From: Synechococcus sp. PCC 7336
GTDB taxonomy: Bacteria > Cyanobacteriota > Cyanobacteriia > Thermostichales > PCC-7336
Assembly: GCF_000332275.1 (NCBI RefSeq)
Contig: NZ_CM001776.1
Location: forward strand, 2,252,789-2,316,788
Direction of reading: 5' to 3'
Length of the DNA stretch: 64,000 nt
Each line of letters opens with the position of its first letter. The first letter of the stretch is position 1. This document shows, in pieces, positions 1-64,000 of the stretch. The notes beneath the pieces are model-generated. The model was not told the origin of the DNA and did no database searches. It worked only from the letters and a program-made list of their open reading frames with translations. A program made the position numbers and the translations under genes.

Positions 1-1
1 T

Positions 2-100
2 TCGGCCTACTTCTCCAAGCCTTATAACGAACAAGAACTCCTCCGCACCCTCGAACAGTCGATCGAGCAAAACTCGCGGACATTACGGACCACCCACTAA
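2..100 (+). CDS. C-terminal end of a response-regulator receiver domain (partial)
   Basis: Only the last 32 codons are in the window, ending in TAA at 98-100. The peptide starts SAYFSKPYNEQELL, the conserved Lys-Pro and last helix of a CheY-like receiver domain. It closely resembles the end of the CheA-REC protein at 23738-27550 (GYFTKPYLEQEFL). Here too a CheW-like gene follows, 12 bp downstream. I infer that this is the tail of a hybrid CheA; a stand-alone regulator is also possible. Confidence 0.75.
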   Translation, partial: SAYFSKPYNEQELLRTLEQSIEQNSRTLRTTH

Positions 101-112
101 CAGGCGCAGGCA

Positions 113-778
113 ATGGCAGCGATCTCTCCCATCCAACAGCGTCGGGCGCGCACGCGCCAAGCTGTGGCAACCCGACAAGTCATCGCCTTCCCTCTACGGG
201 GGGAATGGTTTGCCCTGCCGATCGAGTCGGTGCGGCAAGTGGTTCCCCTCGGCAAAGTCTACGACGATCCGAAGGGAACGGGTCTCAGCCTTACCGTCTG
301 TCGGAATCGCGAACTGACCGTCGTCGATATTGGCCATCGCCTGTTTGGCGATCGCCCGCAAACGCTCCCGCTACAGTCTTCTGTCAAGACCTCTACCCGA
401 CGGGTCGCAACAACTGCTAGCTTGCCTGATGTCCTCAATTTGCGCAACTCTACGCCACCGTTTCCCCAAGCCACTCCGACTGTGGGAGCAACTGCAGTAG
501 CAACCAAATCGAACGATCTCGCCTCGACCCAACGGTTTTTAATCGTCATTCAAAGCGCTAATGGCGAACAAGTCGGTCTACCGATCGATCGGCCACCTGC
601 TGTTAAACGCATTCCCATCCAGACGTTCGTCCCCATCCCTGCCACCTATGCTGCCTCCGACAACGTGCGCTGCATCAGTTCGATGATGGTGCAAGCCGAT
701 GGCGAACCGCCTATGTTTGCCATCGATCCCGAGCAACTGGTTGCCGAGGTTTCCTCCGGCCTCCTGGCTTCTCGATAA
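113..778 (+). CDS. CheW-like chemotaxis/phototaxis coupling protein
   Basis: A 221-residue CheW-domain protein. CheW proteins couple methyl-accepting receptors to the CheA kinase in the cytoplasm. The first half of the domain (about residues 20-82) has FPLRGEWFALPIESVRQVV and a strand-rich LTVVDIGHRLFG segment. The second half (about 140-215) has RFLIVIQSANGEQVGLPIDR. Between them lie about 55 residues of low-complexity Ser/Thr/Pro/Ala sequence, which makes the protein longer than a typical single CheW. It follows a receiver-domain end by 12 bp, and the same CheA-REC then CheW arrangement occurs at 23738-28123. The family call is firm; whether it serves phototaxis or pilus control cannot be read here. 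Confidence 0.85.
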   Translation: MAAISPIQQRRARTRQAVATRQVIAFPLRGEWFALPIESVRQVVPLGKVYDDPKGTGLSLTVCRNRELTVVDIGHRLFGDRPQTLPLQSSVKTSTRRVATTASLPDVLNLRNSTPPFPQATPTVGATAVATKSNDLASTQRFLIVIQSANGEQVGLPIDRPPAVKRIPIQTFVPIPATYAASDNVRCISSMMVQADGEPPMFAIDPEQLVAEVSSGLLASR

Positions 779-824
779 ACTTCATCTGGGCGATCGACAC
801 CTGAGGCGTTTTCTTCGTAAGAAT

Positions 825-1161
825 TTACCGGCTGGAGAACCTTTGGGCCAAGTCTTCGGCAAGTTGTTCGAGCGAGATAGCGCTTAGGACTGAATCGAGT
901 ACCTCTTCTAGCTGCACTATGGATGAGAATCCACAGGTCCTGTCCGTCGAGCAACCAGACCCGGACCAGTTTGTCGGCATAGCGACGGCCCAGTTGGGCA
1001 TCGCGAACGACTTGCTGTAATTCTTTGTCGAGAAATTCGTAGGGACGGGACCAGTCGATTTGGGCATGAGCGGCGGGGAAGAAGAACTGGAGACAGGGCT
1101 CGAAATAAAGCTCTAGCACTTCTTTCCAGGGAGTATCGAAGTCTGCTCGGGGTGAGGTCAT
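825..1161 (-). pseudogene. Decayed Rpn/PD-(D/E)XK-family gene
   Basis: The frame from ATG 1161 down to about 916 encodes an 82-residue N terminus (SRPYEFLDKELQQVV, GRRYADKLVRVWL, DLWILIHS). This is typical of the PD-(D/E)XK 'transposase/cytosolic protein' family common in cyanobacteria. In intact members a VHIEVQ catalytic segment and a long central region follow; these are absent. Coding sense resumes in another frame as LEEVLDSVLSAISLEQLAED and stops at 825-827, resembling the C-terminal helix of such proteins. I infer an internal deletion plus a frameshift. The family assignment is from memory of the N-terminal motif. Confidence 0.6.
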
Positions 1162-1703
1162 GTCTAGGACGAACTACAATATCCCACACACCCTACCCCA
1201 CCGGCAGTGTAAGGTCGAGGCTACATCGAACCCAGGTTTTCCAGATCTTGCCTGAAAAACGCAGGTTTTTAACGCGGACGAGGTTTAGAGTGATGGGGTT
1301 GGATTGCAGCCATCCAATTCGCAGCACAGTCTCGATAATGAGGAACTGACCAGCATGCTCGCACTGCTCGATCGCCCTGTCACAACAATGGCTGCGGTAG
1401 CAGTCACCATCGCTGGATGTGCCCTATTTCGGTTTACCGAGCGAGCTCTATCTGAGTGCCTTCAGCCCGTTTAGACATGCCCCCTGCCGAGCAACTGCAC
1501 GACAAAAGAAAGGGATTCACAACTCCCAAGATGTTGCAAACCCCTTCCAGCCTTTGAGGAGCTTTGCTCCTCAGGTTCACTGTCAGCTCAACCAGACCAT
1601 GTTTAAAGCTGCAATGAAGGCTTCATGAAGATTCTATGAAGCCAAACCCAAATTGCCTACCGTATAAATACGGCGTCGATAACAGAATCATGGGTCACAG
1701 GGG
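1162..1703. other. Gene-poor spacer with a hairpin and a possible 39-aa ORF
   Basis: No recognisable gene. A perfect 8-bp hairpin with a TTT loop (TGAGGAGC/GCTCCTCA, 1555-1573) lies here without a following T-run, so it is not an obvious terminator. An ATG at 1355 opens a 39-codon frame to TAG 1472-1474 with one hydrophobic stretch (MAAVAVTIAGCALF). A GAGGAA lies rather far upstream, so it is a weak candidate for a small membrane protein. At 1579-1594 GTCAGCTCAACCAGA resembles the start of the dispersed repeat at 63529. Confidence 0.4.
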
Positions 1704-2867
1704 TTATTTGCCCATGCCCAACTGCTGAGCCTTCTGATAGACCTTCCCTTCTGTCAGCAGTGACGGAGCAATCACCACATCCACCTGCTGCATTTCTTGA
1801 ATCGTCTTCGCTCCCAGCGTACTCATACTGGTCTGCAGCGCTCCCAACAGATTTTGGGTGCCGTCATCCAATTTGGCCGGACCGCGCAAAATCTCCGCAA
1901 TCGTACCCGTGGTGCCCACTCGAATGCGGGTTCCCCGAGGCAACAGCGGGCTCGGCGTCGCCATACCCCAGTGATAATCGCGACCGGGAGCCTCTAGAGC
2001 GCGGGCGATCGGAGACCCAATCATGACGGCATCGGCACCGCAGGCAATGCACTTGCAAATATCTCCCCCCGTAATCAACCCGCCATCTGCGATGACCGGT
2101 ACGTAGCGACCGGACTCTGCCTCGTAATCTGCCCGAGCCGCCGCACAGTCTGCCACTGCCGTTGCCTGAGGCACCCCCACTCCCAAGACGCCGCGAGAGG
2201 TACAAGCTGCACCGGGGCCAATGCCCACCAACACAGCAGCAGCCCCAGCTCGCATCAGCTCCAGTGCGACCTCATAGGTAACGCAGTTGCCGATCGCCAC
2301 CGGAATCGGCATCTCACTGCAAAACTTGGCCAGATCCAGCGCTCGCATACCTTCTGGAGCCGTGTGGTCGGTAGACACCACCGTTGCCTGCACGAAATAC
2401 ATATCGCCGCCGGCTTCGGCGACTAAAGGGCCGTACTTGGCTGCATTGACAGGCGTAGAACTGGCCGCTGCAATGCCCCCTTGCTGCTCGATCTCGCGAA
2501 TGCGCTGCTGAATCAGTTCTGGCTGGACGGGCTCGCTATATAAGTGCTGCATCAGCGGCACAAACTCAGTTGGGCCGACACTGGCAATTTTGTCCAGAAT
2601 TGGTTCGGGGTCTGGGTAGCGGGTTTGGATGCCATCTAGGTTCAGAACTCCAAATGCCCCCAACTCCGATAGGAGCACCGCCATGCGGACGTCCACCACG
2701 CCATCCATTGCGCTGGCAATAATGGGTACCTCTCGCTCGATGCCCCCAATTGTCCAGCGGGTATCGACAACATTCGGGTCGAGGGTGCGGCTGCCGGGAG
2801 AGAGTGCAATTTCGTCGAAACCGTAAGCACGACGGGCTGTTTTGCCGCGACCTAATTGAATATCCAC
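1704..2867 (-). CDS. guaB3: GuaB3-type IMP dehydrogenase-related protein
   Basis: A 387-residue TIM-barrel protein of the IMP dehydrogenase/GMP reductase family. IMPDH oxidises IMP to XMP with NAD+ in guanine nucleotide synthesis. The catalytic-loop motif GPGAACTSRG is present with the nucleophile at about Cys222. The phosphate-binding IADGG and the N-terminal IIASAMDGV motif are clear. There is no CBS (Bateman) pair, and at 387 residues it is shorter than canonical IMPDH (about 490). These traits fit the GuaB3 subgroup, for which true IMPDH activity should not be taken for granted. Stand-alone leftward gene; a 120-bp spacer separates it from the hydrolase upstream. Confidence 0.88.
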   Translation of the reverse strand: MDIQLGRGKTARRAYGFDEIALSPGSRTLDPNVVDTRWTIGGIEREVPIIASAMDGVVDVRMAVLLSELGAFGVLNLDGIQTRYPDPEPILDKIASVGPTEFVPLMQHLYSEPVQPELIQQRIREIEQQGGIAAASSTPVNAAKYGPLVAEAGGDMYFVQATVVSTDHTAPEGMRALDLAKFCSEMPIPVAIGNCVTYEVALELMRAGAAAVLVGIGPGAACTSRGVLGVGVPQATAVADCAAARADYEAESGRYVPVIADGGLITGGDICKCIACGADAVMIGSPIARALEAPGRDYHWGMATPSPLLPRGTRIRVGTTGTIAEILRGPAKLDDGTQNLLGALQTSMSTLGAKTIQEMQQVDVVIAPSLLTEGKVYQKAQQLGMGK

Positions 2868-2989
2868 GTTGGTGAAGAGTCCTTAGCTGCTGGTAGTCAT
2901 ACAAGGGTATCAAAGCGATTTTCAGGGTGTCAAAACAAAGAGAGACAGCTAAACTGAGTTTTGCCAGAAATTGAAAGCGATTGCACCTG

Positions 2990-3925
2990 TCAGGCAATTG
3001 TTTGGATAAAAGGCGTAATTGACCTCACAAAGTCTCGGGTATTTTCGTAAGGCAAGACATTCCGTCCCGGCACGATCGCCCCTTGGCTGTGGGGCAAGCA
3101 GGTCAGGTACGTTGTCAGCCGCTCGCGGGCAGTCTCGGGGCGACTGTTGCGATCGATGCTGGAGGCAGCTTCTCCAAACACCACATAGGTAGGTTGCTGA
3201 ATTTGCCGTAACTGGGGCTCGTAGTTCTGTCGCCAAAACCCGGCCAGGAACGCGAATACGGCATAGCGCGATCGCATCTGTTGCGAACCGGCTTCTAGCA
3301 TGGCCAGCCACTCGTCATCCACACCGTCCTGACTGGCAAACAGCTTGCGTTGAGAAAACGACTGTAAAAACTGTTCGCGGCGGGCGTAGCGGTAAAAAGC
3401 ATTCCCCAGCGGCGAATCGAATAGACGCCAACTCAAATTTTGCTGCCACTGCGGCGTTTCGCGCGTCACGATGGACCAGGCGGGCGGTCCCGACAGGACC
3501 AAACCGCGCACCCAATCGCGAGCTTCGGGTAAGGCTGTCAGCTCGATCGCCACCGGTAGCAATGCCCCCTGCACCACCAGCACGACCGGCTGCTTTACCA
3601 CCACTTGTAAAAAGGACAAGAGCTGCTGGGCCCAGTCCGCCGGTCGATAGGGGCGCTGCGGCATATCGCAGCCGCCACAACCCAGTAGGTCGGGGTTGTA
3701 AATGGGACGGCTGGACTCCTGCTGTTGCCAAGCGGCGCAGAAGCGATGCCAAAACGGGCGCGCTAAGCCCACCCCAATGGGATGCACGAGTAATAGTGCT
3801 GGCAAGCGTTTGTCACCTGCAGGGGGCTGGTAGGCTTCAAACGTACATTGATAGCCCTGCCACTGATACCTGCCAGTTTGGGGCTCTTGGGGTTTAGCGA
3901 AGGGTGGGGAGGCAAAGGCCGACAT
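2990..3925 (-). CDS. Alpha/beta-hydrolase-fold protein without an evident nucleophile Ser
   Basis: 311 residues from ATG 3925. A longer frame reaches TTG 4000 inside bioD, but the ATG is preferred. The oxyanion-hole segment LLVHPIGVG and the PDLLGCGGCDMP segment are typical of alpha/beta hydrolases. At the nucleophile elbow, where GxSxG is expected, the sequence reads VVLVVQGALLPV, so a Gly sits at the Ser position. Towards the C terminus QPTYVVFGEAASSI resembles the strand carrying the acid residue. Leftward operon with bioD and the thioredoxin gene just upstream. The substrate is unknown; the missing Ser argues against ordinary esterase chemistry. Confidence 0.7.
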   Translation of the reverse strand: MSAFASPPFAKPQEPQTGRYQWQGYQCTFEAYQPPAGDKRLPALLLVHPIGVGLARPFWHRFCAAWQQQESSRPIYNPDLLGCGGCDMPQRPYRPADWAQQLLSFLQVVVKQPVVLVVQGALLPVAIELTALPEARDWVRGLVLSGPPAWSIVTRETPQWQQNLSWRLFDSPLGNAFYRYARREQFLQSFSQRKLFASQDGVDDEWLAMLEAGSQQMRSRYAVFAFLAGFWRQNYEPQLRQIQQPTYVVFGEAASSIDRNSRPETARERLTTYLTCLPHSQGAIVPGRNVLPYENTRDFVRSITPFIQTIA

Positions 3926-3986
3926 CGGTAGCGCGTAAAGAACTGCTCTCAATACGGTATCGCGCGCAGGCCACAGTGGCGATCGC

Positions 3987-4697
3987 CTATTCTGCGACAA
4001 TTTGTCGGGCTATGGGGACCAGAACGGGGCCGATGGCGTTCCAATCAATCTCCGACAAATTGAGGTAGGGCAGACGATAGAGAGACCGATATCCGCTGAG
4101 CTGTTCGATCCAGCGAGGGGCGGTGGCAAGGATTGGATCGCCGGGGTCGAGATGGGGTTCGGTGTCGTTGAGGAGGGTGGCGATCGCGTTTATGCCGAGC
4201 TGACGGGCATAAGCGAGGCTGAGGGTGGTGTGATTGATGGTTCCTAACTGGGAGCGGCCAACCAGAAGGAGGGGCAACTGCCAGTGGCAGATTAAGTCAG
4301 AGATGGATAACTGGTCTGCCAAGGGCACGGCCAAGCCGCCTGCCCCTTCGACAATCGCCACATCGCACTGGGTTGTGAGGCGCTTGAAATCTGCATCCAA
4401 TTGCTGCAGGTCAATCTCGATTTGGGGAGCGGCGAGTTCTGCGGCGAGTTGGGGGGCCGCCGGTAGTGGCAGCGCATAGCTGCAAGCGGTTCGAGTTGCG
4501 GGAGAGAGTTGTCGCACCAACTGTACGTCGGGGCTGCGGTCGGCGGGGCGATCGCCTTCGAGATTGGCTCCACTCTGTACGGGCTTGTAATATCCCACCC
4601 GATAGCCGAGATCGTGCAAACAACGACACAGAAGTCCACTGACAACGGTTTTTCCCACTCCCGTATCAGTGCCACTGACAAATACGCAGCTTGCCAT
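3987..4697 (-). CDS. bioD: Dethiobiotin synthetase
   Basis: 236 residues, the usual BioD length. It forms the ureido ring of dethiobiotin from 7,8-diaminopelargonate, CO2 and ATP, the penultimate step of biotin synthesis in the cytoplasm. The P-loop GTDTGVGKT is at residues 9-17, followed by YKPVQSG (substrate Lys) and VEGAGGLAVPL (second nucleotide/metal loop). No other bio gene is nearby. It starts 7 bp after the thioredoxin-like gene ends, so the two are probably cotranscribed with the downstream hydrolase. Confidence 0.96.
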   Translation of the reverse strand: MASCVFVSGTDTGVGKTVVSGLLCRCLHDLGYRVGYYKPVQSGANLEGDRPADRSPDVQLVRQLSPATRTACSYALPLPAAPQLAAELAAPQIEIDLQQLDADFKRLTTQCDVAIVEGAGGLAVPLADQLSISDLICHWQLPLLLVGRSQLGTINHTTLSLAYARQLGINAIATLLNDTEPHLDPGDPILATAPRWIEQLSGYRSLYRLPYLNLSEIDWNAIGPVLVPIARQIVAE

Positions 4698-4704
4698 CCG
4701 TTTC

Positions 4705-5232
4705 CTAGCCGTGGCTGCGCGGTTGAGTGGAGTCGCCCAGCGGTTGCTCGAAGGCAGATGTTTCTCCGGTTTCTGTGGCAGAAAGAGTAGAGATCCCTTG
4801 ACTGAGGGCTGTCAAGTTCTCCGCCAAGATCGTGCGAGGCTGCTCGCCGATCGCCGTCCCCACAGACAGTCCACCTGCCCTCAAAAATTCAAAATGGGGA
4901 ATGCCGTTAACTCGATAAGTACTCAACTCCGGCAGCCACTTCGTGTTATCCACGTTCAGCATGACGAAGTTGACCTGTCCGTCAAACTCCGACTCCAAAG
5001 CCGCCATCGTAGTTGCCATCGAGCGACAACTGGTACACCAATCGGCATAAAACTCCAACAGCGTCGGCTTGCCATTGGCCAGCGCCACTTCTAGCGGCAC
5101 TGCCCGCTGGGCCACAGTGGCCAAACTGGCCTGACGAGTCTGAAGCTGTGTGGCCAAAAACAGGATGGCCCCCAGCGCCACAGCCGCGATCGCGATCGCG
5201 ATATTGCGTACCCTTATAGATGTTTCAGTCAC
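4705..5232 (-). CDS. txlA: Membrane-anchored thioredoxin-like protein (TxlA/HCF164 type)
   Basis: 175 residues from a GTG start. An N-terminal hydrophobic anchor (about residues 9-29) precedes a thioredoxin fold with active site WCTSC at 65-69. Later GIPHFEFL supplies the cis-Pro loop. The C-terminal tail (about 150-175) is polar and probably disordered. TxlA/HCF164 proteins are thylakoid- or membrane-bound disulfide reductases needed for cytochrome b6f or redox homeostasis; the assignment rests on the anchor plus WC-x-x-C architecture. First gene of a leftward operon with bioD and the hydrolase. A generic thioredoxin-family membrane protein is the alternative. Confidence 0.85.
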   Translation of the reverse strand: MTETSIRVRNIAIAIAAVALGAILFLATQLQTRQASLATVAQRAVPLEVALANGKPTLLEFYADWCTSCRSMATTMAALESEFDGQVNFVMLNVDNTKWLPELSTYRVNGIPHFEFLRAGGLSVGTAIGEQPRTILAENLTALSQGISTLSATETGETSAFEQPLGDSTQPRSHG

Positions 5233-5445
5233 TCTCGTCCGGCCTAGTTCTATTGCCCTCTAGTATGTCACGCCAAACCTGCGAGACGCAGTCTGCAAAC
5301 GCTCCGCGATCGACAACCCACTTCTCTACTATGGATCGATCGTCTTCTCCTCGAAGATGTCCTCGTGCATCGTCGCTACCAGCGCTAAAGTTCTCCAGAG
5401 TACAATGGCGATAAGCACGTGTCAGCCTTCGAGTAAGAGCATTGT

Positions 5446-5994
5446 ATGGTTCGGACGCCCACCAGATGGAAGCTAGAGGATTATCACCGCATGATAGACA
5501 GCGGTGTGTTAGCGGGTCGTCAGGTGGAGTTGATTGCAGGAGAGATTGTCGATATGGCACCGGAAAGTCCGCTGCATGCATCGCGGGCTTGGTCCTTGGC
5601 TGAATATCTACGACAGCAGTTGGCGGGACGAGCGGTCATTCGCGAGTCCTATCCAGTAACATTGTTGAGCGATAGCGAGCCAGCACCTGATATCGCTGTT
5701 GTGCGCTGGCGAGCTGACGCTTATGCACGTACGCATCCGCAACCAGAGGACATCTTTTGGTTACTCGAGATTTCTAATTCCACAGTGGACTACGACTTGT
5801 CAACAAAGGCCAATCTGTATGCTCGCGCGGGCATTGCAGACTATTGGGTAGTCGATCTCCCAGCCGATCGAGTGGGGGTTCACCGACAGCCTCGAGAGGG
5901 AACCTATCAGTCTGTGAACCTCGTACAGTCTGGAACGATTGCGCCTCTGGCTTTCCCCGATATTGCAGTTCCGTTGGAGAGACTGCTCGGCTGA
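5446..5994 (+). CDS. Uma2-family (DUF820) putative endonuclease
   Basis: 182 residues. This PD-(D/E)XK-fold family is hugely expanded in cyanobacteria and its role is unsettled. Seen here: the N-terminal RQVELIAGEIVDMAPES, the central PAPDIAVV with the catalytic Asp, and LLEISNSTVDYDLSTKANLY carrying the E-x-S and later Lys positions, then YWVVDL. All catalytic positions appear intact. It is divergent from the thioredoxin operon across about 210 bp, with no partner gene next to it. Confidence 0.9.
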   Translation: MVRTPTRWKLEDYHRMIDSGVLAGRQVELIAGEIVDMAPESPLHASRAWSLAEYLRQQLAGRAVIRESYPVTLLSDSEPAPDIAVVRWRADAYARTHPQPEDIFWLLEISNSTVDYDLSTKANLYARAGIADYWVVDLPADRVGVHRQPREGTYQSVNLVQSGTIAPLAFPDIAVPLERLLG

Positions 5995-6143
5995 AAGTTG
6001 CGATGTAAGCGTAATATCAAATACAACCTCAATTGTCTGAACGGATAGGTATAGGTAAGAGTCTAGCGGAGTTGATGGAGGAACAACCGCAGCCTCATTG
6101 GTTGGAGTTTTAATCAGCTCGAACCTGCCTGTATCCCCATCGT

Positions 6144-6425
6144 TCACTCGGGCTGTTCGGACGCAAAACTGCTGGACAACTCCAGCCAATTCACTGCTGA
6201 GAGCGCCCAGCCCAATAAATCGCCATAGACACCCGCCAACTCGGGGGAATCTTCGTCGTGAAAGGCTTCGAGTTCTTTGGCTAACTGTTCGGGCCAGTGC
6301 TCGGGAGAGGATGCCTTCAGGGACTCGTATCGCCCCGTCCAGTAGATATCGTCGGGCTCCTCCTCTCGAATCCAGTGTTCGATCGCCCAAGTGGCATAAT
6401 TCGACCAACCCCGATATCCATTCAT
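6144..6425 (-). CDS. Small acidic conserved hypothetical protein (DUF7249-like)
   Basis: 93 residues, rich in Trp, Glu and Asp. The N terminus YRGWSNYATWAIEHWI recalls the short W-x-N-x-x-T-W motif of DUF7249-like proteins in phages and cyanobacteria. A GAGG lies about 9 nt before the ATG, supporting this start. It lies between Uma2 and dtd on the opposite strand. No catalytic residues are recognisable. The family link is by memory of the N-terminal motif only; a lineage-specific protein is the alternative. Confidence 0.65.
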   Translation of the reverse strand: MNGYRGWSNYATWAIEHWIREEEPDDIYWTGRYESLKASSPEHWPEQLAKELEAFHDEDSPELAGVYGDLLGWALSAVNWLELSSSFASEQPE

Positions 6426-6576
6426 CGCCAGTAACCTCTAACTCCAGCCACCTAGATCCTATTTCTAACGCCGCCTCCACCCGCCCGTTCTTATAGAAAG
6501 GTTGTAGTCCTACATCCGTTTCGACTGCAGCGAATTTAGCCCGTGGGTCTGTCGATCCGCACAACAGTGTTCCTCT

Positions 6577-7038
6577 ATGCGAGTCATTCTGCAACGAGTT
6601 CAATCCTCCTCCGTCACCATTGATGGCGAAACGATTGGCAAGATCGATCGCGGGCTCACCCTGCTGATTGGCATTGCCGCCTCCGACACCGACGCCGAAA
6701 TCGATTGGATGGCCCGCAAAATCCTCAATCTGCGCCTCTTTCCAGATGAGCGCAGCAACGGCAGCAGCTTTCAACACTCCGTGCGAGAGATCGGCGGCGA
6801 ACTGCTCGCCATCAGCCAATTCACCCTCTATGGAAACTGTCGCAAAGGCCGTCGCCCCTCCTTCGATCGCGCTGCCCCACCCGCGATCGCCAACCCCCTG
6901 TACGAGCAATTTGTGGTCCAATTACGCAGAAGCGGCCTGACTGTAGAAACAGGCCGCTTTGGGGCAGGCATGCGAGTGGAGATTGTCAACGACGGTCCCG
7001 TCACATTGCTATTAGAGCGAGAGGCAGAACCCGGCTGA
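6577..7038 (+). CDS. dtd: D-aminoacyl-tRNA deacylase
   Basis: 153 residues, nearly the standard DTD length. It hydrolyses D-amino acids (and Gly from mischarged tRNA-Ala) off tRNA, acting through the tRNA in a homodimer. Both signature motifs are intact: SQFTLYG at about residues 79-85 and NDGPVT near the C terminus, with the cross-subunit Gly-cisPro. The N terminus [17 protein letters not shown] is canonical. Convergent with rpaA, whose stop is 12 bp away. Confidence 0.96.
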
Positions 7039-7050
7039 GAGTCTTAGGGC

Positions 7051-7788
7051 TTAGGAGGCAGCTTCTTCTAATTGCTCCGATTCAACCGAATTGGGTAACT
7101 CCAGACAGTAACCAGCCCCGTATACCGTTTTGATGAACTGCGGATGGCGGGGATCGGGCTCCAGCTTGGTGCGCAGGTGCCGGATGTGAACGCGGATGGT
7201 CTCGATATCGTCGTCGGGATCGTAACCCCACACTTCCTTGAGAATTTCGCTGGGGGAAACCGTCTGGCCGTGACGCTGCATCAGGCAGTGAAGTAGCTCG
7301 AACTCTAGGTGGGTGAGCTTGACGGTATTGCTAAACCACACGGCTTCAAACCGTTCGGGAATGAGCGTGAGCGGACCGTAGTTGAGAATTTCGCTGTGCT
7401 TGGCCGCTTGAGGAATGCGATCGGTTCGCCGCAACAGCGCCCGCACCCGCACCAATAATTCCTGAATCTCAAACGGCTTAGTCAGATAGTCATCTGCTCC
7501 AGCATTGAAGCCATCGACCTTATTCTGAGTTTGACTCAACGCTGTCAACATGAGCAAGGGAATCTCAGATGTGCGTTCGTCTCGTCGAAGACGCTGACAT
7601 ACGGTAAATCCATCGACTTTCGGCAACATTAGGTCGAGCACGATCAGATCGGGTAGCAGTTGTAAAGCGATCGCTTGTCCCTTAATGCCGTCAGGGGCTT
7701 GAAACACCTCGTAACCTGCCAACTCTAGGTTGACAGACACCAGCTCCAGGATTGCCGAGTCGTCATCAATCACTAAAACTCGAGGCAT
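7051..7788 (-). CDS. rpaA: OmpR-family response regulator RpaA
   Basis: 245 residues. The receiver domain (about 1-120) has the acidic pocket DDD at 8-10, phospho-acceptor Asp52 in VLDLMLPK, and Lys in LTKPF. The winged-helix DNA-binding domain (about 140-235) has [19 protein letters not shown] and [18 protein letters not shown]. The linker [22 protein letters not shown] is close to RpaA, the cyanobacterial regulator phosphorylated by SasA that sets circadian output and phycobilisome-photosystem coupling. RpaB lacks this linker. It has a long 5' spacer of about 500 bp to the Hli gene, consistent with separate regulation. Confidence 0.9.
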
Positions 7789-8231
7789 AGGATGTACCGA
7801 CCTGTTACAAAAAGAATTTGATGAATCTAGCTTAATCTAAATCCATCTTTACATATCTTTGAAAATATTACGAACATTACGAGGATACACGATCGGCTCT
7901 GTGGGGAAGCGAATGGATGGCATTCTCATTAACCTCGCCGCGGATCGCCATCGCCAAGAATCGATCGATCTTCCCACAGCATTCTCTATCAGTTGCTATT
8001 GTCTTGTATGGGCAAGGGTTTAACCCCTATTGTTCGGGCTGTGGCTTTGGCGATCGCATGCGCGACATCTGAATTTCTTGGCTCTATCCCAGCCCGAGTC
8101 GCACTTAATTTTGTTGCACAAGATACATAGCTCGATAAGGTGGCCTGCTTCAATTGGATGAATAGGTGTTCACAAATTCTTAATATTTGAACCGAATACC
8201 TATAATTCCTTGTGCTAATTCTCGTGGCAAT
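7789..8231. other. Long 5' spacer of rpaA, no gene seen
   Basis: Both strands were read and no credible coding frame or RNA gene was found. The part next to rpaA (7800-7880) is AT-rich and probably holds its promoter. A weak HLR1-like pair (TTTACA and TTTGAA, 7848-7863) is present but has two mismatches in one half. One HIP1 site lies near 8053. Confidence 0.5.
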
Positions 8232-8257
8232 AGAAAAGCTCCTGCTTGCGCAGGAGC
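8232..8257 (-). terminator. Rho-independent terminator of the Hli gene
   Basis: On the minus strand an 8-bp perfect stem GCTCCTGC/GCAGGAGC (8238-8257) with a 4-nt loop is followed by TTTTCTA. It lies about 40 bp after the Hli stop codon, the expected place. Confidence 0.85.
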
Positions 8258-8294
8258 GGAGATAGAATTCACAATGAGAGCTCGGAGATCGAAC

Positions 8295-8438
8295 CTAGAG
8301 TAGGCCGATCTGAGTCAGGATACCTTCGCCAGTCAACAGCTCGGTAGCAATGCCAATCACAAAGCCTAACATTGCCAGGCGGCCATTCCACTTTTCGGAG
8401 AAGGCGGTGAAGCCAAAGCGGGTTTCTTGAGAGTCCAT
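8295..8438 (-). CDS. hliC: High-light-inducible protein (HliC/ScpB-like)
   Basis: A 47-codon gene. The product is a one-helix chlorophyll-binding protein of thylakoids that protects photosystem assembly and chlorophyll synthesis under light stress. The helix carries the Chl-binding signature ENxNGR-type motif as EKWNGRLAMLGF, after FGFTAFS. Length and N terminus (MDSQETRFGFTAF) match the 47-residue HliC type. The ATG at 8438 is chosen because TGGAG lies 8 nt upstream; an in-frame ATG at 8456 would add six residues without a ribosome-binding site. It has its own promoter with an HLR1-like box and its own terminator. Confidence 0.93.
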   Translation of the reverse strand: MDSQETRFGFTAFSEKWNGRLAMLGFVIGIATELLTGEGILTQIGLL

Positions 8439-8474
8439 AACGGTAACTCCAGTCATGCAAAATACTTAACGTAT

Positions 8475-8517
8475 CTTTATACTGCCTCGCCTCTGATGAA
8501 ATGTCAAGTTTCGTAAA
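8475..8517 (-). promoter_or_regulatory. hliC promoter with HLR1-like RpaB site
   Basis: On the minus strand TTTACGAAACTTGACAT (8501-8517) matches the HLR1 pattern of two TTACA-type repeats with one mismatch in each half. A TATAAAG -10-like box is at 8475-8481. HLR1 is bound by RpaB and controls high-light genes such as hli. The -35-like TTGACA inside the box is 20 nt from the -10, long for an unaided promoter, as expected if a regulator assists. Confidence 0.6.
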
Positions 8518-8638
8518 GTTTACTCGAATGCAGGCGTAGCAATGGTTTTAGCTTTTATGGTAGCGATCGCTACCCTTAGAAAACCCAAATTTTTAGAATG
8601 AGGCGATCGCCCTCTGGGCTCGACCGCGATCGCCCCCT

Positions 8639-9088
8639 CTAGCTCAACACCACATCCGACGCCAACAACATTCCCTCCATGCGATCGTAAAGGACTCGTA
8701 ACTGCTCTGGCAGGCGTCGATAGATCTGACCGTTACTGACCTTCACCGCAGCTAACTGCACGGTCGACTCTAGATAGAGGGTGTGACGATCGCGCGATCG
8801 CAACTCGTACAGCCAAGGCAACCGCACCCCTTTGGGCTGCTCCGGCCTCGCCAACACCACTGCATCAGCCCCCATCGTCAAAGGACGGCGATAGCGCAGC
8901 GACATATCGGCGACCACCAAATTCACATCCGCCTGCACAAATCGCTCGAATGGCATCTGCAGGTGCCGCAACACCTCCACCCGCGTCTCCTCCAACCAAG
9001 CCACGTATTTGCCGTGCCAGACAATGCCGCCATAATCGGTGTGATGGGGATGGACGCGAATGGGATATTCAAACCAATGGGAGGTCAT
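8639..9088 (-). CDS. Acyl-CoA thioesterase, 4HBT/YbgC hotdog family
   Basis: 149 residues forming a single hotdog domain. The motif HTDYGGIVWHGKYVAWLEE (residues about 15-33) carries the Asp and following loop of the 4-hydroxybenzoyl-CoA thioesterase family. These are tetrameric cytoplasmic enzymes that release acyl groups from CoA. The usual cyanobacterial DHNA-CoA thioesterase (slr0204 type) has a different DTDGAGVVYF motif, so phylloquinone synthesis is not implied. Last in the leftward run behind the glycosyltransferase, 48 bp away. Substrate unknown. Confidence 0.85.
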   Translation of the reverse strand: MTSHWFEYPIRVHPHHTDYGGIVWHGKYVAWLEETRVEVLRHLQMPFERFVQADVNLVVADMSLRYRRPLTMGADAVVLARPEQPKGVRLPWLYELRSRDRHTLYLESTVQLAAVKVSNGQIYRRLPEQLRVLYDRMEGMLLASDVVLS

Positions 9089-9136
9089 GCAGTTGGCACA
9101 GCAACAGCCTTTCTCAGTGTAGAACCGCCAAACCCG

Positions 9137-10123
9137 CTATCGCCCTATCTTCCGCCGCAGCTTGCCCCACTTTTGCTGCCACCACAACTGCCCCAACCGC
9201 CAGCGAGTCAGTTGGGGCAGGCGATCGCCTGTCCGATAATCGAAAAACGCATCGATCTCGACTAAAATCGCCCCCAATTTCTTCGCCACTGCCTCAGCTC
9301 GATAGTCCTCAAAAAAAGCAGCATCCACCTGCGATCTCCTTCCCTGCAAAGCAGCCTGAATCCGCCGCAGGTCGCAATCGAGCGAATACACTGCAATTTT
9401 TTCGCAGTTAAAGCCCGGATCGAGATAATCCGCCAGTGCGCTATTCACACTCGAAAACACCCAGCATCCGCAAGCCATCGCCTCCATCGGCGGCAAGCCA
9501 AACCCCTCCGTCACCCCACTCGCAGCCCAATATTCCGCTGAATCGTACACATAAATCCTGGCGCGATTGAATAGCCCCGCCAGATCCTCCACATAGCGAT
9601 CCAGCAATTCGACGCGACAGAACTGACTCAGAGCGGGTACCAATTGCTCTAATACGTAACTGGAGGTTTTGCGGGTTTGAACGAGTACATCGATGTCTCG
9701 GGCTTGATGGCGATCGCAAAACTCTTGCCCAATGGCGTTGGGCAGGTAGAAAATGGGCGAATGCGGTGACTTTTGTCCCCAATACCCCATCGTGTTTCGA
9801 CTCGCCGCCACAATCGGCACCGCCACCGGCAAATTGAAGCCATAGCCCGAGCTGTGGGCATGATAAACAACATTGCAGTGTTTGAGTCTCGCCACCAAAC
9901 GCTTGACATCGAATCCCCAGCTTGCGACAAACGTGCAGTGGGCCAAGTCTTCAGTGGCGAGCACGTCCTCTAAAAAAGGGCGATCGCTTTCCCGTTGCCG
10001 ATAGGTGACAATCTCCGCCTCGCAAAACTGCCTTGCTAATTCCGCTAGCTTCAGCTCCGCCCACAAGCCGCCACTGCCAAATTTCTGGGTGGTTCCAGGC
10101 AATAGGAAATATAGCTTTCTCAC
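9137..10123 (-). CDS. GT4-family glycosyltransferase
   Basis: 328 residues with GT-B architecture. A Gly-rich N terminus (LLPGTTQKFGSGGLWAE) precedes the donor-binding motif EGFGLPPMEAMACGCWV (about residues 206-222), whose E-x-x-x-x-x-x-x-E pattern is typical of GT4. A YWAASGVTEGF segment precedes it. The start overlaps the stop of the upstream GT-C gene by 4 bp (ATGA), indicating translational coupling, so the two probably act on the same lipid-linked or cell-surface glycan. Donor and acceptor cannot be inferred. Confidence 0.85.
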   Translation of the reverse strand: MRKLYFLLPGTTQKFGSGGLWAELKLAELARQFCEAEIVTYRQRESDRPFLEDVLATEDLAHCTFVASWGFDVKRLVARLKHCNVVYHAHSSGYGFNLPVAVPIVAASRNTMGYWGQKSPHSPIFYLPNAIGQEFCDRHQARDIDVLVQTRKTSSYVLEQLVPALSQFCRVELLDRYVEDLAGLFNRARIYVYDSAEYWAASGVTEGFGLPPMEAMACGCWVFSSVNSALADYLDPGFNCEKIAVYSLDCDLRRIQAALQGRRSQVDAAFFEDYRAEAVAKKLGAILVEIDAFFDYRTGDRLPQLTRWRLGQLWWQQKWGKLRRKIGR

Positions 10124-11760
10124 ACCGACTCCACCCCCTTAGTTCGACTGTCACCGATCGCTTCCCCAGTCGACGAATCGATATCTGAATCGATATCTGA
10201 ATCGATGTCATAGAGAAACGTAAAACTGCGGACACCCTCAAAAGAATCAATCTCGCGACTGAAAGTTTCCAGATAAGCTCTGACCAGCCTGACTTGCTCG
10301 CCAAAATCAGTGCGGGAAAAGAGCACCCAAACGCGATCGCTTTGACGCAGGAGATCTAGTTCTATAGCCAAGCGTTCTGACTGCGTCAGAGAAGAGTCAT
10401 TCCTCTGTAAGAAATCGTCAGTGCCAATAATATAGTCAGATTCTGCAAAGCCATACAGAGGTGCGTAATAGGCAAATTGCAGATCTCCGTTCTGAAACAC
10501 GAAAATTTTATCTTCTGGGGCTCGATATTCGCGGATATACTCCAACACTGCACGAATCCCGTGTTCTTGCTTGGGACGAAAAGGAATAGCCCCCGACTCT
10601 TTAATAGGGTAATAAAATAGAGCAAACACGATCGCCACCCCAACGGCTCTCGCCAGCCACTTCGCAAGGGGAAAATGGCGAGCAGATGCCTGAAAGAGAC
10701 CTCGGATACTCACAGATGTCCCCTCAGAAATGAGTAAGTAAAACGTTGGAGCCAAGAAAATAATCAGACGTTTGAGAAAAGGATATTGATGTAAGAAGCT
10801 GGCAAAGAGAGTGACCAGAATGGGACAGATACAGAGAAGGAATGCTGATTTATTTTTCCTGTAAAAGGCAACGCAACCGACTACAAAGAAAACCATCGCC
10901 AACCCGTCACTCGGACTTTCAAAGCTAAAGGGCTCGTAGAAGGCGCGCCCGAGGGCATCGAGCACCCAGATTACATCGAAGGGCGAGCTGGGGAAGCCGT
11001 TGCTCCAAGAGCTCAATAAGGTAGTGTTGTCGCCGAGATTGCTGGCAGTAATCCAATAAAAGCCCCCAAAACTGGCAATCCAGCTCAGATAGATCGGTAA
11101 CTTGCCGCTGAGTTGTAGCGACTTTTTCGAGCTCAGGCAAATGAGGATATGGGCGAGCTCCAAGCCCGCTAACACGAGGGCAGCAGGGTGAGAGAACCAA
11201 ATAGCGAGCGCCCCCACGACTGAATAGATGAGTAGCTTGCGGCGATCGAGCAGGCCGGAATTCACCGCCATTGCCACCAGTAGCAGGGCGAGGGCGATCG
11301 CCATATCGCTGGCATATTGCTTGGCTTCTACTGCATGAAAAACAATGCGACGGAGGGTGCCGAAGAGCCCGAGACAGATGGGAATTGCCGGCGGGGATAG
11401 CCAACGTTTGGCAACGGTGTAAAGCAGCAAAAACGAGCTGATACTAGCCGAGACGGGGAACAGCCTGAGGGCATATTCGCTCTTGCCAAAGAGCTGAATG
11501 GCGAGTTTTTCGATCCATAGAAAGCCCAGGGGAGCCCCTTGGTTGTAATCGAGGGGCTGGGCCAGTTCGAGGTAGGAGCGATTGACGAGATTGAGGGCCA
11601 GAGCGGCCTCATCCCCCCGCAAGCCGTCGTTGCTGAGGTACTGCACGACAATAATGAGCAAGCCGTAGGCGATCGCGGCGATCGCCAGCCCGTGCCAGAG
11701 CTTCGAGTCGGGCTCCAGACCGAATTTTGCCGGCGAAGGTCGCAGTGACTGATTTGACAT
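10120..11760 (-). CDS. GT39/ArnT-like membrane glycosyltransferase (GT-C)
   Basis: 546 residues with about 9-11 hydrophobic helices in the first 370 residues, then a soluble C-terminal domain. The first loop has RGDEAALALNLVNRSYLEL, with the acidic residues that in GT-C enzymes of the PMT/ArnT type act as catalytic base. QGAPLGFLWIEKLAIQLFG and VEAKQYASDM are further family hallmarks. Such enzymes use polyprenyl-phosphate sugars at the outer membrane face. The C terminus contains a DIDS tripeptide-type repeat (DNA repeat 10175-10210). Coupled to the GT4 gene downstream by a 4-bp overlap; 9 bp follow the upstream membrane protein. Confidence 0.8.
   Translation of the reverse strand: MSNQSLRPSPAKFGLEPDSKLWHGLAIAAIAYGLLIIVVQYLSNDGLRGDEAALALNLVNRSYLELAQPLDYNQGAPLGFLWIEKLAIQLFGKSEYALRLFPVSASISSFLLLYTVAKRWLSPPAIPICLGLFGTLRRIVFHAVEAKQYASDMAIALALLLVAMAVNSGLLDRRKLLIYSVVGALAIWFSHPAALVLAGLELAHILICLSSKKSLQLSGKLPIYLSWIASFGGFYWITASNLGDNTTLLSSWSNGFPSSPFDVIWVLDALGRAFYEPFSFESPSDGLAMVFFVVGCVAFYRKNKSAFLLCICPILVTLFASFLHQYPFLKRLIIFLAPTFYLLISEGTSVSIRGLFQASARHFPLAKWLARAVGVAIVFALFYYPIKESGAIPFRPKQEHGIRAVLEYIREYRAPEDKIFVFQNGDLQFAYYAPLYGFAESDYIIGTDDFLQRNDSSLTQSERLAIELDLLRQSDRVWVLFSRTDFGEQVRLVRAYLETFSREIDSFEGVRSFTFLYDIDSDIDSDIDSSTGEAIGDSRTKGVESV
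10175..10210. repeat. 12-bp tandem repeat within a coding region
   Basis: Three copies of GAATCGATATCT (the last with two changes) inside the C-terminal coding part of the GT-C gene, encoding repeated Asp-Ile-Asp-Ser. In-frame, so copy number changes would not break the gene. Confidence 0.9.
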
Positions 11761-11769
11761 AGGGCAGAT

Positions 11770-13545
11770 CTAGGATTCCTCAAGGGCCGCCAGGATGCAC
11801 TCAGATTTTAGAATGCGGTGGTTTTCACTTTTGAAAGCGCTGCAGCGATCGAGCGTTTTGGCCAAGGCTGGGGTTTGACCGCTGGTAAGGGTTTCTACCG
11901 CGATCGCCGCTTCGGGTTGATATTGCTGCACCCACCGACTACTGGCGATCCCCTGAGGCTGGAAGGCATCGCGATCGAGCAGCCATAAGGTAATGCCATA
12001 GCGTTCGATAAACTCTCGCACCACCTGGGGATTGGGACTGTATTGGGCGGCGATGGTGTCTTTGGCCCGCTGGCGAATTTCGCGGTAGTAGCCGGTCTGA
12101 TAGGGGATGGCGTATTCTTTGCCCACCAAAATGGAACGACGGGCAAAGCTGGGAATATAGCTGGATTCGTGGCTGAGGGTGGCGATGAGACTATCTTTGG
12201 GTTGCGATTCGAGAAAGCTGTAAAGTTCGGGGGATTGGGCTTGGGCCAAAAAGGTGAGGGGAAAGCCGCGAATGGTCAGGGGATAGAACAGGAGCAGGCC
12301 GACTAAAGCAGCAGCGGTGGTGCTGGCGATCGCCGCTTCGAGCGCGCGCTGAGGGCTCCCAGCGCGATCGAGGGCGAGAATGGCCCAGCGCAGCAAGGCA
12401 TCAATCAGAATGAGCAGCGCGATTCCGGCACTGAGCACAAACAGAATGCGCAGGTAGTGGCCGGAATAGCGGCTGGGGAGATAGAGCGCAAACAGGAGGG
12501 CGTGGGCGGCCAGAAACCAGCAGGCGGAGCTCAGGAACAGTCGGGGCAGAATGCCGATGCCGCGATCGATTGCCCCCACTAGGGGAAACTGCTGGGGAAA
12601 CCCGGGCAAAAACAGCAAGAGAAATCCCGCCGCATTGGTCACTGGCGTGAGGGCCGAGTTGATGCGAATGCCACTGCGTCCGCGCAGCCAAAATTGAGCC
12701 GGATCGTCCCGAAAAAATGCCACCCGCCCCCCCGACTGAAACTCCGGCATGGTGAGGGCTTCAGCCGCAGAAATAGTGGGCCCGTAGCCACTGGATGACA
12801 GCAGATAGGGCAGCAGTACGACAACCGCGATCGCCAAGCCGCCGAGGCTGAGTTTCCACAAATGGCGATCGCCACTCAGTCGCAAGCGTCCCTCTCGCCA
12901 TTCCACAAGCCCCAAAGCCAAGATCCCCGCCGAAATCAACACCGCTTGAGGATAGAGCAACCCCTGCAGGAGAATGGCGAGCCAACTCAGCCAGATCGAT
13001 CGCCGCAGCCAGGCATACATCAATGCCACCGTCACTAGATAGACAAAGGCTTTCGCCGTTCCCGCCGACACGGTATCGGTGATGGAAACCGCTTGGTCCA
13101 TTAGCAGTGAGGCAAAGAAGGCAGCCACTGGCACCGGAAACAGTTCGAGGCTGGTCCAGAAGGTGGCGATGGAGGTGAGCAAAATGATGGCAGCGGGCAG
13201 CAACTTGTTGAACAGCAGGGGATGAATGCCGATGGCTGCTGCCGCTCGGTAAATCAGGGCATAGCCTGCAGGGGCGATGGATTGGTAGTAGCTGGCGATA
13301 TAGTCGTTGGGGAACAGCTCGCGATCGGCAAACTGCTGCGTCCAAAAGACGTGTTGGCGGGCATCGTCGGGGATGAGGTAGGGGGTGCGAAAGGCTTCTT
13401 CCAACCCCATGACCGCATACATGATTCCAAAGGCTACACAGACCCAAAACCAGTTTCTGACCTGCGGGTGAGTTGGATGTTTGGCAGAGATAGATAGCTC
13501 GTGTCGCAGATATTTGAGCAATGCAACAATTCGGGTTTGGCTCAA
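11770..13545 (-). CDS. Large polytopic membrane protein, probable GT-C-type enzyme
   Basis: 591 residues with about 10-12 transmembrane helices and a soluble C-terminal 170 residues. The first periplasmic loop has PYLIPDDARQHVFW with a DD pair followed by NDYIASYYQSIAPAG, reminiscent of GT-C acceptor loops, but I recognise no named family. A TTG start at 13545 has GGAG 7 nt upstream; the next Met is 42 residues in. Contiguous with the ArnT-like gene (9 bp) and in the same direction, suggesting a shared glycan pathway. A hypothetical membrane protein is the cautious label. Confidence 0.7.
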   Translation of the reverse strand: MSQTRIVALLKYLRHELSISAKHPTHPQVRNWFWVCVAFGIMYAVMGLEEAFRTPYLIPDDARQHVFWTQQFADRELFPNDYIASYYQSIAPAGYALIYRAAAAIGIHPLLFNKLLPAAIILLTSIATFWTSLELFPVPVAAFFASLLMDQAVSITDTVSAGTAKAFVYLVTVALMYAWLRRSIWLSWLAILLQGLLYPQAVLISAGILALGLVEWREGRLRLSGDRHLWKLSLGGLAIAVVVLLPYLLSSSGYGPTISAAEALTMPEFQSGGRVAFFRDDPAQFWLRGRSGIRINSALTPVTNAAGFLLLFLPGFPQQFPLVGAIDRGIGILPRLFLSSACWFLAAHALLFALYLPSRYSGHYLRILFVLSAGIALLILIDALLRWAILALDRAGSPQRALEAAIASTTAAALVGLLLFYPLTIRGFPLTFLAQAQSPELYSFLESQPKDSLIATLSHESSYIPSFARRSILVGKEYAIPYQTGYYREIRQRAKDTIAAQYSPNPQVVREFIERYGITLWLLDRDAFQPQGIASSRWVQQYQPEAAIAVETLTSGQTPALAKTLDRCSAFKSENHRILKSECILAALEES

Positions 13546-13612
13546 CCTCTGACTCCAGATGCCTCAACAACCCTCACAGGATAGCGGGTTGGGGCGAGGC
13601 TTTGCTCGAACT

Positions 13613-14167
13613 CTATTCACCTCCTGCTTCGGAGGGCGACGTGCGGCGCAATCCCCCCAAACACAACAGCCAAATCGCGACCGCAATCCAGTGCAATACC
13701 GTCGGCGGCCACAGCGACCCGCTCTGCCAGTAGACAACGGTACAGATTGCCCCCAAAATCCCCGCGCAGATTAAGAATGCGGGATCGAAAAAAGTCGGCC
13801 TCGCGGCAGTCAGATAGAGAGCGGCATTGAGCGGGTGGGCGGCAACGAATAGAACTAAGCTGGCGATCGCCCATCCCAGTAGGGTTTGGGTTGTAACTGC
13901 TTCTGTAGGGTGGGGGACAAGCGTCACGCGAAACAGCACTTCTTCCAAGACAGAGGGCACCAGAAAGGCGATCGTCGCCGCACTCGCCCCCACCCGCCAA
14001 TTGCTGACGGGCTCCCAAGTCAACCAGCCGCGCCACACTCCAAGTGGAACCGCCATCAGACCATATCCCAACAACCACAAGCCCGTTCGTACCCAATCCG
14101 TCGCTGTCGGCACTGTTGTCACAGCCTCAAGCCAACGGCGAATGGCGATCGCCGCGATTGTCCCCAT
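13613..14167 (-). CDS. CPBP-family intramembrane metalloprotease
   Basis: 184 residues from ATG 14167, chosen because GGTGGAGG lies just upstream; a GTG at 14182 would add five residues. About six hydrophobic segments. The family motif EEVLFRV is at about residues 75-81, an FVAAHPLNA segment supplies the second His motif, and LHWIAVAIW the last His. CPBP (Abi/Rce1-like) proteins cleave substrates within the membrane or act in bacteriocin self-protection. It is divergent from glnB with about 220 bp between and leads the leftward glycan run. Substrate unknown. Confidence 0.8.
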   Translation of the reverse strand: MGTIAAIAIRRWLEAVTTVPTATDWVRTGLWLLGYGLMAVPLGVWRGWLTWEPVSNWRVGASAATIAFLVPSVLEEVLFRVTLVPHPTEAVTTQTLLGWAIASLVLFVAAHPLNAALYLTAARPTFFDPAFLICAGILGAICTVVYWQSGSLWPPTVLHWIAVAIWLLCLGGLRRTSPSEAGGE

Positions 14168-14314
14168 AACCTCACCCTCCACCTAGCGCAGAGCAATACT
14201 GCAGATCGGGGATATCGGCAATGTAAGCCTCGTCGCCTGCATCGGCCACCACAGCCCCCAAAGCAGCAATATTTCTTTGCAAAGTGAAATCCACTCCGGT
14301 CCTTGCAATAAAAT

Positions 14315-14328
14315 GTAGCGAGTGATAC
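14315..14328. promoter_or_regulatory. NtcA-binding box GTA-N8-TAC
   Basis: GTAGCGAGTGATAC is a perfect GTA-N8-TAC palindrome core, the NtcA consensus, 57 bp before the glnB start. NtcA, with 2-oxoglutarate, activates nitrogen genes including glnB in cyanobacteria. I could not place an unambiguous TAN3T -10 at the usual distance. The site is also in the region divergent to the CPBP gene. Confidence 0.7.
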
Positions 14329-14373
14329 GGTTCTGCGGTTCCCTGGCGACCCCAGATCGAGCTGAAACGATAG

Positions 14374-14724
<351 letters not shown>

Positions 14725-14733
14725 AGGCCCCTC

Positions 14734-14825
14734 GACAGTCTCGCCCAATCGACAGTCTCGCCCAATCGACAGTCTCGCCCAATCGACAGTCTCGCCCAAT
14801 CGACAGTCTCGCCCAATCGACAGTC
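14734..14825. repeat. 17-bp tandem repeat downstream of glnB
   Basis: Five identical copies of GACAGTCTCGCCCAATC (14734-14818) and a partial sixth (GACAGTC). Begins 9 bp after the glnB stop. Perfect identity between copies points to recent expansion. It may lie in the glnB 3' untranslated region. Confidence 0.97.
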
Positions 14826-15489
14826 AATGGGGGAGGCGATCGCCTTTCAAGCATCGGCAACTGAACCCGCAAACGGCTGAGGAACGCTCAAACGCGCTAG
14901 CGATTCGAGCACTGGCGCCTGACCTTGCCCAGCCCCTCAATCCCCCAAAAACAAAGCTGCTGGGGGATTTGATCTTGAGAAATATCGGCAATGATACAGA
15001 GGATTTTGAAGCCCCTGGCTGCCAATTCTAGGGAATAGCGAAGCACTATCCGTGAAACTGCTGGACTGCTGAGATGCAGAGTTATCATTTCAGCTTCCCT
15101 GGGCATCTTGAACAATAGGTGGCTCGACGACATCTTTCCATCTCTCTGCCTGAACGGGCGAAGTATTGTCTGAATGGACTGTAAATGTTCGCGACACGTG
15201 GTCAGCGAACCTTACTCTTTCCGGAGAGCGGGAAACAATTCGCAGAGCGACTAACGCATTGCTTTCAATCCGGGGTTTTTAAGTGGTGACAGCTACGGTC
15301 GCGAGGAGATCTTCAACTGAGATTGCCAATCTATTAGCGGAACGATGATTTGGGCCGAGCCAATTGGAATCGAGCGGTGGCAAAAGCGTTGCGACAGCAC
15401 GCCGCCAGCCTCCAAGCCAGTTTTATCTTTCTCGATACGCCTAGCGGTTTCACTTCAAACCTGCCTGATTCACACCTAAGGAAAATTTC
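14826..15489. other. Spacer before the pix-type cluster
   Basis: No gene that I recognise. A 78-codon minus-strand frame (14897-15133) containing AARGFKILCIIADISQDQ is the only coherent candidate, without a known match. The last 60 bp hold the ribosome-binding site (AAGGA) of the CheY gene; the region from about 15190 is a likely promoter zone for the cluster but no clear -35/-10 stands out. Confidence 0.4.
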
Positions 15490-15852
15490 ATGAGTACTGC
15501 TTTAGTCATTGACGATTCGCGCACAGATATGGAAGTCATTTCCACGTCCCTCAGCCAGGGTGGATTTATGGTGCTGAAAGCCAACAATGGCGAGGAAGCC
15601 CTAACGCAGATCGCCTCCCAACAGCCCGATGTGATTTTTCTCGATGTCGTCCTGCCTGGTGTGAGCGGATTCGAGCTGTGCCGCGACCTCAAAAACAAGG
15701 ACGAGACGAAGTCGATTCCAGTGGTGCTCTGCTCCACAAAGGGGACGGAGATGGACCAATTTTGGGGCATGAAGCAGGGGGCCGATGCCTATCTAACGAA
15801 ACCCGTGGATAGCGAAGAGTTGGTGCGCGTGGCGAAAAAGCTGGTGCAGTAA
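15490..15852 (+). CDS. CheY-like response regulator (PixH type)
   Basis: 120 residues, a stand-alone receiver domain. Acidic pocket DD at 8-9 (VIDDSR), phospho-acceptor Asp in IFLDVVLPG (about residue 53), CSTKG and LTKPV with the conserved Thr/Lys. It takes the phosphoryl group from the cluster's CheA and is expected to act on the twitching-motility machinery. First gene of a rightward operon, 27 bp before the CheW gene; the gene order matches Synechocystis pixH-pixI-pixJ-pixJ2-pixL. Confidence 0.88.
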   Translation: MSTALVIDDSRTDMEVISTSLSQGGFMVLKANNGEEALTQIASQQPDVIFLDVVLPGVSGFELCRDLKNKDETKSIPVVLCSTKGTEMDQFWGMKQGADAYLTKPVDSEELVRVAKKLVQ

Positions 15853-15879
15853 CGCCCTCAGATCTGAGAGGAACATGCA

Positions 15880-16449
15880 ATGGTAGAGCAATCGACGATC
15901 GCGGCGACGCCAGGTCCGGCCTTGGGATTGGATCTAGCGGGCCAGGAGTCTGACGGCAGGGCACAGTTTTTGCAGGTCCGCATTAGCCCCCAATTGCGGG
16001 CGGCGCTACCGGTGGAAAGCCTCACAGAGGTGCTGGCAGTGCCGTTCGGTCAGATTGTGCCGATTCCCCACATGCCTGACTGGGTGATGGGGGCATACAA
16101 CTGGCGCGGCGATATTTTGTGGGTGGCGGATTTGGGCCATCTATTGGGAATGACGCCCTGGCACCAGCTTCGGCAAACGTCGGGTCGCCATGCGGTAGCG
16201 GTGCTGCACGGGGATAAGGCTAACCGCAAGTCGCGGGGTAGTTTCGCCCAGATCTTGGGGGTTGCGGTAGCCCAGGTGGACGAGATAGCCACTTACGACG
16301 CGACAGAGATTCAATCGCCCCCGGACGGCACCGTCTCTGCGGGGTTGGCTCCGTTTTTGCGGGGGTATTGGGTTGCGCCCGAGGAGGAGATGGTGGCTGT
16401 GCTGGACGCGCGATCGCTCCTCGCCCGTGCAGCCCAGTCGTCTGGATAA
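15880..16449 (+). CDS. CheW-like coupling protein (PixI type)
   Basis: 189 residues. The CheW domain spans about 28-185: LRAALPVESLTEVLAVP, then PHMPDWVMGAYNWRGDILWVADLG, the conserved receptor/kinase docking loop, then FAQILGVAVAQVDEI. It links the two downstream receptors to the CheA. A 30-residue N-terminal extension is low complexity. Second gene of the operon; 116 bp precede the first receptor. Confidence 0.9.
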   Translation: MVEQSTIAATPGPALGLDLAGQESDGRAQFLQVRISPQLRAALPVESLTEVLAVPFGQIVPIPHMPDWVMGAYNWRGDILWVADLGHLLGMTPWHQLRQTSGRHAVAVLHGDKANRKSRGSFAQILGVAVAQVDEIATYDATEIQSPPDGTVSAGLAPFLRGYWVAPEEEMVAVLDARSLLARAAQSSG

Positions 16450-16565
16450 ATGCTTACTTGGCGTTCCTGCCCGAGTTTTTCCTGCTAGCGCGTTTGGCGC
16501 TAGATCGCTACTTCTTCTCTAGCTCGTTATTGTCAGTCCACATCCATCATTGAGAGAGCACTCCC

Positions 16566-19500
16566 ATGACTCAGACCCCTCCCAAGTCCGGTCGCTACCC
16601 TGCGACGAATGGCAATGGCGCTCGGAACCCGGCGGACGATTTGGCAACGGGTATGAGCCGTTCGTCAGCGTCGCTGCCACCGAATTTGGTAGGTGCCTCG
16701 GGGCAGAGGATGGCACGACCCATGCCCCAACCGCCTCAGGTCGTGCTGCCATCGCCTCAGCCTGCTGCTGTGCGGAGTGTTGCGAATGGAATGAAACTGC
16801 CAGGGTTCGGGACGCTGCGGGGGCGGCTGTTGCTGACGCTATTGCCGGCGGTGGTGGTTCCGTTATTGGCGTTTGGCTTTGGCGCGGGCCAAGTTGCCCA
16901 CCAGCAAGCTGAAGAGGAGCTAGAAGAGCGAACTGAAAAACTGGCGGAACTGGCGAGCAATGCGTTTGCAACAGAGCTAGAGGAAGGCTTTGCGCACGCG
17001 GAGCAGATTGCCCTCAATCCGCTGGCGATCGATGCTGCCCGCGCAGGCGGTCAATTCGCCGAGGCAGAGGGATTGGCGGAACTGCCGGACGATCGCCTAG
17101 AGGAGCAGTTTTCAGCGACGAACCTGCTGCAGCCAAACCAGCGGCTGAACGATTATCTGCGTCAAGTTGCCGTAGCGACCGAGACTGTCGAGGTGTTTTT
17201 CACGGAGCGCAATGGGTTGAATATTGCTTATAGCAACAAAACCGGCGACCTGGTGCAGCGGGATGAAGAATGGTGGCAAGCAGGCAAGGCGGAAACCCAG
17301 TGGGTCGGTCACGCCGAATTTGACGAATCTGCGAATGCATTCAGTATCGATCTAGCCCAGGCCATTACAGATCCAGCCTCGGGAGAGTTTCTGGGCGTGC
17401 TGAAGGTGGTCTTACCTGCTGCGGGCTTTGACACTATTTCAGATTTCCTCAATGATGTGGGGCTTACAAAGACTGCTCGAGTGCAATTGGTGGACATTGA
17501 TGAGAACCGTGCAGAAGCAGGAGCGGGAAACTCTTCAGCAGAAGAAAGTGGCGTCCTGTTCACGGTGACTGGAGAAGGCACCGAGGTGTCAGGCGAGCTG
17601 ACGGGTGGCGAGAGTCTTCACTCGATTCTCCTACTCATGCAGGAATTGTTGGAGGGGGGGGCTAGCAACGGGCAGGTGCAGCAACGCTTGGACAGCCAAT
17701 TCTCGCTAAAGGACTTGTCTTTGGGCGAATTTGACGGAGATGAAGTAAGAGAAGGTGAGTTTCTAGATGCGTCGTTCTTACTCGGCGATCGGTTTTACAG
17801 CGTTGTGGTTTCGGGCAAAAATCATTTTGCAGCCGTTTCCTCTATCAGTCACGACGAACTTAAAGCGGCCGGACAGGGGTTGAAATGGAATCTGTTCGGC
17901 GCAGCCTTTGCCTCCTCAGTCCTGCTAGGAGGCGTGATTTTGTGGTTATCCGGGCAACTGTCTAAGCCGCTCAACCGCCTTGCCGGGACAGCGCAAACGG
18001 TAGCCGCAGGCAACCTGGACGTCCTAGCCGAGCCCAGCGGTACTGAAGAAACCCAAACCCTGGCCAACAACTTCAACGCTCTGGTGACGCGGGTGAGAGG
18101 TCTACTGCAACGGCAAGCTCGCACCAACGAAGAAACCCTGCTTCTGGCCGAAATCGCCGGAGCCAACACCCAAACTGAGGCCGACGTCCGGGCTCTTCTC
18201 GACCTCGCAGTCTCGGGAGCCCGTCGCCAGCTCGGGGCCGAGCGAGTGGTGCTCTACCGCTTTAACCCCGACTGGACGGGAACTGTCGTTGCTGAGTCTG
18301 CCATCGCCGGCTTTCCCTCAGCCCTCAACAGTGAAATGCAAGAGGCATGCATCCCCGAACACGTTCGCAACGAATATGCCCTCGGCAAAGTGGCGGCCAA
18401 CACGGATGTGTTCGATGCGGGCTTCCACCCCGATCGCCTCAAGCTCTTGATTCGTCTGGGCATCAAGTCCAACCTGATTACCCCCGTGGTGGCAGGCGGC
18501 AAAATCTTCGGGTTGCTCATTGCCCACTATTGCAGCCGCCAGCATGCGTGGAACGCCGACGAGCAAATCAACTTCAAGCGCATTGCCGACCAACTGGGCC
18601 TCTCCCTCAGCCGCTTCGTTTACGTGGAACAGGTGGAATCCACCGCCGAAGAACAGCGCTTGCTGGCGGACATTGCCGGAGCCAGCACCCAAACCGACGA
18701 AGATATTCTCGATCTGTTTAACATCACCGCTCGGGGCTCGCGCAAGCTGCTCGGCTCCGATCGCGTAGTGCTCTATCGCTTCAACCCCGACTGGAGCGGC
18801 TCCGTCGTCGCCGAAGACGCTATCCCTGGCTTGCCCAAAGCCCTCAACAATCGAGTTGAAGATGCTTGCATCCCCGAAACTATCCGCAAGGACTATCTCA
18901 GCGGCAAGGTGCTGGCCAACGACGATGTCTTTGCAGCGGGCTTCCACCCCGACCACGAAGCCCTGATGGCGCGCCTGAAGATTGCCTCCAATCTGATTAC
19001 CCCCGTGGTCGCTGGCGGCCTGCTCTTCGGCCTGCTAATTGCCCACTACTGCAACAAGCAACACTCGTGGAGCGACGACGAACAAACTCGCCTCAAGCGC
19101 TTCGCCGACCAACTCGGTCTCTCCCTCAACCGCGTCGTCTACGTGGAACAGGTGCAAAAGGTAGCTGAAGAACAGCGGCAATTGAAGGAAATCCTGCAAA
19201 AACGTGCCCTCGAATTGCTGATGCAGGTGGACCCGGTCAGTCAAGGCGACCTCACCATCCGCGCCAAAGTGACCGAAGACGAGATCGGCACGATCGCCGA
19301 CTCCTACAACGCCACTGTAGGCAGCCTGCGCAAGATTGTGCAACAGGTGCAAGACGCCGCCCAAAAGGTGGCCGCCACCACCACCACCAGCGAGACCTCC
19401 GTGGGCGACCTGGCCCGAGAAGCCCTCGCGCAAGCGGACGATATTTCAGCAGCGCTCGATCGCATCCAAACCATGACGATGTCAGCTCGCGTGGTGGCCG

Positions 19501-20180
19501 AAAGTGCTGAAAAAGCCGAGCAAACCGTGCAGCAAACGGCCCAAACCGTGCAAGCTGGAGACGAGGCCATGAACCGGACGGTGGATGGATTTATGGCCAT
19601 CCGCGAAACGGTGGCCGATGCCACCAAGAAAGTGAAGCGGCTGGGGGAAGCCTCCCAGAAGATTTCTAAAGTGGTGAGCCTGATTGGTGGCTTTACCGAC
19701 CAAACCAACCTGCTGGCGCTGAATGCCTCGATTGAGGCGGCCCACGCTGGCGAGGAAGGGAAAGGGTTTGCAGTGGTTGCGGACGAAGTGCGATCGCTTG
19801 CCCGCCAGTCTGCCGACGCAACGGCGGAAATCGAAGCGCTGGTGGCCGAAATTCAGGGGGAAACCAACGAGGTGGTGGCTGCAATGGAAACGGGCACTCA
19901 GCAGGTGGTGGCCGGAACTCAACTGGTGGAAGAAACCCGCCAGAATCTGAACCAAATCACCCGAGCCAGTAGCGAGATTGAGAACCTGGTGAACGCGATC
20001 GCCCAAGCCGCCTCCGAACAAACCCTCGCCTCGGAAGTAGTGGCCCAGACCATGACCGAGGTGGCGGCTGTGTCGGGCAAGACTTCGACCTCGGTCTCCG
20101 ACGTGTCCGAGTCATTCAAACAGCTCCAGACTGTGGCTCAACAGCTTCAAGAGACGGTCAGCCAGTTCAAGCTGAGCTAG
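16566..20180 (+). CDS. GAF-containing methyl-accepting taxis receptor (PixJ-type, first)
   Basis: 1204 residues. Order: Pro-rich cytoplasmic head (1-85), membrane helix (about 87-108), periplasmic Cache-like sensor (about 110-435), helix (about 442-461), HAMP, GAF1 (about 522-690), GAF2 (about 695-865), a second HAMP (about 880-930), and a methyl-accepting signalling domain whose tip has [19 protein letters not shown] and ADEVRSLA. Both GAFs read FHPDR or FHPDH where cyanobacteriochromes have the chromophore Cys-His, so neither has the canonical bilin Cys. Both retain a Cys in DACI/EACI, the position of the DXCF Cys. It therefore probably senses through the Cache domain and pairs with the next receptor. 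Confidence 0.9.
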
Positions 20181-20294
20181 AACGGTCTCGCTCTGGGGGA
20201 GGAAACTTCCCCAGCACGCGATCGCGCCATTGTGCTTCAGTCTTTTGTCTCCCCTCAGTTTTTCGCCACACCCAGTCTTCGCGAGTTTGTCACC

Positions 20295-23200
20295 ATGACG
20301 CAGACCCCTCCCAAACCCATCTCCAGTCGGCCATCTCCGAGCGATCTTCACTCGCCTGCAATGGAGTTAGGATATTCTCCGTCAGCGGAGCTCCCAACCA
20401 GCCAGCAGCAGTTGTCTCCAGATCTATCCCCCACCTCTCTAGAGTCGGTTGCTTCCGGTCATCCCGTCGAGGCGCGTCGGCCACAGAATTCAGTCTGGCG
20501 AATAGTCCGCAGTTTGCAATTTAAGGCTACCGCCCTGGCCATCGCCATCGGGACTGTCCCAGTGTTGGCAATTGGAGCGACAGCCTATTATTTCGCGAAC
20601 GAATCGATCGTGCGGCAAATCGAGCAGGACAAACAAATTCGGGCAACCCAACTGGCCAACGAGATCGGCGTGTTCATGGCTGACCGATTTGCCGACATTC
20701 AAGTGTTGGCCCAGCTTCCTATCTTCACCGATCCCGAGGTATCGGCAACCACATCGACAGAAGAGAAGGTGGCACTGTTAGACCGCTATGTCAGCCTTTA
20801 TGGGGTCTACAACAGCGTCGCCCTGTTCGACCTCGAAGGCGAGACGGTCGTGCAAGCGGTTGGCAGGCCCGTTCCCAACCACTTGACGCGGGATTACTTC
20901 GTGCGGATTATGAACACTGGCGAGCCCACCATCAACCCGCCCTCAATCTCTCGCACGACGGGAACGCTGAGTATGCATATCGCGTCGCCAGTGAAGGATG
21001 CGAACACGGGCGACATTACCGGGGTCATTCGCTTTCAGTTGCCGGTGGCAGGGTTGGACAAGATTGCCCGAGAGTATGCCAATGAAGGGGAGGATTACTA
21101 TCTGATTGATAGTAATGGCAGGTATTTTTTGGCGTCTGGAAATGCAGACAGAATCAACCAGCCAGCCGAGGAGCATTTTGTCGCTTACGAACAACTGGTG
21201 TCAGCGCAAGCAGTGGCTTCTGTTCTGGATATCGACCCCGACGATGAATCTGAAAGACTCTTGACCTATGCGCCCTTAACCGATCTAGCGGGACTGCCCG
21301 AATTGGATTTTGGAGTCTTAATCGCTAGCGATTTAGACGTCGTCTTTGCGCCGCAGCGGCAACTGCGCCAGACGATCTCTCTAGGAACGGCGATCGCGGC
21401 ATTGCTGGTGGGGGCGATCTCGACCTTGCTGGTCAATCGAGAAGTTCGTCCGATTGTTGCTGCCGCCAATGCCGTGCGGTCGATCGGTCGGGGAGAACTG
21501 GATACCCGCTTGGAGGTGAAAGGAGAGGACGAGGTGGCCGTACTGGGGACCAACGTCAACCAGATGGCCGCCCAGTTGCAAGCCCTCGCTTACACCGAAA
21601 GGCAGTCTGCCGATGCCACCCGCCTGCTCTCCAGCATTACCAGCCAACGCACCCTCGACGAAGGCGAACTGATGAGTGTGTTTAGCAAGGCTCTGGCCGG
21701 AGCGCGGCAATGGCTCGGGGTCGATCGGATGGTGATTTACCGCTTCAACCCTAATTGGAGTGGCTACATTGCTTCCGAAGCGGTGGCCTCGGGGTGGCCC
21801 GTGGCCTACAACGAGGCGATCGAAGATGCTTGTATTTCGTCCGAGTTGCTCGACGCCTATCGTGAAGGCCGCGTTGCAGCCACCCAAAACGTGGCGATCG
21901 CCGGTTTCCATCCCGAGCACCAAGAATTGATGCGGCGGCTGAAAATCAAAGCCAACCTCGTCGTACCCATTATCAGTCAGGGAGAGCTTTACGGCCTGCT
22001 CGTCGCCCACGACTGCACCGCCCCCCATGCGTGGGACGACCGCGAAATCGCCTTTATGAAGCAACTGTCGGCCCAAATGAGCATTACCCTCGATCGGGTT
22101 GCGTTTTTGCAAGACCGAGAGGAAGCCGCTCGCCGCTCCGACCTGCTTAAGGACATCACCCTCCAGTTCTCGCGAGCCACCAGCAGCAAGGCTCTGCTGG
22201 ACATAGCCGTGCAGCAGAGTCGTAAGGCGATCGCCACCGATCGCGTTATCGTCTACAGCTTTGACGAGACCTGGAAGGGGACTGTGGTGGCCGAGTCCGT
22301 CGCTGGTAGCTGGCCCAAAGCGATGGGAGCCCAAATTGCCGATCCTTGCTTTGCCGAGAGCTACGTAGAGCAATACCGGCAGGGCCGCATTCAGGCAGTT
22401 TCCGATATTGACAAGGCAGATCTGACCCCTTGCTACTCAGGTCAACTGCAGCCCTTTGCCGTGCGAGCCAACCTGGTGGCCCCCATCCTCATCGAGGGGG
22501 AGTTGGAGGGTTTACTCATTGCCCACCAGTGTTCGGCACCGAGGGATTGGGAACAACCGACGATCGATCTGTTCGCCCAACTCGCCATTCAGGTGGGGCA
22601 AGCCCTCGATCGCGTCAACCTGCTCGAGCGACAGCGCCGCTCGGAAGCTCTACAACGACAAACCAGCGAAACCCTGCAGCGGCGAGCCTTAGAACTGCTG
22701 CGGGAAGTAGACCCCGTCAGCCAAGGAGATCTCACGGTGCGAACCACCGTGACTGAAGACGAAATTGGCACGATCGCCGATTCCTACAACTCCACCATTG
22801 CCAACCTGCGGGGCATTGTGGCCCAGGTGCAAGAGGCTGCCAAGCAAGTGACGGACTCCACCAGCAACAACCAGACCTTCGTGAGTACCCTCTCGCAGGA
22901 AGCAGAACGGCAAGCGGCAGATATTGCGAACGCCCTCGATCGCATTCAAACCATGAATGCCTCGATTCGTAACGTGGCGGCTCGGGCCGAACGAGCAGAA
23001 GCTGCCGTGCAGCGCGCCAACCAGACGGTGACAGCGGGAGACGCCGCCATGAACCGTACGGTGGACAGCATCTTGACCGTACGCGAAACCGTGACCGATG
23101 CGGCCCAAAAGGTGCGGGAACTGGGCCAAGCCTCCCGACAGATTTCCCAGATGGGCAACACGATTGCGAAGTTTGCCTCCCAAACCCACCTCCTAGCGCT

Positions 23201-23660
23201 GAAAGCCTCGATCGAGGCCGCCCGAGCTGGGGAAGAAGGCAAAGGTTTTGCGGTGATCGCCGAAGAAGTGCGATCGCTGGCGGCCCAGTCTGCGGAAGCC
23301 ACCGCCAACATCGAGTCTTTGGTGACGAGCATTCAAACAGCCACGGACGAAGTGGCCGCCTCGATGGAAGCAGGGACCGAGCAGGTGGCCACAGGCACCC
23401 AACTGGTGGAAGAAACCCGCCGAAATCTCAGTCAGGTGGTGGAATTCAGTGCCCAGATCGAGCAATTGGTGGAAGCGATTGCCGCCGCCGCTGTGGAGCA
23501 GTCCGAGGCATCGGCCAGCGTGGCCCAAACCATGACCGAAGTGGCCGCTACGTCCCAGAACACCTCGGCTAACGCGATGCAATCCTCCGAGTCTTTCAAG
23601 CAACTGTTGGCCACGGCCCAAGCCCTCCAAATGAACGTGCGTCAGTTCAAGGTGAGCTAG
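20295..23660 (+). CDS. Methyl-accepting receptor with candidate DXCF cyanobacteriochrome GAF
   Basis: 1121 residues from ATG 20295. The start is chosen because MTQTPPKP matches the start of the preceding paralogue; an ATG at 20232 would add 21 residues. Order: membrane helix (77-97), Cache-like sensor, helix (about 360-382), HAMP, GAF1 (about 450-610), GAF2 (about 625-775), HAMP, MCP signalling domain. GAF2 contains DPCF with Cys685 and PCY with Cys713, 28 residues apart, as in PixJ DXCF cyanobacteriochromes, though Tyr replaces the usual His after the second Cys. GAF1 has DACI but no canonical Cys. The likely photoreceptor of the cluster, by inference. Confidence 0.9.
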   Translation: MTQTPPKPISSRPSPSDLHSPAMELGYSPSAELPTSQQQLSPDLSPTSLESVASGHPVEARRPQNSVWRIVRSLQFKATALAIAIGTVPVLAIGATAYYFANESIVRQIEQDKQIRATQLANEIGVFMADRFADIQVLAQLPIFTDPEVSATTSTEEKVALLDRYVSLYGVYNSVALFDLEGETVVQAVGRPVPNHLTRDYFVRIMNTGEPTINPPSISRTTGTLSMHIASPVKDANTGDITGVIRFQLPVAGLDKIAREYANEGEDYYLIDSNGRYFLASGNADRINQPAEEHFVAYEQLVSAQAVASVLDIDPDDESERLLTYAPLTDLAGLPELDFGVLIASDLDVVFAPQRQLRQTISLGTAIAALLVGAISTLLVNREVRPIVAAANAVRSIGRGELDTRLEVKGEDEVAVLGTNVNQMAAQLQALAYTERQSADATRLLSSITSQRTLDEGELMSVFSKALAGARQWLGVDRMVIYRFNPNWSGYIASEAVASGWPVAYNEAIEDACISSELLDAYREGRVAATQNVAIAGFHPEHQELMRRLKIKANLVVPIISQGELYGLLVAHDCTAPHAWDDREIAFMKQLSAQMSITLDRVAFLQDREEAARRSDLLKDITLQFSRATSSKALLDIAVQQSRKAIATDRVIVYSFDETWKGTVVAESVAGSWPKAMGAQIADPCFAESYVEQYRQGRIQAVSDIDKADLTPCYSGQLQPFAVRANLVAPILIEGELEGLLIAHQCSAPRDWEQPTIDLFAQLAIQVGQALDRVNLLERQRRSEALQRQTSETLQRRALELLREVDPVSQGDLTVRTTVTEDEIGTIADSYNSTIANLRGIVAQVQEAAKQVTDSTSNNQTFVSTLSQEAERQAADIANALDRIQTMNASIRNVAARAERAEAAVQRANQTVTAGDAAMNRTVDSILTVRETVTDAAQKVRELGQASRQISQMGNTIAKFASQTHLLALKASIEAARAGEEGKGFAVIAEEVRSLAAQSAEATANIESLVTSIQTATDEVAASMEAGTEQVATGTQLVEETRRNLSQVVEFSAQIEQLVEAIAAAAVEQSEASASVAQTMTEVAATSQNTSANAMQSSESFKQLLATAQALQMNVRQFKVS

Positions 23661-23737
23661 TGCTGTGCTGAAGAGACGCGCGCGGGCCATTTCCCTCGCA
23701 GTACGAACGAAGTAGTTAGTTCTCTGGAGCCCATCCC

Positions 23738-26700
23738 ATGGCGATCGAACCGGATATTCGCGACCAAGCCTACGAATTCTTTGTCGAGGAGGCTCCCGAG
23801 TTACTCCAAATCATTGAGTCGGGCTTGCTGAACCTGTGGGAAGAGTCCAGTGCCCCCAAAATCCACGAGTTGATGCGGGCAGCTCACTCCATCAAGGGAG
23901 GAGCTGCCAGCGTCGGTCTGGACGCGATTAAAACCCTGTCCCACCGCCTCGAAGATATTTTTAAAGCGCTCTATAACGACAGCACTGCGATCGACGCCGA
24001 GTTTGAAACGCAGCTCTTACAAGCCTTTGACTGTTTGCGCCAGCCCTTGATGGAGCAGATCGAAACCGATCGCTTTAACCCCGAGCAAGCTGTGGATACG
24101 GCGGAGCCGATTTTTGCGCAGATTGAAGATCGGTTGGGGGATGCCCTCAAGCAGGCGGAGAATGTGGTTGCCAGCTCTGCAGACTTTGGCATCGATATTG
24201 CGGTGTCGATTTTTGAAGTGGATGTAAAGAGCGGCCTCCAGCGCCTCACTGATGTGATTGCCAGCCCAAACGACTACGAGGTGGCAGGAGAAGTGCGCGC
24301 CCAGGCCGAAGTGTTTGCGGGCTTTGCCGAACTGCTCGAACTGCATGGATTTGGCGAGATCGCCAGCTTGGCGATCGAGGCAGTGGAAGCCCATCCCGAT
24401 CGGGCATTGGCGATCGCTCAACTGGTGCTGGCCGATTTTCAGGCGGGGCGCACTGCGGTTCTCAACGGCGATCGCGAGCGGGGCGGCGAACCCTCTGCCG
24501 AGTTGCGGGCGATCGCCAATGGCACGGAAACGCTGCCCTCCTCGCTCGATTGTGTCGAGGTCAATGAGGCAGGATCTCCCCTGGAAGCGTCTGTCGAGCC
24601 CTTATCCGAGTTTTCCATGCAGGGACCCGAGGGCGCTTCCGACGGGGAAGATCCCGAAAGGTTCCACGCCACAGCCGAATATATCGATCGCTTAGCCGCT
24701 GAGGCGGAGGGAATCGAGGCGCTGGCTAACATCTTTGCCCGTGACGCCGAACTGGACGAGGTGGAGGATTCGCAGGCAGCAGCACTGTTGCCCGAGGACA
24801 ACTGGGCGAACGAGGCATCCCCAGAAGACATGTCAGTAGAAGATATGTTTGGCGATGTAGTGACAGCCCTCGGGTTGGACAGCGATACCAGCTCGACCGG
24901 TGAAGCGGAGAACGCGAGGGCTGGGGAGGCGGATCCTTCCGAGGAGGAGATTTTCGACGCCTGGCGCGAAGCACTGTCGGCAGCCCGAGCGGAGGGTGCT
25001 GCCGATGCCGAGATTGAGGCGATCGCGCCGATTAATTCGCCCGCGATCGGCGATGCCGAGCCCCAATCGGTCGAGCCTATCCTCGGCACGAATGAACTGA
25101 CTGTCGCAGAGGCTGACAGTTTCCTGGCAGAGCTTGAAACTCCTCCCGAAGCGGATAGCACTGACAAGATTGAGGCCGTACTGTTCGCGGACGACCCTTC
25201 TGCGGACGACCCTTCTGCGGACGACCCCTCGGCAGACGAGGTCTTTGGCGGTTGGACAGCAGCGATAGACTCCTCCCAACCCGAGGCCGTACTCCCTGAG
25301 TCCGAGCCCGTTACCTCCGAGCCCGAACCACCCCTCGCCACTCCTTTCCCCGAACCAGTTTCGGCCAATCCGATGGCTACTCTAGCCGCCGCCTTGCAGT
25401 CCGTGCGCGAGAACTTCGATACCTTGCCCCCCGCTAGCGATCTCGATGCAGGGGGGATCGCAGTTGCGCCCTCTGCTGCTACCCCTGACGCTGCCGACTC
25501 CTCCACACCCGCTGCACCTCCTGCCCAGCAAAGCGATCGCCCCGCTGAAGCACCCAGTCCTACTAAACGGTCGAGCGGACTCTCCGTCAGAGTCGATCTA
25601 GAGCGGTTGCAACGGATGGACAACCAAGTGGGCGAACTCGCCATCAACCGCAACGGCCTGTCTCTACAAAACGATCAATTGCAAGGGACCGTGCGCGATC
25701 TGCTCGCCCGCTTCGCCAATTTCCAGACCCTGGCCGCCTATCTGCGGGATATCTCCGATCGCATGTTGATCGCACCCGATCGCTACCGCTCCAACGGAGC
25801 TCTACCCAGCTTCGCCCTGCCGCCTCGCGCCTCCAACCTGCGCCCCAGCAGCTTTGACTCCCTCGAACTCGACAGCTACAGCGAGCTGCACGCCATCGTG
25901 CAGGAGATGCTGGAAGAAACGATACAAATTGAGGAATCGGCAGGAGACATTGCCCTTTTTGCCAGCCAATCCAACCAACTGCTCGAACAAAACCGCCAGG
26001 TACTCGGCCAACTGCGGGACGAACTGATGTGGTCGCGGATGTTGCCCTTGAGCGAAATTCTCAACCGCTTCCCCCGCGTATTGAGGGATCTGTCCGTTAA
26101 GCACGGCAAGTCTGTCGGCCTCAAGCTCAGCGGTGCGGGCGTTCTCGTAGATAAAGCCATGTTGGAAAAACTCTACGACCCCATGCTGCACCTATTGCGC
26201 AATGCCTTCGACCACGGCATCGAGCCCCCCGAGCAGCGTCGCCAGCGGGGCAAAGCGGAGAAAGGCTACATCGAAGTGCGGGCCTACTACAAGGGCAGCC
26301 AAACCATTGTGGAAGTGGCCGACGACGGCCGCGGGATCGACTTCGAACGGGTTCGGCAGCAGGCCATCGACCTCAGTCTCCTATCGATCGAGCAGAGTGA
26401 AGCAATCTCCACCGATCGCTTGCTCGATTTCCTCTTCGAACCCGGATTCTCTACCGCCGAACGCGTCAGTGACTTATCGGGGCGGGGTATGGGCCTCGAT
26501 GTGGTGCGATCGCAATTGCGATCGCTCAAAGGCACCGTCACCGTTACCTCCGAGCGCGAGCGCGGCACCACTTTTACCCTCAAACTGCCGCTCACCCTGA
26601 GCATTTCCAAACTGCTGATCTGCCGTGCTGGAGCCGCTGCCCTGGCGCTGCCCTCCGATAGTGTGGACGACATTGTCAACCCGCTAGAAGGCACAGTCAA

Positions 26701-27550
26701 ACAATCGGGCCAGCGGCGCTTCCTCTATTGGCAAGGACAAACCATCCCGATTTACCGCCTCGCCGATTTGCTCGACTACCGCTGCCCCCTTGCCGATACC
26801 CCCGCCAGTCGGGCCCTCATGGCCGTGCCCGCTCCTCAGGACTGGGCGTCGCCCATTCTCATCCTGCGCCGCGATCGCCAGACGATCGCGATCGAAGTGG
26901 ACCAACTCCTCTCCGAGCAAGAGCTGGCCATCAAACCCTTTGGCACAACCCTTACCCCACCCCGCTATGCCTATGGATGTACCATCCTGGGGGATGGCTC
27001 CCTCGTACCGGTATTGGATGGCTTAACCCTGTGGGATGAGGTAGAGCGAGGTTCCTCGGGCCGTTCGACCTCCAGCGGTGCGATCGTCAGCCATACTCCT
27101 ACCCTCCCAGCCAAAAGCATCAATGCCGTGCAGATGCCGAGGATCTTGGTGGTGGACGACTCCAGCACCCAACGTCGCACTCTGGCAGCTTCCTTCCAGC
27201 GGGCAGGCTATCGAGTCTTGCAAGCCCGCAACGGTCGCGAAGCCTTACAGCACCTGGAGCAACACGCTGACGTGCAGTTGATCGTGTGCGACATCGAGAT
27301 GCCCAACATGAATGGCTTCGAGTTTCTCACCCACCGCCGCCAAATTCCCGCTCTGGCAGCTATTCCCACCGTCATGCTCACATCCCGCAGCGGCGACAAG
27401 CACAAGCGCCTCGCCCAACATTTAGGAGCTGACGGCTATTTCACCAAGCCCTATCTAGAGCAGGAGTTTCTCGCTGCTGCCGCCCGTCTCTGCGGTGGCG
27501 CTGCCACCAGCTCTACAGCGGCCTCTTCCTCCCCTGCCCTAACGGTCTAA
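23738..27550 (+). CDS. Hybrid CheA histidine kinase with receiver domain (PixL type)
   Basis: 1270 residues. HPt domain (1-115) with phospho-site His50 in RAAHSIKGG; a second helical HPt-like or P2-like region (about 150-240); a very long acidic linker (about 240-600) with ADDPS repeats; dimerisation and ATPase domains (from about 611; N-box NAFDHG, G1 DDGRGID near 860, G2 GRGMGL near 915); CheW domain (about 953-1098); and a C-terminal receiver (about 1131-1258) with Asp1185. It autophosphorylates on His and passes phosphate to CheY and its own receiver. Fifth gene of the cluster. Confidence 0.95.
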   Translation: MAIEPDIRDQAYEFFVEEAPELLQIIESGLLNLWEESSAPKIHELMRAAHSIKGGAASVGLDAIKTLSHRLEDIFKALYNDSTAIDAEFETQLLQAFDCLRQPLMEQIETDRFNPEQAVDTAEPIFAQIEDRLGDALKQAENVVASSADFGIDIAVSIFEVDVKSGLQRLTDVIASPNDYEVAGEVRAQAEVFAGFAELLELHGFGEIASLAIEAVEAHPDRALAIAQLVLADFQAGRTAVLNGDRERGGEPSAELRAIANGTETLPSSLDCVEVNEAGSPLEASVEPLSEFSMQGPEGASDGEDPERFHATAEYIDRLAAEAEGIEALANIFARDAELDEVEDSQAAALLPEDNWANEASPEDMSVEDMFGDVVTALGLDSDTSSTGEAENARAGEADPSEEEIFDAWREALSAARAEGAADAEIEAIAPINSPAIGDAEPQSVEPILGTNELTVAEADSFLAELETPPEADSTDKIEAVLFADDPSADDPSADDPSADEVFGGWTAAIDSSQPEAVLPESEPVTSEPEPPLATPFPEPVSANPMATLAAALQSVRENFDTLPPASDLDAGGIAVAPSAATPDAADSSTPAAPPAQQSDRPAEAPSPTKRSSGLSVRVDLERLQRMDNQVGELAINRNGLSLQNDQLQGTVRDLLARFANFQTLAAYLRDISDRMLIAPDRYRSNGALPSFALPPRASNLRPSSFDSLELDSYSELHAIVQEMLEETIQIEESAGDIALFASQSNQLLEQNRQVLGQLRDELMWSRMLPLSEILNRFPRVLRDLSVKHGKSVGLKLSGAGVLVDKAMLEKLYDPMLHLLRNAFDHGIEPPEQRRQRGKAEKGYIEVRAYYKGSQTIVEVADDGRGIDFERVRQQAIDLSLLSIEQSEAISTDRLLDFLFEPGFSTAERVSDLSGRGMGLDVVRSQLRSLKGTVTVTSERERGTTFTLKLPLTLSISKLLICRAGAAALALPSDSVDDIVNPLEGTVKQSGQRRFLYWQGQTIPIYRLADLLDYRCPLADTPASRALMAVPAPQDWASPILILRRDRQTIAIEVDQLLSEQELAIKPFGTTLTPPRYAYGCTILGDGSLVPVLDGLTLWDEVERGSSGRSTSSGAIVSHTPTLPAKSINAVQMPRILVVDDSSTQRRTLAASFQRAGYRVLQARNGREALQHLEQHADVQLIVCDIEMPNMNGFEFLTHRRQIPALAAIPTVMLTSRSGDKHKRLAQHLGADGYFTKPYLEQEFLAAAARLCGGAATSSTAASSSPALTV
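25187..25231. repeat. 15-bp in-frame tandem repeat in the CheA linker
   Basis: Three copies of GCGGACGACCCTTCT (the third differing at two positions), encoding Ala-Asp-Asp-Pro-Ser repeats in the acidic linker. In-frame, so length variation would be tolerated. Confidence 0.9.
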
Positions 27551-27583
27551 CTGTACCCATTTGCCTTCTCAGTGGAGAATCCC

Positions 27584-28123
27584 GTGACTGCGACATCAAG
27601 TCCTCCCGCCAATCCTCGTGCTGCTGCCGATACTGCGAACAGGTCCATCCGCACCATCGCCTTTCAGCTCGGTTCTCTAGACATTGCCTTGCGCATAGAA
27701 GCTGTCCAGCGCGTTTTCAGCCGCGTCCCCATCTACAGCAGCGGGACCAACAGTTCTGGAGTTGCCCACGTCAATGCCCAGTCCGATAGCCCGGAGTCGC
27801 AGCAGGAGGTGGTGGTGTTTGACCTGCACCGCTATCTATTCGGCCAAAGTTTGCCTTTGGCATCTCCAGAATTAGAGGCCCCTGTCAGCCGCTACCTCCT
27901 GGTGGCCAAGAGCCCCTCCGGGCAGTCGTGCGGCATTCCCCTAGAGCAGGAACCCAGTTTGATGGAGCTGCCCCTCTCCTCCATTCGCCAGTTACCCGAA
28001 ACCTATCGTCAGGCCGATACGCTGGGCATTGCCAGCCATGTCGCCACAAGCGATCGCCACGGCAGGCAGCAGACCGTCTTTCTCCTCGACATGGATGCAG
28101 TACTTACCCTTTTGCCGCGCTAG
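27584..28123 (+). CDS. CheW-like protein downstream of CheA
   Basis: 179 residues from GTG 27584, chosen because GTGGAG lies 6-7 nt upstream; an alternative GTG is at 27572. The first half (RTIAFQLGSLDIALRIEAVQRV) and second half (SRYLLVAKSPSGQSCGIPLEQE) form a diverged CheW domain with a low-complexity insert. It is similar in layout to the CheW-like protein at 113-778, which also follows a CheA-REC end. Last gene of the rightward operon, 33 bp after CheA, ending 2 bp before a convergent regulator. Confidence 0.85.
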   Translation: MTATSSPPANPRAAADTANRSIRTIAFQLGSLDIALRIEAVQRVFSRVPIYSSGTNSSGVAHVNAQSDSPESQQEVVVFDLHRYLFGQSLPLASPELEAPVSRYLLVAKSPSGQSCGIPLEQEPSLMELPLSSIRQLPETYRQADTLGIASHVATSDRHGRQQTVFLLDMDAVLTLLPR

Positions 28124-28125
28124 CC

Positions 28126-29313
28126 TTAAACCTTGACGGTTAGGTATTGTTTCACAACCTCTAACACAGTTGACGAACTCACTGGCTTACTCAAAAATTC
28201 AGTGGAGCCGACTAGCTTGGCGCGAACGCGATCGACCAGACCGTCGTTGCCCGTCAGAATGATGATGGGCGTCCTTTTAAAGACGGACAGACTGCGGAGT
28301 TGCGAGCAAATTTCATACCCATTCGTATTCGGCATCACCAGATCGAGGAAGATCAAATCGGGCTTTTTAGCCAGCAAGGTGGCGATCGCCCTTAACGATT
28401 CTGTCACCCCGACAAACTGGTAGCCCTCTTTGGTCAAGATTTTCTCCATCACCTGACACACCATCGGGCTGTCGTCTACACAGGCGATCGTCTGGCGGTA
28501 CAGGCTGGGCTGAGACTGAGGCTTGGGAGTCGAACCCATCCCGATGGGCGGCTTGGCATCGGAGAGATCCTGCCATCGCAAAATCTTGCTCCGAATCAAT
28601 GGCATCAGCGAATTCGCCAAATCGGTTAACTTTCTGCCCGTTCGCTGAGCGATCTCGAATAAGGTTGACTCGCCGTCCAAGAGCTCAGTCATGGCCTGAA
28701 ATGCCTGGGGAGACATTTGCGCTTGCAATGATTGGAGATTTGCAATGGCGATCGCGCAGTCGGGTTTGCAGTCCTCTATCCCAAACCACTGCCAATGCTG
28801 CCACTGTTGCTGAAAGCTGTCCAGAAATTGCACCGGATCGAGCAGCACCCCCTTGCAGGGTTCTAGGGGTCGATCCGCTACTGTATGCCACCCGCATTTA
28901 GGGGACTGGCTGATTTCTAAAACAACATCTGAAACCATGCCGCCGATTAACCGAATCAGTTGCTCGCGACTGAGTAGGCCGGAGTTGCTGCCTTCGCGAA
29001 GCAGGTGGTATTCCCAGCAGCGAGAGGCTGCGGGCAAGTGCGCGCTACCCAGAGCACTCAGTTGAGCAATATCTAGAGACGGACAAGTGGCATTCAGGTG
29101 GCGCTGCCAGCGCCTTACGGGGTGCAATCCTCCCGTCGCATAGAGCAATCGACCCAAATAGAAATAAAAGACCCACTGTTTGCGATAGTCGTGCCGAACC
29201 ACAAACCGACCGTTGAACTGTTGGGCTTTGAGGGTTTGAAATGTTTTTAACCAGCCCTGCTGACCGTGGGCTAGGCTCGGTAGCTGATTCGACATCTTTA
29301 CACTGGTGACCAT
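28126..29313 (-). CDS. PatA-type response regulator (PixG/TaxP1-like)
   Basis: 395 residues; an in-frame ATG six codons later is an alternative start. The N terminus (about 15-120) is the DUF4388/PATAN domain (LKAQQFNGRFVVRHDYRKQWVFYFYLGRLLYA split by conserved Tyr/Trp), followed by a helical segment with LFEIAQRTGRKL. The C-terminal receiver (about 275-395) has DDSP, Asp in IFLDLVMPN and LSKPV. PATAN regulators interact with pilus motors to set direction in twitching motility. Convergent with the pix-type operon, whose last stop is 2 bp away. It has its own promoter region. Confidence 0.92.
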   Translation of the reverse strand: MVTSVKMSNQLPSLAHGQQGWLKTFQTLKAQQFNGRFVVRHDYRKQWVFYFYLGRLLYATGGLHPVRRWQRHLNATCPSLDIAQLSALGSAHLPAASRCWEYHLLREGSNSGLLSREQLIRLIGGMVSDVVLEISQSPKCGWHTVADRPLEPCKGVLLDPVQFLDSFQQQWQHWQWFGIEDCKPDCAIAIANLQSLQAQMSPQAFQAMTELLDGESTLFEIAQRTGRKLTDLANSLMPLIRSKILRWQDLSDAKPPIGMGSTPKPQSQPSLYRQTIACVDDSPMVCQVMEKILTKEGYQFVGVTESLRAIATLLAKKPDLIFLDLVMPNTNGYEICSQLRSLSVFKRTPIIILTGNDGLVDRVRAKLVGSTEFLSKPVSSSTVLEVVKQYLTVKV

Positions 29314-29640
29314 ATTGCGAGGGCGAGATATAGGAATAAGGGATTTTTCTTTATGCAGTCTTTATAAGTCAAAGATTGCGTAAATGAGATATGGGAGCCA
29401 AAGATAAACTGCGATATACCCAATTCTTACCCAATAGTCTGCCCGCGAGGTTTCTGAAATTTCCACGGGCAAGTCAGCGATCGCTGTCGCTGTTTGCGCC
29501 TGCCACAGTTAGCCACATCGCCTATTCCATCTATGTTTGGGCAAATTCTTAAACATGTTTCCTAGATGATAAAACAGGCGGGTATCGCCATCAATGTGGC
29601 TGCTGAGATTGAGGCAATCATTGCGCGAAACCATTGATAC
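29314..29640. other. Spacer upstream of the PatA-type gene, no gene seen
   Basis: AT-rich, no credible coding frame on either strand. Presumably holds the promoter of the leftward regulator near 29320-29400. Confidence 0.5.
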
Positions 29641-29679
29641 CAAAACAACAGACTGAACTCTGTCTCGAATTCAGCCTGT
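29641..29679 (-). terminator. Probable terminator of dapL
   Basis: On the minus strand a 10-bp stem with one G-T pair (ACAGGCTGAA with TTCAGTCTGT, 29648-29679) and a 12-nt loop is followed by TGTTTTG. It lies about 55 bp past the dapL stop. The T-run is short, hence moderate confidence. Confidence 0.5.
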
Positions 29680-29733
29680 CGCTTCTTTATGGCTGTGAAA
29701 TCTTGCGTTAAATATTATTACGTTTGAGCTATC

Positions 29734-30972
29734 CTATGCCCCCCCAAACATCTGACGAATCCGGCGCATTGCCTCTTCAATATTGTCGCGGCTATTAAAG
29801 GCAGAAAGGCGGAAATAACCTTCTCCAGCAGCCCCAAACCCAGAACCGGGAGTCCCCACAACGTGAGCCTCTTGCAGCAATTTGTCGAAAAAGTCCCAAC
29901 TCGACAGCCCCTCGGGAGTTTTAACCCATACATAGGGGGCGTTGGTACCGCCGTATACCTGAAGATCGACGGCAATTAAGTGCTGTCGGACGATGGCAGC
30001 GTTTTCCAAATAGAAGCCGACCAATGCTTTCGTCTGAGCTTGGCCTGCGGAGGAATAGACGGCTTCGGCCCCCCGCTGCACGATATACGAGACACCGTTA
30101 AATTTGGTCGCTTGGCGGCGATTCCACAACTTGTGCAGCGCCACATCAGACCCATCGGAGGCTTTCGCGCTCAGTGACGCGGGTACTACTGTAAAGGCGC
30201 AGCGGGTGCCGGTAAAGCCTGCGTTCTTGGAAAACGAGCGGAATTCGATCGCGCAGTCCCGCGCCCCTTCAATTTCAAAAATGGAGTGGGGCAAGGCTGG
30301 ATCGGTGATGAAGGATTCGTAAGCAGCATCGAACAGCACGATCGAGTCGTGGGCTTTGGCATAGTCCACCCACTGTTTCAGATAGTCTTTGGTGGCTGTT
30401 GCTCCAGTGGGGTTGTTGGGAAAGCAGAGATAGATCAGGTCAACTTTTTGGGCAGGGATTGCGGCCACAAAGTCGTTCTCTGCCGAGATAGGCATGTAAA
30501 CCAAGCCCTCGTATTCGCCCTTCTCGTTGGCTGGACCGGTGTGACCGGCCATGACGTTGGTATCGACATAAACGGGATAAACCGGATCGGTGACCGCAAT
30601 TTTGTTGTCGTCACCGAAGATATCCAGAATATTGCCGGTGTCGCACTTGGCCCCGTCGGAAATAAAGATCTCGGAGGCATCGATCTCGCAACCGCGAGCT
30701 TGGAAATCTGCTTTGGCGATCGCCTCTCGCAACCAAGCATATCCTTGTTCGGGGCCGTAGCCTTTAAAGCTGGCGCGATTGCCCATCTCCTCGACAGCCG
30801 CAATCATGGCGGTGCGACAAGCTTCGGGCAGGGGCTCGGTCACATCCCCTATCCCCAGTTTGATAATCGGCGCATCGGGGTTGGCCTCGGCAAATGCCTT
30901 CACCCGGCGGGCAATTTCGGGAAACAGGTAGCCTGCGGCGAGCTTGAGATAGTTGTCGTTAATCGTTGCCAT
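29734..30972 (-). CDS. dapL: LL-diaminopimelate aminotransferase
   Basis: 412 residues, the family's length. It converts tetrahydrodipicolinate to LL-diaminopimelate with Glu as donor in the cyanobacterial/plant lysine and peptidoglycan route. Fold type I PLP enzyme: [52 protein letters not shown], and [12 protein letters not shown] with the PLP Lys. Separated from the upstream RNase gene by 92 bp and probably followed by its own terminator. Confidence 0.96.
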
Positions 30973-31064
30973 GTTGGAGACGTTGCGATAGATGCATAAA
31001 ACAGCTTAGCGAGAATCCCCCCCCTCTAGAAACCTATCGGGACCGCAGGCTGTGGGGTCGAGCC

Positions 31065-33053
31065 TCAGGCTTCCACTTCATCGAACTCGATAATGTCGCG
31101 GCGGGGGTCCACCTGCCGCACTCGCAAATGTACCCATTCGCCGGGGTCCACATGGCGTTGGAATCGGACGGGGATGCGAAAGGCAATTTCATCCAACATC
31201 GCCAGGGCCAAATTCTCGTGTTCGCGCAGGTGACCGAGCACCAAGGAGTGCCAGGGGCGATCGCCTTGCAAACGCAGGTATTCCAAACTCCAATAGCGAT
31301 TGGTTTGGCGCTCGGCAAAAGTGGCTTCTTGGGCCGCAACACTCATGCTGGCGACAAGATCTTTGAGCTCGCTGGTCGTGAAGGGGCTGTCGCGATCGGC
31401 CAACGCCGCCTTAATCTGAAAGTGGGCGATCGCATCGCTGTAGCGGCGAATGGGGGAGGTGACTTGAGTGTAAGAGTCCAAGCCCAAACCCGCATGGCGA
31501 GCAGGAACGATTGCCATCTCTCCTTTTTTCATGCAGCGCATCGTGGCAAACGAGCGGACGTGCCCGTTGCCCAAAGCGTTCAGCTCGTCCTCGGAGGGCA
31601 GTTCTGGCGTTGGCTGCGATCGGTAGGGGACTGGGATGGAATGCTCCTCTGCAAATTGAGCGGCAGCGGCCCCCGCCAGCACCATCATTTCGGAAACCAG
31701 TTGGCGAGAAGGCGTATCTTCGATTGCGTCAATGGTGGGGATATTATTCTCGACCTTGAGATTCTGTTCGGGCAAACCAATATTGATGGCCCCTCGATCG
31801 CAGCGCCACTGATAGCGCAGGCGAGCGGCAGCGGCGATCGCGCTCAGCTCTTTTTCCACCCCCAACTGCAACATCTCGTCAGTGTCTTCGTAGGTGAGCC
31901 GGTAAGACACTTTGATGTAGCTGGGACAAATATCTACCTCTGCAATCCCCCCTTCAGAATCGAGCACAATGCCAAAGCTCAACGCACAGGACAGTTCGCC
32001 CTGCCGCAAACTCATCGGTCCAGCCGCAAACTCCATCGGAAACATCGGAATCGTCCGATCGGGTAGATAGATACTAGTAGCTCTGCGGCGGGCTTCGAGA
32101 TCGAGTATGGAGCCTGGAGCGATCCAGCGGGTGGGATCGGCGATATGAATCCACAGCCGCTGGCGATCGCCGTCCAGAAATTCAAGGCTGAGGGCATCAT
32201 CGATCTCGCGGGTGCTGGCATCGTCGATGGTGTAGGTGTGCAGGTGCGTCAAATCTCGCCGCTCGTCTTCGTCAGGGGGAGGGGTTTCGAGTAGAGCGCG
32301 GCTGGCCTCCAGCACGGCTTCCGAGAAAGCAGCAGGGGCTTGAATGCGACGCAGGTGGAGGTTTTCGTGAATGTCCCAAATTCCTAATTTAACCAGTGCG
32401 GTCAAGGCCGACTCGGGATTGGCCTGGAGGTGGAGATCGCGCAGGAGGTCGTTGGCTTTGGCTTTGTCAGATGATTCTTCGCCATATAGGGCATAGCGTT
32501 CGAGAGATTCTAGCCGCAGGCGATCGCTCGGGCTCCACTCCACTCCATTGGGGTCGGTGAGGGCTTGGGTTAACTTGGCTTCAAATTCTGCTTTTTGCCG
32601 TTCTTTGCGACTGGCCACCTCCAGTTGATGTTTGATTTCCTCGACGCGATCGCGCGATCGCGGCTCGAAGGCACCGCCTTTTTGCTTGAAATAGAGGCGA
32701 TCGTCGCACAGCAATCGATAGGCAGCATAGACGCTCGCGGCATCCTGACTGGAGAATAAAATATCCGCCATTTCGGACGGCTCCACCGCTCGATCGTCTT
32801 CCAATAAAAGCTCCCAAGCAATTTCCAAACTATCGGGATCGAGATAGCCTTCGACCTCTTGCCAAAACTGGGGAATATCGCTGGATTGGTAATTTTCGCC
32901 AGGGATAATATAGGTAATTTGGCGGGGATGGACGGAGTGTGTTTGGCCGGAGTCTACGGCCACGATCGCATTCTTTTTTCCTTCTGTTCCTTGCACCACA
33001 GCCAGTTGGCGCTCGCCGTGGAGGCGAAATTCCACTAACGTCCCTTTTTCCAC
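31065..33053 (-). CDS. RNase II/R-family 3'-5' exoribonuclease
   Basis: 662 residues. The RNB catalytic domain (about 265-570) has THTYTIDDASTREIDDALSL, with the Asp cluster that binds Mg2+, and YLPDRTIPMFPM. The N terminus (1-60) resembles a small OB-like domain and the C terminus (about 600-662) an S1-like one (FQRHVDPGEWVHLRVRQV). It degrades RNA processively to mononucleotides. Cyanobacteria usually carry one such enzyme of this length. An adjacent 16-bp tandem repeat lies upstream of the start. RNase II versus RNase R cannot be settled from sequence alone. Confidence 0.9.
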   Translation of the reverse strand: MEKGTLVEFRLHGERQLAVVQGTEGKKNAIVAVDSGQTHSVHPRQITYIIPGENYQSSDIPQFWQEVEGYLDPDSLEIAWELLLEDDRAVEPSEMADILFSSQDAASVYAAYRLLCDDRLYFKQKGGAFEPRSRDRVEEIKHQLEVASRKERQKAEFEAKLTQALTDPNGVEWSPSDRLRLESLERYALYGEESSDKAKANDLLRDLHLQANPESALTALVKLGIWDIHENLHLRRIQAPAAFSEAVLEASRALLETPPPDEDERRDLTHLHTYTIDDASTREIDDALSLEFLDGDRQRLWIHIADPTRWIAPGSILDLEARRRATSIYLPDRTIPMFPMEFAAGPMSLRQGELSCALSFGIVLDSEGGIAEVDICPSYIKVSYRLTYEDTDEMLQLGVEKELSAIAAAARLRYQWRCDRGAINIGLPEQNLKVENNIPTIDAIEDTPSRQLVSEMMVLAGAAAAQFAEEHSIPVPYRSQPTPELPSEDELNALGNGHVRSFATMRCMKKGEMAIVPARHAGLGLDSYTQVTSPIRRYSDAIAHFQIKAALADRDSPFTTSELKDLVASMSVAAQEATFAERQTNRYWSLEYLRLQGDRPWHSLVLGHLREHENLALAMLDEIAFRIPVRFQRHVDPGEWVHLRVRQVDPRRDIIEFDEVEA

Positions 33054-33082
33054 TTCTCGCCTCGCATCAGGTCAAACTGGGA

Positions 33083-33137
33083 ATTCGCACAAACTAGGAT
33101 TCGCACAAACTAGGATTCGCACAAACTAGGATTCGCA
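33083..33137. repeat. 16-bp tandem repeat upstream of the RNase gene
   Basis: Three exact copies of ATTCGCACAAACTAGG plus a partial fourth (ATTCGCA), 30 bp before the exoribonuclease start, in its leader or promoter region. Confidence 0.97.
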
Positions 33138-33230
33138 TAAAATGCCGACTCAAACTAGCGTCATACGGCGATTATGACAAGGGCCAGTACATTCAGCCCG
33201 GACCGATCGGGGTTTCCTAACCGTCGGAGT

Positions 33231-34445
33231 CTAGTCCGCACGGTTGAGTGCGCGAACGGCTTCCGCCGCTGCCTCAATCGCGATCGCCCCGTGACTGAGG
33301 TGGGTGCCCCCCTGCAAATAGACATTGTAAGGGGATCGCAGCGGGCCGTCGGCAGATAGCTCCAGCGTGCTCCCCTCAATAAAGGTTCCCCCTGCCATCA
33401 TCACCGCATCAGCGTAGCCGGGAATGCGATCGGGCACCGGGTCGAGATAGGAATCAATTGGCGATCGAGACTGAATCGCCCGACAAAACGCCTGCACCTT
33501 TTCTGCCGTCCCCAACTGGATCGCCTGAATTACATCGGTGCGAGCCGCCGTGGGTGCGGGAGCCACTGGATAGCCCATCTCGGCAAAGGTGCTGGCGGCC
33601 AAGTGGGCAATCTTGACGGCTTCCCCCACCACCTGCGGTGCCATAAATAAGCCCTGAAATAACAGTCGGTTTCGATCGAAAGTGGCTCCCCCCGCAGATC
33701 CGATTCCTGGCGCAGTAAGACGGCAAGCGGCTTTCTCGACTAAATCTGCCCGTCCGGCCACATATCCTCCTGCCGGAGCCAGCGTTCCCCCCGGATTCTT
33801 AATCAGCGATCCGGCGATTAAATCTGCGCCGACGTGGCAGGGTTCTCGCTCTTCTACAAACTCGCCGTAACAGTTATCCACAAAGCAAATGGCAGCAGGG
33901 TTTTGTGCTTTCACCATGCGAACGATACGTTCGATCTCGGCGATCGCCACACTGGGTCGCCAGTCATATCCGCAAGAGCGCTGAATGTGGACGACTCGCG
34001 TCTGCGGTCCCACTGCGGTGGCGAGCTTATCCCAATCCACCCCGCCCTCGGCGGTCAGCTCCACCTGTCGATAGCTCACCCCAAACTCTGCCAGCGAGCC
34101 CTGCCCCTTGCCCCGCAAGCCAATCACCTCCTCCAGAGTATCGTAGGGAGCCCCCACCGCCGCCAACAACTCATCCCCCGGCCGCAAGATGCCAAAGAGG
34201 GCGCAGGCGATCGCGTGGGTACCCGAAACAAACTGCAAGCGAACGGCAGCGGCTTCGGCCCCCATCACCCGAGCAAAAACGCGATCGAGCACCTCCCGGC
34301 CCAAGTCATCGTGCCCGTAGCCCGAAACCCCGGCAAAATGGCGAGCCCCCACCCGGTGCTCGCGGAACGCCAACAGGGTACGCTCTAGATTGTGCCTGAC
34401 GCGATCGTCAATCTGCTTAAATGAGAGACTTAAAAAATCATTCAT
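33231..34445 (-). CDS. Methionine gamma-lyase/aluminium-resistance family PLP enzyme
   Basis: 404 residues from ATG 34445; a TTG at 34454 would add three. The family (YnbB/'aluminium resistance protein', Met gamma-lyase fold) uses PLP. Seen: VSGYGHDDLGREVLDRVFA, RLQFVSGTHAIACALFG, FVDNCYGEF with the PLP Asp, and GSLIKNPGGTLAP with the Schiff-base Lys. The C-terminal YLQGGTHLSHGAIAIE is highly conserved in the family. Function in cyanobacteria is unsettled (C-S lyase suspected). Divergent from desC with 53 bp between starts. Confidence 0.9.
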   Translation of the reverse strand: MNDFLSLSFKQIDDRVRHNLERTLLAFREHRVGARHFAGVSGYGHDDLGREVLDRVFARVMGAEAAAVRLQFVSGTHAIACALFGILRPGDELLAAVGAPYDTLEEVIGLRGKGQGSLAEFGVSYRQVELTAEGGVDWDKLATAVGPQTRVVHIQRSCGYDWRPSVAIAEIERIVRMVKAQNPAAICFVDNCYGEFVEEREPCHVGADLIAGSLIKNPGGTLAPAGGYVAGRADLVEKAACRLTAPGIGSAGGATFDRNRLLFQGLFMAPQVVGEAVKIAHLAASTFAEMGYPVAPAPTAARTDVIQAIQLGTAEKVQAFCRAIQSRSPIDSYLDPVPDRIPGYADAVMMAGGTFIEGSTLELSADGPLRSPYNVYLQGGTHLSHGAIAIEAAAEAVRALNRAD

Positions 34446-34498
34446 CTTTAGCAAAGAATCTCAACAAAGAGGCGCTAAAACCCGATACCATAACACGC

Positions 34499-35332
34499 AT
34501 GACTACAAAAGCACTCCCCCCTTCTGCCAGAGATCGACTCAACTGGCCGGTTATCGCCTTCATGTCTGCGATCCACGCTGGCGCTCTGCTCGCTCCCTTC
34601 TTCTTTAGTTGGCCTGCTGTAGCAATCGCTTTTGCCCTTCACTGGGTCACTGGCGGTTTGGGGGTTACCCTCGGCTTCCATCGCCTGATTACCCATCGCA
34701 GCTTCAAGACTCCCAAGTGGTTAGAGTACACCTTAGCAACTCTCGGCAGTCTCACCGCAGAAGGCAGTCCCATCGACTGGGTGGGGATGCACCGCATTCA
34801 CCACAAGTATTCCGACACCGCCAACGATCCCCACGACTCCAACCGAGGCTTTTGGTGGAGCCATATGGGCTGGTTGATGCATGCCCCTCCCTCGCAAGAG
34901 GAAATTCGCCGGTTTACGCCCGATCTGAATGGCGATCCCTATTACGAGTTCATGCAGAAGTTTTTCCTGCTGCCCCAAGTTGTTTTAGGCGCAATCTTGT
35001 ACTTCTTGGGCGGTTGGAGCTTTGTCATCTGGGGAGTGTTCGTTCGTTTAGTGCTGGTTTATCACAGCACTTGGCTGGTCAACAGCGCCACCCATCAATT
35101 CGGCTACCGCAACTTTGACAGCGACGACCTCTCCACCAACTGCTGGTGGGTGGCCATCGTTGCCTATGGCGAAGGCTGGCACAACAATCACCACGCCTAT
35201 CCCCAGTCCGCCCGTCACGGTTTGCGCTGGTGGGAAATTGACGCCACTTGGATGACCGTGCGCGTCTTGCAGGTGTTGGGATTGGCGGAAAAAGTGCGCG
35301 TGGCTAAGTACGAGCCCGAAGCCAAGGGTTAA
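34499..35332 (+). CDS. desC: Acyl-lipid delta-9 desaturase
   Basis: 277 residues from ATG 34499 (MTTKALPPSARD); a longer frame would start inside the divergent gene's leader. It introduces the first double bond at C9 of membrane-bound fatty acids using ferredoxin. All three His boxes are intact: HRLITH, HRIHH and HNNHH, in four-helix membrane topology. The spacing and the GFWWSHMGWL and GYRNF segments match DesC rather than DesA/B. No desaturase partner lies nearby. Cold induction is common for such genes but not readable here. Confidence 0.95.
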   Translation: MTTKALPPSARDRLNWPVIAFMSAIHAGALLAPFFFSWPAVAIAFALHWVTGGLGVTLGFHRLITHRSFKTPKWLEYTLATLGSLTAEGSPIDWVGMHRIHHKYSDTANDPHDSNRGFWWSHMGWLMHAPPSQEEIRRFTPDLNGDPYYEFMQKFFLLPQVVLGAILYFLGGWSFVIWGVFVRLVLVYHSTWLVNSATHQFGYRNFDSDDLSTNCWWVAIVAYGEGWHNNHHAYPQSARHGLRWWEIDATWMTVRVLQVLGLAEKVRVAKYEPEAKG

Positions 35333-35440
35333 TCCAGATCGGATTTGAATGACCTGGCCGTTCGCGATCGCCGAGTTTAGATCGCCTCGTCGGGCCGAGA
35401 AAGGTTTGCTAGGGTAAGGTATTCCTCTGGCAGATCCTTT

Positions 35441-35665
35441 ATGCTTCCGCACGAGTTCGAGCCGTTCATCTCCGAAGCCAATCGTGCTGAAGCGGTGCTG
35501 GAGAGCTTCGAACTCAGTTTGGAGTTCAGCCGGGAAGTGCGCCATCGCGAGGCTTTCGAGCAATATTGTCAGTGGTATTACCAAACTGCTGACACCCATC
35601 GGCGGGAATTGGCCCAGATGCGGGGAGATCTGAATATATTTGGACTGTTCGGGTTCTTCCGGTAG
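35441..35665 (+). CDS. Small conserved-looking hypothetical protein
   Basis: 74 residues, mostly helical, rich in Glu/Arg/Phe (ANRAEAVLESFELSLEFS, then YCQWYYQTADTHRRELAQMR), ending in GLFGFFR. The composition and absence of an overlapping better frame argue that it is real, and it resembles short helical proteins common in cyanobacteria, but I cannot name a family. A 7-bp inverted repeat (ACACGTC/GACGTGT, 35755-35782) lies downstream without a T-run. Confidence 0.6.
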   Translation: MLPHEFEPFISEANRAEAVLESFELSLEFSREVRHREAFEQYCQWYYQTADTHRRELAQMRGDLNIFGLFGFFR

Positions 35666-36082
35666 CAATGGCCAGTCACTCTAGCTGTGTGCGAGCGGTT
35701 ACTGTTCAACCGATCCGCGAACGTGAAGACTGATTGAGTCACTGCCTTCGATCGACACGTCCTAAAACATATCGAGACGTGTATCAAATCCGTCCAGATT
35801 TTGTTCTCCCCTACAGTCAAAGAGCCCCAAGCGATCCCATCCCACTTGGTGGCAGATGAGAAGCATAGCTGGCGCTTGGGAGAGCGTGTCTTCATCCCCA
35901 CAACGGTTGGCTCTGGGGGTGGATATTGTCCAGGCTGCTGAGACGACGGACGGTAGTCCTAGACATGTAAGGATGCGTTGTAGTGATGAACAAACATCCA
36001 GATAGCTCCAATATGATTCTCCAGCTTTTTAGAAAAGGAGAGAGTCTTGCGAACCAAGCGTGCAATGCGCTGGCGTATCGTG
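35666..36082. other. Spacer with inverted repeat, no gene seen
   Basis: No credible coding frame. Contains the 7-bp inverted repeat at 35755-35782 mentioned with the small gene. Confidence 0.45.
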
Positions 36083-36222
36083 CAACGTCAGTTCGACAGA
36101 CGTCTGGCCCCCTTCCCCTAACCCCTACCCCCAACTTTGGGGGCAGGGGAACAAGGCCCCGTAAGGATTTTCGGCTGTTTCTCCCCTCTCCCAAACTTGG
36201 GAGAGGGGCCGGGGGTGAGGGC
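36083..36222. repeat. Dispersed GC-rich repeat (two hairpins), copy A
   Basis: Starts CAACGTCAGTTCGAC and contains two near-perfect hairpins: CCCCCAA/TTGGGGG (36128-36143) and a 12-bp CCCCTCTCCCAA/TTGGGAGAGGGG stem (36183-36208). Shares modules with 63529-63721. Resembles the short REP/MITE-like elements scattered in cyanobacterial genomes. It lies inside a longer open frame that runs into arsC, which is therefore not used as the start. Confidence 0.8.
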
Positions 36223-36372
36223 CATGCAGCGCCATCGAACTCAGGTCGTGCAGTTGAAGCGTTCGATGTAACTGGTTTTGCCAGTTTCCTTACCTACAGC
36301 TTGGTGGCGTGTCTCTGGACAAATTCGAGGTTAAAGTACGATCGCAAAGCAGTTCTCGGGCAGGAAACGAAC

Positions 36373-36843
36373 GTGGGTGACAAAATTCGAATCCTTTTTC
36401 TCTGCACGGGGAATTCATGCCGGAGTCAAATGGCGGAAGGACTTTGCCGCCATTTCCTGAGCGATGTTGTCGAGCCCTACTCGGCAGGTATTGAAAAACA
36501 CGGGCTCAACCCCCTTGCGGTGAAGGTGATGGGCGAAATCGAGATTGACATTTCCAGCCAACGTAGCAAGACCGTTGACGAGCTCGGCGAGCGGGAATTC
36601 GATTATGTGGTGACCGTCTGCGGTCATGCGGACGAGAATTGTCCCTTCTTTCCAGCCAAAACGAAAGTGATTCACCGGGGTTTCGACGATCCGCCCAAGC
36701 TAGCGGCAGGGGCTGCAACCGAAGCAGAGGCATTAGTTCACTACCGCCGCGTCAGGGATGAGATCCGGGCCTATCTCCTGGCACTCCCCCAGTCACTGGA
36801 CGCGGAACTAAGCACTCCCACGGGCGCGGGCAAGCTGCGCTGA
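36373..36843 (+). CDS. arsC: Thioredoxin-coupled arsenate reductase
   Basis: 156 residues from GTG 36373, chosen because GGAAA lies upstream and the frame before it runs through a repeat. It has the low-molecular-weight phosphatase fold. The P-loop CTGNSCRS starts at Cys11, and the cysteines of the disulfide relay are at 83 and 90 (VTVCGHADENCPF), matching the 10/82/89 triad of the S. aureus/B. subtilis type. It reduces arsenate to arsenite with thioredoxin. No arsB/acr3 or ArsR-type gene is adjacent, so it is a solitary gene here. A genuine tyrosine phosphatase is unlikely given the three cysteines. Confidence 0.92.
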   Translation: MGDKIRILFLCTGNSCRSQMAEGLCRHFLSDVVEPYSAGIEKHGLNPLAVKVMGEIEIDISSQRSKTVDELGEREFDYVVTVCGHADENCPFFPAKTKVIHRGFDDPPKLAAGAATEAEALVHYRRVRDEIRAYLLALPQSLDAELSTPTGAGKLR

Positions 36844-36848
36844 AGCCT

Positions 36849-39344
36849 TCACTCAATCGGGGCGATCGCCTGTAATGCGCCATCGAGCTCTACCGCAATT
36901 CGCGGGGTTTGGAATGGGCCGTTCCAAACCTCAGTGATGACCCAATTGACAGGAAACGTAAAGGTATCCGTTAAGCGGGGACCGTCGGTGCGGCGGTAGA
37001 CCCCTTGAGTCAAGTAATTGCGGTTGGCTTGCTTGGGCTGGATGGCATCCGGTTGCTGCAGCCAATCCAGCAAAGGCAACTGAGGCGACAAACTCGGCCA
37101 CAAAGGGGTGGGAAATTGAGCGGCGACTTGGGCTAACCAGCGATCGCGATCGCCCGGATCGAGCCAAGCCCGCAGTAGTGCAATCTCTGGAGTCGCTGGT
37201 TGACTGGCCACGATTGCTGTCGCCGCCTCCACTTGGCCGCGTGCCGCTAGAATCAAAGCTTGCAGCAGAGGCTGTTCGCCTGCTTCGAGCAAACCCTCGG
37301 CACCCTCTAGATCCCCTCGCCACCAGCGCACCGCCGCCCAATTGTGGCGCAAGTAAGCCAACTGGGGATAGCGATCGATCGCGCCGGCGTAGGTGGCATC
37401 CAGCGAGTCGAGCAGTTGTGCGTAAGTCTCGGGCAGCAAGGCTTGCTGCCAGAGGGGACTACTGATGAGATGGGGGTGGCGCACGAGGTCCCGCACGAGG
37501 GGGGCGATCGCGCGATCGGTAGATTCGCCATTACCCAATCGCGCCAGCCCCAGCCCAGTTGCCAAGAGCGATCGGGCGGGATTGAGTTCTAAACTGCGCT
37601 GAAAGTGCTCGGCGGCCAAGGCGGGGCGCTGCGCCAATTGAAAATAGCCCAGATTCGTGTGCAGAAACTCGTCATTGGGCAAAATCTCTAACCCCCGCTC
37701 GAACCAAGCAATGGCCTCCTGCCGCTTCTGCACTTGGATGGCGGGATCGGAGATCTCGCTCGCCTGCCGGTTCGCGATCCATCCCGCTTGCACGGGGTAA
37801 AAAGGCTCCTGGGGAAAAATCTGGTGGGCTCTGTCTAGCTGAACTTGTGCGGTGGCAAAATCGTTGTCGAAATAGGCTTCTAGGCCCCGGCTGGAGGCGG
37901 ACCAAGCCCAGTAACGCGGTCCGATTGACGTTAGGGCGATCGCCAAAGCCACACACCCGATCGCCCCCACGGCCCGTTGCTGTCCGAGACTGCAGGCCGA
38001 TCTGCTCGATGGCGGTGCCATGCTGGCCAATCCTGCAATGGCGGCAATTAAATACAGGCTAATTGCGGGCACATCCAACTGATAGTCAGTCAGTGCCTGC
38101 ACCCCAAAGCCCAATAACCCCAAACTCAATCCTGCCGCCCAAGCGCGATCGCCGTCCCCCTCCAACTGCTGCCACTGACGAAAATATCTCCAGGCCACTC
38201 CGACCAGTACCGCCAGCCAAACGGCCACAACCAGTAACCCCATCCCCCCCAATTCAGCCATTAACTGCAAAGGAGTGCTGTGCAGGTGAAACATCGCCTG
38301 TGCTTCCAGTCCCGCCCAATCGGGGCGATAGGTGGAAAATACCCAGGCCGCCGTTCCCGGCCCCGTGCCCAATAGTGGATGGGCGGCCAAGATATCCCAA
38401 CTGGCCGCAGCAGCAATGGCGCGAAAAGAGAATGCATGTAGATTGCCGCTGGCGAGTGCGGTCAAGGTCACCTGCAAGCGCGGACTCGCAGCGGCCAGAG
38501 CGATCGTTCCTCCACTAAAACAGGCGATGGCGATCGCCCGCGATCGCCAACTGCGCAACCAGTGCCAAAGGGCAATTCCCAGTACCGCCAAGCAGGCAGC
38601 CAACAGCCCCAACCAACCGCCCCGCGATTGCGTACTCCACAGCGCCACCAGTTCCAGACCGCAGGTCAAGGCCCACCACCAGCGCCAGCGCGTCTGGCGC
38701 TGCAGCCATACTAAAGTGACCGTGCAAGGGAGCAGCAGTAACAGGAAACCGGCCACATAATTTTGATGGAATAGCGGCAAGGTGTTTTGGAGCTCGAAGC
38801 TGCCGAAATTGAATTGGGCTGCCAATCCCAATTGCTCGAAACGCTGGATCTGATTCAGCTTGGGAAGAACAACCTGGCCGATCCACAGGGTCAGGCTTTC
38901 GAGCGAAAACACGAACCCCAGCCAGCCCGTTGCCTTTAACATCCACAAGCGGTGCAGTGGCGATCGCAGCCATTGCACCAAGCCATATAACACCATCAAG
39001 TGCAAAACAAATTGGGCCACATACCAGCTCCCCTGGGTCGGCCATTGCGAAGTGACGGTCGAGGCGATCGTGGCGATCGCGCTCAACGCTACGGCCCCAT
39101 CCAGACCCAATCCCAACCCCCTGGCCGGAGTCGCTCGCCACCACTGCAGCAATCCCCACAGCGCCCCACAGGCCAGCCCCCCCAACCAAAGGGGCGCGAA
39201 CGGCCAAGCCACGATCTGCAAAACGCTATTGGGCAATAACGTAAAGACCGCATAGATCGCAAAGGCGATCGCCCCCAAAAGCTGACCCGAGGAGCTCGGA
39301 TCGGATGTTTCGCCATCCGATCGCTCGGACTTGGAGGTCTCCAT
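36849..39344 (-). CDS. O-antigen ligase/polymerase-type membrane protein with TPR repeats
   Basis: 831 residues. The first 480 residues have about 10-12 transmembrane helices, with a Wzy/WaaL-type motif region (LWSTQSRGGWLGLLAACLA, HPLLGTGPGTAAW, HLHSTPLQLMAELGGMGLL). The C-terminal 330 residues contain TPR-like repeats (NDEFLHTNLGYFQLAQRP, AEHFQRSLELNP). It belongs to the O-antigen ligase superfamily; IctB-like assignments in cyanobacteria are misleading. Likely polymerises or ligates the surface polysaccharide. Its ATG overlaps the stop of the upstream priming transferase by one base (TAATG). Confidence 0.85.
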   Translation of the reverse strand: METSKSERSDGETSDPSSSGQLLGAIAFAIYAVFTLLPNSVLQIVAWPFAPLWLGGLACGALWGLLQWWRATPARGLGLGLDGAVALSAIATIASTVTSQWPTQGSWYVAQFVLHLMVLYGLVQWLRSPLHRLWMLKATGWLGFVFSLESLTLWIGQVVLPKLNQIQRFEQLGLAAQFNFGSFELQNTLPLFHQNYVAGFLLLLLPCTVTLVWLQRQTRWRWWWALTCGLELVALWSTQSRGGWLGLLAACLAVLGIALWHWLRSWRSRAIAIACFSGGTIALAAASPRLQVTLTALASGNLHAFSFRAIAAAASWDILAAHPLLGTGPGTAAWVFSTYRPDWAGLEAQAMFHLHSTPLQLMAELGGMGLLVVAVWLAVLVGVAWRYFRQWQQLEGDGDRAWAAGLSLGLLGFGVQALTDYQLDVPAISLYLIAAIAGLASMAPPSSRSACSLGQQRAVGAIGCVALAIALTSIGPRYWAWSASSRGLEAYFDNDFATAQVQLDRAHQIFPQEPFYPVQAGWIANRQASEISDPAIQVQKRQEAIAWFERGLEILPNDEFLHTNLGYFQLAQRPALAAEHFQRSLELNPARSLLATGLGLARLGNGESTDRAIAPLVRDLVRHPHLISSPLWQQALLPETYAQLLDSLDATYAGAIDRYPQLAYLRHNWAAVRWWRGDLEGAEGLLEAGEQPLLQALILAARGQVEAATAIVASQPATPEIALLRAWLDPGDRDRWLAQVAAQFPTPLWPSLSPQLPLLDWLQQPDAIQPKQANRNYLTQGVYRRTDGPRLTDTFTFPVNWVITEVWNGPFQTPRIAVELDGALQAIAPIE

Positions 39345-40846
39345 TAATAAGCGCCCTTACCCGACAGCACGACCCAGACCGTTAACCACAGTAGACGAAT
39401 ATCTAACCCTAACGACCACTGTTGAATGTATTCGAGATCCAGGGCCATGGCATCGTCAAAATCCAGGGCTTGGCCGCGCCCTCTGACCTGCCACAAACCG
39501 GTAATGCCCGGTAAAACTTGATGGCGGGCGTGATGCCACGGCTGAAAGCGCTTGACATCGCGCAAGGGCAACGGCCTCGGTCCCACCAAGCTCATCTCTC
39601 CCCGCAGAACGTTCCACAACTGCGGCAATTCATCTAGGCTGGTGCGGCGCAACCAACTGCCCGCCCGGGTAATGCGCGGATCGCGCTTTATTTTGAATAA
39701 AATCCCGTCTGGACTGGCATTGCGGGCTTCCAACTGCTGCTGGCGTTGCTCGGCGTCGATCGCCATCGTGCGGAATTTGACAATCTTAAAGGGCCGATCG
39801 CTCAGTCCCACCCGCTGCTGTCGAAACAGGATGGGGCCTGGGGAATCGAGCCGAATCCAGACGGCGATCGCGATCAATAGGGGGGCCAGCAAAAAACACA
39901 AAACAGTTGCCGCACAGACATCAAATACCCGCTTGACCCAAAAATCCAGCCCCGACAAAATCGGTGGGATGAATTCTACGGTTTGCACGCCACCAAAACT
40001 GCGATTGCGGGCACTGGGATGCTTGGGGCGCAAGCCCTGCGGTACAATCCTGACCACTTTACCCAAGCCGCGTAACTGCCACAGTTCGGCGGGCGTCATC
40101 CGCTGATAGCAAGACTCGCTCACATGCAGCTCGCGAGCTCCGCTGACCTGCAATTGTTGCCACAGTTCTGCCACCGTTGCCACCGCCAAAATTTTGCCCA
40201 GATGGCTGTCTTGCCCTCCTGTCTCGACGGGCAATCGGTCTGATTTGCGGCTGCGCCGGGGGGCGATTTGAGCTTTTACCACTCGATAGCCCGATTTCAA
40301 CTGCCATCCTTGGCGAATCTCCCGCACTTCATCAGCATGGGCCAGCAACAGTACCGGAACCGTTGCCTTATCCCGTCGCCACAAGCTCTCCACCAATCGA
40401 TGGGCAATCCAGCGATTGCAGAGGGTGAATCCCGTCGAACCTACCCAGGCGATCGCAAACAGCGATCGCGGCAGCCCGTCCGCACTGCGGTACATAAAAG
40501 CAACCAAGAGGACGGTCAAGAACACCAACGCCGTCGTTCGCAGTTGCTTGCCTACATCGCGCCAACCATCTCCATAGCGGTACAGTCCGGCCGCCGTACT
40601 CAGCACGATCTGCAACACCAGGGCAATCCAATACAGTCCCACATCTGGCCCCAGCGCCCAAATCCGTACAAACGCAGCCGGATCGCGGAAGGCAAACCAT
40701 TCCGCCCCTTTCCAGGCGATCGCCAATCCCGCCACATCAGCCAGCAATAGACCCAGCATCGAGCCATTCTGCAGCGAGATCGTGCGCAAGTAGGGCACCC
40801 GCAAGTCTGCGCGATTCAGAGCTGGTGAAGGGAGGGATTCGTGCAT
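39344..40846 (-). CDS. Undecaprenyl-phosphate sugar phosphotransferase (WbaP/exopolysaccharide type)
   Basis: 500 residues from ATG 40846 (MHESLPSP); the open frame extends 51 codons upstream but would then run into the tagA/wecG-like gene. The N-terminal half has about four membrane helices and a CoA-binding-like domain. The C-terminal catalytic domain has KRVFDVCAATVLCFLL, FKIVKFRTM, RTSLDELPQLWNVLRGEMSL and VGPRPLP, hallmarks of polyprenyl glycosylphosphotransferases. It places the first sugar-1-phosphate on undecaprenyl phosphate, the initiating step of exopolysaccharide repeat synthesis. Translationally coupled to the ligase gene downstream. Confidence 0.95.
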   Translation of the reverse strand: MHESLPSPALNRADLRVPYLRTISLQNGSMLGLLLADVAGLAIAWKGAEWFAFRDPAAFVRIWALGPDVGLYWIALVLQIVLSTAAGLYRYGDGWRDVGKQLRTTALVFLTVLLVAFMYRSADGLPRSLFAIAWVGSTGFTLCNRWIAHRLVESLWRRDKATVPVLLLAHADEVREIRQGWQLKSGYRVVKAQIAPRRSRKSDRLPVETGGQDSHLGKILAVATVAELWQQLQVSGARELHVSESCYQRMTPAELWQLRGLGKVVRIVPQGLRPKHPSARNRSFGGVQTVEFIPPILSGLDFWVKRVFDVCAATVLCFLLAPLLIAIAVWIRLDSPGPILFRQQRVGLSDRPFKIVKFRTMAIDAEQRQQQLEARNASPDGILFKIKRDPRITRAGSWLRRTSLDELPQLWNVLRGEMSLVGPRPLPLRDVKRFQPWHHARHQVLPGITGLWQVRGRGQALDFDDAMALDLEYIQQWSLGLDIRLLWLTVWVVLSGKGAY

Positions 40847-40928
40847 GGATATCGGGGCATTGTGACGGCGATCGCTCGTCTGTATACCCGTAAGATGCCC
40901 GCACTCCGAGCAATCTTTGACACTGAAT

Positions 40929-41720
40929 CTAGCTCGGGTCGGACGGGTTTGACGGCCTCCAGACCTGCTGGAGCAATTGCAATGCAAACAGAATCGCAAA
41001 GGCTGGATTGTTAATCAGATACCGTTTCCACAACCGTCGGGGCTCTGCCCACAGCCGAAATAGCCATTCCAGCCCCCAAGACATCATCCAGCGGGGTGCT
41101 TGAGTCACTTCGCCACTGTGAAAACTAAATGCTGCCCCCACCCCAATCGCCACAGCTTGCAACTTGCCTTTCTGTCGGGCCATCCACTCCTCTTGTTTCG
41201 GGCAGCCCAACCCCACAAAGACGACCCCTGCCCCCGATGCGTGAATTCTGGCAATATCCTCTGCCTCTTCCTCTGGTGCGAGGGGCCGAAATGGGGGTGA
41301 ATGGGAGCCTGCTATGACTAGGGAGGGAAAACGCTGCCTGAGAGTATCTTGCAACTGTCGCAACATAGTTTCGGTGCCGCCATAGAGATAGATCGACAGC
41401 TTTTCGCTCTCAGCTCGCGCACACCAAGCGAGCATCAGGTCTGGGCCATAGACCCGCTGTTGTTTTCGCACTCCTAACAACCGCATTGCCCAAACCAATG
41501 GCATACCGTCTGGAGTGACTAATGAAGCTTGCTGGATAACCTCTCGATAGTTTGCATCCCAGTAGGCCGTCATGACAACATGGACATTGGCAGCAACAAC
41601 GTAGCAGGACTCTTGGTTTGAGACCCAGGTTGAAATGCGATCGCAAGCATCCTCATAACTCGTCGCATGGACAAATGTTGAAAGAATATATCGAGCCGAA
41701 AAGATATTATTAGCAAGCAT
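40929..41720 (-). CDS. WecG/TagA/CpsF-family glycosyltransferase
   Basis: 263 residues from ATG 41720 (MLANNIFSARYI); the frame reaches 41813 but the extra 31 residues are AT-rich and unlike the family. GT26 domain: the Asn/His motif VAANVHVVMTAYWD, VTPDGMPLVWAMRLLG with the catalytic Asp, and FVGLGCPKQEEWMARQ near the C terminus. It adds the second sugar (N-acetylmannosamine-type or similar) to a lipid-linked monosaccharide. Upstream of the priming transferase with 82 bp between. Confidence 0.9.
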   Translation of the reverse strand: MLANNIFSARYILSTFVHATSYEDACDRISTWVSNQESCYVVAANVHVVMTAYWDANYREVIQQASLVTPDGMPLVWAMRLLGVRKQQRVYGPDLMLAWCARAESEKLSIYLYGGTETMLRQLQDTLRQRFPSLVIAGSHSPPFRPLAPEEEAEDIARIHASGAGVVFVGLGCPKQEEWMARQKGKLQAVAIGVGAAFSFHSGEVTQAPRWMMSWGLEWLFRLWAEPRRLWKRYLINNPAFAILFALQLLQQVWRPSNPSDPS

Positions 41721-41831
41721 TTTGGTCAGGCAAACAATGCATACATAAACTTCAATACTTTTCTGTCTGTCTATATTAAAATATTCCATCTCAAAGTTTT
41801 TTCCATAACTCAATCTAGCCCAAAAGAGACT

Positions 41832-42764
41832 TCATCTTCTCTGTTGAGCATAATGTGCAAGCCCAGCAAGAATGAAAGAAGGGATAATCAGCGCTACTAT
41901 AGTAGAAAATCGAAAATCTCCCTGCCTCACACGTCGAAATAAATGACGAGAAAACTCCTTAACCTGAGATTTATGATTGAGCCATTTACTTCCCAGCAAG
42001 AGTAATTCGTAAGCTCGATATTCTAGCCCTACATGACGATAGATGGATAAATGTTCTTTGGCAAGCTCGTACCAAGCAAGGGGCGTAACTCGACGGCTGT
42101 TTTTCCCCAGATACTTTCGCCAAGCGTAGATCGGCTCTGATACAGAATAGTAGGGGCAATCTGATGCAAGCACCCGCATCCAAAATTCAACATCGTGAAG
42201 GGATTTAATCCCAAAACTTGCTTTATATCCACCCATAGATTCCCAGAGGGAGCGTCGGAGTGGAGTCGTACCAATGAGCTTCCAATTGGAACTCAGTGAG
42301 CAGGGCTTTGACTTGAGCATTGTCTGCAGCGAGATATCGCCAGGATAAATCTGGACTGCTGGAGAATCAACTCGATCTTGACGCAGATAGCTGCCGTAAA
42401 TAAATCCTGCATCTGGATGAGCGTGGAATGCATGAAATACGATCTCTAATGCCTGCCTGGGTAGTACATCATCAGCATCTAAAGGAACTATAACATTTCC
42501 CTGTGCAGCTTTAAATCCATCATTTCTAGCTTCTGAAGTGCCACCATTCTGCTGTCTCCAGACAACTCGAACTTGGGGTTCTACATCTAATTGCTGACAA
42601 ACCTGATTTGTTTCTATGTCTGTGGAGGCATCATTCACCAAAATAATTTCTTGAGCAGGAAATGACTGCTGATGAATACTTTCAATTGCATCCAGAATTA
42701 GTTTACCTTCTGAATAACAAGTAATTACGACACTAATATCATTCACCTTGATTGCCCAAGCCAT
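41832..42764 (-). CDS. GT2-family glycosyltransferase
   Basis: 310 residues. Catalytic GT-A core: ISVVITCYSEGKLILDAIES, LVNDASTD, GGTSEARNDGF, PLDADDVLPRQ with the metal-binding D-x-D region, and a later SLHDVEFWMRVLA acceptor segment. A C-terminal hydrophobic stretch (about 285-303) suggests membrane attachment. It starts 1 bp after the upstream GT2 gene ends. Sugar specificity unknown. Confidence 0.88.
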   Translation of the reverse strand: MAWAIKVNDISVVITCYSEGKLILDAIESIHQQSFPAQEIILVNDASTDIETNQVCQQLDVEPQVRVVWRQQNGGTSEARNDGFKAAQGNVIVPLDADDVLPRQALEIVFHAFHAHPDAGFIYGSYLRQDRVDSPAVQIYPGDISLQTMLKSKPCSLSSNWKLIGTTPLRRSLWESMGGYKASFGIKSLHDVEFWMRVLASDCPYYSVSEPIYAWRKYLGKNSRRVTPLAWYELAKEHLSIYRHVGLEYRAYELLLLGSKWLNHKSQVKEFSRHLFRRVRQGDFRFSTIVALIIPSFILAGLAHYAQQRR

Positions 42765-42765
42765 A

Positions 42766-43674
42766 TTATGAATTCAAAGCTCTTAAATAGCTAATACCCC
42801 ATTTTCTCAAAGTGAGAGGGACAAATCTGAGAAGAGAAATGGCCAAAAGAGAGGAATACTTTTTGACAAACATCACTAGACCCCAGTAGCTATATGCTTC
42901 CCAGTTAAGCTGCCACCAAACACGCCAACTCAAACCAGAATGGGGAGTGAACACAAGTTTGAGTAACCTAAGGGGGCCTCCTGCACATAAGAGCCAATCA
43001 CTCGGATAGAGTGTTGCTTCGCCAGCGGTATTGTAAGTTGATGTTCGTGTATCTAAAAATAAGCTAAACCCAGCCTTCTTGGCTCTAATCAAAAATAAAG
43101 AATCTCCTCCATAATGAGGTGTCAACTGGGGATTTGGATAGCCAATTATCTCAACAACAGATCGAGGTATACAAACTAAGTTACCACTCAACAAATCGCA
43201 GGGTAAAACTTGATTGGGTTCGGGTTGGATAAGACGAAAGCCACGCCAAGTTTTAACTTTTCCCCCAAATACTAATTTTTTAGGCTCCTCGGCTTCAAAG
43301 CCCTGGCAACCAACTATTGCGTTTGGATGTGATTGACAGAATTCCACTAAACCATCAATCGATCCAGGGGAGACTTGGCAGTCATCGTTTAACCAAACAA
43401 AAAAATCGGCACCGCGATCGCGAGCATATTGCATCCCCAGAGCAACGGCACCGGTCCACCAGAGGTTGCCATCCCCCTGCAGTACTGTAACAGATGGATA
43501 GGCAGCGCGGATAGCATTCAATGTACCATCAGTAGAGCCATCGTCTATAACAACAATGGAAAAATTTGAATATGATTGCTGGTGAAGACGATTGAGGCAA
43601 TTTAGGGTAGTTATTTTACGATCATGAACTGGAATCAGGATAAATACTGAAGAATCTATAGCATCTATAGTCAT
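42766..43674 (-). CDS. GT2-family glycosyltransferase (rhamnosyltransferase-like)
   Basis: 302 residues. FILIPVHDRKITTLNCLNRL, VIDDGSTDGT, GNLWWTGAVALG and VWLNDDCQV form the nucleotide-sugar and metal sites. HYGGDSLFLIRAKKAG is the acceptor-side acidic motif. The GNLWWTGA segment is typical of a rhamnosyl- or related transferase subgroup. Next gene of the leftward cluster, 99 bp below the GT4 gene's stop. Confidence 0.85.
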   Translation of the reverse strand: MTIDAIDSSVFILIPVHDRKITTLNCLNRLHQQSYSNFSIVVIDDGSTDGTLNAIRAAYPSVTVLQGDGNLWWTGAVALGMQYARDRGADFFVWLNDDCQVSPGSIDGLVEFCQSHPNAIVGCQGFEAEEPKKLVFGGKVKTWRGFRLIQPEPNQVLPCDLLSGNLVCIPRSVVEIIGYPNPQLTPHYGGDSLFLIRAKKAGFSLFLDTRTSTYNTAGEATLYPSDWLLCAGGPLRLLKLVFTPHSGLSWRVWWQLNWEAYSYWGLVMFVKKYSSLLAISLLRFVPLTLRKWGISYLRALNS

Positions 43675-43773
43675 GGGTTTGCTAGAGAGAGGAATGAAGA
43701 ATTACTAGATCTATACTTCTATCGTGCCCTTTATTTCTCTCACAGAAATGGTGGCCGGATCTCCTTACTGCAA

Positions 43774-45006
43774 TCAGGATTCCCTAAAATCGGCCAAAAT
43801 CTCTCTGTATAAGTTTATATAGCGCTCAGCCTGCAACTCAATGGAATATTCCTCGACGGCAATCGTCCGGCAGTGCTCGGCCATCTTTTGGCGCAGGGAA
43901 TCATCTTCGAGGAGTTCGACAATTTTAGTAGCAAAGTCGGCAGGATCTTCAGGCTGGGCAAGCAATCCTGTAATTCCAGGCCGCACTAGTTCGGCTACGC
44001 CTCCTACAGAAAAGGAAACCATGGGGGTTCCACAGGCCATGCTTTCCTGTAACACAATCGGTAGGTTGTCGGCACGAGTAGGGAAAACGAACAGGTCGGC
44101 AGCAGAATAGGCCAGAGCTTTATGGCGATCGCCATCAATATAGCCCAATGGCATCGCTGGAATATCGGCGTAAGCAGCCAGGGCTTCACCGCCTTCTCCC
44201 ATTGTCATTAAGACTAAGTCGGACTTAAGAGCATCAGGCAGCTTTTGCAGAGCAGCCACAAGTAAATCGGCACCCTTGCGGCTGTCATTGAAACTTTGTG
44301 CAGTAAAGAATAGTACTTTTTTGTTGGCAGGCAATCCCAGAGTAGTACGACAAACCTGTCGATCGAGGGGCTGATAGATACTGATATCTAGACCATTAGG
44401 GATATAGTGGATAGAAAAATGACTTAGGAAGCTCTGGCGAGCCAAATTGGCAAGCCACTGACTAGGGGTAACAATAGTGAGGTTAGAGTGCTTGAAAACC
44501 CAACGTTTGATCTTCCACCCTAGGGCTGTACTATCACGAGGAATAGCAGGATAAGTATTGAGATGAGGGCATTGACCACAGCCTATTTTCCAGCGATCGC
44601 ACTCAAAACTATAAGCACAATGGCCGGTAAAACTCCACATATCGTGGAGAGTAAACACAGCACATTTATGTGCAGTCAGATTGGGTAATGCCAAATAATT
44701 AAAATATCCTCCATGCAAATTATGAAAATTGAGGATATCAGCTTCTTTATAGATAGGGTATCTACTGACACTAAAAGTGCTAGCTATATTAATATAGTTC
44801 AAGCCAAATAGCCAAAACAAGCGAGAGCTTAGCTTTTCTACAAGGCGAAGTCTTTTAAATAGAAAAATATTAGGATCGGGTGATTTAGAAACATCTGCAA
44901 GAATACTTGAATTTATACCTTTTTCAGCCAAGCAATGATGTAATCGATAAGCGGCGATCGCGGCCCCTCCAATCATGTCAGCTTGGTTAAAATGAAGGAC
45001 TTTCAT
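43774..45006 (-). CDS. GT4-family glycosyltransferase
   Basis: 410 residues, GT-B fold. N-terminal acceptor domain with VLHFNQADMIGGAAIAAYRL; TIVTPSQWLANLAR; then the donor domain with PNGLDISIYQP, FNDSRKGADLLVAAL and ADNLPIVLQESMACGTPMVSF-type E-x7-E motif. HNLHGGYFNYLALPN is typical of a subgroup that transfers onto polysaccharide chains. A few HIP1 octamers are still seen in this gene, near 44,130, 44,594 and 44,957. It follows the methyltransferase gene by 4 bp. Confidence 0.9.
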   Translation of the reverse strand: MKVLHFNQADMIGGAAIAAYRLHHCLAEKGINSSILADVSKSPDPNIFLFKRLRLVEKLSSRLFWLFGLNYINIASTFSVSRYPIYKEADILNFHNLHGGYFNYLALPNLTAHKCAVFTLHDMWSFTGHCAYSFECDRWKIGCGQCPHLNTYPAIPRDSTALGWKIKRWVFKHSNLTIVTPSQWLANLARQSFLSHFSIHYIPNGLDISIYQPLDRQVCRTTLGLPANKKVLFFTAQSFNDSRKGADLLVAALQKLPDALKSDLVLMTMGEGGEALAAYADIPAMPLGYIDGDRHKALAYSAADLFVFPTRADNLPIVLQESMACGTPMVSFSVGGVAELVRPGITGLLAQPEDPADFATKIVELLEDDSLRQKMAEHCRTIAVEEYSIELQAERYINLYREILADFRES

Positions 45007-45010
45007 AGGA

Positions 45011-45913
45011 TCAGTTTTTAAATGTATCGAGAGTTTTGCGCTTTAGCTTAACAAAACTCTTGTAGGGATATTTAATAAAATTTTGAGTTCTTTCCATCCA
45101 GAGTAAGGTTAAGTATCTAAATTCATAAAATCCAAAAAGACGCTTCGATCTAGCCTCTTCTCGTCTAATGTTCTTCCAATCAAATTTCAATACAGATTCT
45201 TTCCGATAAACCGTGATATAATTGTTTTGTAGACCTTGAATCTTTTTGAGCCCCATCAGATGCGCAAATCTATTAAAAGTGTGTCTGAGATGAAAGGTAC
45301 AAGGTAAATGGCATTTAATAGATGGGAAGAAATGATTTGCCATTAGCAAATAGCCTCCAATATCTACTAGATCGATCATCTCAGCAAATAGCTTGAGTGG
45401 GTCGGAAACATGTTCCAATACATCGGTACAAATAAGGCAGTCATATTGTGAAGATACTTCACTGACGAATTTTATGTTTTGATAGGCAGATGACTTACTT
45501 AATGAATACTGGCTGGGGAAAGGCTCATATACATCAATACTCAAATGAGGACTATCTTTCGCCATCATACGAGCAAGTGTTGCTACACCACCACCAAAAT
45601 CCAACACCTTAGATATTTGGTAGCAATTAGAAATCCAGGTAACAATAGCCTGTCTGTGCTCTAAAGAAAGCTGATGACTCTCTATGAAAAGACCATTCAG
45701 AAGCCAAACTGGATGTTGATAATACTGTTCAATTTTTTCTATATCTAAATTCTTGTTATCACATTGCATCTCATCCCAGACGATATCCATTAGACACCAT
45801 AACTGTTGTAGATCGACTTCACCTGACATCAATGAAAATAGCCTTGTAAGCTCAGCCAGTTCTGACTTTGAGATATAAGATAAATCTTCTGCAGATAAGG
45901 ATTCAAGTTTCAT
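45011..45913 (-). CDS. Class I SAM-dependent methyltransferase
   Basis: 300 residues from ATG 45913; a TTG at 45955 is possible. The SAM-binding motif VLDFGGGVATLARMMA (motif I), the IDVYEPFP acidic motif II and LICTDVLEHVSDP are clear. The N-terminal 100 residues are a helical domain without a recognised match. It probably methylates a sugar of the polysaccharide, given its cluster position. AT-rich, no HIP1 octamer. Confidence 0.85.
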   Translation of the reverse strand: MKLESLSAEDLSYISKSELAELTRLFSLMSGEVDLQQLWCLMDIVWDEMQCDNKNLDIEKIEQYYQHPVWLLNGLFIESHQLSLEHRQAIVTWISNCYQISKVLDFGGGVATLARMMAKDSPHLSIDVYEPFPSQYSLSKSSAYQNIKFVSEVSSQYDCLICTDVLEHVSDPLKLFAEMIDLVDIGGYLLMANHFFPSIKCHLPCTFHLRHTFNRFAHLMGLKKIQGLQNNYITVYRKESVLKFDWKNIRREEARSKRLFGFYEFRYLTLLWMERTQNFIKYPYKSFVKLKRKTLDTFKN

Positions 45914-46290
45914 TACTACATCGGCTCTACAGTTTGTGATAAATTCGGCAAACAATTAGACGGTGGCTTAACAGTTTTGCTTTATCAGACTTGATACTCA
46001 GGTCACGATCTTGAAGATACCGAAAACCCTGTCTATAAAAACTTACATACTCTTGCTTCAATAGAAACAGTTATTGGGAACATCATTTTAATCCTGGCGA
46101 GGGGTGTTGAGAGATTTTCAGATAAGTATCAGACAGGTAAATCATTATAGCATCTTCGGCAAATCTCAAGCATCCTTTGTCATTCACAAAGTACCTCCAG
46201 AAAAGAAAGGGGGATGCTGGTTGAAAAATCTGCCTTCGACTTTGCTCAGCCAGCAGGAGTCGTGAGACGAGCACGGAAAATCTTATTTCA
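45914..46290. other. AT-rich spacer inside the polysaccharide cluster
   Basis: About 375 bp without a credible gene. A 63-codon minus-strand frame (46083-46274) with no homology I recognise is the longest; it may be a remnant of a deleted gene (FRFAEDAIMIYLSDTYLK-like segment). The compositional shift continues from the neighbouring genes. Confidence 0.45.
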
Positions 46291-47238
46291 TCAAGTTTTT
46301 ATAAGCGCTTCTATCTTTGTCTTGAAGCGAGAAAATAATCGAGATAAAGACCATTTTTTTATACCATATATATGCATCTGTGTAAATTTATCAGCTCGAA
46401 GATCGCGAATTAGATAAGGGGGATGACTTAAAGGAAACGCTATCGAGACAGAGGGGAGATTAGACAATGGATTGCTTGGATCTTGAGTGTGAGTTCCACT
46501 TGCTCCAAATCCAATATTGGAAACCAAATTAACCTTTGGTAAGACAGTTAAGCCACTTTGCAACCAGCAATTCAAAGTCCAACAATATGCCCAACTATCA
46601 ATTTCACCATTATAGGTTCTCTGGAAAATTTTGTTCCAATACTGAACAGACGATGAGTCCTTGAGAATATCATTCAATAAATTATTGCGTTTTACCAAAG
46701 GCCAAAGGCTCAACTTGGCATCAAAATGTTGCCATGCCCGTCTCCAAGTTGCCCATCCCCAACAGTGTGGGTAGCGGGAGAAATAATAGCTATATTCAGT
46801 TCTCTTTTGGCCAAATTGAAAGTTATTCCCTGATATTGCCATAATTCGATCATCTTGATAATAATGCTCTAGCAATTCTTCACAAAATTGAAAAAAAGTT
46901 GGATCTGGATCGCAATCATCTTCTAGAATGATTGCTCTATCGACATGTTCAAATGCCCAATCTAAACCGCTAGAAATACGATTTTTACAGCCTAAATTAG
47001 ATTCTGAATAATTTTTTAGAACCTGACAATCCCAATCTACAGAATCAATAATCTGACGGGCTATCTCACACTGTTTGTCTTCACTTAGCTTCTCTTTGCG
47101 CGGACCATCAGCAACAACTATAAGTTTTTTAGGACGCACCTGGCGTATTTTTTCAAGGACAATTTGTGTCGTATCGGATCGATTGAATATCAAAAGTACA
47201 ACTGGTGTATTAAGCACGTATTTGTTCATCACAAGCAT
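46291..47238 (-). CDS. GT-A glycosyltransferase (HlpA/sugar-transferase-like)
   Basis: 315 residues. PVVLLIFNRSDTTQIVLEKI, VVADGPR, and AIILEDDCDPDPTF with an acidic EDD metal motif, followed by HCWGWATWRRAW. This combination is typical of the family often labelled 'hemolytic protein HlpA-like' glycosyltransferases in exopolysaccharide clusters. Its start overlaps the end of the FkbM-like gene upstream by 29 bp (or 20 bp if ATG 47229 is used). Confidence 0.82.
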   Translation of the reverse strand: MLVMNKYVLNTPVVLLIFNRSDTTQIVLEKIRQVRPKKLIVVADGPRKEKLSEDKQCEIARQIIDSVDWDCQVLKNYSESNLGCKNRISSGLDWAFEHVDRAIILEDDCDPDPTFFQFCEELLEHYYQDDRIMAISGNNFQFGQKRTEYSYYFSRYPHCWGWATWRRAWQHFDAKLSLWPLVKRNNLLNDILKDSSSVQYWNKIFQRTYNGEIDSWAYCWTLNCWLQSGLTVLPKVNLVSNIGFGASGTHTQDPSNPLSNLPSVSIAFPLSHPPYLIRDLRADKFTQMHIYGIKKWSLSRLFSRFKTKIEALIKT

Positions 47239-47947
47239 CCCTAAAAATTGAGGTGTTCATCGTTCTAGAAAATAGAATATAGTTTTGGCTTTTCATAAAC
47301 TGATAAATCTCAGACTTGCCGGAGTTTTCAAAGTCAAATTTATATTGTTCGATCAATACATATCGAGGTCTAAACATGTTCCAATCGTTTGAACTTAATA
47401 CCTCTAGATCGAATCCTTCTACATCAACTGACAAGAAGTCAATTTCCCTATCCTGAGATAAGTTATCCTTAAGTATATTTAATAATGTTGTCGTTCTAAT
47501 TTCTCTTTGATCGATTATTTGATATTTTTCAGGATTGCGCTGAGCAGCTAGTATTGGATCGAATGTATTGAGTGCCGGTTCGTTAAAGATGTAGAATGTA
47601 TATGTTTTTGAAGAATCTGCTATTGCCGCTTCAATATTAATATCCCTCGGCCTAAAAATATTAAATAACTTCATGCTTCCGGGCATTGCGTCTACATTAA
47701 TTCCAGACCAACCACGCTTATAAAAAAAATAAGTATTTGAGAAGCGTCTTGGGTGGTGAGCACCCACATCCACATAGAATCCTGTTGATTGACATTCAAA
47801 GATTCTCTGTAGAATCATGTCCTCTCCCTCTTGGGAATAAGATTTAACTGAATAAATGTCAAACAAAGATGAACGCAACTCTCGAAAGAAAGATCGGAAA
47901 GAATCAAATATTTGTGCTCGTAGTACACATTTAAGAGCTATATGCAT
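47210..47947 (-). CDS. FkbM-family methyltransferase
   Basis: 245 residues. The N terminus SYSQEGEDMILQRIFE and the GFYVDVGAHHPRRFSNTYFF motif I, then DFLSVDVEGFDLEVLSS, define the FkbM family, which O-methylates sugars and other acceptors. Embedded in the polysaccharide locus, so a glycan acceptor is likely. 5 bp after the preceding gene, overlapping the next one. AT-rich. Confidence 0.88.
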   Translation of the reverse strand: MHIALKCVLRAQIFDSFRSFFRELRSSLFDIYSVKSYSQEGEDMILQRIFECQSTGFYVDVGAHHPRRFSNTYFFYKRGWSGINVDAMPGSMKLFNIFRPRDINIEAAIADSSKTYTFYIFNEPALNTFDPILAAQRNPEKYQIIDQREIRTTTLLNILKDNLSQDREIDFLSVDVEGFDLEVLSSNDWNMFRPRYVLIEQYKFDFENSGKSEIYQFMKSQNYILFSRTMNTSIFRDACDEQIRA

Positions 47948-47952
47948 ATTGA

Positions 47953-48636
47953 CTAGGTTCCCAAATCGATATGTTTTGCAAGAGCTCCTGGAGCATGTGT
48001 AGGCTGGAGTGACGACTTGGGTTTTAAATTAAACTCACGATGTAGAAATAGAGAGGTTGTCCAAGTATAATAATTAATCGGCCCAAACCCTGCCATATCA
48101 ACCTGGATAAAATCAGCATATCGAATTATTTCTGCTGTTTTAGGAAACCAATCTGAATTATCTAATACGATCATACCTCCTGGATTAAGCTTTTGGATTG
48201 CTTCTTTTGCACAAGCTTTTCGATGAGAACCATCAATTATGATGGTGTCAAAGTTTTCGTATTTCTGAATTGATTGAGTATAAGCTAATTTTTCTTCAAT
48301 GAGTTGTATCTCAAGGTTCTTTGAGTTATATTTTGACACCTTGTCAAACCACTGTGAATTATCTTCAACACTAATCACTTTCTTTGCTCTATTAGCCCAA
48401 AATAAACTTGAATTACCAGAACCATATTCAAAGATAATCTTATCCGAGAAATCAAGTTGTTTTAAATACTCGATTGTAGAATAGGTATACCAAGGGATAG
48501 GATTTCCTATTTTGTCTAAACAAGTCCATTGGTCTGAAGATCGATAATGTCCATATTCGATCTCTAGGATTTTTAAGCAGGAGAAGGCCGTTCTAATCGG
48601 GCGTAGTAATTTTCTAAGAGGTTTTAAAATACTCAT
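47953..48636 (-). CDS. SAM-dependent methyltransferase-like protein
   Basis: 227 residues. IIFEYGSGNSSLFWANRAKKV is a Rossmann motif I, followed by ISVEDNSQW, FDTIIIDGSHRKACAKEAI and GGMIVLDNSDWF, the order of an O-methyltransferase. The N-terminal 60 residues are basic and possibly membrane-associated. Between the flippase (13 bp) and FkbM genes; substrate unknown. Confidence 0.75.
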   Translation of the reverse strand: MSILKPLRKLLRPIRTAFSCLKILEIEYGHYRSSDQWTCLDKIGNPIPWYTYSTIEYLKQLDFSDKIIFEYGSGNSSLFWANRAKKVISVEDNSQWFDKVSKYNSKNLEIQLIEEKLAYTQSIQKYENFDTIIIDGSHRKACAKEAIQKLNPGGMIVLDNSDWFPKTAEIIRYADFIQVDMAGFGPINYYTWTTSLFLHREFNLKPKSSLQPTHAPGALAKHIDLGT

Positions 48637-48649
48637 AATTTTAGAAGAT

Positions 48650-49990
48650 CTATCGAAGGATTAAAGCACTAGCCATCAGGCGAGCAATGGGTCTAGTCTC
48701 TCTGATGATAAAACATGACAGAAATGCGGCCAAAAAATAACTCAACAAGGTTGCAATTGCAGCACCTATTTCCTGATATTCTGGAATTAGAAGATAATTT
48801 AGAATGATATTCAGTACAGCTCCAGAAACAGTGGTCATAAACGAGAATACCATTAAATTCTCTGATGTCATCCACAATTCTCTAATAACACCTAGTGACA
48901 CAAATATCCCAGACCAAACATGTATAGATAAAACAAAACCTGCTCCTGAGTATGTTCTTCCCAGCAACAATATTACTAATGGCTGAGCTAGCAGTGTCAG
49001 TGGCACTACTAGGAGATAGGATATACTCACAACTGTTTTGAACAATTTGTGAATTTGTTGGTAATACTTGTCTTGACTCTGCTGCTTTGCAGCTAAGATC
49101 ATCGGAAATGTTGAGCTAGCGATCGCAACTGGAATGAAATACCAGGACTCTGATAGTCTTACGGCTACTGAATATATACCAACAGCTCGATTTCCTGCTA
49201 TCTGACTTAACATAACCTGATCGATGTGCATATAGACTGTGACTGCAATCCCCGATAAAATTAGCGGCCAGCTTTGTTTTAGTAATGCTTTAGCTTGCGT
49301 GACATTAAACTTCCATTCTTTAAATGACTTCCCGACTTTTGTATAGGATACCCCTAGTCTATAGCTTCTAATCAGTTGCTCTAACAGAGATGCTATCCCA
49401 AATGTGAGTACGGATGTTTTTACTAGTAGTAAGCCCGCACGGATCGTACTGCCTACTGTATAGGCTATACTTCCTGCGATCGCATTTTGCTTTGCTTGAA
49501 CCTGTGACAAGAACCAAAAACTAATGATATCTGAAGTTTTCAAAACCAAGCCGAGTGCGCTAAAAGCAACTAGCCAACTTGATATAAGATCGTCAGGACG
49601 CATCCAGAGATTAACATCGATCGCAATAACAGCTATCAATGCTCCTGCAAATATCCGTAAAATGAACGATGTCCCCAAGATCTGGTAATGCCGTTCGGGC
49701 TGATTGACAAGGTCGCGAACTACAATTTTGTGTAGACCTAAGGTGGAAAGCGGTTCAAACAAAGCTACAAATGCTATGGAATAATTTAGGAGGCCGTAAT
49801 TCTCTGGCCCGAGATACTTTGCCATCCACAATCCAAGTATAAGCCCGCCAAAAATTTTGAGGATTTTTTCAAGAAATAACCAGCCTGTATTTTTGACGAT
49901 ATGGTTATTTAGCTTGCTTAATATTTTTTTGTGCGACGTAAGAAATAGACTTCTCATTAGAATACGAACAACAGTATGTATATTAAGCAA
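48650..49990 (-). CDS. Wzx-type polysaccharide flippase
   Basis: 446 residues with about 12 transmembrane helices. The N-terminal NTGWLFLEKILKIFGGLILG and YLGPENYGLLNYSIAFVALF motifs are typical of the MOP-family polysaccharide exporters (Wzx/RfbX). It translocates undecaprenyl-linked repeat units across the inner membrane for a Wzy-type polymerase, here represented by the gene at 36849. The first dozen codons are a possible upstream extension; ATG at residue 12 is an alternative start. HIP1 octamers reappear here (near 49,120 and 49,480). Confidence 0.9.
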   Translation of the reverse strand: MLNIHTVVRILMRSLFLTSHKKILSKLNNHIVKNTGWLFLEKILKIFGGLILGLWMAKYLGPENYGLLNYSIAFVALFEPLSTLGLHKIVVRDLVNQPERHYQILGTSFILRIFAGALIAVIAIDVNLWMRPDDLISSWLVAFSALGLVLKTSDIISFWFLSQVQAKQNAIAGSIAYTVGSTIRAGLLLVKTSVLTFGIASLLEQLIRSYRLGVSYTKVGKSFKEWKFNVTQAKALLKQSWPLILSGIAVTVYMHIDQVMLSQIAGNRAVGIYSVAVRLSESWYFIPVAIASSTFPMILAAKQQSQDKYYQQIHKLFKTVVSISYLLVVPLTLLAQPLVILLLGRTYSGAGFVLSIHVWSGIFVSLGVIRELWMTSENLMVFSFMTTVSGAVLNIILNYLLIPEYQEIGAAIATLLSYFLAAFLSCFIIRETRPIARLMASALILR

Positions 49991-50197
49991 AGAGGTATGA
50001 TGGAAAAATACCGATCCTTATACGGAAGCCGATCTCTAGAGAAAATCGCCTGTGTATCATATTTTGCCAATCGCTTACATCTAGAGCTTAATTGAGCAAA
50101 GTGGCAAAACAGTCAACACCCAATGCCAGTCTTCCCGCATAGGACATCGAACCCATCAGGGGTCCAGCAAGCAGGCCCAGTTTGAGGCCAAAAGGAC

Positions 50198-52246
50198 TTA
50201 CGAGGCGGCCTGCCCCAGCAGGCGCTGTCTCAGCTTTTTAATCTTGTCGCGATAGTCTGCAGCGGTCTCGAACTCCAGATTGGAGGCAGCTTCTTTCATC
50301 TTGGTCTCGAACTGCTGGATCAGATTGGGGATATCTTCGAGGGAGATGTCGCTGGATTGCTGGAAAGCAGTCTCTAGCTCGCGATCGCTCAGCTTGCGGG
50401 AGATGGAGAGAAAAGACAGGATGGCGTTATTGGATTTCTTGACGATGGGCTTGGGGGTGATGCCGTGTGTTTGGTTGTACTCCAACTGGATGGCGCGGCG
50501 GCGCTCGGTTTCGGCGATCGCCTTGGCCATGCTCTTCGTCAAATTATCGGCATACATGATCGTCCGACCGCGCACGTTCCGCGCTGCCCTGCCAATCGTC
50601 TGAATCAGCGATCGCTCCGCCCGCAAAAACCCTTCCTTATCGGCATCCAAGATTGCCACCAACGAGACCTCCGGCAGGTCCAACCCTTCCCGCAGCAGGT
50701 TGACACCCACGAGAACGTCGAAGGCCCCCTCCCGCAGATCCTGCAGAATCTCGATGCGCTCGATCGAGTTGATTTCAGAATGGAGATAGCGAACCCGGAC
50801 ACCCCGCTCTTGGAAATATTCGGTCAGGTCTTCGGCCATACGCTTGGTCAGGGTGGTGATTAAGGCGCGATCGCCCTGCCCCACGCAATGCACAATCTCG
50901 TCCAGCAAATCGTCCACCTGACCGGCTGTGGGGCGGACCGATACTTCGGGATCGAGCACTCCTGTAGGGCGAATCACCTGTTCGACAACGCGCCCGGTGC
51001 CCGCTATATAGGATTTCGATTCATCGATCCGAGCATCCGACACCTCCAACTCCCAGGTGCCGGGGGTGGCGGAGACGAAGATGGCTTGCTCGACCATGCC
51101 CCAAAATTCTTCGGATTTGAGGGGGCGGTTATCGACGGCACTGGGTAGTCGAAAGCCGTGATCGACCAACACTTGCTTGCGAGCTCGATCGCCGTTGTAC
51201 ATGCCCCTCAACTGAGGCACGGTGACATGGGATTCGTCCACGACTAAGAGCCAGTCTTTGCCTCGAAAGTAATCGACCAAACAGGAGGGAGGCTCGCCCG
51301 GTTGGCGTCCGGTCAGGTGGCGAGAGTAGTTTTCGACGCCATTGCAATAGCCCACTTCCTGCAGCATTTCCAAGTCGTATTTCGTGCGCTGTTCCAGCCG
51401 CTGGGCTTCCAGCAGTTTGCCGCTGGTGCGGAAGGATTCCAGTTGGGCTTCCAGTTCGTCTTTGATGCCTTGGATGGCAGATTCCAGTTGGTCTTCGGGG
51501 GTGACGAAGTGGCGGGCGGGGTAGAGGCGCAGGGCACTGGTGCTTTGCAGGATTTCGCCCGTGACGGGATCGATGAGGCGGATGGCGTCGATGTCGTCGC
51601 CGAAAAATTCCACCCGAATGATGCGGTCTTCGTAGGCGGGGACCACTTCGAGCACGTCCCCTTTGAGGCGGAATTTGCCTCGGGTGAGGTCGAGATCGTT
51701 GCGTTCGTATTGGACGGAGGCCAGATCGCGCAGGAGCGCGCGTTGGTTCGTTTCCTCTCCCACTTGGAAGGGGATGGAGGCTTTCAGGTATTCCTCGGGC
51801 ATCCCCAAGCCGTAGATGCAACTGACGGAGGCGACGACGATCGCGTCATTGCGTTCGAAGAGCGATCGCGTAGCGGAATGCCGCAGCATGTCGATTTCTT
51901 CGTTGATGGAGGAGGTCTTGGCGATGTAGGTATCGGTGACGGGGACGTAGGCTTCCGGTTGGTAGTAGTCGTAGTAGCTAACGAAGTATTCGACGGCGTT
52001 GTGGGGGAAGAGTTCGCGCAGTTCGTTACACAGTTGGGCGGCAAGGGTTTTGTTGTGGGCCAGCAGCAGGGTGGGCTTATTGACTTGGGCGATGGTGTGG
52101 GCAATGGAGAAGGTTTTGCCGGTGCCGGTTGCCCCTAAAAGGGTTTGGTAGCGGTGTCCGGCTTCGACGTTTTGCACCATTTGGGCGATCGCCTTGGGTT
52201 GGTCCCCCGTGGGCTCGTAGTTCGATTTCAGCTCGAATTGCGTCAC
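50198..52246 (-). CDS. uvrB: Excinuclease ABC subunit B
   Basis: 682 residues from GTG 52246 ([16 protein letters not shown]); a TTG at 52288 would add 14 residues. Walker A GATGTGKT, the beta-hairpin [18 protein letters not shown], helicase motifs V/VI ([16 protein letters not shown]), and a C-terminal UVR domain ([19 protein letters not shown]) that binds UvrC. It loads onto damage with UvrA and recruits UvrC for nucleotide excision repair. Upstream SGNH gene is 91 bp away in the same direction. Confidence 0.98.
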
Positions 52247-52337
52247 TGTCTTGCCCCGCACAAACTGTGCCAATCTCTTTCCAGCCAATCTCTTCTTATT
52301 ATGGTCAATGGTTGCGGCGATCGCCTCTAGCCTGTTC

Positions 52338-53318
52338 TCAGGGGGGATTCTCTTGAAGCAACTGCAAGATGACGGGCTCTAGTTGTTCTGCGATCGCCTG
52401 TTGCCCTGCAGCGTTGACGTGAATATTGTCTCGATAGGCGCTAGTCGGCACGTCGAGCTGAACGACAGTAGCTCCTGCCTGCAGCGCCGTTCGTTCGAGT
52501 GCTTCGTAACATGCTTGCAGGCTGTTTTTGTCGAGCCTTCTGTGCAGAGCCACAACAACACGAGCGCCAGCCTCGCGAGATACGGCGATCGCTTGAGTGA
52601 CAGCAGCGATTGCTTCGGGAACGGCGCATGTGGTCTCTGCAGGCGCGGCGGATTCCCCACCAATGGGCGCGTTACGCACAGGCGCTCCACCCAGTTTGGG
52701 CAAGTAACGCGGTAGGTAGCGAAAAAAGACCTCTTGTAAGGCCAGCAGCGGTCGGGTTGCGGGAAATCTGGGATGCTCGCCCACAACAATCGGAGCAAAC
52801 TTGCGCGCATCGGCAGCATCCGCACCATTCAGTACGAGCACAACCACTTCAGCTTCAAACAGGCCGAATTTTTGGATGTAAGCGAGCAGATTGATGGGTC
52901 CCCAGGAATCTGCAGATGCGTTGCCTACAGGAACTCCTAGCCAATTGGCGAGCAGTGTTGTTGCCAGCTCCTCCTGGTCGGTGAGACTGCCTCCATTGAT
53001 CGCACTGTCCCCTGCGACCAACACCGACAGACGTTCCCATTCTTCGCTTCTCATGTGGTGGGTGTTGATAGAGATACGGTTGCCAAAGCGCCTGTAAGTA
53101 CCGGGTTTAGGTAAGTATTCCACATCTGGGTCGGCAATACTCAGGGGAGGATCGCCCAATCCGAGCCAAAATCGAGCCACGAGCTCGCTGCCCAGTAATG
53201 CGAACGCAATCAGTAAGACAGTAGTGCCAGCAACTTTACGCGCCGACCATCCCAACCAGTAAGAGCAGAAGCGGTTTTTCAAAATCGTGTCTCGCAATTT
53301 TGGATCTAGGGAACTCAA
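52338..53318 (-). CDS. SGNH/GDSL-like hydrolase with N-terminal membrane anchor
   Basis: 326 residues. A single hydrophobic segment (about 28-50) anchors or exports it. Block motifs of the SGNH family: [10 protein letters not shown] (nucleophile Ser), LNGADAAD (Asn block III position) and [13 protein letters not shown] (catalytic Asp/His). Such enzymes often remove or add acyl groups on cell-wall or exopolysaccharide sugars, which fits the nearby polysaccharide locus, though uvrB intervenes. A proline/alanine-rich insert lies at about 205-225. Confidence 0.75.
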
Positions 53319-53708
53319 ACTGTTGCGATCGGCGATCGCAGCTAGACATTAACATTGCGCCATTGTGGGTGACTCTTGTGTCGCAGTGGGCTCTCTGTCC
53401 GTGCAGATAAGAGGAATTCTAGCAAGTTCCCATCGATCGCTTGGGGGATCGCTCTCAAAATTGGTCTGTGGATTTGCGGCGATCGCTCTTAAATTCAGTG
53501 GGAAGCGCAAAAGGAGTTGACGGAACGCAATTGAGTTTGCGACACTATCTGAGCTGTCAGCAGCAACCCTTTCCCGTGACTGATAGACTAGGTAACGTCA
53601 GTCCTCAGAAGTTGGCGCGCAACGTTTTGCCGTCAATTCTGTACGACGATCTGACAGCCTTGTGGAGCCTGCGCTCTGCTGTCTGGCTTCGTTTCCAGCC
53701 CAAAACAG
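53319..53708. other. Spacer upstream of tRNA-Trp, no gene seen
   Basis: No credible protein gene. An imperfect direct repeat around two HIP1-like cores (53450-53500; GATCGCTCTCAAA and GATCGCTCTTAAA) stands out. The promoter of tRNA-Trp must lie here, but I did not find a convincing -10 near 53,680. Confidence 0.45.
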
Positions 53709-53781
53709 GCGTCCTTAGTTCAGTTGGTAGAACGTCGGTCTCCAAAACCGAATGTCGGGGGTTCGAGTCCTCCAGGACGCG
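53709..53781 (+). tRNA. trnW: tRNA-Trp (anticodon CCA)
   Basis: 73 nt. Acceptor stem GCGTCCT/AGGACGC, discriminator G, D arm with TTAGTTCAGTTGGTAGAA, anticodon stem TCGGT/ACCGA closing the loop CTCCAAA with anticodon CCA, and T arm GGGGGTTCGAGTCCTCC. No encoded CCA tail, as usual in cyanobacteria. A T-run follows the gene at 53786-53791. Confidence 0.97.
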
Positions 53782-53832
53782 CTCTCTTTTTTAGGGTGCG
53801 AGGCAAGTTAACGATAGCCGCTCGCAAGCTGC

Positions 53833-53898
53833 AGATCGCAGGCCGACATGTTTAAGGTCGCAGGCTGACATTTCTAAGTTGCAAGCTGACATTTTTTA
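53833..53898. repeat. Degenerate 22-bp triple tandem repeat
   Basis: Three 22-bp units (consensus AGRTCGCAGGCTGACATTTNTA, 53833-53854, 53855-53876, 53877-53898), diverged by a few bases each, between tRNA-Trp and secE, ahead of the SecE ribosome-binding site. Confidence 0.85.
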
Positions 53899-53951
53899 GA
53901 TCGCAGCATCGGCTAGCATTCATTCACCCGGTTGCAAGGAGATACGCGGAC

Positions 53952-54206
53952 ATGGCGAAAAGCGATACGGCAGAACGCAAAGATCCCGCCAAGCGCGGTT
54001 CTTCTAAGGCAGTCGAGACGGAAACCCAAGGGCCGTTTAGCTTCTTTGGCAACACCCTGGCCGAACTCAAGAAGGTGGCTTGGCCCGATCGCCAGCAACT
54101 GATTAGCGAGTCGAGTGCAGTCCTTTTGATTGTGATTGCCTTCGCCTCCTTCATCTTTTTAATCGACCAGCTATTCGGCTGGGTTTCCGGTCTAGTTTTC
54201 GGCTAA
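53952..54206 (+). CDS. secE: Preprotein translocase subunit SecE
   Basis: 84 residues. Polar N terminus, then FFGNTLAELKKVAWPDRQQL, the conserved amphipathic helix that clamps SecY, and one transmembrane helix (about 57-79). Single-TM cyanobacterial SecE type. AAGGAG lies upstream. Head of the secE-nusG-rplK-rplA cluster, the universal bacterial order. Confidence 0.96.
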   Translation: MAKSDTAERKDPAKRGSSKAVETETQGPFSFFGNTLAELKKVAWPDRQQLISESSAVLLIVIAFASFIFLIDQLFGWVSGLVFG

Positions 54207-54272
54207 ATTCAGCCACTTGTGAGGCGATCGCCGCTAGCGCGATCGCGGGAAGTCGTGCAGCGAGAAACAGTG

Positions 54273-54878
54273 ATGGTATCCACAACCGAACACGAAGAGC
54301 ACAGCGAAGAGAAACGCCAAGAACGCTGGTATACCGTGCAAGTGGCCTCCGGCTGCGAGAATAAAGTTCAGAGCACTTTGATGCAGCGGGCGATCGCCCT
54401 CGACGTGCAAGATCGGATTTTGGAAGTCGCCATTCCCAAACGCCCCGGCTATAAGGTGGGCAAAGATGGCAAGCGCCAACAGATCGAAGAAAAGATCTTT
54501 CCCGGCTACGTCCTGATTCGCATGGTGCTGGACGACGAGGTTTGGCAGGTCATCAAGAGTACCCCCAACGTGATCAACTTTGTGGGCAATGAAGAACGGC
54601 GCGCCGTCGGTCGCGGGCGCGGCCACGTTACGCCTCGCCCCCTCAGTGCCTCGGAAGTGCATCGCATCTTCAAAACTGCTGAAGTGGAAGAAGTCACCGT
54701 GAAGGTGGATATGGCAGAGGGTGATAAGATTGAAGTCTTGTCTGGACCCTTCCAAGGCTTCCACGGCGAAGTGGTGGAGGTCAGTCCGGAGCGGGGCAAG
54801 CTCAAGGCTCTGATTTCAATTTTTGGTCGCGATACTCCGGTGGAACTGGAGTTCAACCAAGTTGAGAAAGAAGTTTGA
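54273..54878 (+). CDS. nusG: Transcription termination/antitermination factor NusG
   Basis: 201 residues from ATG 54273; the frame continues to 54219 but those codons are unlike NusG. NGN domain: [35 protein letters not shown], and a KOW domain near the C terminus ([20 protein letters not shown]). It binds RNA polymerase and couples to Rho and ribosomes. Between secE (66 bp) and rplK. Confidence 0.96.
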
Positions 54879-54958
54879 GTTCTTCCTGAACGTTCGCGAT
54901 CGCTCGAGTCAGTTCGATCGAGATACGGACGTAGTGCTTCAGGAGAATTCCCTTTTGC

Positions 54959-54983
54959 CCCTGCAGAGAACCCTTCTGCAGGG
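54959..54983 (+). other. Hairpin between nusG and rplK
   Basis: A perfect 8-bp stem CCCTGCAG/CTGCAGGG with a 9-nt loop, then a T-rich stretch interrupted by G/C (TTTTTT at 54999-55004). Could partially terminate nusG or take part in rplK regulation. Position is seen; role is inference. Confidence 0.55.
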
Positions 54984-55026
54984 TTGCTTGTTTGCGCGTT
55001 TTTTGCCCAGCAGTGTAGTACCCGTC

Positions 55027-55452
55027 ATGCCCAGAAAAGTAGTAGCGATTATCAAGCTGGCGATCGAAGCCGGTAAGGCAAACCCAGCTCCCCCCATCGG
55101 CCCTGCCTTGGGTCAGCACGGGGTCAACATCATGATGTTCTGCAAAGAATACAACGCCAAAACCGCCGACCAGGCGGGCACTGTTGTACCGGTAGAAATC
55201 TCGGTGTACGAGGATCGAAGCTTTACCTTCATTCTCAAAACCCCTCCCGCTGCCGTTTTGATTAAAAAAGCGGCTGGCATCGAGCGCGGCTCGGGGATGT
55301 CCCACACTGAAAAAGTGGGTTCCATCACCCAAGCGCAACTGCGTCAAATTGCCGAAACCAAGTTGCCCGACCTCAACACCAACAATGTTGAGGCTGCCAT
55401 GTGCATCATCGCCGGTACCGCCCGCAACATGGGCGTCACCGTTGCGGAATAA
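55027..55452 (+). CDS. rplK: 50S ribosomal protein L11
   Basis: 141 residues, exactly the family length. [25 protein letters not shown] with the conserved Pro-rich loop, [15 protein letters not shown], and the C-terminal rRNA-binding domain [12 protein letters not shown]. Sits at the GTPase-associated centre, contacting L10 and translation factors. The start at 55027 follows the family; an upstream in-frame extension is spurious. Confidence 0.98.
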
Positions 55453-55587
55453 GCGCGAGATCGCTCAGCCTGCGTTCCTAAAAGATCGCTATTGAGTCGC
55501 GATCGTCCCTGTAAACTCAATCGCCTCTGTAAACCCAATCGTTGGGGGAGAGGGCCATTCCCTCGCTAAGACCCCGAGGAGCTCTAA

Positions 55588-56307
55588 ATGTCTAAAAAAC
55601 TGTCGAAGCGGATGCGAGAGCTGCAAGACAAAGTGCAGCTCACCGCTTACGAACCGCTAGCAGCCCTGCAGTTGCTCAAAGAAACTGCCACCGCCAAGTT
55701 TGACGAAGCTGCTGAAGTTCACGTGCGCTTGGGCATCGATCCCAAGTATGCCGACCAACAAATTCGCACCACTGTGGTGCTGCCGAAAGGCACCGGTCAG
55801 ACCGTGCGGGTGGGGGTCATCGCCCGTGGCGAAAAGGTCAACGAGGCCCAGGAGGCGGGGGCCGATGTTGTGGGGTCTGAAGAACTGATCGAAGAGATCT
55901 CCAATGGCATGTTGGACTTCGATATTTTGGTGGCCACCCCCGACATGATGCCCAAAGTGGCCAAGCTGGGCCGAATTCTGGGGCCGCGCAAGTTGATGCC
56001 CTCCCCCAAAGCGGGCACCGTCACGTTCGATCTGGGCCAAGCGATTGATGAATTTAAGGGTGGCAAGCTGGAATTTCGAGCCGATCGCACCGGGATCGTT
56101 CATATCCTGTTTGGCAAATCTAGCTTTCCGGCAGAAGATTTGCTGACAAATTTGAAAACCTTCCAAGAGGCGATCGATCGCCATCGCCCTTCTGGAGCCA
56201 AGGGCAAATATTGGCGATCGATGTACGTCTGTTCCACCATGGGTCCGTCGATTGAAGTGGACATCAGTGCCCTGCGCGACCTGACGTTAGAGGATGCTGC
56301 TGCCTAG
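55588..56307 (+). CDS. rplA: 50S ribosomal protein L1
   Basis: 239 residues. [19 protein letters not shown], the [15 protein letters not shown] rRNA-binding loop and [16 protein letters not shown] are canonical. L1 forms the mobile L1 stalk at the E site and can repress its own operon. GAGGAG precedes the ATG. 135 bp after rplK. Confidence 0.98.
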
Positions 56308-56313
56308 GATTAG

Positions 56314-56346
56314 AAGAGTTCGGGTCCGATTTGGGCTCGAACTCTT
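56314..56346 (+). other. 14-bp hairpin after rplA
   Basis: Stem AAGAGTTCGGGTCC with GGGCTCGAACTCTT (two G-T pairs), loop GATTT, followed by TACAGT without a proper T-run. Lies 6 bp beyond the rplA stop. May weaken read-through into rplJL or stabilise the rplA 3' end. Confidence 0.6.
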
Positions 56347-56440
56347 TACAGTGGCGATCGCTTTCGTCTATGCTGATAAACCGGTGCGCGAGATGAATGA
56401 GGAAAAAGTTCGGTAAAAGATTGTGACGTCATTCAATAGT

Positions 56441-56559
56441 CTGGCCGCAGACAGCAGGGGCTTATGCTTAATAGCCTGCCGAGGTTGGAGGAACTGGCGA
56501 ATGGTATTGCCATTTGTTTTTCCCTCGTGCTGTCTCGGTTTTGCCGAGGCGTTTTTTTT
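56441..56559 (+). promoter_or_regulatory. L10 leader with transcription attenuator of rplJL
   Basis: The segment GCCGCAGACAGCAGG...TTAATAGCCTGCCGAGG (56445-56483) matches the L10-binding leader of bacterial rplJL messages. About 40 nt later comes an intrinsic terminator: stem CTCGG/CCGAG (56534-56548) plus GCG and eight T (56552-56559). AGACAGCA (56449-56456) is perfectly complementary to TGCTGTCT (56528-56535), which overlaps the 5' arm of the terminator. In B. subtilis, L10 with L12 binding to the leader permits termination; the same autogenous switch is inferred. Confidence 0.8.
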
Positions 56560-56629
56560 GCTCAACTTTAGGTCGAACCGATAGTTCGCGCTCGATCGGC
56601 ACCACATGTAGAGAAAGGAGGTAGCATCC

Positions 56630-57166
56630 GTGGGCAAACAATCCTTGGCCCAAAAACAAGCGATTGTCGCATCCGTGGAGGCGCTATTAGAGGAGTCTGA
56701 AATGGTGATGGCGATCGATTACGCTGCCCTCACCGTGGGCGAGATGTCCGAGTTGCGCAACCAACTGTATCCAACCGATTCGATTTGCATGGTGGTCAAA
56801 AACACCCTCATGCGGCGAGCCATCGCCGAGAAGCCCGACTGGGAACCCATCGGCCAGCTCTTAGGCGGTCAGTCTGCATTCATCTTGATTAAAGGCGATG
56901 TAGCTGCCGCCATTAAGGCTTACCAAAGTTTCCAAAAAGGTGCCAAAAAGAGCGAGTGCCGTGGGGCCGTGATGGCCGGTACTGCCTATAACTTCGAGCA
57001 GGTAAAAGCCATTGGCGAGCTGCCTTCGAAGGAGGTGCTCATGTCTCAGGTGGCTGGCAGCATCAATGCCCTGGCCACAAAATTGGCCGTCGGCATCAAA
57101 GAAGTGCCTGCCTCTTTGGCCCGCGCGATCGCGGCTTTGGAAGAGCAGAAGAAAGAGGCTGCCTGA
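56630..57166 (+). CDS. rplJ: 50S ribosomal protein L10
   Basis: 178 residues from GTG 56630, behind a strong AAAGGAGGT. VASVEALLEESEMVMAIDYA, MSELRNQLYPTD, VVKNTLMRRAI and LLGGQSAFIL are canonical. L10 anchors the L7/L12 dimers on the ribosome stalk through its C-terminal helix and represses its own leader. 72 bp before rplL. Confidence 0.97.
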   Translation: MGKQSLAQKQAIVASVEALLEESEMVMAIDYAALTVGEMSELRNQLYPTDSICMVVKNTLMRRAIAEKPDWEPIGQLLGGQSAFILIKGDVAAAIKAYQSFQKGAKKSECRGAVMAGTAYNFEQVKAIGELPSKEVLMSQVAGSINALATKLAVGIKEVPASLARAIAALEEQKKEAA

Positions 57167-57238
57167 GGGTAGCGATGCTGACTTTTGCTCGACGACTTGC
57201 ATTTATTTTTTCCCCCGAGTATTTGAAGGAGACAATCC

Positions 57239-57622
57239 GTGGCTGAGACTATCGACAAGATTATTGAAGATCTGAAAGGTCTGACCCTGCTGGAAGCTTC
57301 CGAGCTGGTCAAAGCGATCGAAGACACCTTCGGCGTGAGTGCTGCTGCTACTGCTGCGCCAGTCATGACAATGGCGGCTCCTACCGCAGTGGCTGAAGCT
57401 GAAGAAGAAAAGACCGAGTTCGACGTTGTCCTCGAAGAAGTGGGTGGCGAGAAGATCAAAGTGCTCAAGGCGGTACGCGAATTGACCGGCTTGGGTCTGA
57501 AAGACGCTAAGGCTGTGGTGGAATCAGCTCCCACGGCCATCAAAGAAGGTATCTCCAAGGACGATGCCGAAGAAGCCAAGAAGAAGCTGGAAGAGGTGGG
57601 TGCGAAGGTTGCTATCAAGTAA
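57239..57622 (+). CDS. rplL: 50S ribosomal protein L7/L12
   Basis: 127 residues from GTG 57239 with GAAGGAG upstream. N-terminal dimerisation region, Ala-rich hinge ([16 protein letters not shown]), and C-terminal domain [21 protein letters not shown], the factor-binding helix pair. Recruits translation GTPases. A strong terminator follows. Confidence 0.98.
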
Positions 57623-57689
57623 TCCTGGCTCGAGTAGTCTTCGTTTTCGACGATGACGCGATATCTCACCTTGTTGTGAAAAGATGCGG

Positions 57690-57715
57690 GAGACCAAGCG
57701 GTCTCTCTTTTTTTT
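57690..57715 (+). terminator. Terminator after rplL
   Basis: Stem GAGACC/GGTCTC (57690-57705) with AAGC loop, then TC and eight T (57708-57715). Ends the rplJL unit. Confidence 0.9.
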
Positions 57716-57875
57716 GCCCGCGATCGCCAGGACTTTTCTCGAACATTCGCGGCGGCTCCAAACCTGAAGTCAACCTGTAGAATCTGCAGATTTGACCGCC
57801 TGTCTCTTGCCTGCAACCGACAGATAAGACTAGGACAGTGGAGGTATGCGTTTGAGTTCTCCTACCTTTGCAGTT

Positions 57876-59309
57876 ATGGATTTGCTTTCCAATACAGTTG
57901 CGCTGTCTCGGCTCCAGTTTGCAATCACCGCAATTTTTCACATGCTTTGGCCTGTTTTGACGACAGGCATGGGAATTTTTCTGGTGGTGGTGGAGGGGCT
58001 GTGGCTCAAAACCCGCAATCCCGACTATTATCGCCACGCCCGGTTTTGGGCGAAGTTGTACGTGCTCAATTTCGGCATCGGCGTGGCCTCGGGGCTGCCG
58101 ATGGCATTTCAGTTCGGCACCAATTGGGCTCCGTTTTCAGAGGCGGTGGGAGATTTCTTCGGCACGATTCTCGGCTTTGAAGCCACAATGGCCTTCATGT
58201 TGGAGGCTGGTTTTCTCGGCATTATGCTGTTTGGCTGGGAGCGGGTTCCGCCCATCGTGCATTACCTCTCCACCATCTTGGTGGCTTTCGGAGCCAACCT
58301 ATCTACGTTCTGGATTTTGACCGCCAACTCCTGGCTGCAAACCCCAGCAGGGGGAGAGTTTATCAATGGCAAGTTTGTCGTGTCCGACTTTTTCCAAGCC
58401 ATTTTCAATCCCTTCATGGCGAATAGCGTACTCCACATGTTCTTCGCCACGCTGGAGACCTCTCTATTTGTCATTGGCGGCATTAGCGCCTGGTATTTGC
58501 TCAATCAGCGTTACGAAGCCTTTTTTGCCCGATCGCTCAAAATCGCGCTGGCCGTCGCGATCGCCGTTGCTCCCCTACAAATCTTTATCGGGCACCTCAG
58601 CGCCGAGCAAGTCTATCGCCACCAACCCTCCAAATTGGCGGCGATGGAAGCGCAGTGGGAAACGCTCCCGGCAGGACAGACAGCAGATTGGAGTTTAGTG
58701 GCCTTGCCCAATAACCAGCAGGAGGCCAATGATTGGGAGATTAAAATCCCGCATGCGCTGGGTTATCTGTTGGAGTTAAAGCCCAAACTGTCAGCGCCTG
58801 TCTTGGGACTCAAAGCTTGGTCCTATGAAGACCGCCCCCATCTGGTGGGGTTGGTCTATTACTCATTTCGCATCATGGTGGGGATTGGGCTTTTCCTCGC
58901 CGCGCTAGTGGCCGCTAGCGTCGTGCAGTGGCTGCGAGGGAAATTAGACTCAACGGCGATCGGCCAACAGAAATGGCTGCTGCGAGCCTGGATATTCGCC
59001 GCCCCGCTCGGATATATTGCGGTCGAAACGGGCTGGATCGTGCGCTGTGTCGGACGCCAGCCCTGGACGGTCTACGGCCAGATTCGGACCGCCGATGCTG
59101 CTTCGCACCTTCCCCCTGCAGAAGTGTTGACTTCTCTGGCGGGCATTACCGCCATCTATCTCATCTTTTTCAGTTCGGCCCTCTATTTCGGCAGCCGCAT
59201 CATCCGTCAGGGGCCGAATCTAAAGGTACCCTTGCCCTACGAGTGTGCTGAAGCCGAGCCTATTGCTCCCAAGGCAGCCGATCGCCGTCCGTTAGAAACT
59301 CAGCAGTAA
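57876..59309 (+). CDS. cydA: Cytochrome bd-type quinol oxidase subunit I
   Basis: 477 residues from ATG 57876 (MDLLSNTVALSRLQFA), the usual CydA start; ATG 57846 would add ten residues, with GGAGG too close to use. About nine transmembrane helices. AIFHMLWP carries a heme-b595/d ligand His, YYSFRIMVG the Met region and GRQPWTVYG the conserved Q-loop end. The Q-loop is short, as in cyanide-insensitive (CIO) types. It oxidises plastoquinol/quinol and reduces O2 at low-affinity or stress conditions. Followed by cydB 9 bp later. Confidence 0.95.
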   Translation: MDLLSNTVALSRLQFAITAIFHMLWPVLTTGMGIFLVVVEGLWLKTRNPDYYRHARFWAKLYVLNFGIGVASGLPMAFQFGTNWAPFSEAVGDFFGTILGFEATMAFMLEAGFLGIMLFGWERVPPIVHYLSTILVAFGANLSTFWILTANSWLQTPAGGEFINGKFVVSDFFQAIFNPFMANSVLHMFFATLETSLFVIGGISAWYLLNQRYEAFFARSLKIALAVAIAVAPLQIFIGHLSAEQVYRHQPSKLAAMEAQWETLPAGQTADWSLVALPNNQQEANDWEIKIPHALGYLLELKPKLSAPVLGLKAWSYEDRPHLVGLVYYSFRIMVGIGLFLAALVAASVVQWLRGKLDSTAIGQQKWLLRAWIFAAPLGYIAVETGWIVRCVGRQPWTVYGQIRTADAASHLPPAEVLTSLAGITAIYLIFFSSALYFGSRIIRQGPNLKVPLPYECAEAEPIAPKAADRRPLETQQ

Positions 59310-59318
59310 GGGGAAGTG

Positions 59319-60332
59319 ATGGAAGCACTCGAAAAGTTTTTGCCCCAGTTATGGTTTTTCATTTTGGGGATATTTCTGTTCCTCTATGTCTTACTGGATG
59401 GCTTCGACTTGGGGGTTGGCATTCTCTCGCTAACGGCGTCTTCAGAAGAGCGGCGCGGCCTTTTGATGACCAGTTTGGGCAATGTGTGGGACGCCAACGA
59501 AACCTGGCTCGTGTTGATGGGGGGATCGCTGTTTGGGGCTTTTCCGCTGGCCTACGGGACGATCCTCAACGCGCTGTATTTTCCAGTCTTGATTATGATG
59601 GCGGGCCTGCTGTTTCGCGCGGTCTCGTTTGAGTTTCGCGAAAATGCCGAGCGCAAGTTCCTCTGGAATGTAGCCTTTGGGGCAGGTAGTTTCCTGGCAG
59701 CTCTCGGCCAAGGGTTTGCCCTCGGCAGTGTGTTTGAAGGAATTGCTGTGGATGCGGGGGGACACTTTGTCGGTGGCATGTTTGACTGGTTGACCTGGCG
59801 ATCGCTGTTAGTCGCCCTCACCCTCATTCAAGGCTACGTTCTCATCGGCTCGACGTATTTGATTATGAAAACCAGTGGGGAGTTGCAGAACACGCATTTC
59901 AAAACGGCTAAAATCGCTGCGGCGACCACCTTTATCGGTGCTGTTTTCATTACGATTAGCACCCCTCTCCTTTCAGAGCAGGTACAATCTCGATTGTTCC
60001 AGCCTCCGCTTCTCTATATCTTTGCGCTGATTCCAGTTTTGGGAATTGCGTTCGTCGGACTACTGTTGTGGAGCTTGAGCCGAAGGGAGGAAGTCACTCC
60101 ATTGATTTGGACTGTTATGCTATTTTTCCTGTCTTTTGTCGGCTTGGGATTTCTCATTTTTCCGAGCATTATCCCGCCATCAGTCACCATTTATGAGGCG
60201 GCTGCAGCTCCTAGCTCATTGGTGTTCATGGCTATATTTGTAGGCTTTCTCATTCCCATTCTATTGGCCTACACCCTTTACAACTACATTGTGTTTCGAG
60301 GGAAGGTTACCGCCGAAACCTATGGAGATTGA
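59319..60332 (+). CDS. cydB: Cytochrome bd-type quinol oxidase subunit II
   Basis: 337 residues from ATG 59319; the preceding GTG would add one residue. FLFLYVLLDGFDLGVGILSL, WDANETWLVLMGGSLFGAFP and GGMFDWLTWRSLL match CydB. About eight transmembrane helices; it stabilises the heme-bearing subunit. Convergent with the metal transporter permease, 38 bp apart. No CydX or CydCD is adjacent. Confidence 0.95.
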   Translation: MEALEKFLPQLWFFILGIFLFLYVLLDGFDLGVGILSLTASSEERRGLLMTSLGNVWDANETWLVLMGGSLFGAFPLAYGTILNALYFPVLIMMAGLLFRAVSFEFRENAERKFLWNVAFGAGSFLAALGQGFALGSVFEGIAVDAGGHFVGGMFDWLTWRSLLVALTLIQGYVLIGSTYLIMKTSGELQNTHFKTAKIAAATTFIGAVFITISTPLLSEQVQSRLFQPPLLYIFALIPVLGIAFVGLLLWSLSRREEVTPLIWTVMLFFLSFVGLGFLIFPSIIPPSVTIYEAAAAPSSLVFMAIFVGFLIPILLAYTLYNYIVFRGKVTAETYGD

Positions 60333-60370
60333 GTCCGAGCAGTTGATTGAGTCTACAGATTTCAAACCAA

Positions 60371-61222
60371 TCATTTAAGCAATGGGAGTTTCGATTTGAC
60401 AGCGCGTGATTTCTGACGGGAGATGGAAAATCCCAGAACGCCGGCAAAGATAGCAGTTGACAGCAGCACAACACTGGCACCAGAAGCTACATCGAAGTAA
60501 TAACTCGAGTACAGTCCCAAAAATGCTACAAATGCTCCTACGCTGCTGGAGATGGCCAGCATGCGGGCAAAGTGATGGGTTAATAATCGCGCGATCGATG
60601 CGGGGATGACAACAGCAGAGATAATCAGCGTCACCCCCAACACCTGCAACGTCGAGACCAGCAATGCCGCCAGCATGAGGGCAAACAACAGGTCCATCCA
60701 ACGCACGGGAACCCCATGAACCTGAGCGATCTCGCGATCGAAGCTCCAGAATAGCAACGGACGATAAAACAAAAATAGCAAGGACAATAAGGCGATCGCC
60801 ACAGACACAATAATCCAGACATCAGCAGGCGTTACCCCCAAAACATTGCCGAATAAGGCTGCCTCAAAACTCTGGGTAAACTGACGCGACATACTAATCA
60901 GCGCCACACCGAGGGCAAAACTGGCCGTCGTCACAATTCCAATCGCCGAATCTGAATAGACGTTGTTAACCGTTAAATATTGAATCAGAATCGCCGCGCC
61001 AAATCCCCATATCCCAGCTCCCAAGTAGAAATTGAGTCCCAAAATATAGCTAATGACAGCTCCACCCAAAATGGCATGGGAAAGACCGTGGGCAACATAG
61101 CTCATGCGGCGTGTGGTGATATAAACGCCCATAACGCCGCAAAGGAATCCAGATAGAATTCCCACAACTAAGGCGCGGATAAAGAAATCGTATTCGAGGG
61201 GTTTGAGCAGAAAGTCGAGCAT
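60371..61222 (-). CDS. Metal ABC transporter permease (ZnuB/MntB/TroCD family)
   Basis: 283 residues with about eight transmembrane helices. MSYVAHGLSHAILGGAVISY, DREIAQVHGVPVRW and LTLII-type QVLGVTLIISAVVIPAS segments match the ABC-3 permease family for Zn2+/Mn2+ uptake. Last of the leftward transporter genes, 71 bp after the ATPase stop. Confidence 0.93.
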   Translation of the reverse strand: MLDFLLKPLEYDFFIRALVVGILSGFLCGVMGVYITTRRMSYVAHGLSHAILGGAVISYILGLNFYLGAGIWGFGAAILIQYLTVNNVYSDSAIGIVTTASFALGVALISMSRQFTQSFEAALFGNVLGVTPADVWIIVSVAIALLSLLFLFYRPLLFWSFDREIAQVHGVPVRWMDLLFALMLAALLVSTLQVLGVTLIISAVVIPASIARLLTHHFARMLAISSSVGAFVAFLGLYSSYYFDVASGASVVLLSTAIFAGVLGFSISRQKSRAVKSKLPLLK

Positions 61223-61293
61223 TAAAAAATGAAGCAGCGAGCTTCAGTCGAACTTGGGATGAGTCAAGACAGAATCTTTCAAACGATCGATTC

Positions 61294-62136
61294 TCAAGGG
61301 ACCGAAAGAGATTGTCGCCTCAATGCATCTAGTCGTTGGCTATTTTGCTGCAGCTTGTGCCGCAGGGACAGGAGCTTGTTGGCGATGACGACGCGATCGC
61401 CATCTCGAATCACAATCATTTCTGCACCGAACGTCGCTTCGAGAGTTGCGGGATTGAGGACTCGATCGGGCGGCCCCTGACAGATAACGCCGTGATTGAA
61501 ACAAATGACCCAGGGCAAGTGAGTAGCCACCAAATTTAAGTCGTGGGTGCTCATTAAAATCGTCAACCCCTGCCGGTTGAGATCGGCTAGCAGATGCAAA
61601 ATCTCGTGTTGGGCTTTTAGATCGAGCCCCGCAGCCGGTTCGTCCAAAAAGACCAGCTCTGGCTCGCCCACCAGAGCGCGAGCTAAAAAGACTCGCTTCA
61701 ACTGGCCGCCAGACAGTGCGCCAATGTGATGGCGAGCCACATCTGCCACCCCCATCCGCTCTAGCAACTGTTGGGCTACACGGCGATCGCTCGCACTCGG
61801 CCAGGGTAAAAACCGCCCCGGACGATAGCAGCCCATCATCACCACCTCTGCCGCCGTCACGGGAAAGGCCCAATCGATCGTCTCCACTTGGGGAACGTAG
61901 CCCACAGCCCCAGCCACTCGACCGAACTCGACAGCTCGCCCGCCGATGGTAATTGCTCCCTGCTGGCAGGGGATCGCACCGAGGAGGGACTTCAGCAGCG
62001 TCGTTTTGCCCGCTCCTGATGGACCCACGAGGGCCGCAAACTGTCCTGCGAACAAAGACAGGTTGACGCGATCGAAGATCGTTTTGCCTGCATAACTGCA
62101 AGCCAGTTGGTGGGTCTCGAGTGCCATTTGAATCAT
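61294..62136 (-). CDS. Metal ABC transporter ATP-binding protein (ZnuC/MntA family)
   Basis: 280 residues. Walker A VGPSGAGKTTLLKS, signature LSGGQLKRVFLARAL, Walker B LVFLDEPAAGLD, and the switch His in STHDLNLV. Its ATG overlaps the stop of the binding-protein gene (ATGA, 4 bp), so ATG 62136 is used although a second Met follows three residues later. Powers the permease at 60371. Confidence 0.95.
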   Translation of the reverse strand: MIQMALETHQLACSYAGKTIFDRVNLSLFAGQFAALVGPSGAGKTTLLKSLLGAIPCQQGAITIGGRAVEFGRVAGAVGYVPQVETIDWAFPVTAAEVVMMGCYRPGRFLPWPSASDRRVAQQLLERMGVADVARHHIGALSGGQLKRVFLARALVGEPELVFLDEPAAGLDLKAQHEILHLLADLNRQGLTILMSTHDLNLVATHLPWVICFNHGVICQGPPDRVLNPATLEATFGAEMIVIRDGDRVVIANKLLSLRHKLQQNSQRLDALRRQSLSVP

Positions 62137-63143
62137 TGCTCTTGCAATACCTCCACCAGAACTGCTTCGATCGGATTGCGTACATCCAATCGCTCGATCG
62201 CAGAGGTATCGCCGCCCAAATTCTTAGCAAATATGCGTAAGTTTTCAGCCATCATGCCCACATAGGTATGCTCGGGATTGTCATTCAGTACGGCATTGGC
62301 ATTGCCTTCCCCCGGCAGGTCGTCATCGCTCGTGTTATCGAGTTTTACCCCCGTTTCTCGGGCAATTTGTGCGGCGATTCTACTCGGAAAAACCTCGGAG
62401 CCAAAAATGGCTGGAACCCCGGTTTCGCGCACGCGATCGACAATTTCAGCCACTTCGCGAGCCGAAGGTTCGCTCAAGTCTGACGGCTGAATTGCACCCA
62501 AAATCTCAATGCCATATTCGCGACCCCAGTAAGCCCAAGAGTCGTGATAGGTGAGCAACTTCCGGTTTTCAACTGGAATAGAGGCCACCACCTCCCGGGT
62601 CACTCGATCTAGGGCTTCGAGTTGGGCTAAATAGAGGTTGAGGTTGCGCGCATAATAGTCCCGACCGGAGGGATCGAGCTCTTGTAAGGCTGTTGCCACT
62701 AATTCCGCGTATGCCATGGCATATAGAGGGTTTACCCATAAATGCGGATTGGGCTTTCCCCCCGACTCGGGGAAACTGAAATCGAACACCCATTCGTCTC
62801 GGCTGATGGTTTCATCTCCCAGCAAGACAATCTTTGTCTCATCTGGTTTGGAGGCCCTAGCCAGATTGAGAATCGGCTCCTCTAGAAACAAGCCGTTGGC
62901 AATAATCAGATCTGCCTCAGATAACAGTTCTACGTCGGAGGGGCGAGGCTCGAAGGTATGTGAATTGACGCCTTCTGGAACGATGCCGATCGCCTCGATG
63001 CGATCGCCTCCAATGTTGCTGACAATATTGGTGATGGGAGCAACGGTCGTGATGACCTGAGGGGTTGCCGAGCTGGCTGCAACGCCGATGGTGAAAAACG
63101 CTAGATTGACGGCAAAGGATACAACGACTGCAAATCGGTTCAT
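62133..63143 (-). CDS. Metal-binding lipoprotein-like SBP (TroA/ZnuA family)
   Basis: 336 residues from ATG 63143; the longer open frame to 63299 lacks family features. An N-terminal signal peptide (about 1-25) leads to a cluster A-I substrate-binding protein. Metal-ligand positions: His62 (NSHTFEP), His134 (NPHLW), His200 (YHDSWAYWG) and an Asp near 269 (LDNTSDDD). Three His plus Asp is the TroA/ZnuA pattern; Mn-specific MntC proteins have Glu at the third site. Hence Zn2+ or mixed Zn/Mn is inferred. First gene of the leftward operon. Confidence 0.9.
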   Translation of the reverse strand: MNRFAVVVSFAVNLAFFTIGVAASSATPQVITTVAPITNIVSNIGGDRIEAIGIVPEGVNSHTFEPRPSDVELLSEADLIIANGLFLEEPILNLARASKPDETKIVLLGDETISRDEWVFDFSFPESGGKPNPHLWVNPLYAMAYAELVATALQELDPSGRDYYARNLNLYLAQLEALDRVTREVVASIPVENRKLLTYHDSWAYWGREYGIEILGAIQPSDLSEPSAREVAEIVDRVRETGVPAIFGSEVFPSRIAAQIARETGVKLDNTSDDDLPGEGNANAVLNDNPEHTYVGMMAENLRIFAKNLGGDTSAIERLDVRNPIEAVLVEVLQEQ

Positions 63144-63528
63144 ACACCTAGTGTTGGGTGGAAGGACATTGGGGAAAAGCTCCATTCCCGATGCTTTGAA
63201 TATCTGTGGATAGCGAATAGGTACGACTCGCCTCGAAACTGCGGAGCTATACGAATCGTGCCTCAAGAGTTCGCTCTCGAACATCCCCTGCAGGGGCATA
63301 TCGATATGGACTCGTCTGAATGGCGGGTTAGATCGCAGCTAGCTTTTGGCCGCCTCTATTCGCCCAGAGTCCGACAGGCTGAACCTCTGATGCCCCTTGG
63401 GAGATAGCCTTGGTCAGAACCCGCTCGACAGCCACGGATTCCTGGCCGTCCCTGCGCTATGACTGCCTTGCGATCGCCTGAAATCTTCACAGAGACTTCC
63501 GATTTGAGCGTGGGGGATTCCCTCTATC
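63144..63528. other. Spacer upstream of the metal transporter
   Basis: Promoter region of the transporter is expected near 63150-63220; I saw no Zur-type inverted repeat. A 41-codon minus-strand frame (63328-63453) ending SEVQPVGLWANRGGQKLAAI may be the tail of a decayed gene, reminiscent of transposase C-termini, but I cannot identify it. Confidence 0.4.
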
Positions 63529-63721
63529 CAACGTCAGCTCGACCAGAGTCTGTCCCTTACCCCTACGCTCCCGCTAAGCGTGGCATCAACCATAACTTTG
63601 GGGCCAGAGGAACGAAATCTAGCCAAGATTTGCGACTATTTCTCCCCTCGGATTGAGCAATCTTTGGCGATCGCTCTCGCGGAACGAAATCTAGCCAAGA
63701 TTTGCGACTATTTCTCCCCTC
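63529..63721. repeat. Dispersed repeat (copy B) with a 41-bp internal duplication
   Basis: Starts CAACGTCAGCTCGACCAGA and shares modules with 36083-36222, ending in TTTCTCCCCTC. Inside, 41 bp (63609-63649) starting GGAACGAAATCTAGCC are repeated exactly at 63681-63721, separated by 31 bp. Copy B ends beside an IS4-family end. Confidence 0.8.
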
Positions 63722-63728
63722 TCCCCAG

Positions 63729-64000
63729 GGCTATCCATTAGGCAAAAGTAGCTGAACCATAGACAGGCACTAGCTTTGAGAAGCCAGTTGAGCCCCTTCA
63801 AGCAAATGGTGGAGTTTGGTCAGCCCTCGCCAAAGCGTCTTCAATCCAGGGTTGCCATCGCCCTTGCGAGCCAAGAAGCCTCCCAATCGAGCAATCCACA
63901 GCATTGCCTGTTGCAGAGTGGGTGGCTTTTGAGAGCGACTTTTCGGCACAAACTTGCGTCGTAACAGCCGCCATTCAGCAGGCTGTAAAACGAGCTCACA
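63729..64000 (-). mobile_element. IS4-family insertion sequence, right end (partial)
   Basis: Contains the transposase 3' end (63770-64000) and about 40 bp of downstream terminal sequence including CTATCCATTAGGCAAAAGT (from about 63731), a likely terminal inverted repeat. The rest of the element lies beyond the window, so neither the left end nor target duplication can be checked. Confidence 0.6.
63770..64000 (-). CDS. IS4-family transposase, C-terminal 76 residues (partial)
   Basis: Frame ends at 63770-63772 (TAG) and runs off the window's right edge. LQPAEWRLLRRKFVPKSRS, then PPTLQQAMLWIARLGGFLA, KGDGNPGLKTLWRGLTKLHH are the C-terminal segment of IS4/Tn5-like DDE transposases (compare the conserved LGGFLxRKxDGxPG...LWRG). 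The catalytic core lies outside the window, so activity cannot be judged. Confidence 0.85.
   Translation of the reverse strand, partial: CELVLQPAEWRLLRRKFVPKSRSQKPPTLQQAMLWIARLGGFLARKGDGNPGLKTLWRGLTKLHHLLEGAQLASQS

Follow-up and report, generated by a model that had tools for sequence, protein, structure and literature searches.

A PixJ-type candidate DXCF cyanobacteriochrome domain with Tyr after the canonical Cys in a taxis receptor of Synechococcus sp. PCC 7336

The second GAF domain (GAF2) of a taxis receptor encoded in the 64,000-nucleotide stretch of Synechococcus sp. PCC 7336 DNA analysed here (the window) is most likely the chromophore domain of a PixJ-type phototaxis receptor, which would carry phycocyanobilin (PCB) on Cys713, form a second linkage through Cys685 and run a blue/green photocycle upon which Tyr714, the residue after the canonical Cys, would have a modest effect. 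Strong support for the original prediction of a photoreceptive PixJ-type DXCF cyanobacteriochrome (CBCR) GAF comes from the sequence itself, its phylogeny and predicted structure, the genes around it and the chromophore-synthesis genes of the host.

The motif pair, its receptor and the chromophore supply

The 96 bases that span the two motifs (22341-22436) form one open frame and translate as DPCFAESYVEQYRQGRIQAVSDIDKADLTPCY. The DPCF codons and the Cys codon of PCY share this frame, and the two Cys codons, TGC at 22347-22349 and TGC at 22431-22433, lie 84 bases or 28 codons apart, exactly as had been read for GAF2 of the second taxis receptor. The frame belongs to a 1142-residue ORF (20232-23660) that is open from GTG 20232. 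ATG 20295 (MTQTPPK...) appears the likelier start of the receptor, because the upstream paralogue shares the MTQTPPK N-terminus, and the numbering of Cys685 and Cys713 counts from this ATG.

A DNA pattern of DXCF, 26 codons, CY, 10 codons and AN has a single match in the window and none in 100 dinucleotide-preserving shuffles. Scanning 84,980 bacterial and archaeal species for the DXCF-CY pattern returned at least 119 stretches; among the 80 matches listed, all but three carried cyanobacterial titles, and those three (Thalassobacillus, Bacteroidales and Paenibacillus) are probably chance matches. As the pattern is absent from the shuffles and the listed matches of the species scan are nearly all cyanobacterial, the 28-codon spacing is a family signature rather than a product of chance.

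The receptor shows the features of PixJ, namely a HAMP domain, tandem GAFs, an MCP domain and TM helices (judged by eye from the translation), and it is encoded together with homologues of CheY, CheW and CheA (Table 1). The gene order CheY-CheW-MCP-MCP-hybrid CheA is that of a tax1/pix-like cluster in which the GAF2-bearing receptor is the second MCP. The arrangement resembles that of Synechocystis PixJ1/tax1 in its TM-HAMP-GAF1-GAF2-MCP receptor beside CheY, CheW and CheA genes and in the accompanying PATAN-REC regulator, but it differs in having two full-length receptors one after the other and in the position of the PATAN-REC gene, which is found downstream, on the opposite strand. In Synechocystis PixJ1, PCB is carried on the second GAF only (PMC5812497).

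Table 1 Features of the receptor and its gene neighbourhood (positions in the window)
Feature	Coordinates	Strand	Basis
CheY-like response regulator (PixH-like)	15490..15852	+	Pfam PF00072
CheW-like adaptor (PixI-like)	15880..16449	+	Pfam PF01584
First taxis receptor, HAMP-GAF-GAF-MCP; both GAFs (D/E)ACIP, without canonical Cys	16566..20180	+	domain search, sequence
PixJ-like taxis receptor: two predicted TM helices and extracytoplasmic region, HAMP, GAF1, GAF2, MCP signalling domain	20295..23660	+	Pfam; TM by eye
HAMP domain, residues 400-451	21429..21584	+	Pfam PF00672
GAF1: DACI motif; Glu replaces canonical Cys (HPEH)	21675..22091	+	sequence
GAF2, candidate DXCF cyanobacteriochrome domain	22140..22610	+	PDB sequence matches, tree, AlphaFold, structural match
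DPCF motif with second Cys, Cys685 (TePixJ Cys494)	22341..22352	+	translation, TePixJ alignment
Canonical bilin Cys713 (TePixJ Cys522), then Tyr714 (TePixJ His523)	22431..22436	+	translation, TePixJ alignment
MCP signalling domain, residues 952-1106	23085..23549	+	Pfam PF00015
Hybrid CheA (Hpt, HATPase, CheW, receiver; PixL-like)	23738..27550	+	domain search
DUF4388 (PATAN) and receiver response regulator (PixG-like)	28126..29313	-	domain search

The other GAFs of the two receptors are of a different make. Where GAF2 has DXCF, GAF1 and the two GAFs of the first receptor (18183-18608 and 18702-19127, + strand) show DACI or (D/E)ACIP, and their canonical Cys is replaced by Glu or Asp; a tree of 124 GAFs groups them with the GAF1 domains of four other cyanobacteria in a starred clade. 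Judged by their motifs, the three appear to share the anatomy of DXCIP CBCRs, which attach bilin through the DXCIP Cys alone (PMC5578081).

The 5.07 Mb genome, a single contig, encodes two heme oxygenases and four bilin reductases, the latter scored as two PcyA, PebA and PebB. With heme oxygenases and two PcyA present, the host can thus make PCB. The two PcyA genes (L169, 1447-2214; L172, 1414-2178) are separate, and each scores above the NCBIfam cut-off for phycocyanobilin:ferredoxin oxidoreductase.

Placement of GAF2 among the cyanobacteriochromes

In a PDB sequence search, the best matches to GAF2 are entries of TePixJ, the PixJ of Thermosynechococcus elongatus, at E values around 1e-46 (3vv4 at 5.6e-47, followed by 2m7u, 4fof and 6p58), with other CBCRs and phytochromes trailing far behind. 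The alignment with the TePixJ GAF runs without gaps and is identical at 78 of 143 residues. Of the eleven TePixJ positions inspected, only 521 (Glu to Pro712) and 523 (His to Tyr714) differ; those kept include D492, C494, F495, R507, C522, Q526, L527 and N535. Six chromophore neighbours named in the literature (D492, C494, C522, Q526, L527 and N535) are thus retained and H523 alone is altered; roles next to the chromophore have been described for D492, Q526, H523 and N535 (PMC6955287) and for L527 (PMC7504144).

The tree, computed without the His/Tyr column and enriched for CY rows by design, places GAF2 on the DXCF side, inside the group that contains TePixJ, along a path with supports of 84 and 89 that is not starred. 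Placement outside the CBCR clade, named beforehand as the outcome that would contradict the prediction, was looked for in this tree, and GAF2 falls inside. The AlphaFold model of GAF2, built from 36 sequences (mean pLDDT 91.8, pTM 0.89), finds its top structural match in TePixJ 4glq (Z 25.5 over 146 residues at 1.8 Å), followed by miRFP670nano, whose sequence contains CY, at Z 24.2. Since bacteriophytochromes also reach Z scores of at least 22, the fold by itself cannot decide the family, and it is sequence and tree that do. Both the alignment with TePixJ and the structure prediction, two of the checks proposed with the original prediction, came out in its favour.

Taken by these comparisons, GAF2 lies among CBCRs and not among other GAFs, with one Cys at TePixJ Cys522 and the Cys of an Asp-X-Cys-Phe motif at TePixJ Cys494. 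The His that commonly follows the canonical Cys directly is replaced by Tyr714; this His is usual in DXCF domains, not defining. Sequence, tree and predicted structure therefore give strong support to a place for GAF2 among the DXCF cyanobacteriochromes of the TePixJ/SyPixJ1 kind; with TePixJ (3vv4, 4glq, 4fof, 6p58) it shares the DPCF motif 28 residues from the canonical Cys, the predicted fold and the receptor class. A search for close GAF2 orthologues within the same order found none.

Frequency of Tyr after the canonical Cys

The strict DXCF-28-CY pattern is present in 116 of 249 genomes sampled from the class and the strict DXCF-28-CH pattern in 225 of 291, the two samples being overlapping and not identical; the genome of the window itself holds one CY match and no CH match. 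Given these 116 genomes and the at least 119 stretches of the species scan, CY can be regarded as neither rare nor unique. A motif-blind collection of the 62 closest GAF2 homologues comprises 56 with DxCF and CH, three with DxCF and CY, one with DxCM and CH, and two in which both Cys residues are missing. The caution attached to the original prediction, that DPCF also occurs in non-photoreceptor GAFs, applies poorly to this group, as 59 of the 62 pair D-x-C-F with the canonical Cys. CY is thus the less frequent state within the immediate PixJ group, yet widespread across DXCF domains as a whole.

On the 124-GAF tree, His and Tyr have interchanged at least 17 times, six of these changes being forced by well-supported branches, a count that gives recurrences and not frequency because the tree was deliberately enriched for CY rows. 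Some receptors (L027, L126 and L163) carry a CH GAF next to a CY GAF. Natural CY DXCF GAFs of other cyanobacteria, known from sequence alone, include those of Chroococcus (L081) and Cyanothece BG0011 (L121) and a third (L049); they keep the strict DXCF-28-CY arrangement at 52-61% identity to GAF2, and CY has arisen among them several times. Comparing CY and CH sets column by column does reveal differences, but relatedness could explain them and we claim no co-change in the pocket.

Tyr after the Cys is also found in other CBCR-like GAFs of this genome. A multi-GAF MCP (L184, G000:C1 ~4233427-4237236, - strand) contains three near-repeat GAFs in which RCLIK sits within an insertion and is accompanied by DTYL and by CY at the canonical site (ACYLESL/PCYLESL); by sequence they resemble insert-Cys (CXXR/K) UV/violet-sensing CBCRs. 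A further CBCR-like GAF (L010 1447-1950; C1:1449164-1449589) combines DECL with CY, has its nearest PDB match in the dual sensor kinase 6oap and, because of inserted residues, places its two Cys 31 residues apart.

Possible roles of Tyr714 in the photocycle

As the most likely reading of sequence and model, GAF2 would be an ordinary blue/green photoreceptor of a known PixJ kind with a common residue variant. PCB would be bound through Cys713, while Cys685 would form a reversible bond with C10 of the bilin and aid the isomerisation of PCB to phycoviolobilin; light would then drive a cycle from a 15Z form expected to absorb blue to a 15E form expected to absorb green. The state of GAF2 would pass to the MCP domain, on to CheW and the hybrid CheA and from there to the CheY and PATAN-REC regulators, and finally, in the direction we infer, to the motility that depends on type IV pili. 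At the site taken in TePixJ by His523, a residue that moves slightly upon photoconversion (PMC6955287), Tyr714 probably stacks against the bilin.

What Tyr does at this position has been described for proteins outside the DXCF lineage, which bind bilin, show raised fluorescence and sometimes lack photoconversion. Red/green CBCRs almost always have CH, the natural exception being NpF2164g5, which has CY and is fluorescent; photoconversion went undetected in NpF2164g5 and in miRFP670nano, likewise a CY protein (PMC9378818). Introduction of CY into SPI1085g3 C448S raised biliverdin binding to 65% and increased fluorescence, moved absorption by about 14 nm to the blue and slowed dark reversion about 12-fold, with photoconversion retained (PMC9378818). 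In miRFP670nano, H87Y stacks parallel on the bilin, and the loss of photoswitching is attributed to N117H (PMC6336887). These proteins share with GAF2 the Tyr immediately after the canonical Cys but differ in being single-Cys, red-absorbing and not DXCF, so that any transfer of their CY effects to GAF2 is by inference; our literature search found no measurements on a natural DXCF domain with CY. Tyr714 probably has no more than a modest influence on where GAF2 absorbs, how strongly it fluoresces or how fast it reverts in the dark. The original prediction was right about the Tyr itself, and its suggestion that this residue makes GAF2 special or spectrally altered is weakly supported, as CY is widespread and the published CY effects come from other CBCR lineages.

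Given the two CY proteins with no detected photoconversion, a working GAF2 cycle cannot be assumed. It is conceivable, though unlikely, that GAF2 binds its bilin and is rendered fluorescent and barely photoconverting by Tyr714, in the manner of NpF2164g5 and the stacked Tyr of miRFP670nano. Against this, SPI1085g3 C448S_CY still photoconverts, the loss of switching in miRFP670nano is ascribed to the different change N117H, none of the three proteins is DXCF, and a dead photocycle is hard to reconcile with the presence of CY and both Cys in about half of the sampled cyanobacterial genomes.

We regard as improbable a shift in chromophore choice by which Tyr714 would let GAF2 take biliverdin in the cell and sense redder light. 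The gain in biliverdin binding of SPI1085g3 C448S upon the change from CH to CY and the reconstitution of SyPixJ1 with biliverdin (PMC5812497) speak for such a shift, but with two PcyA in the genome PCB should be available, and CY moved C448S to the blue, not to the red. In the engineering of BV4, moreover, the decisive residues lie elsewhere and His322 beside the Cys was kept; equating CY with the BV4 mutation His318Tyr was rejected, as His318 is not the His adjoining the Cys. That GAF2 is a non-photoreceptor GAF, its DPCF and second Cys being historical remnants, is very improbable: the canonical Cys is indeed absent from GAF1 of the same protein and from both GAFs of the first receptor, but GAF2 retains the Asp, the two Cys and most of the remaining TePixJ positions inspected, and the two homologues of the motif-blind collection that lack one Cys have lost the other as well.

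A PixJ-type photoreceptor with a modest Tyr714 effect remains the preferred reading, and it adds one more well-supported member to this family, with the CY oddity proving widespread. A bolder possibility, which we hold to be rather unlikely, is that natural DXCF CBCRs have repeatedly acquired CY under selection as a switch for tuning, by which PixJ receptors would change their choice of chromophore, the lifetime of the photoproduct or their fluorescence; the literature we searched contained no description of such a role for this residue in the DXCF lineage. If the effect of CY were consistent, many predicted DXCF photoreceptors would carry a tuning difference that motif annotation ignores.
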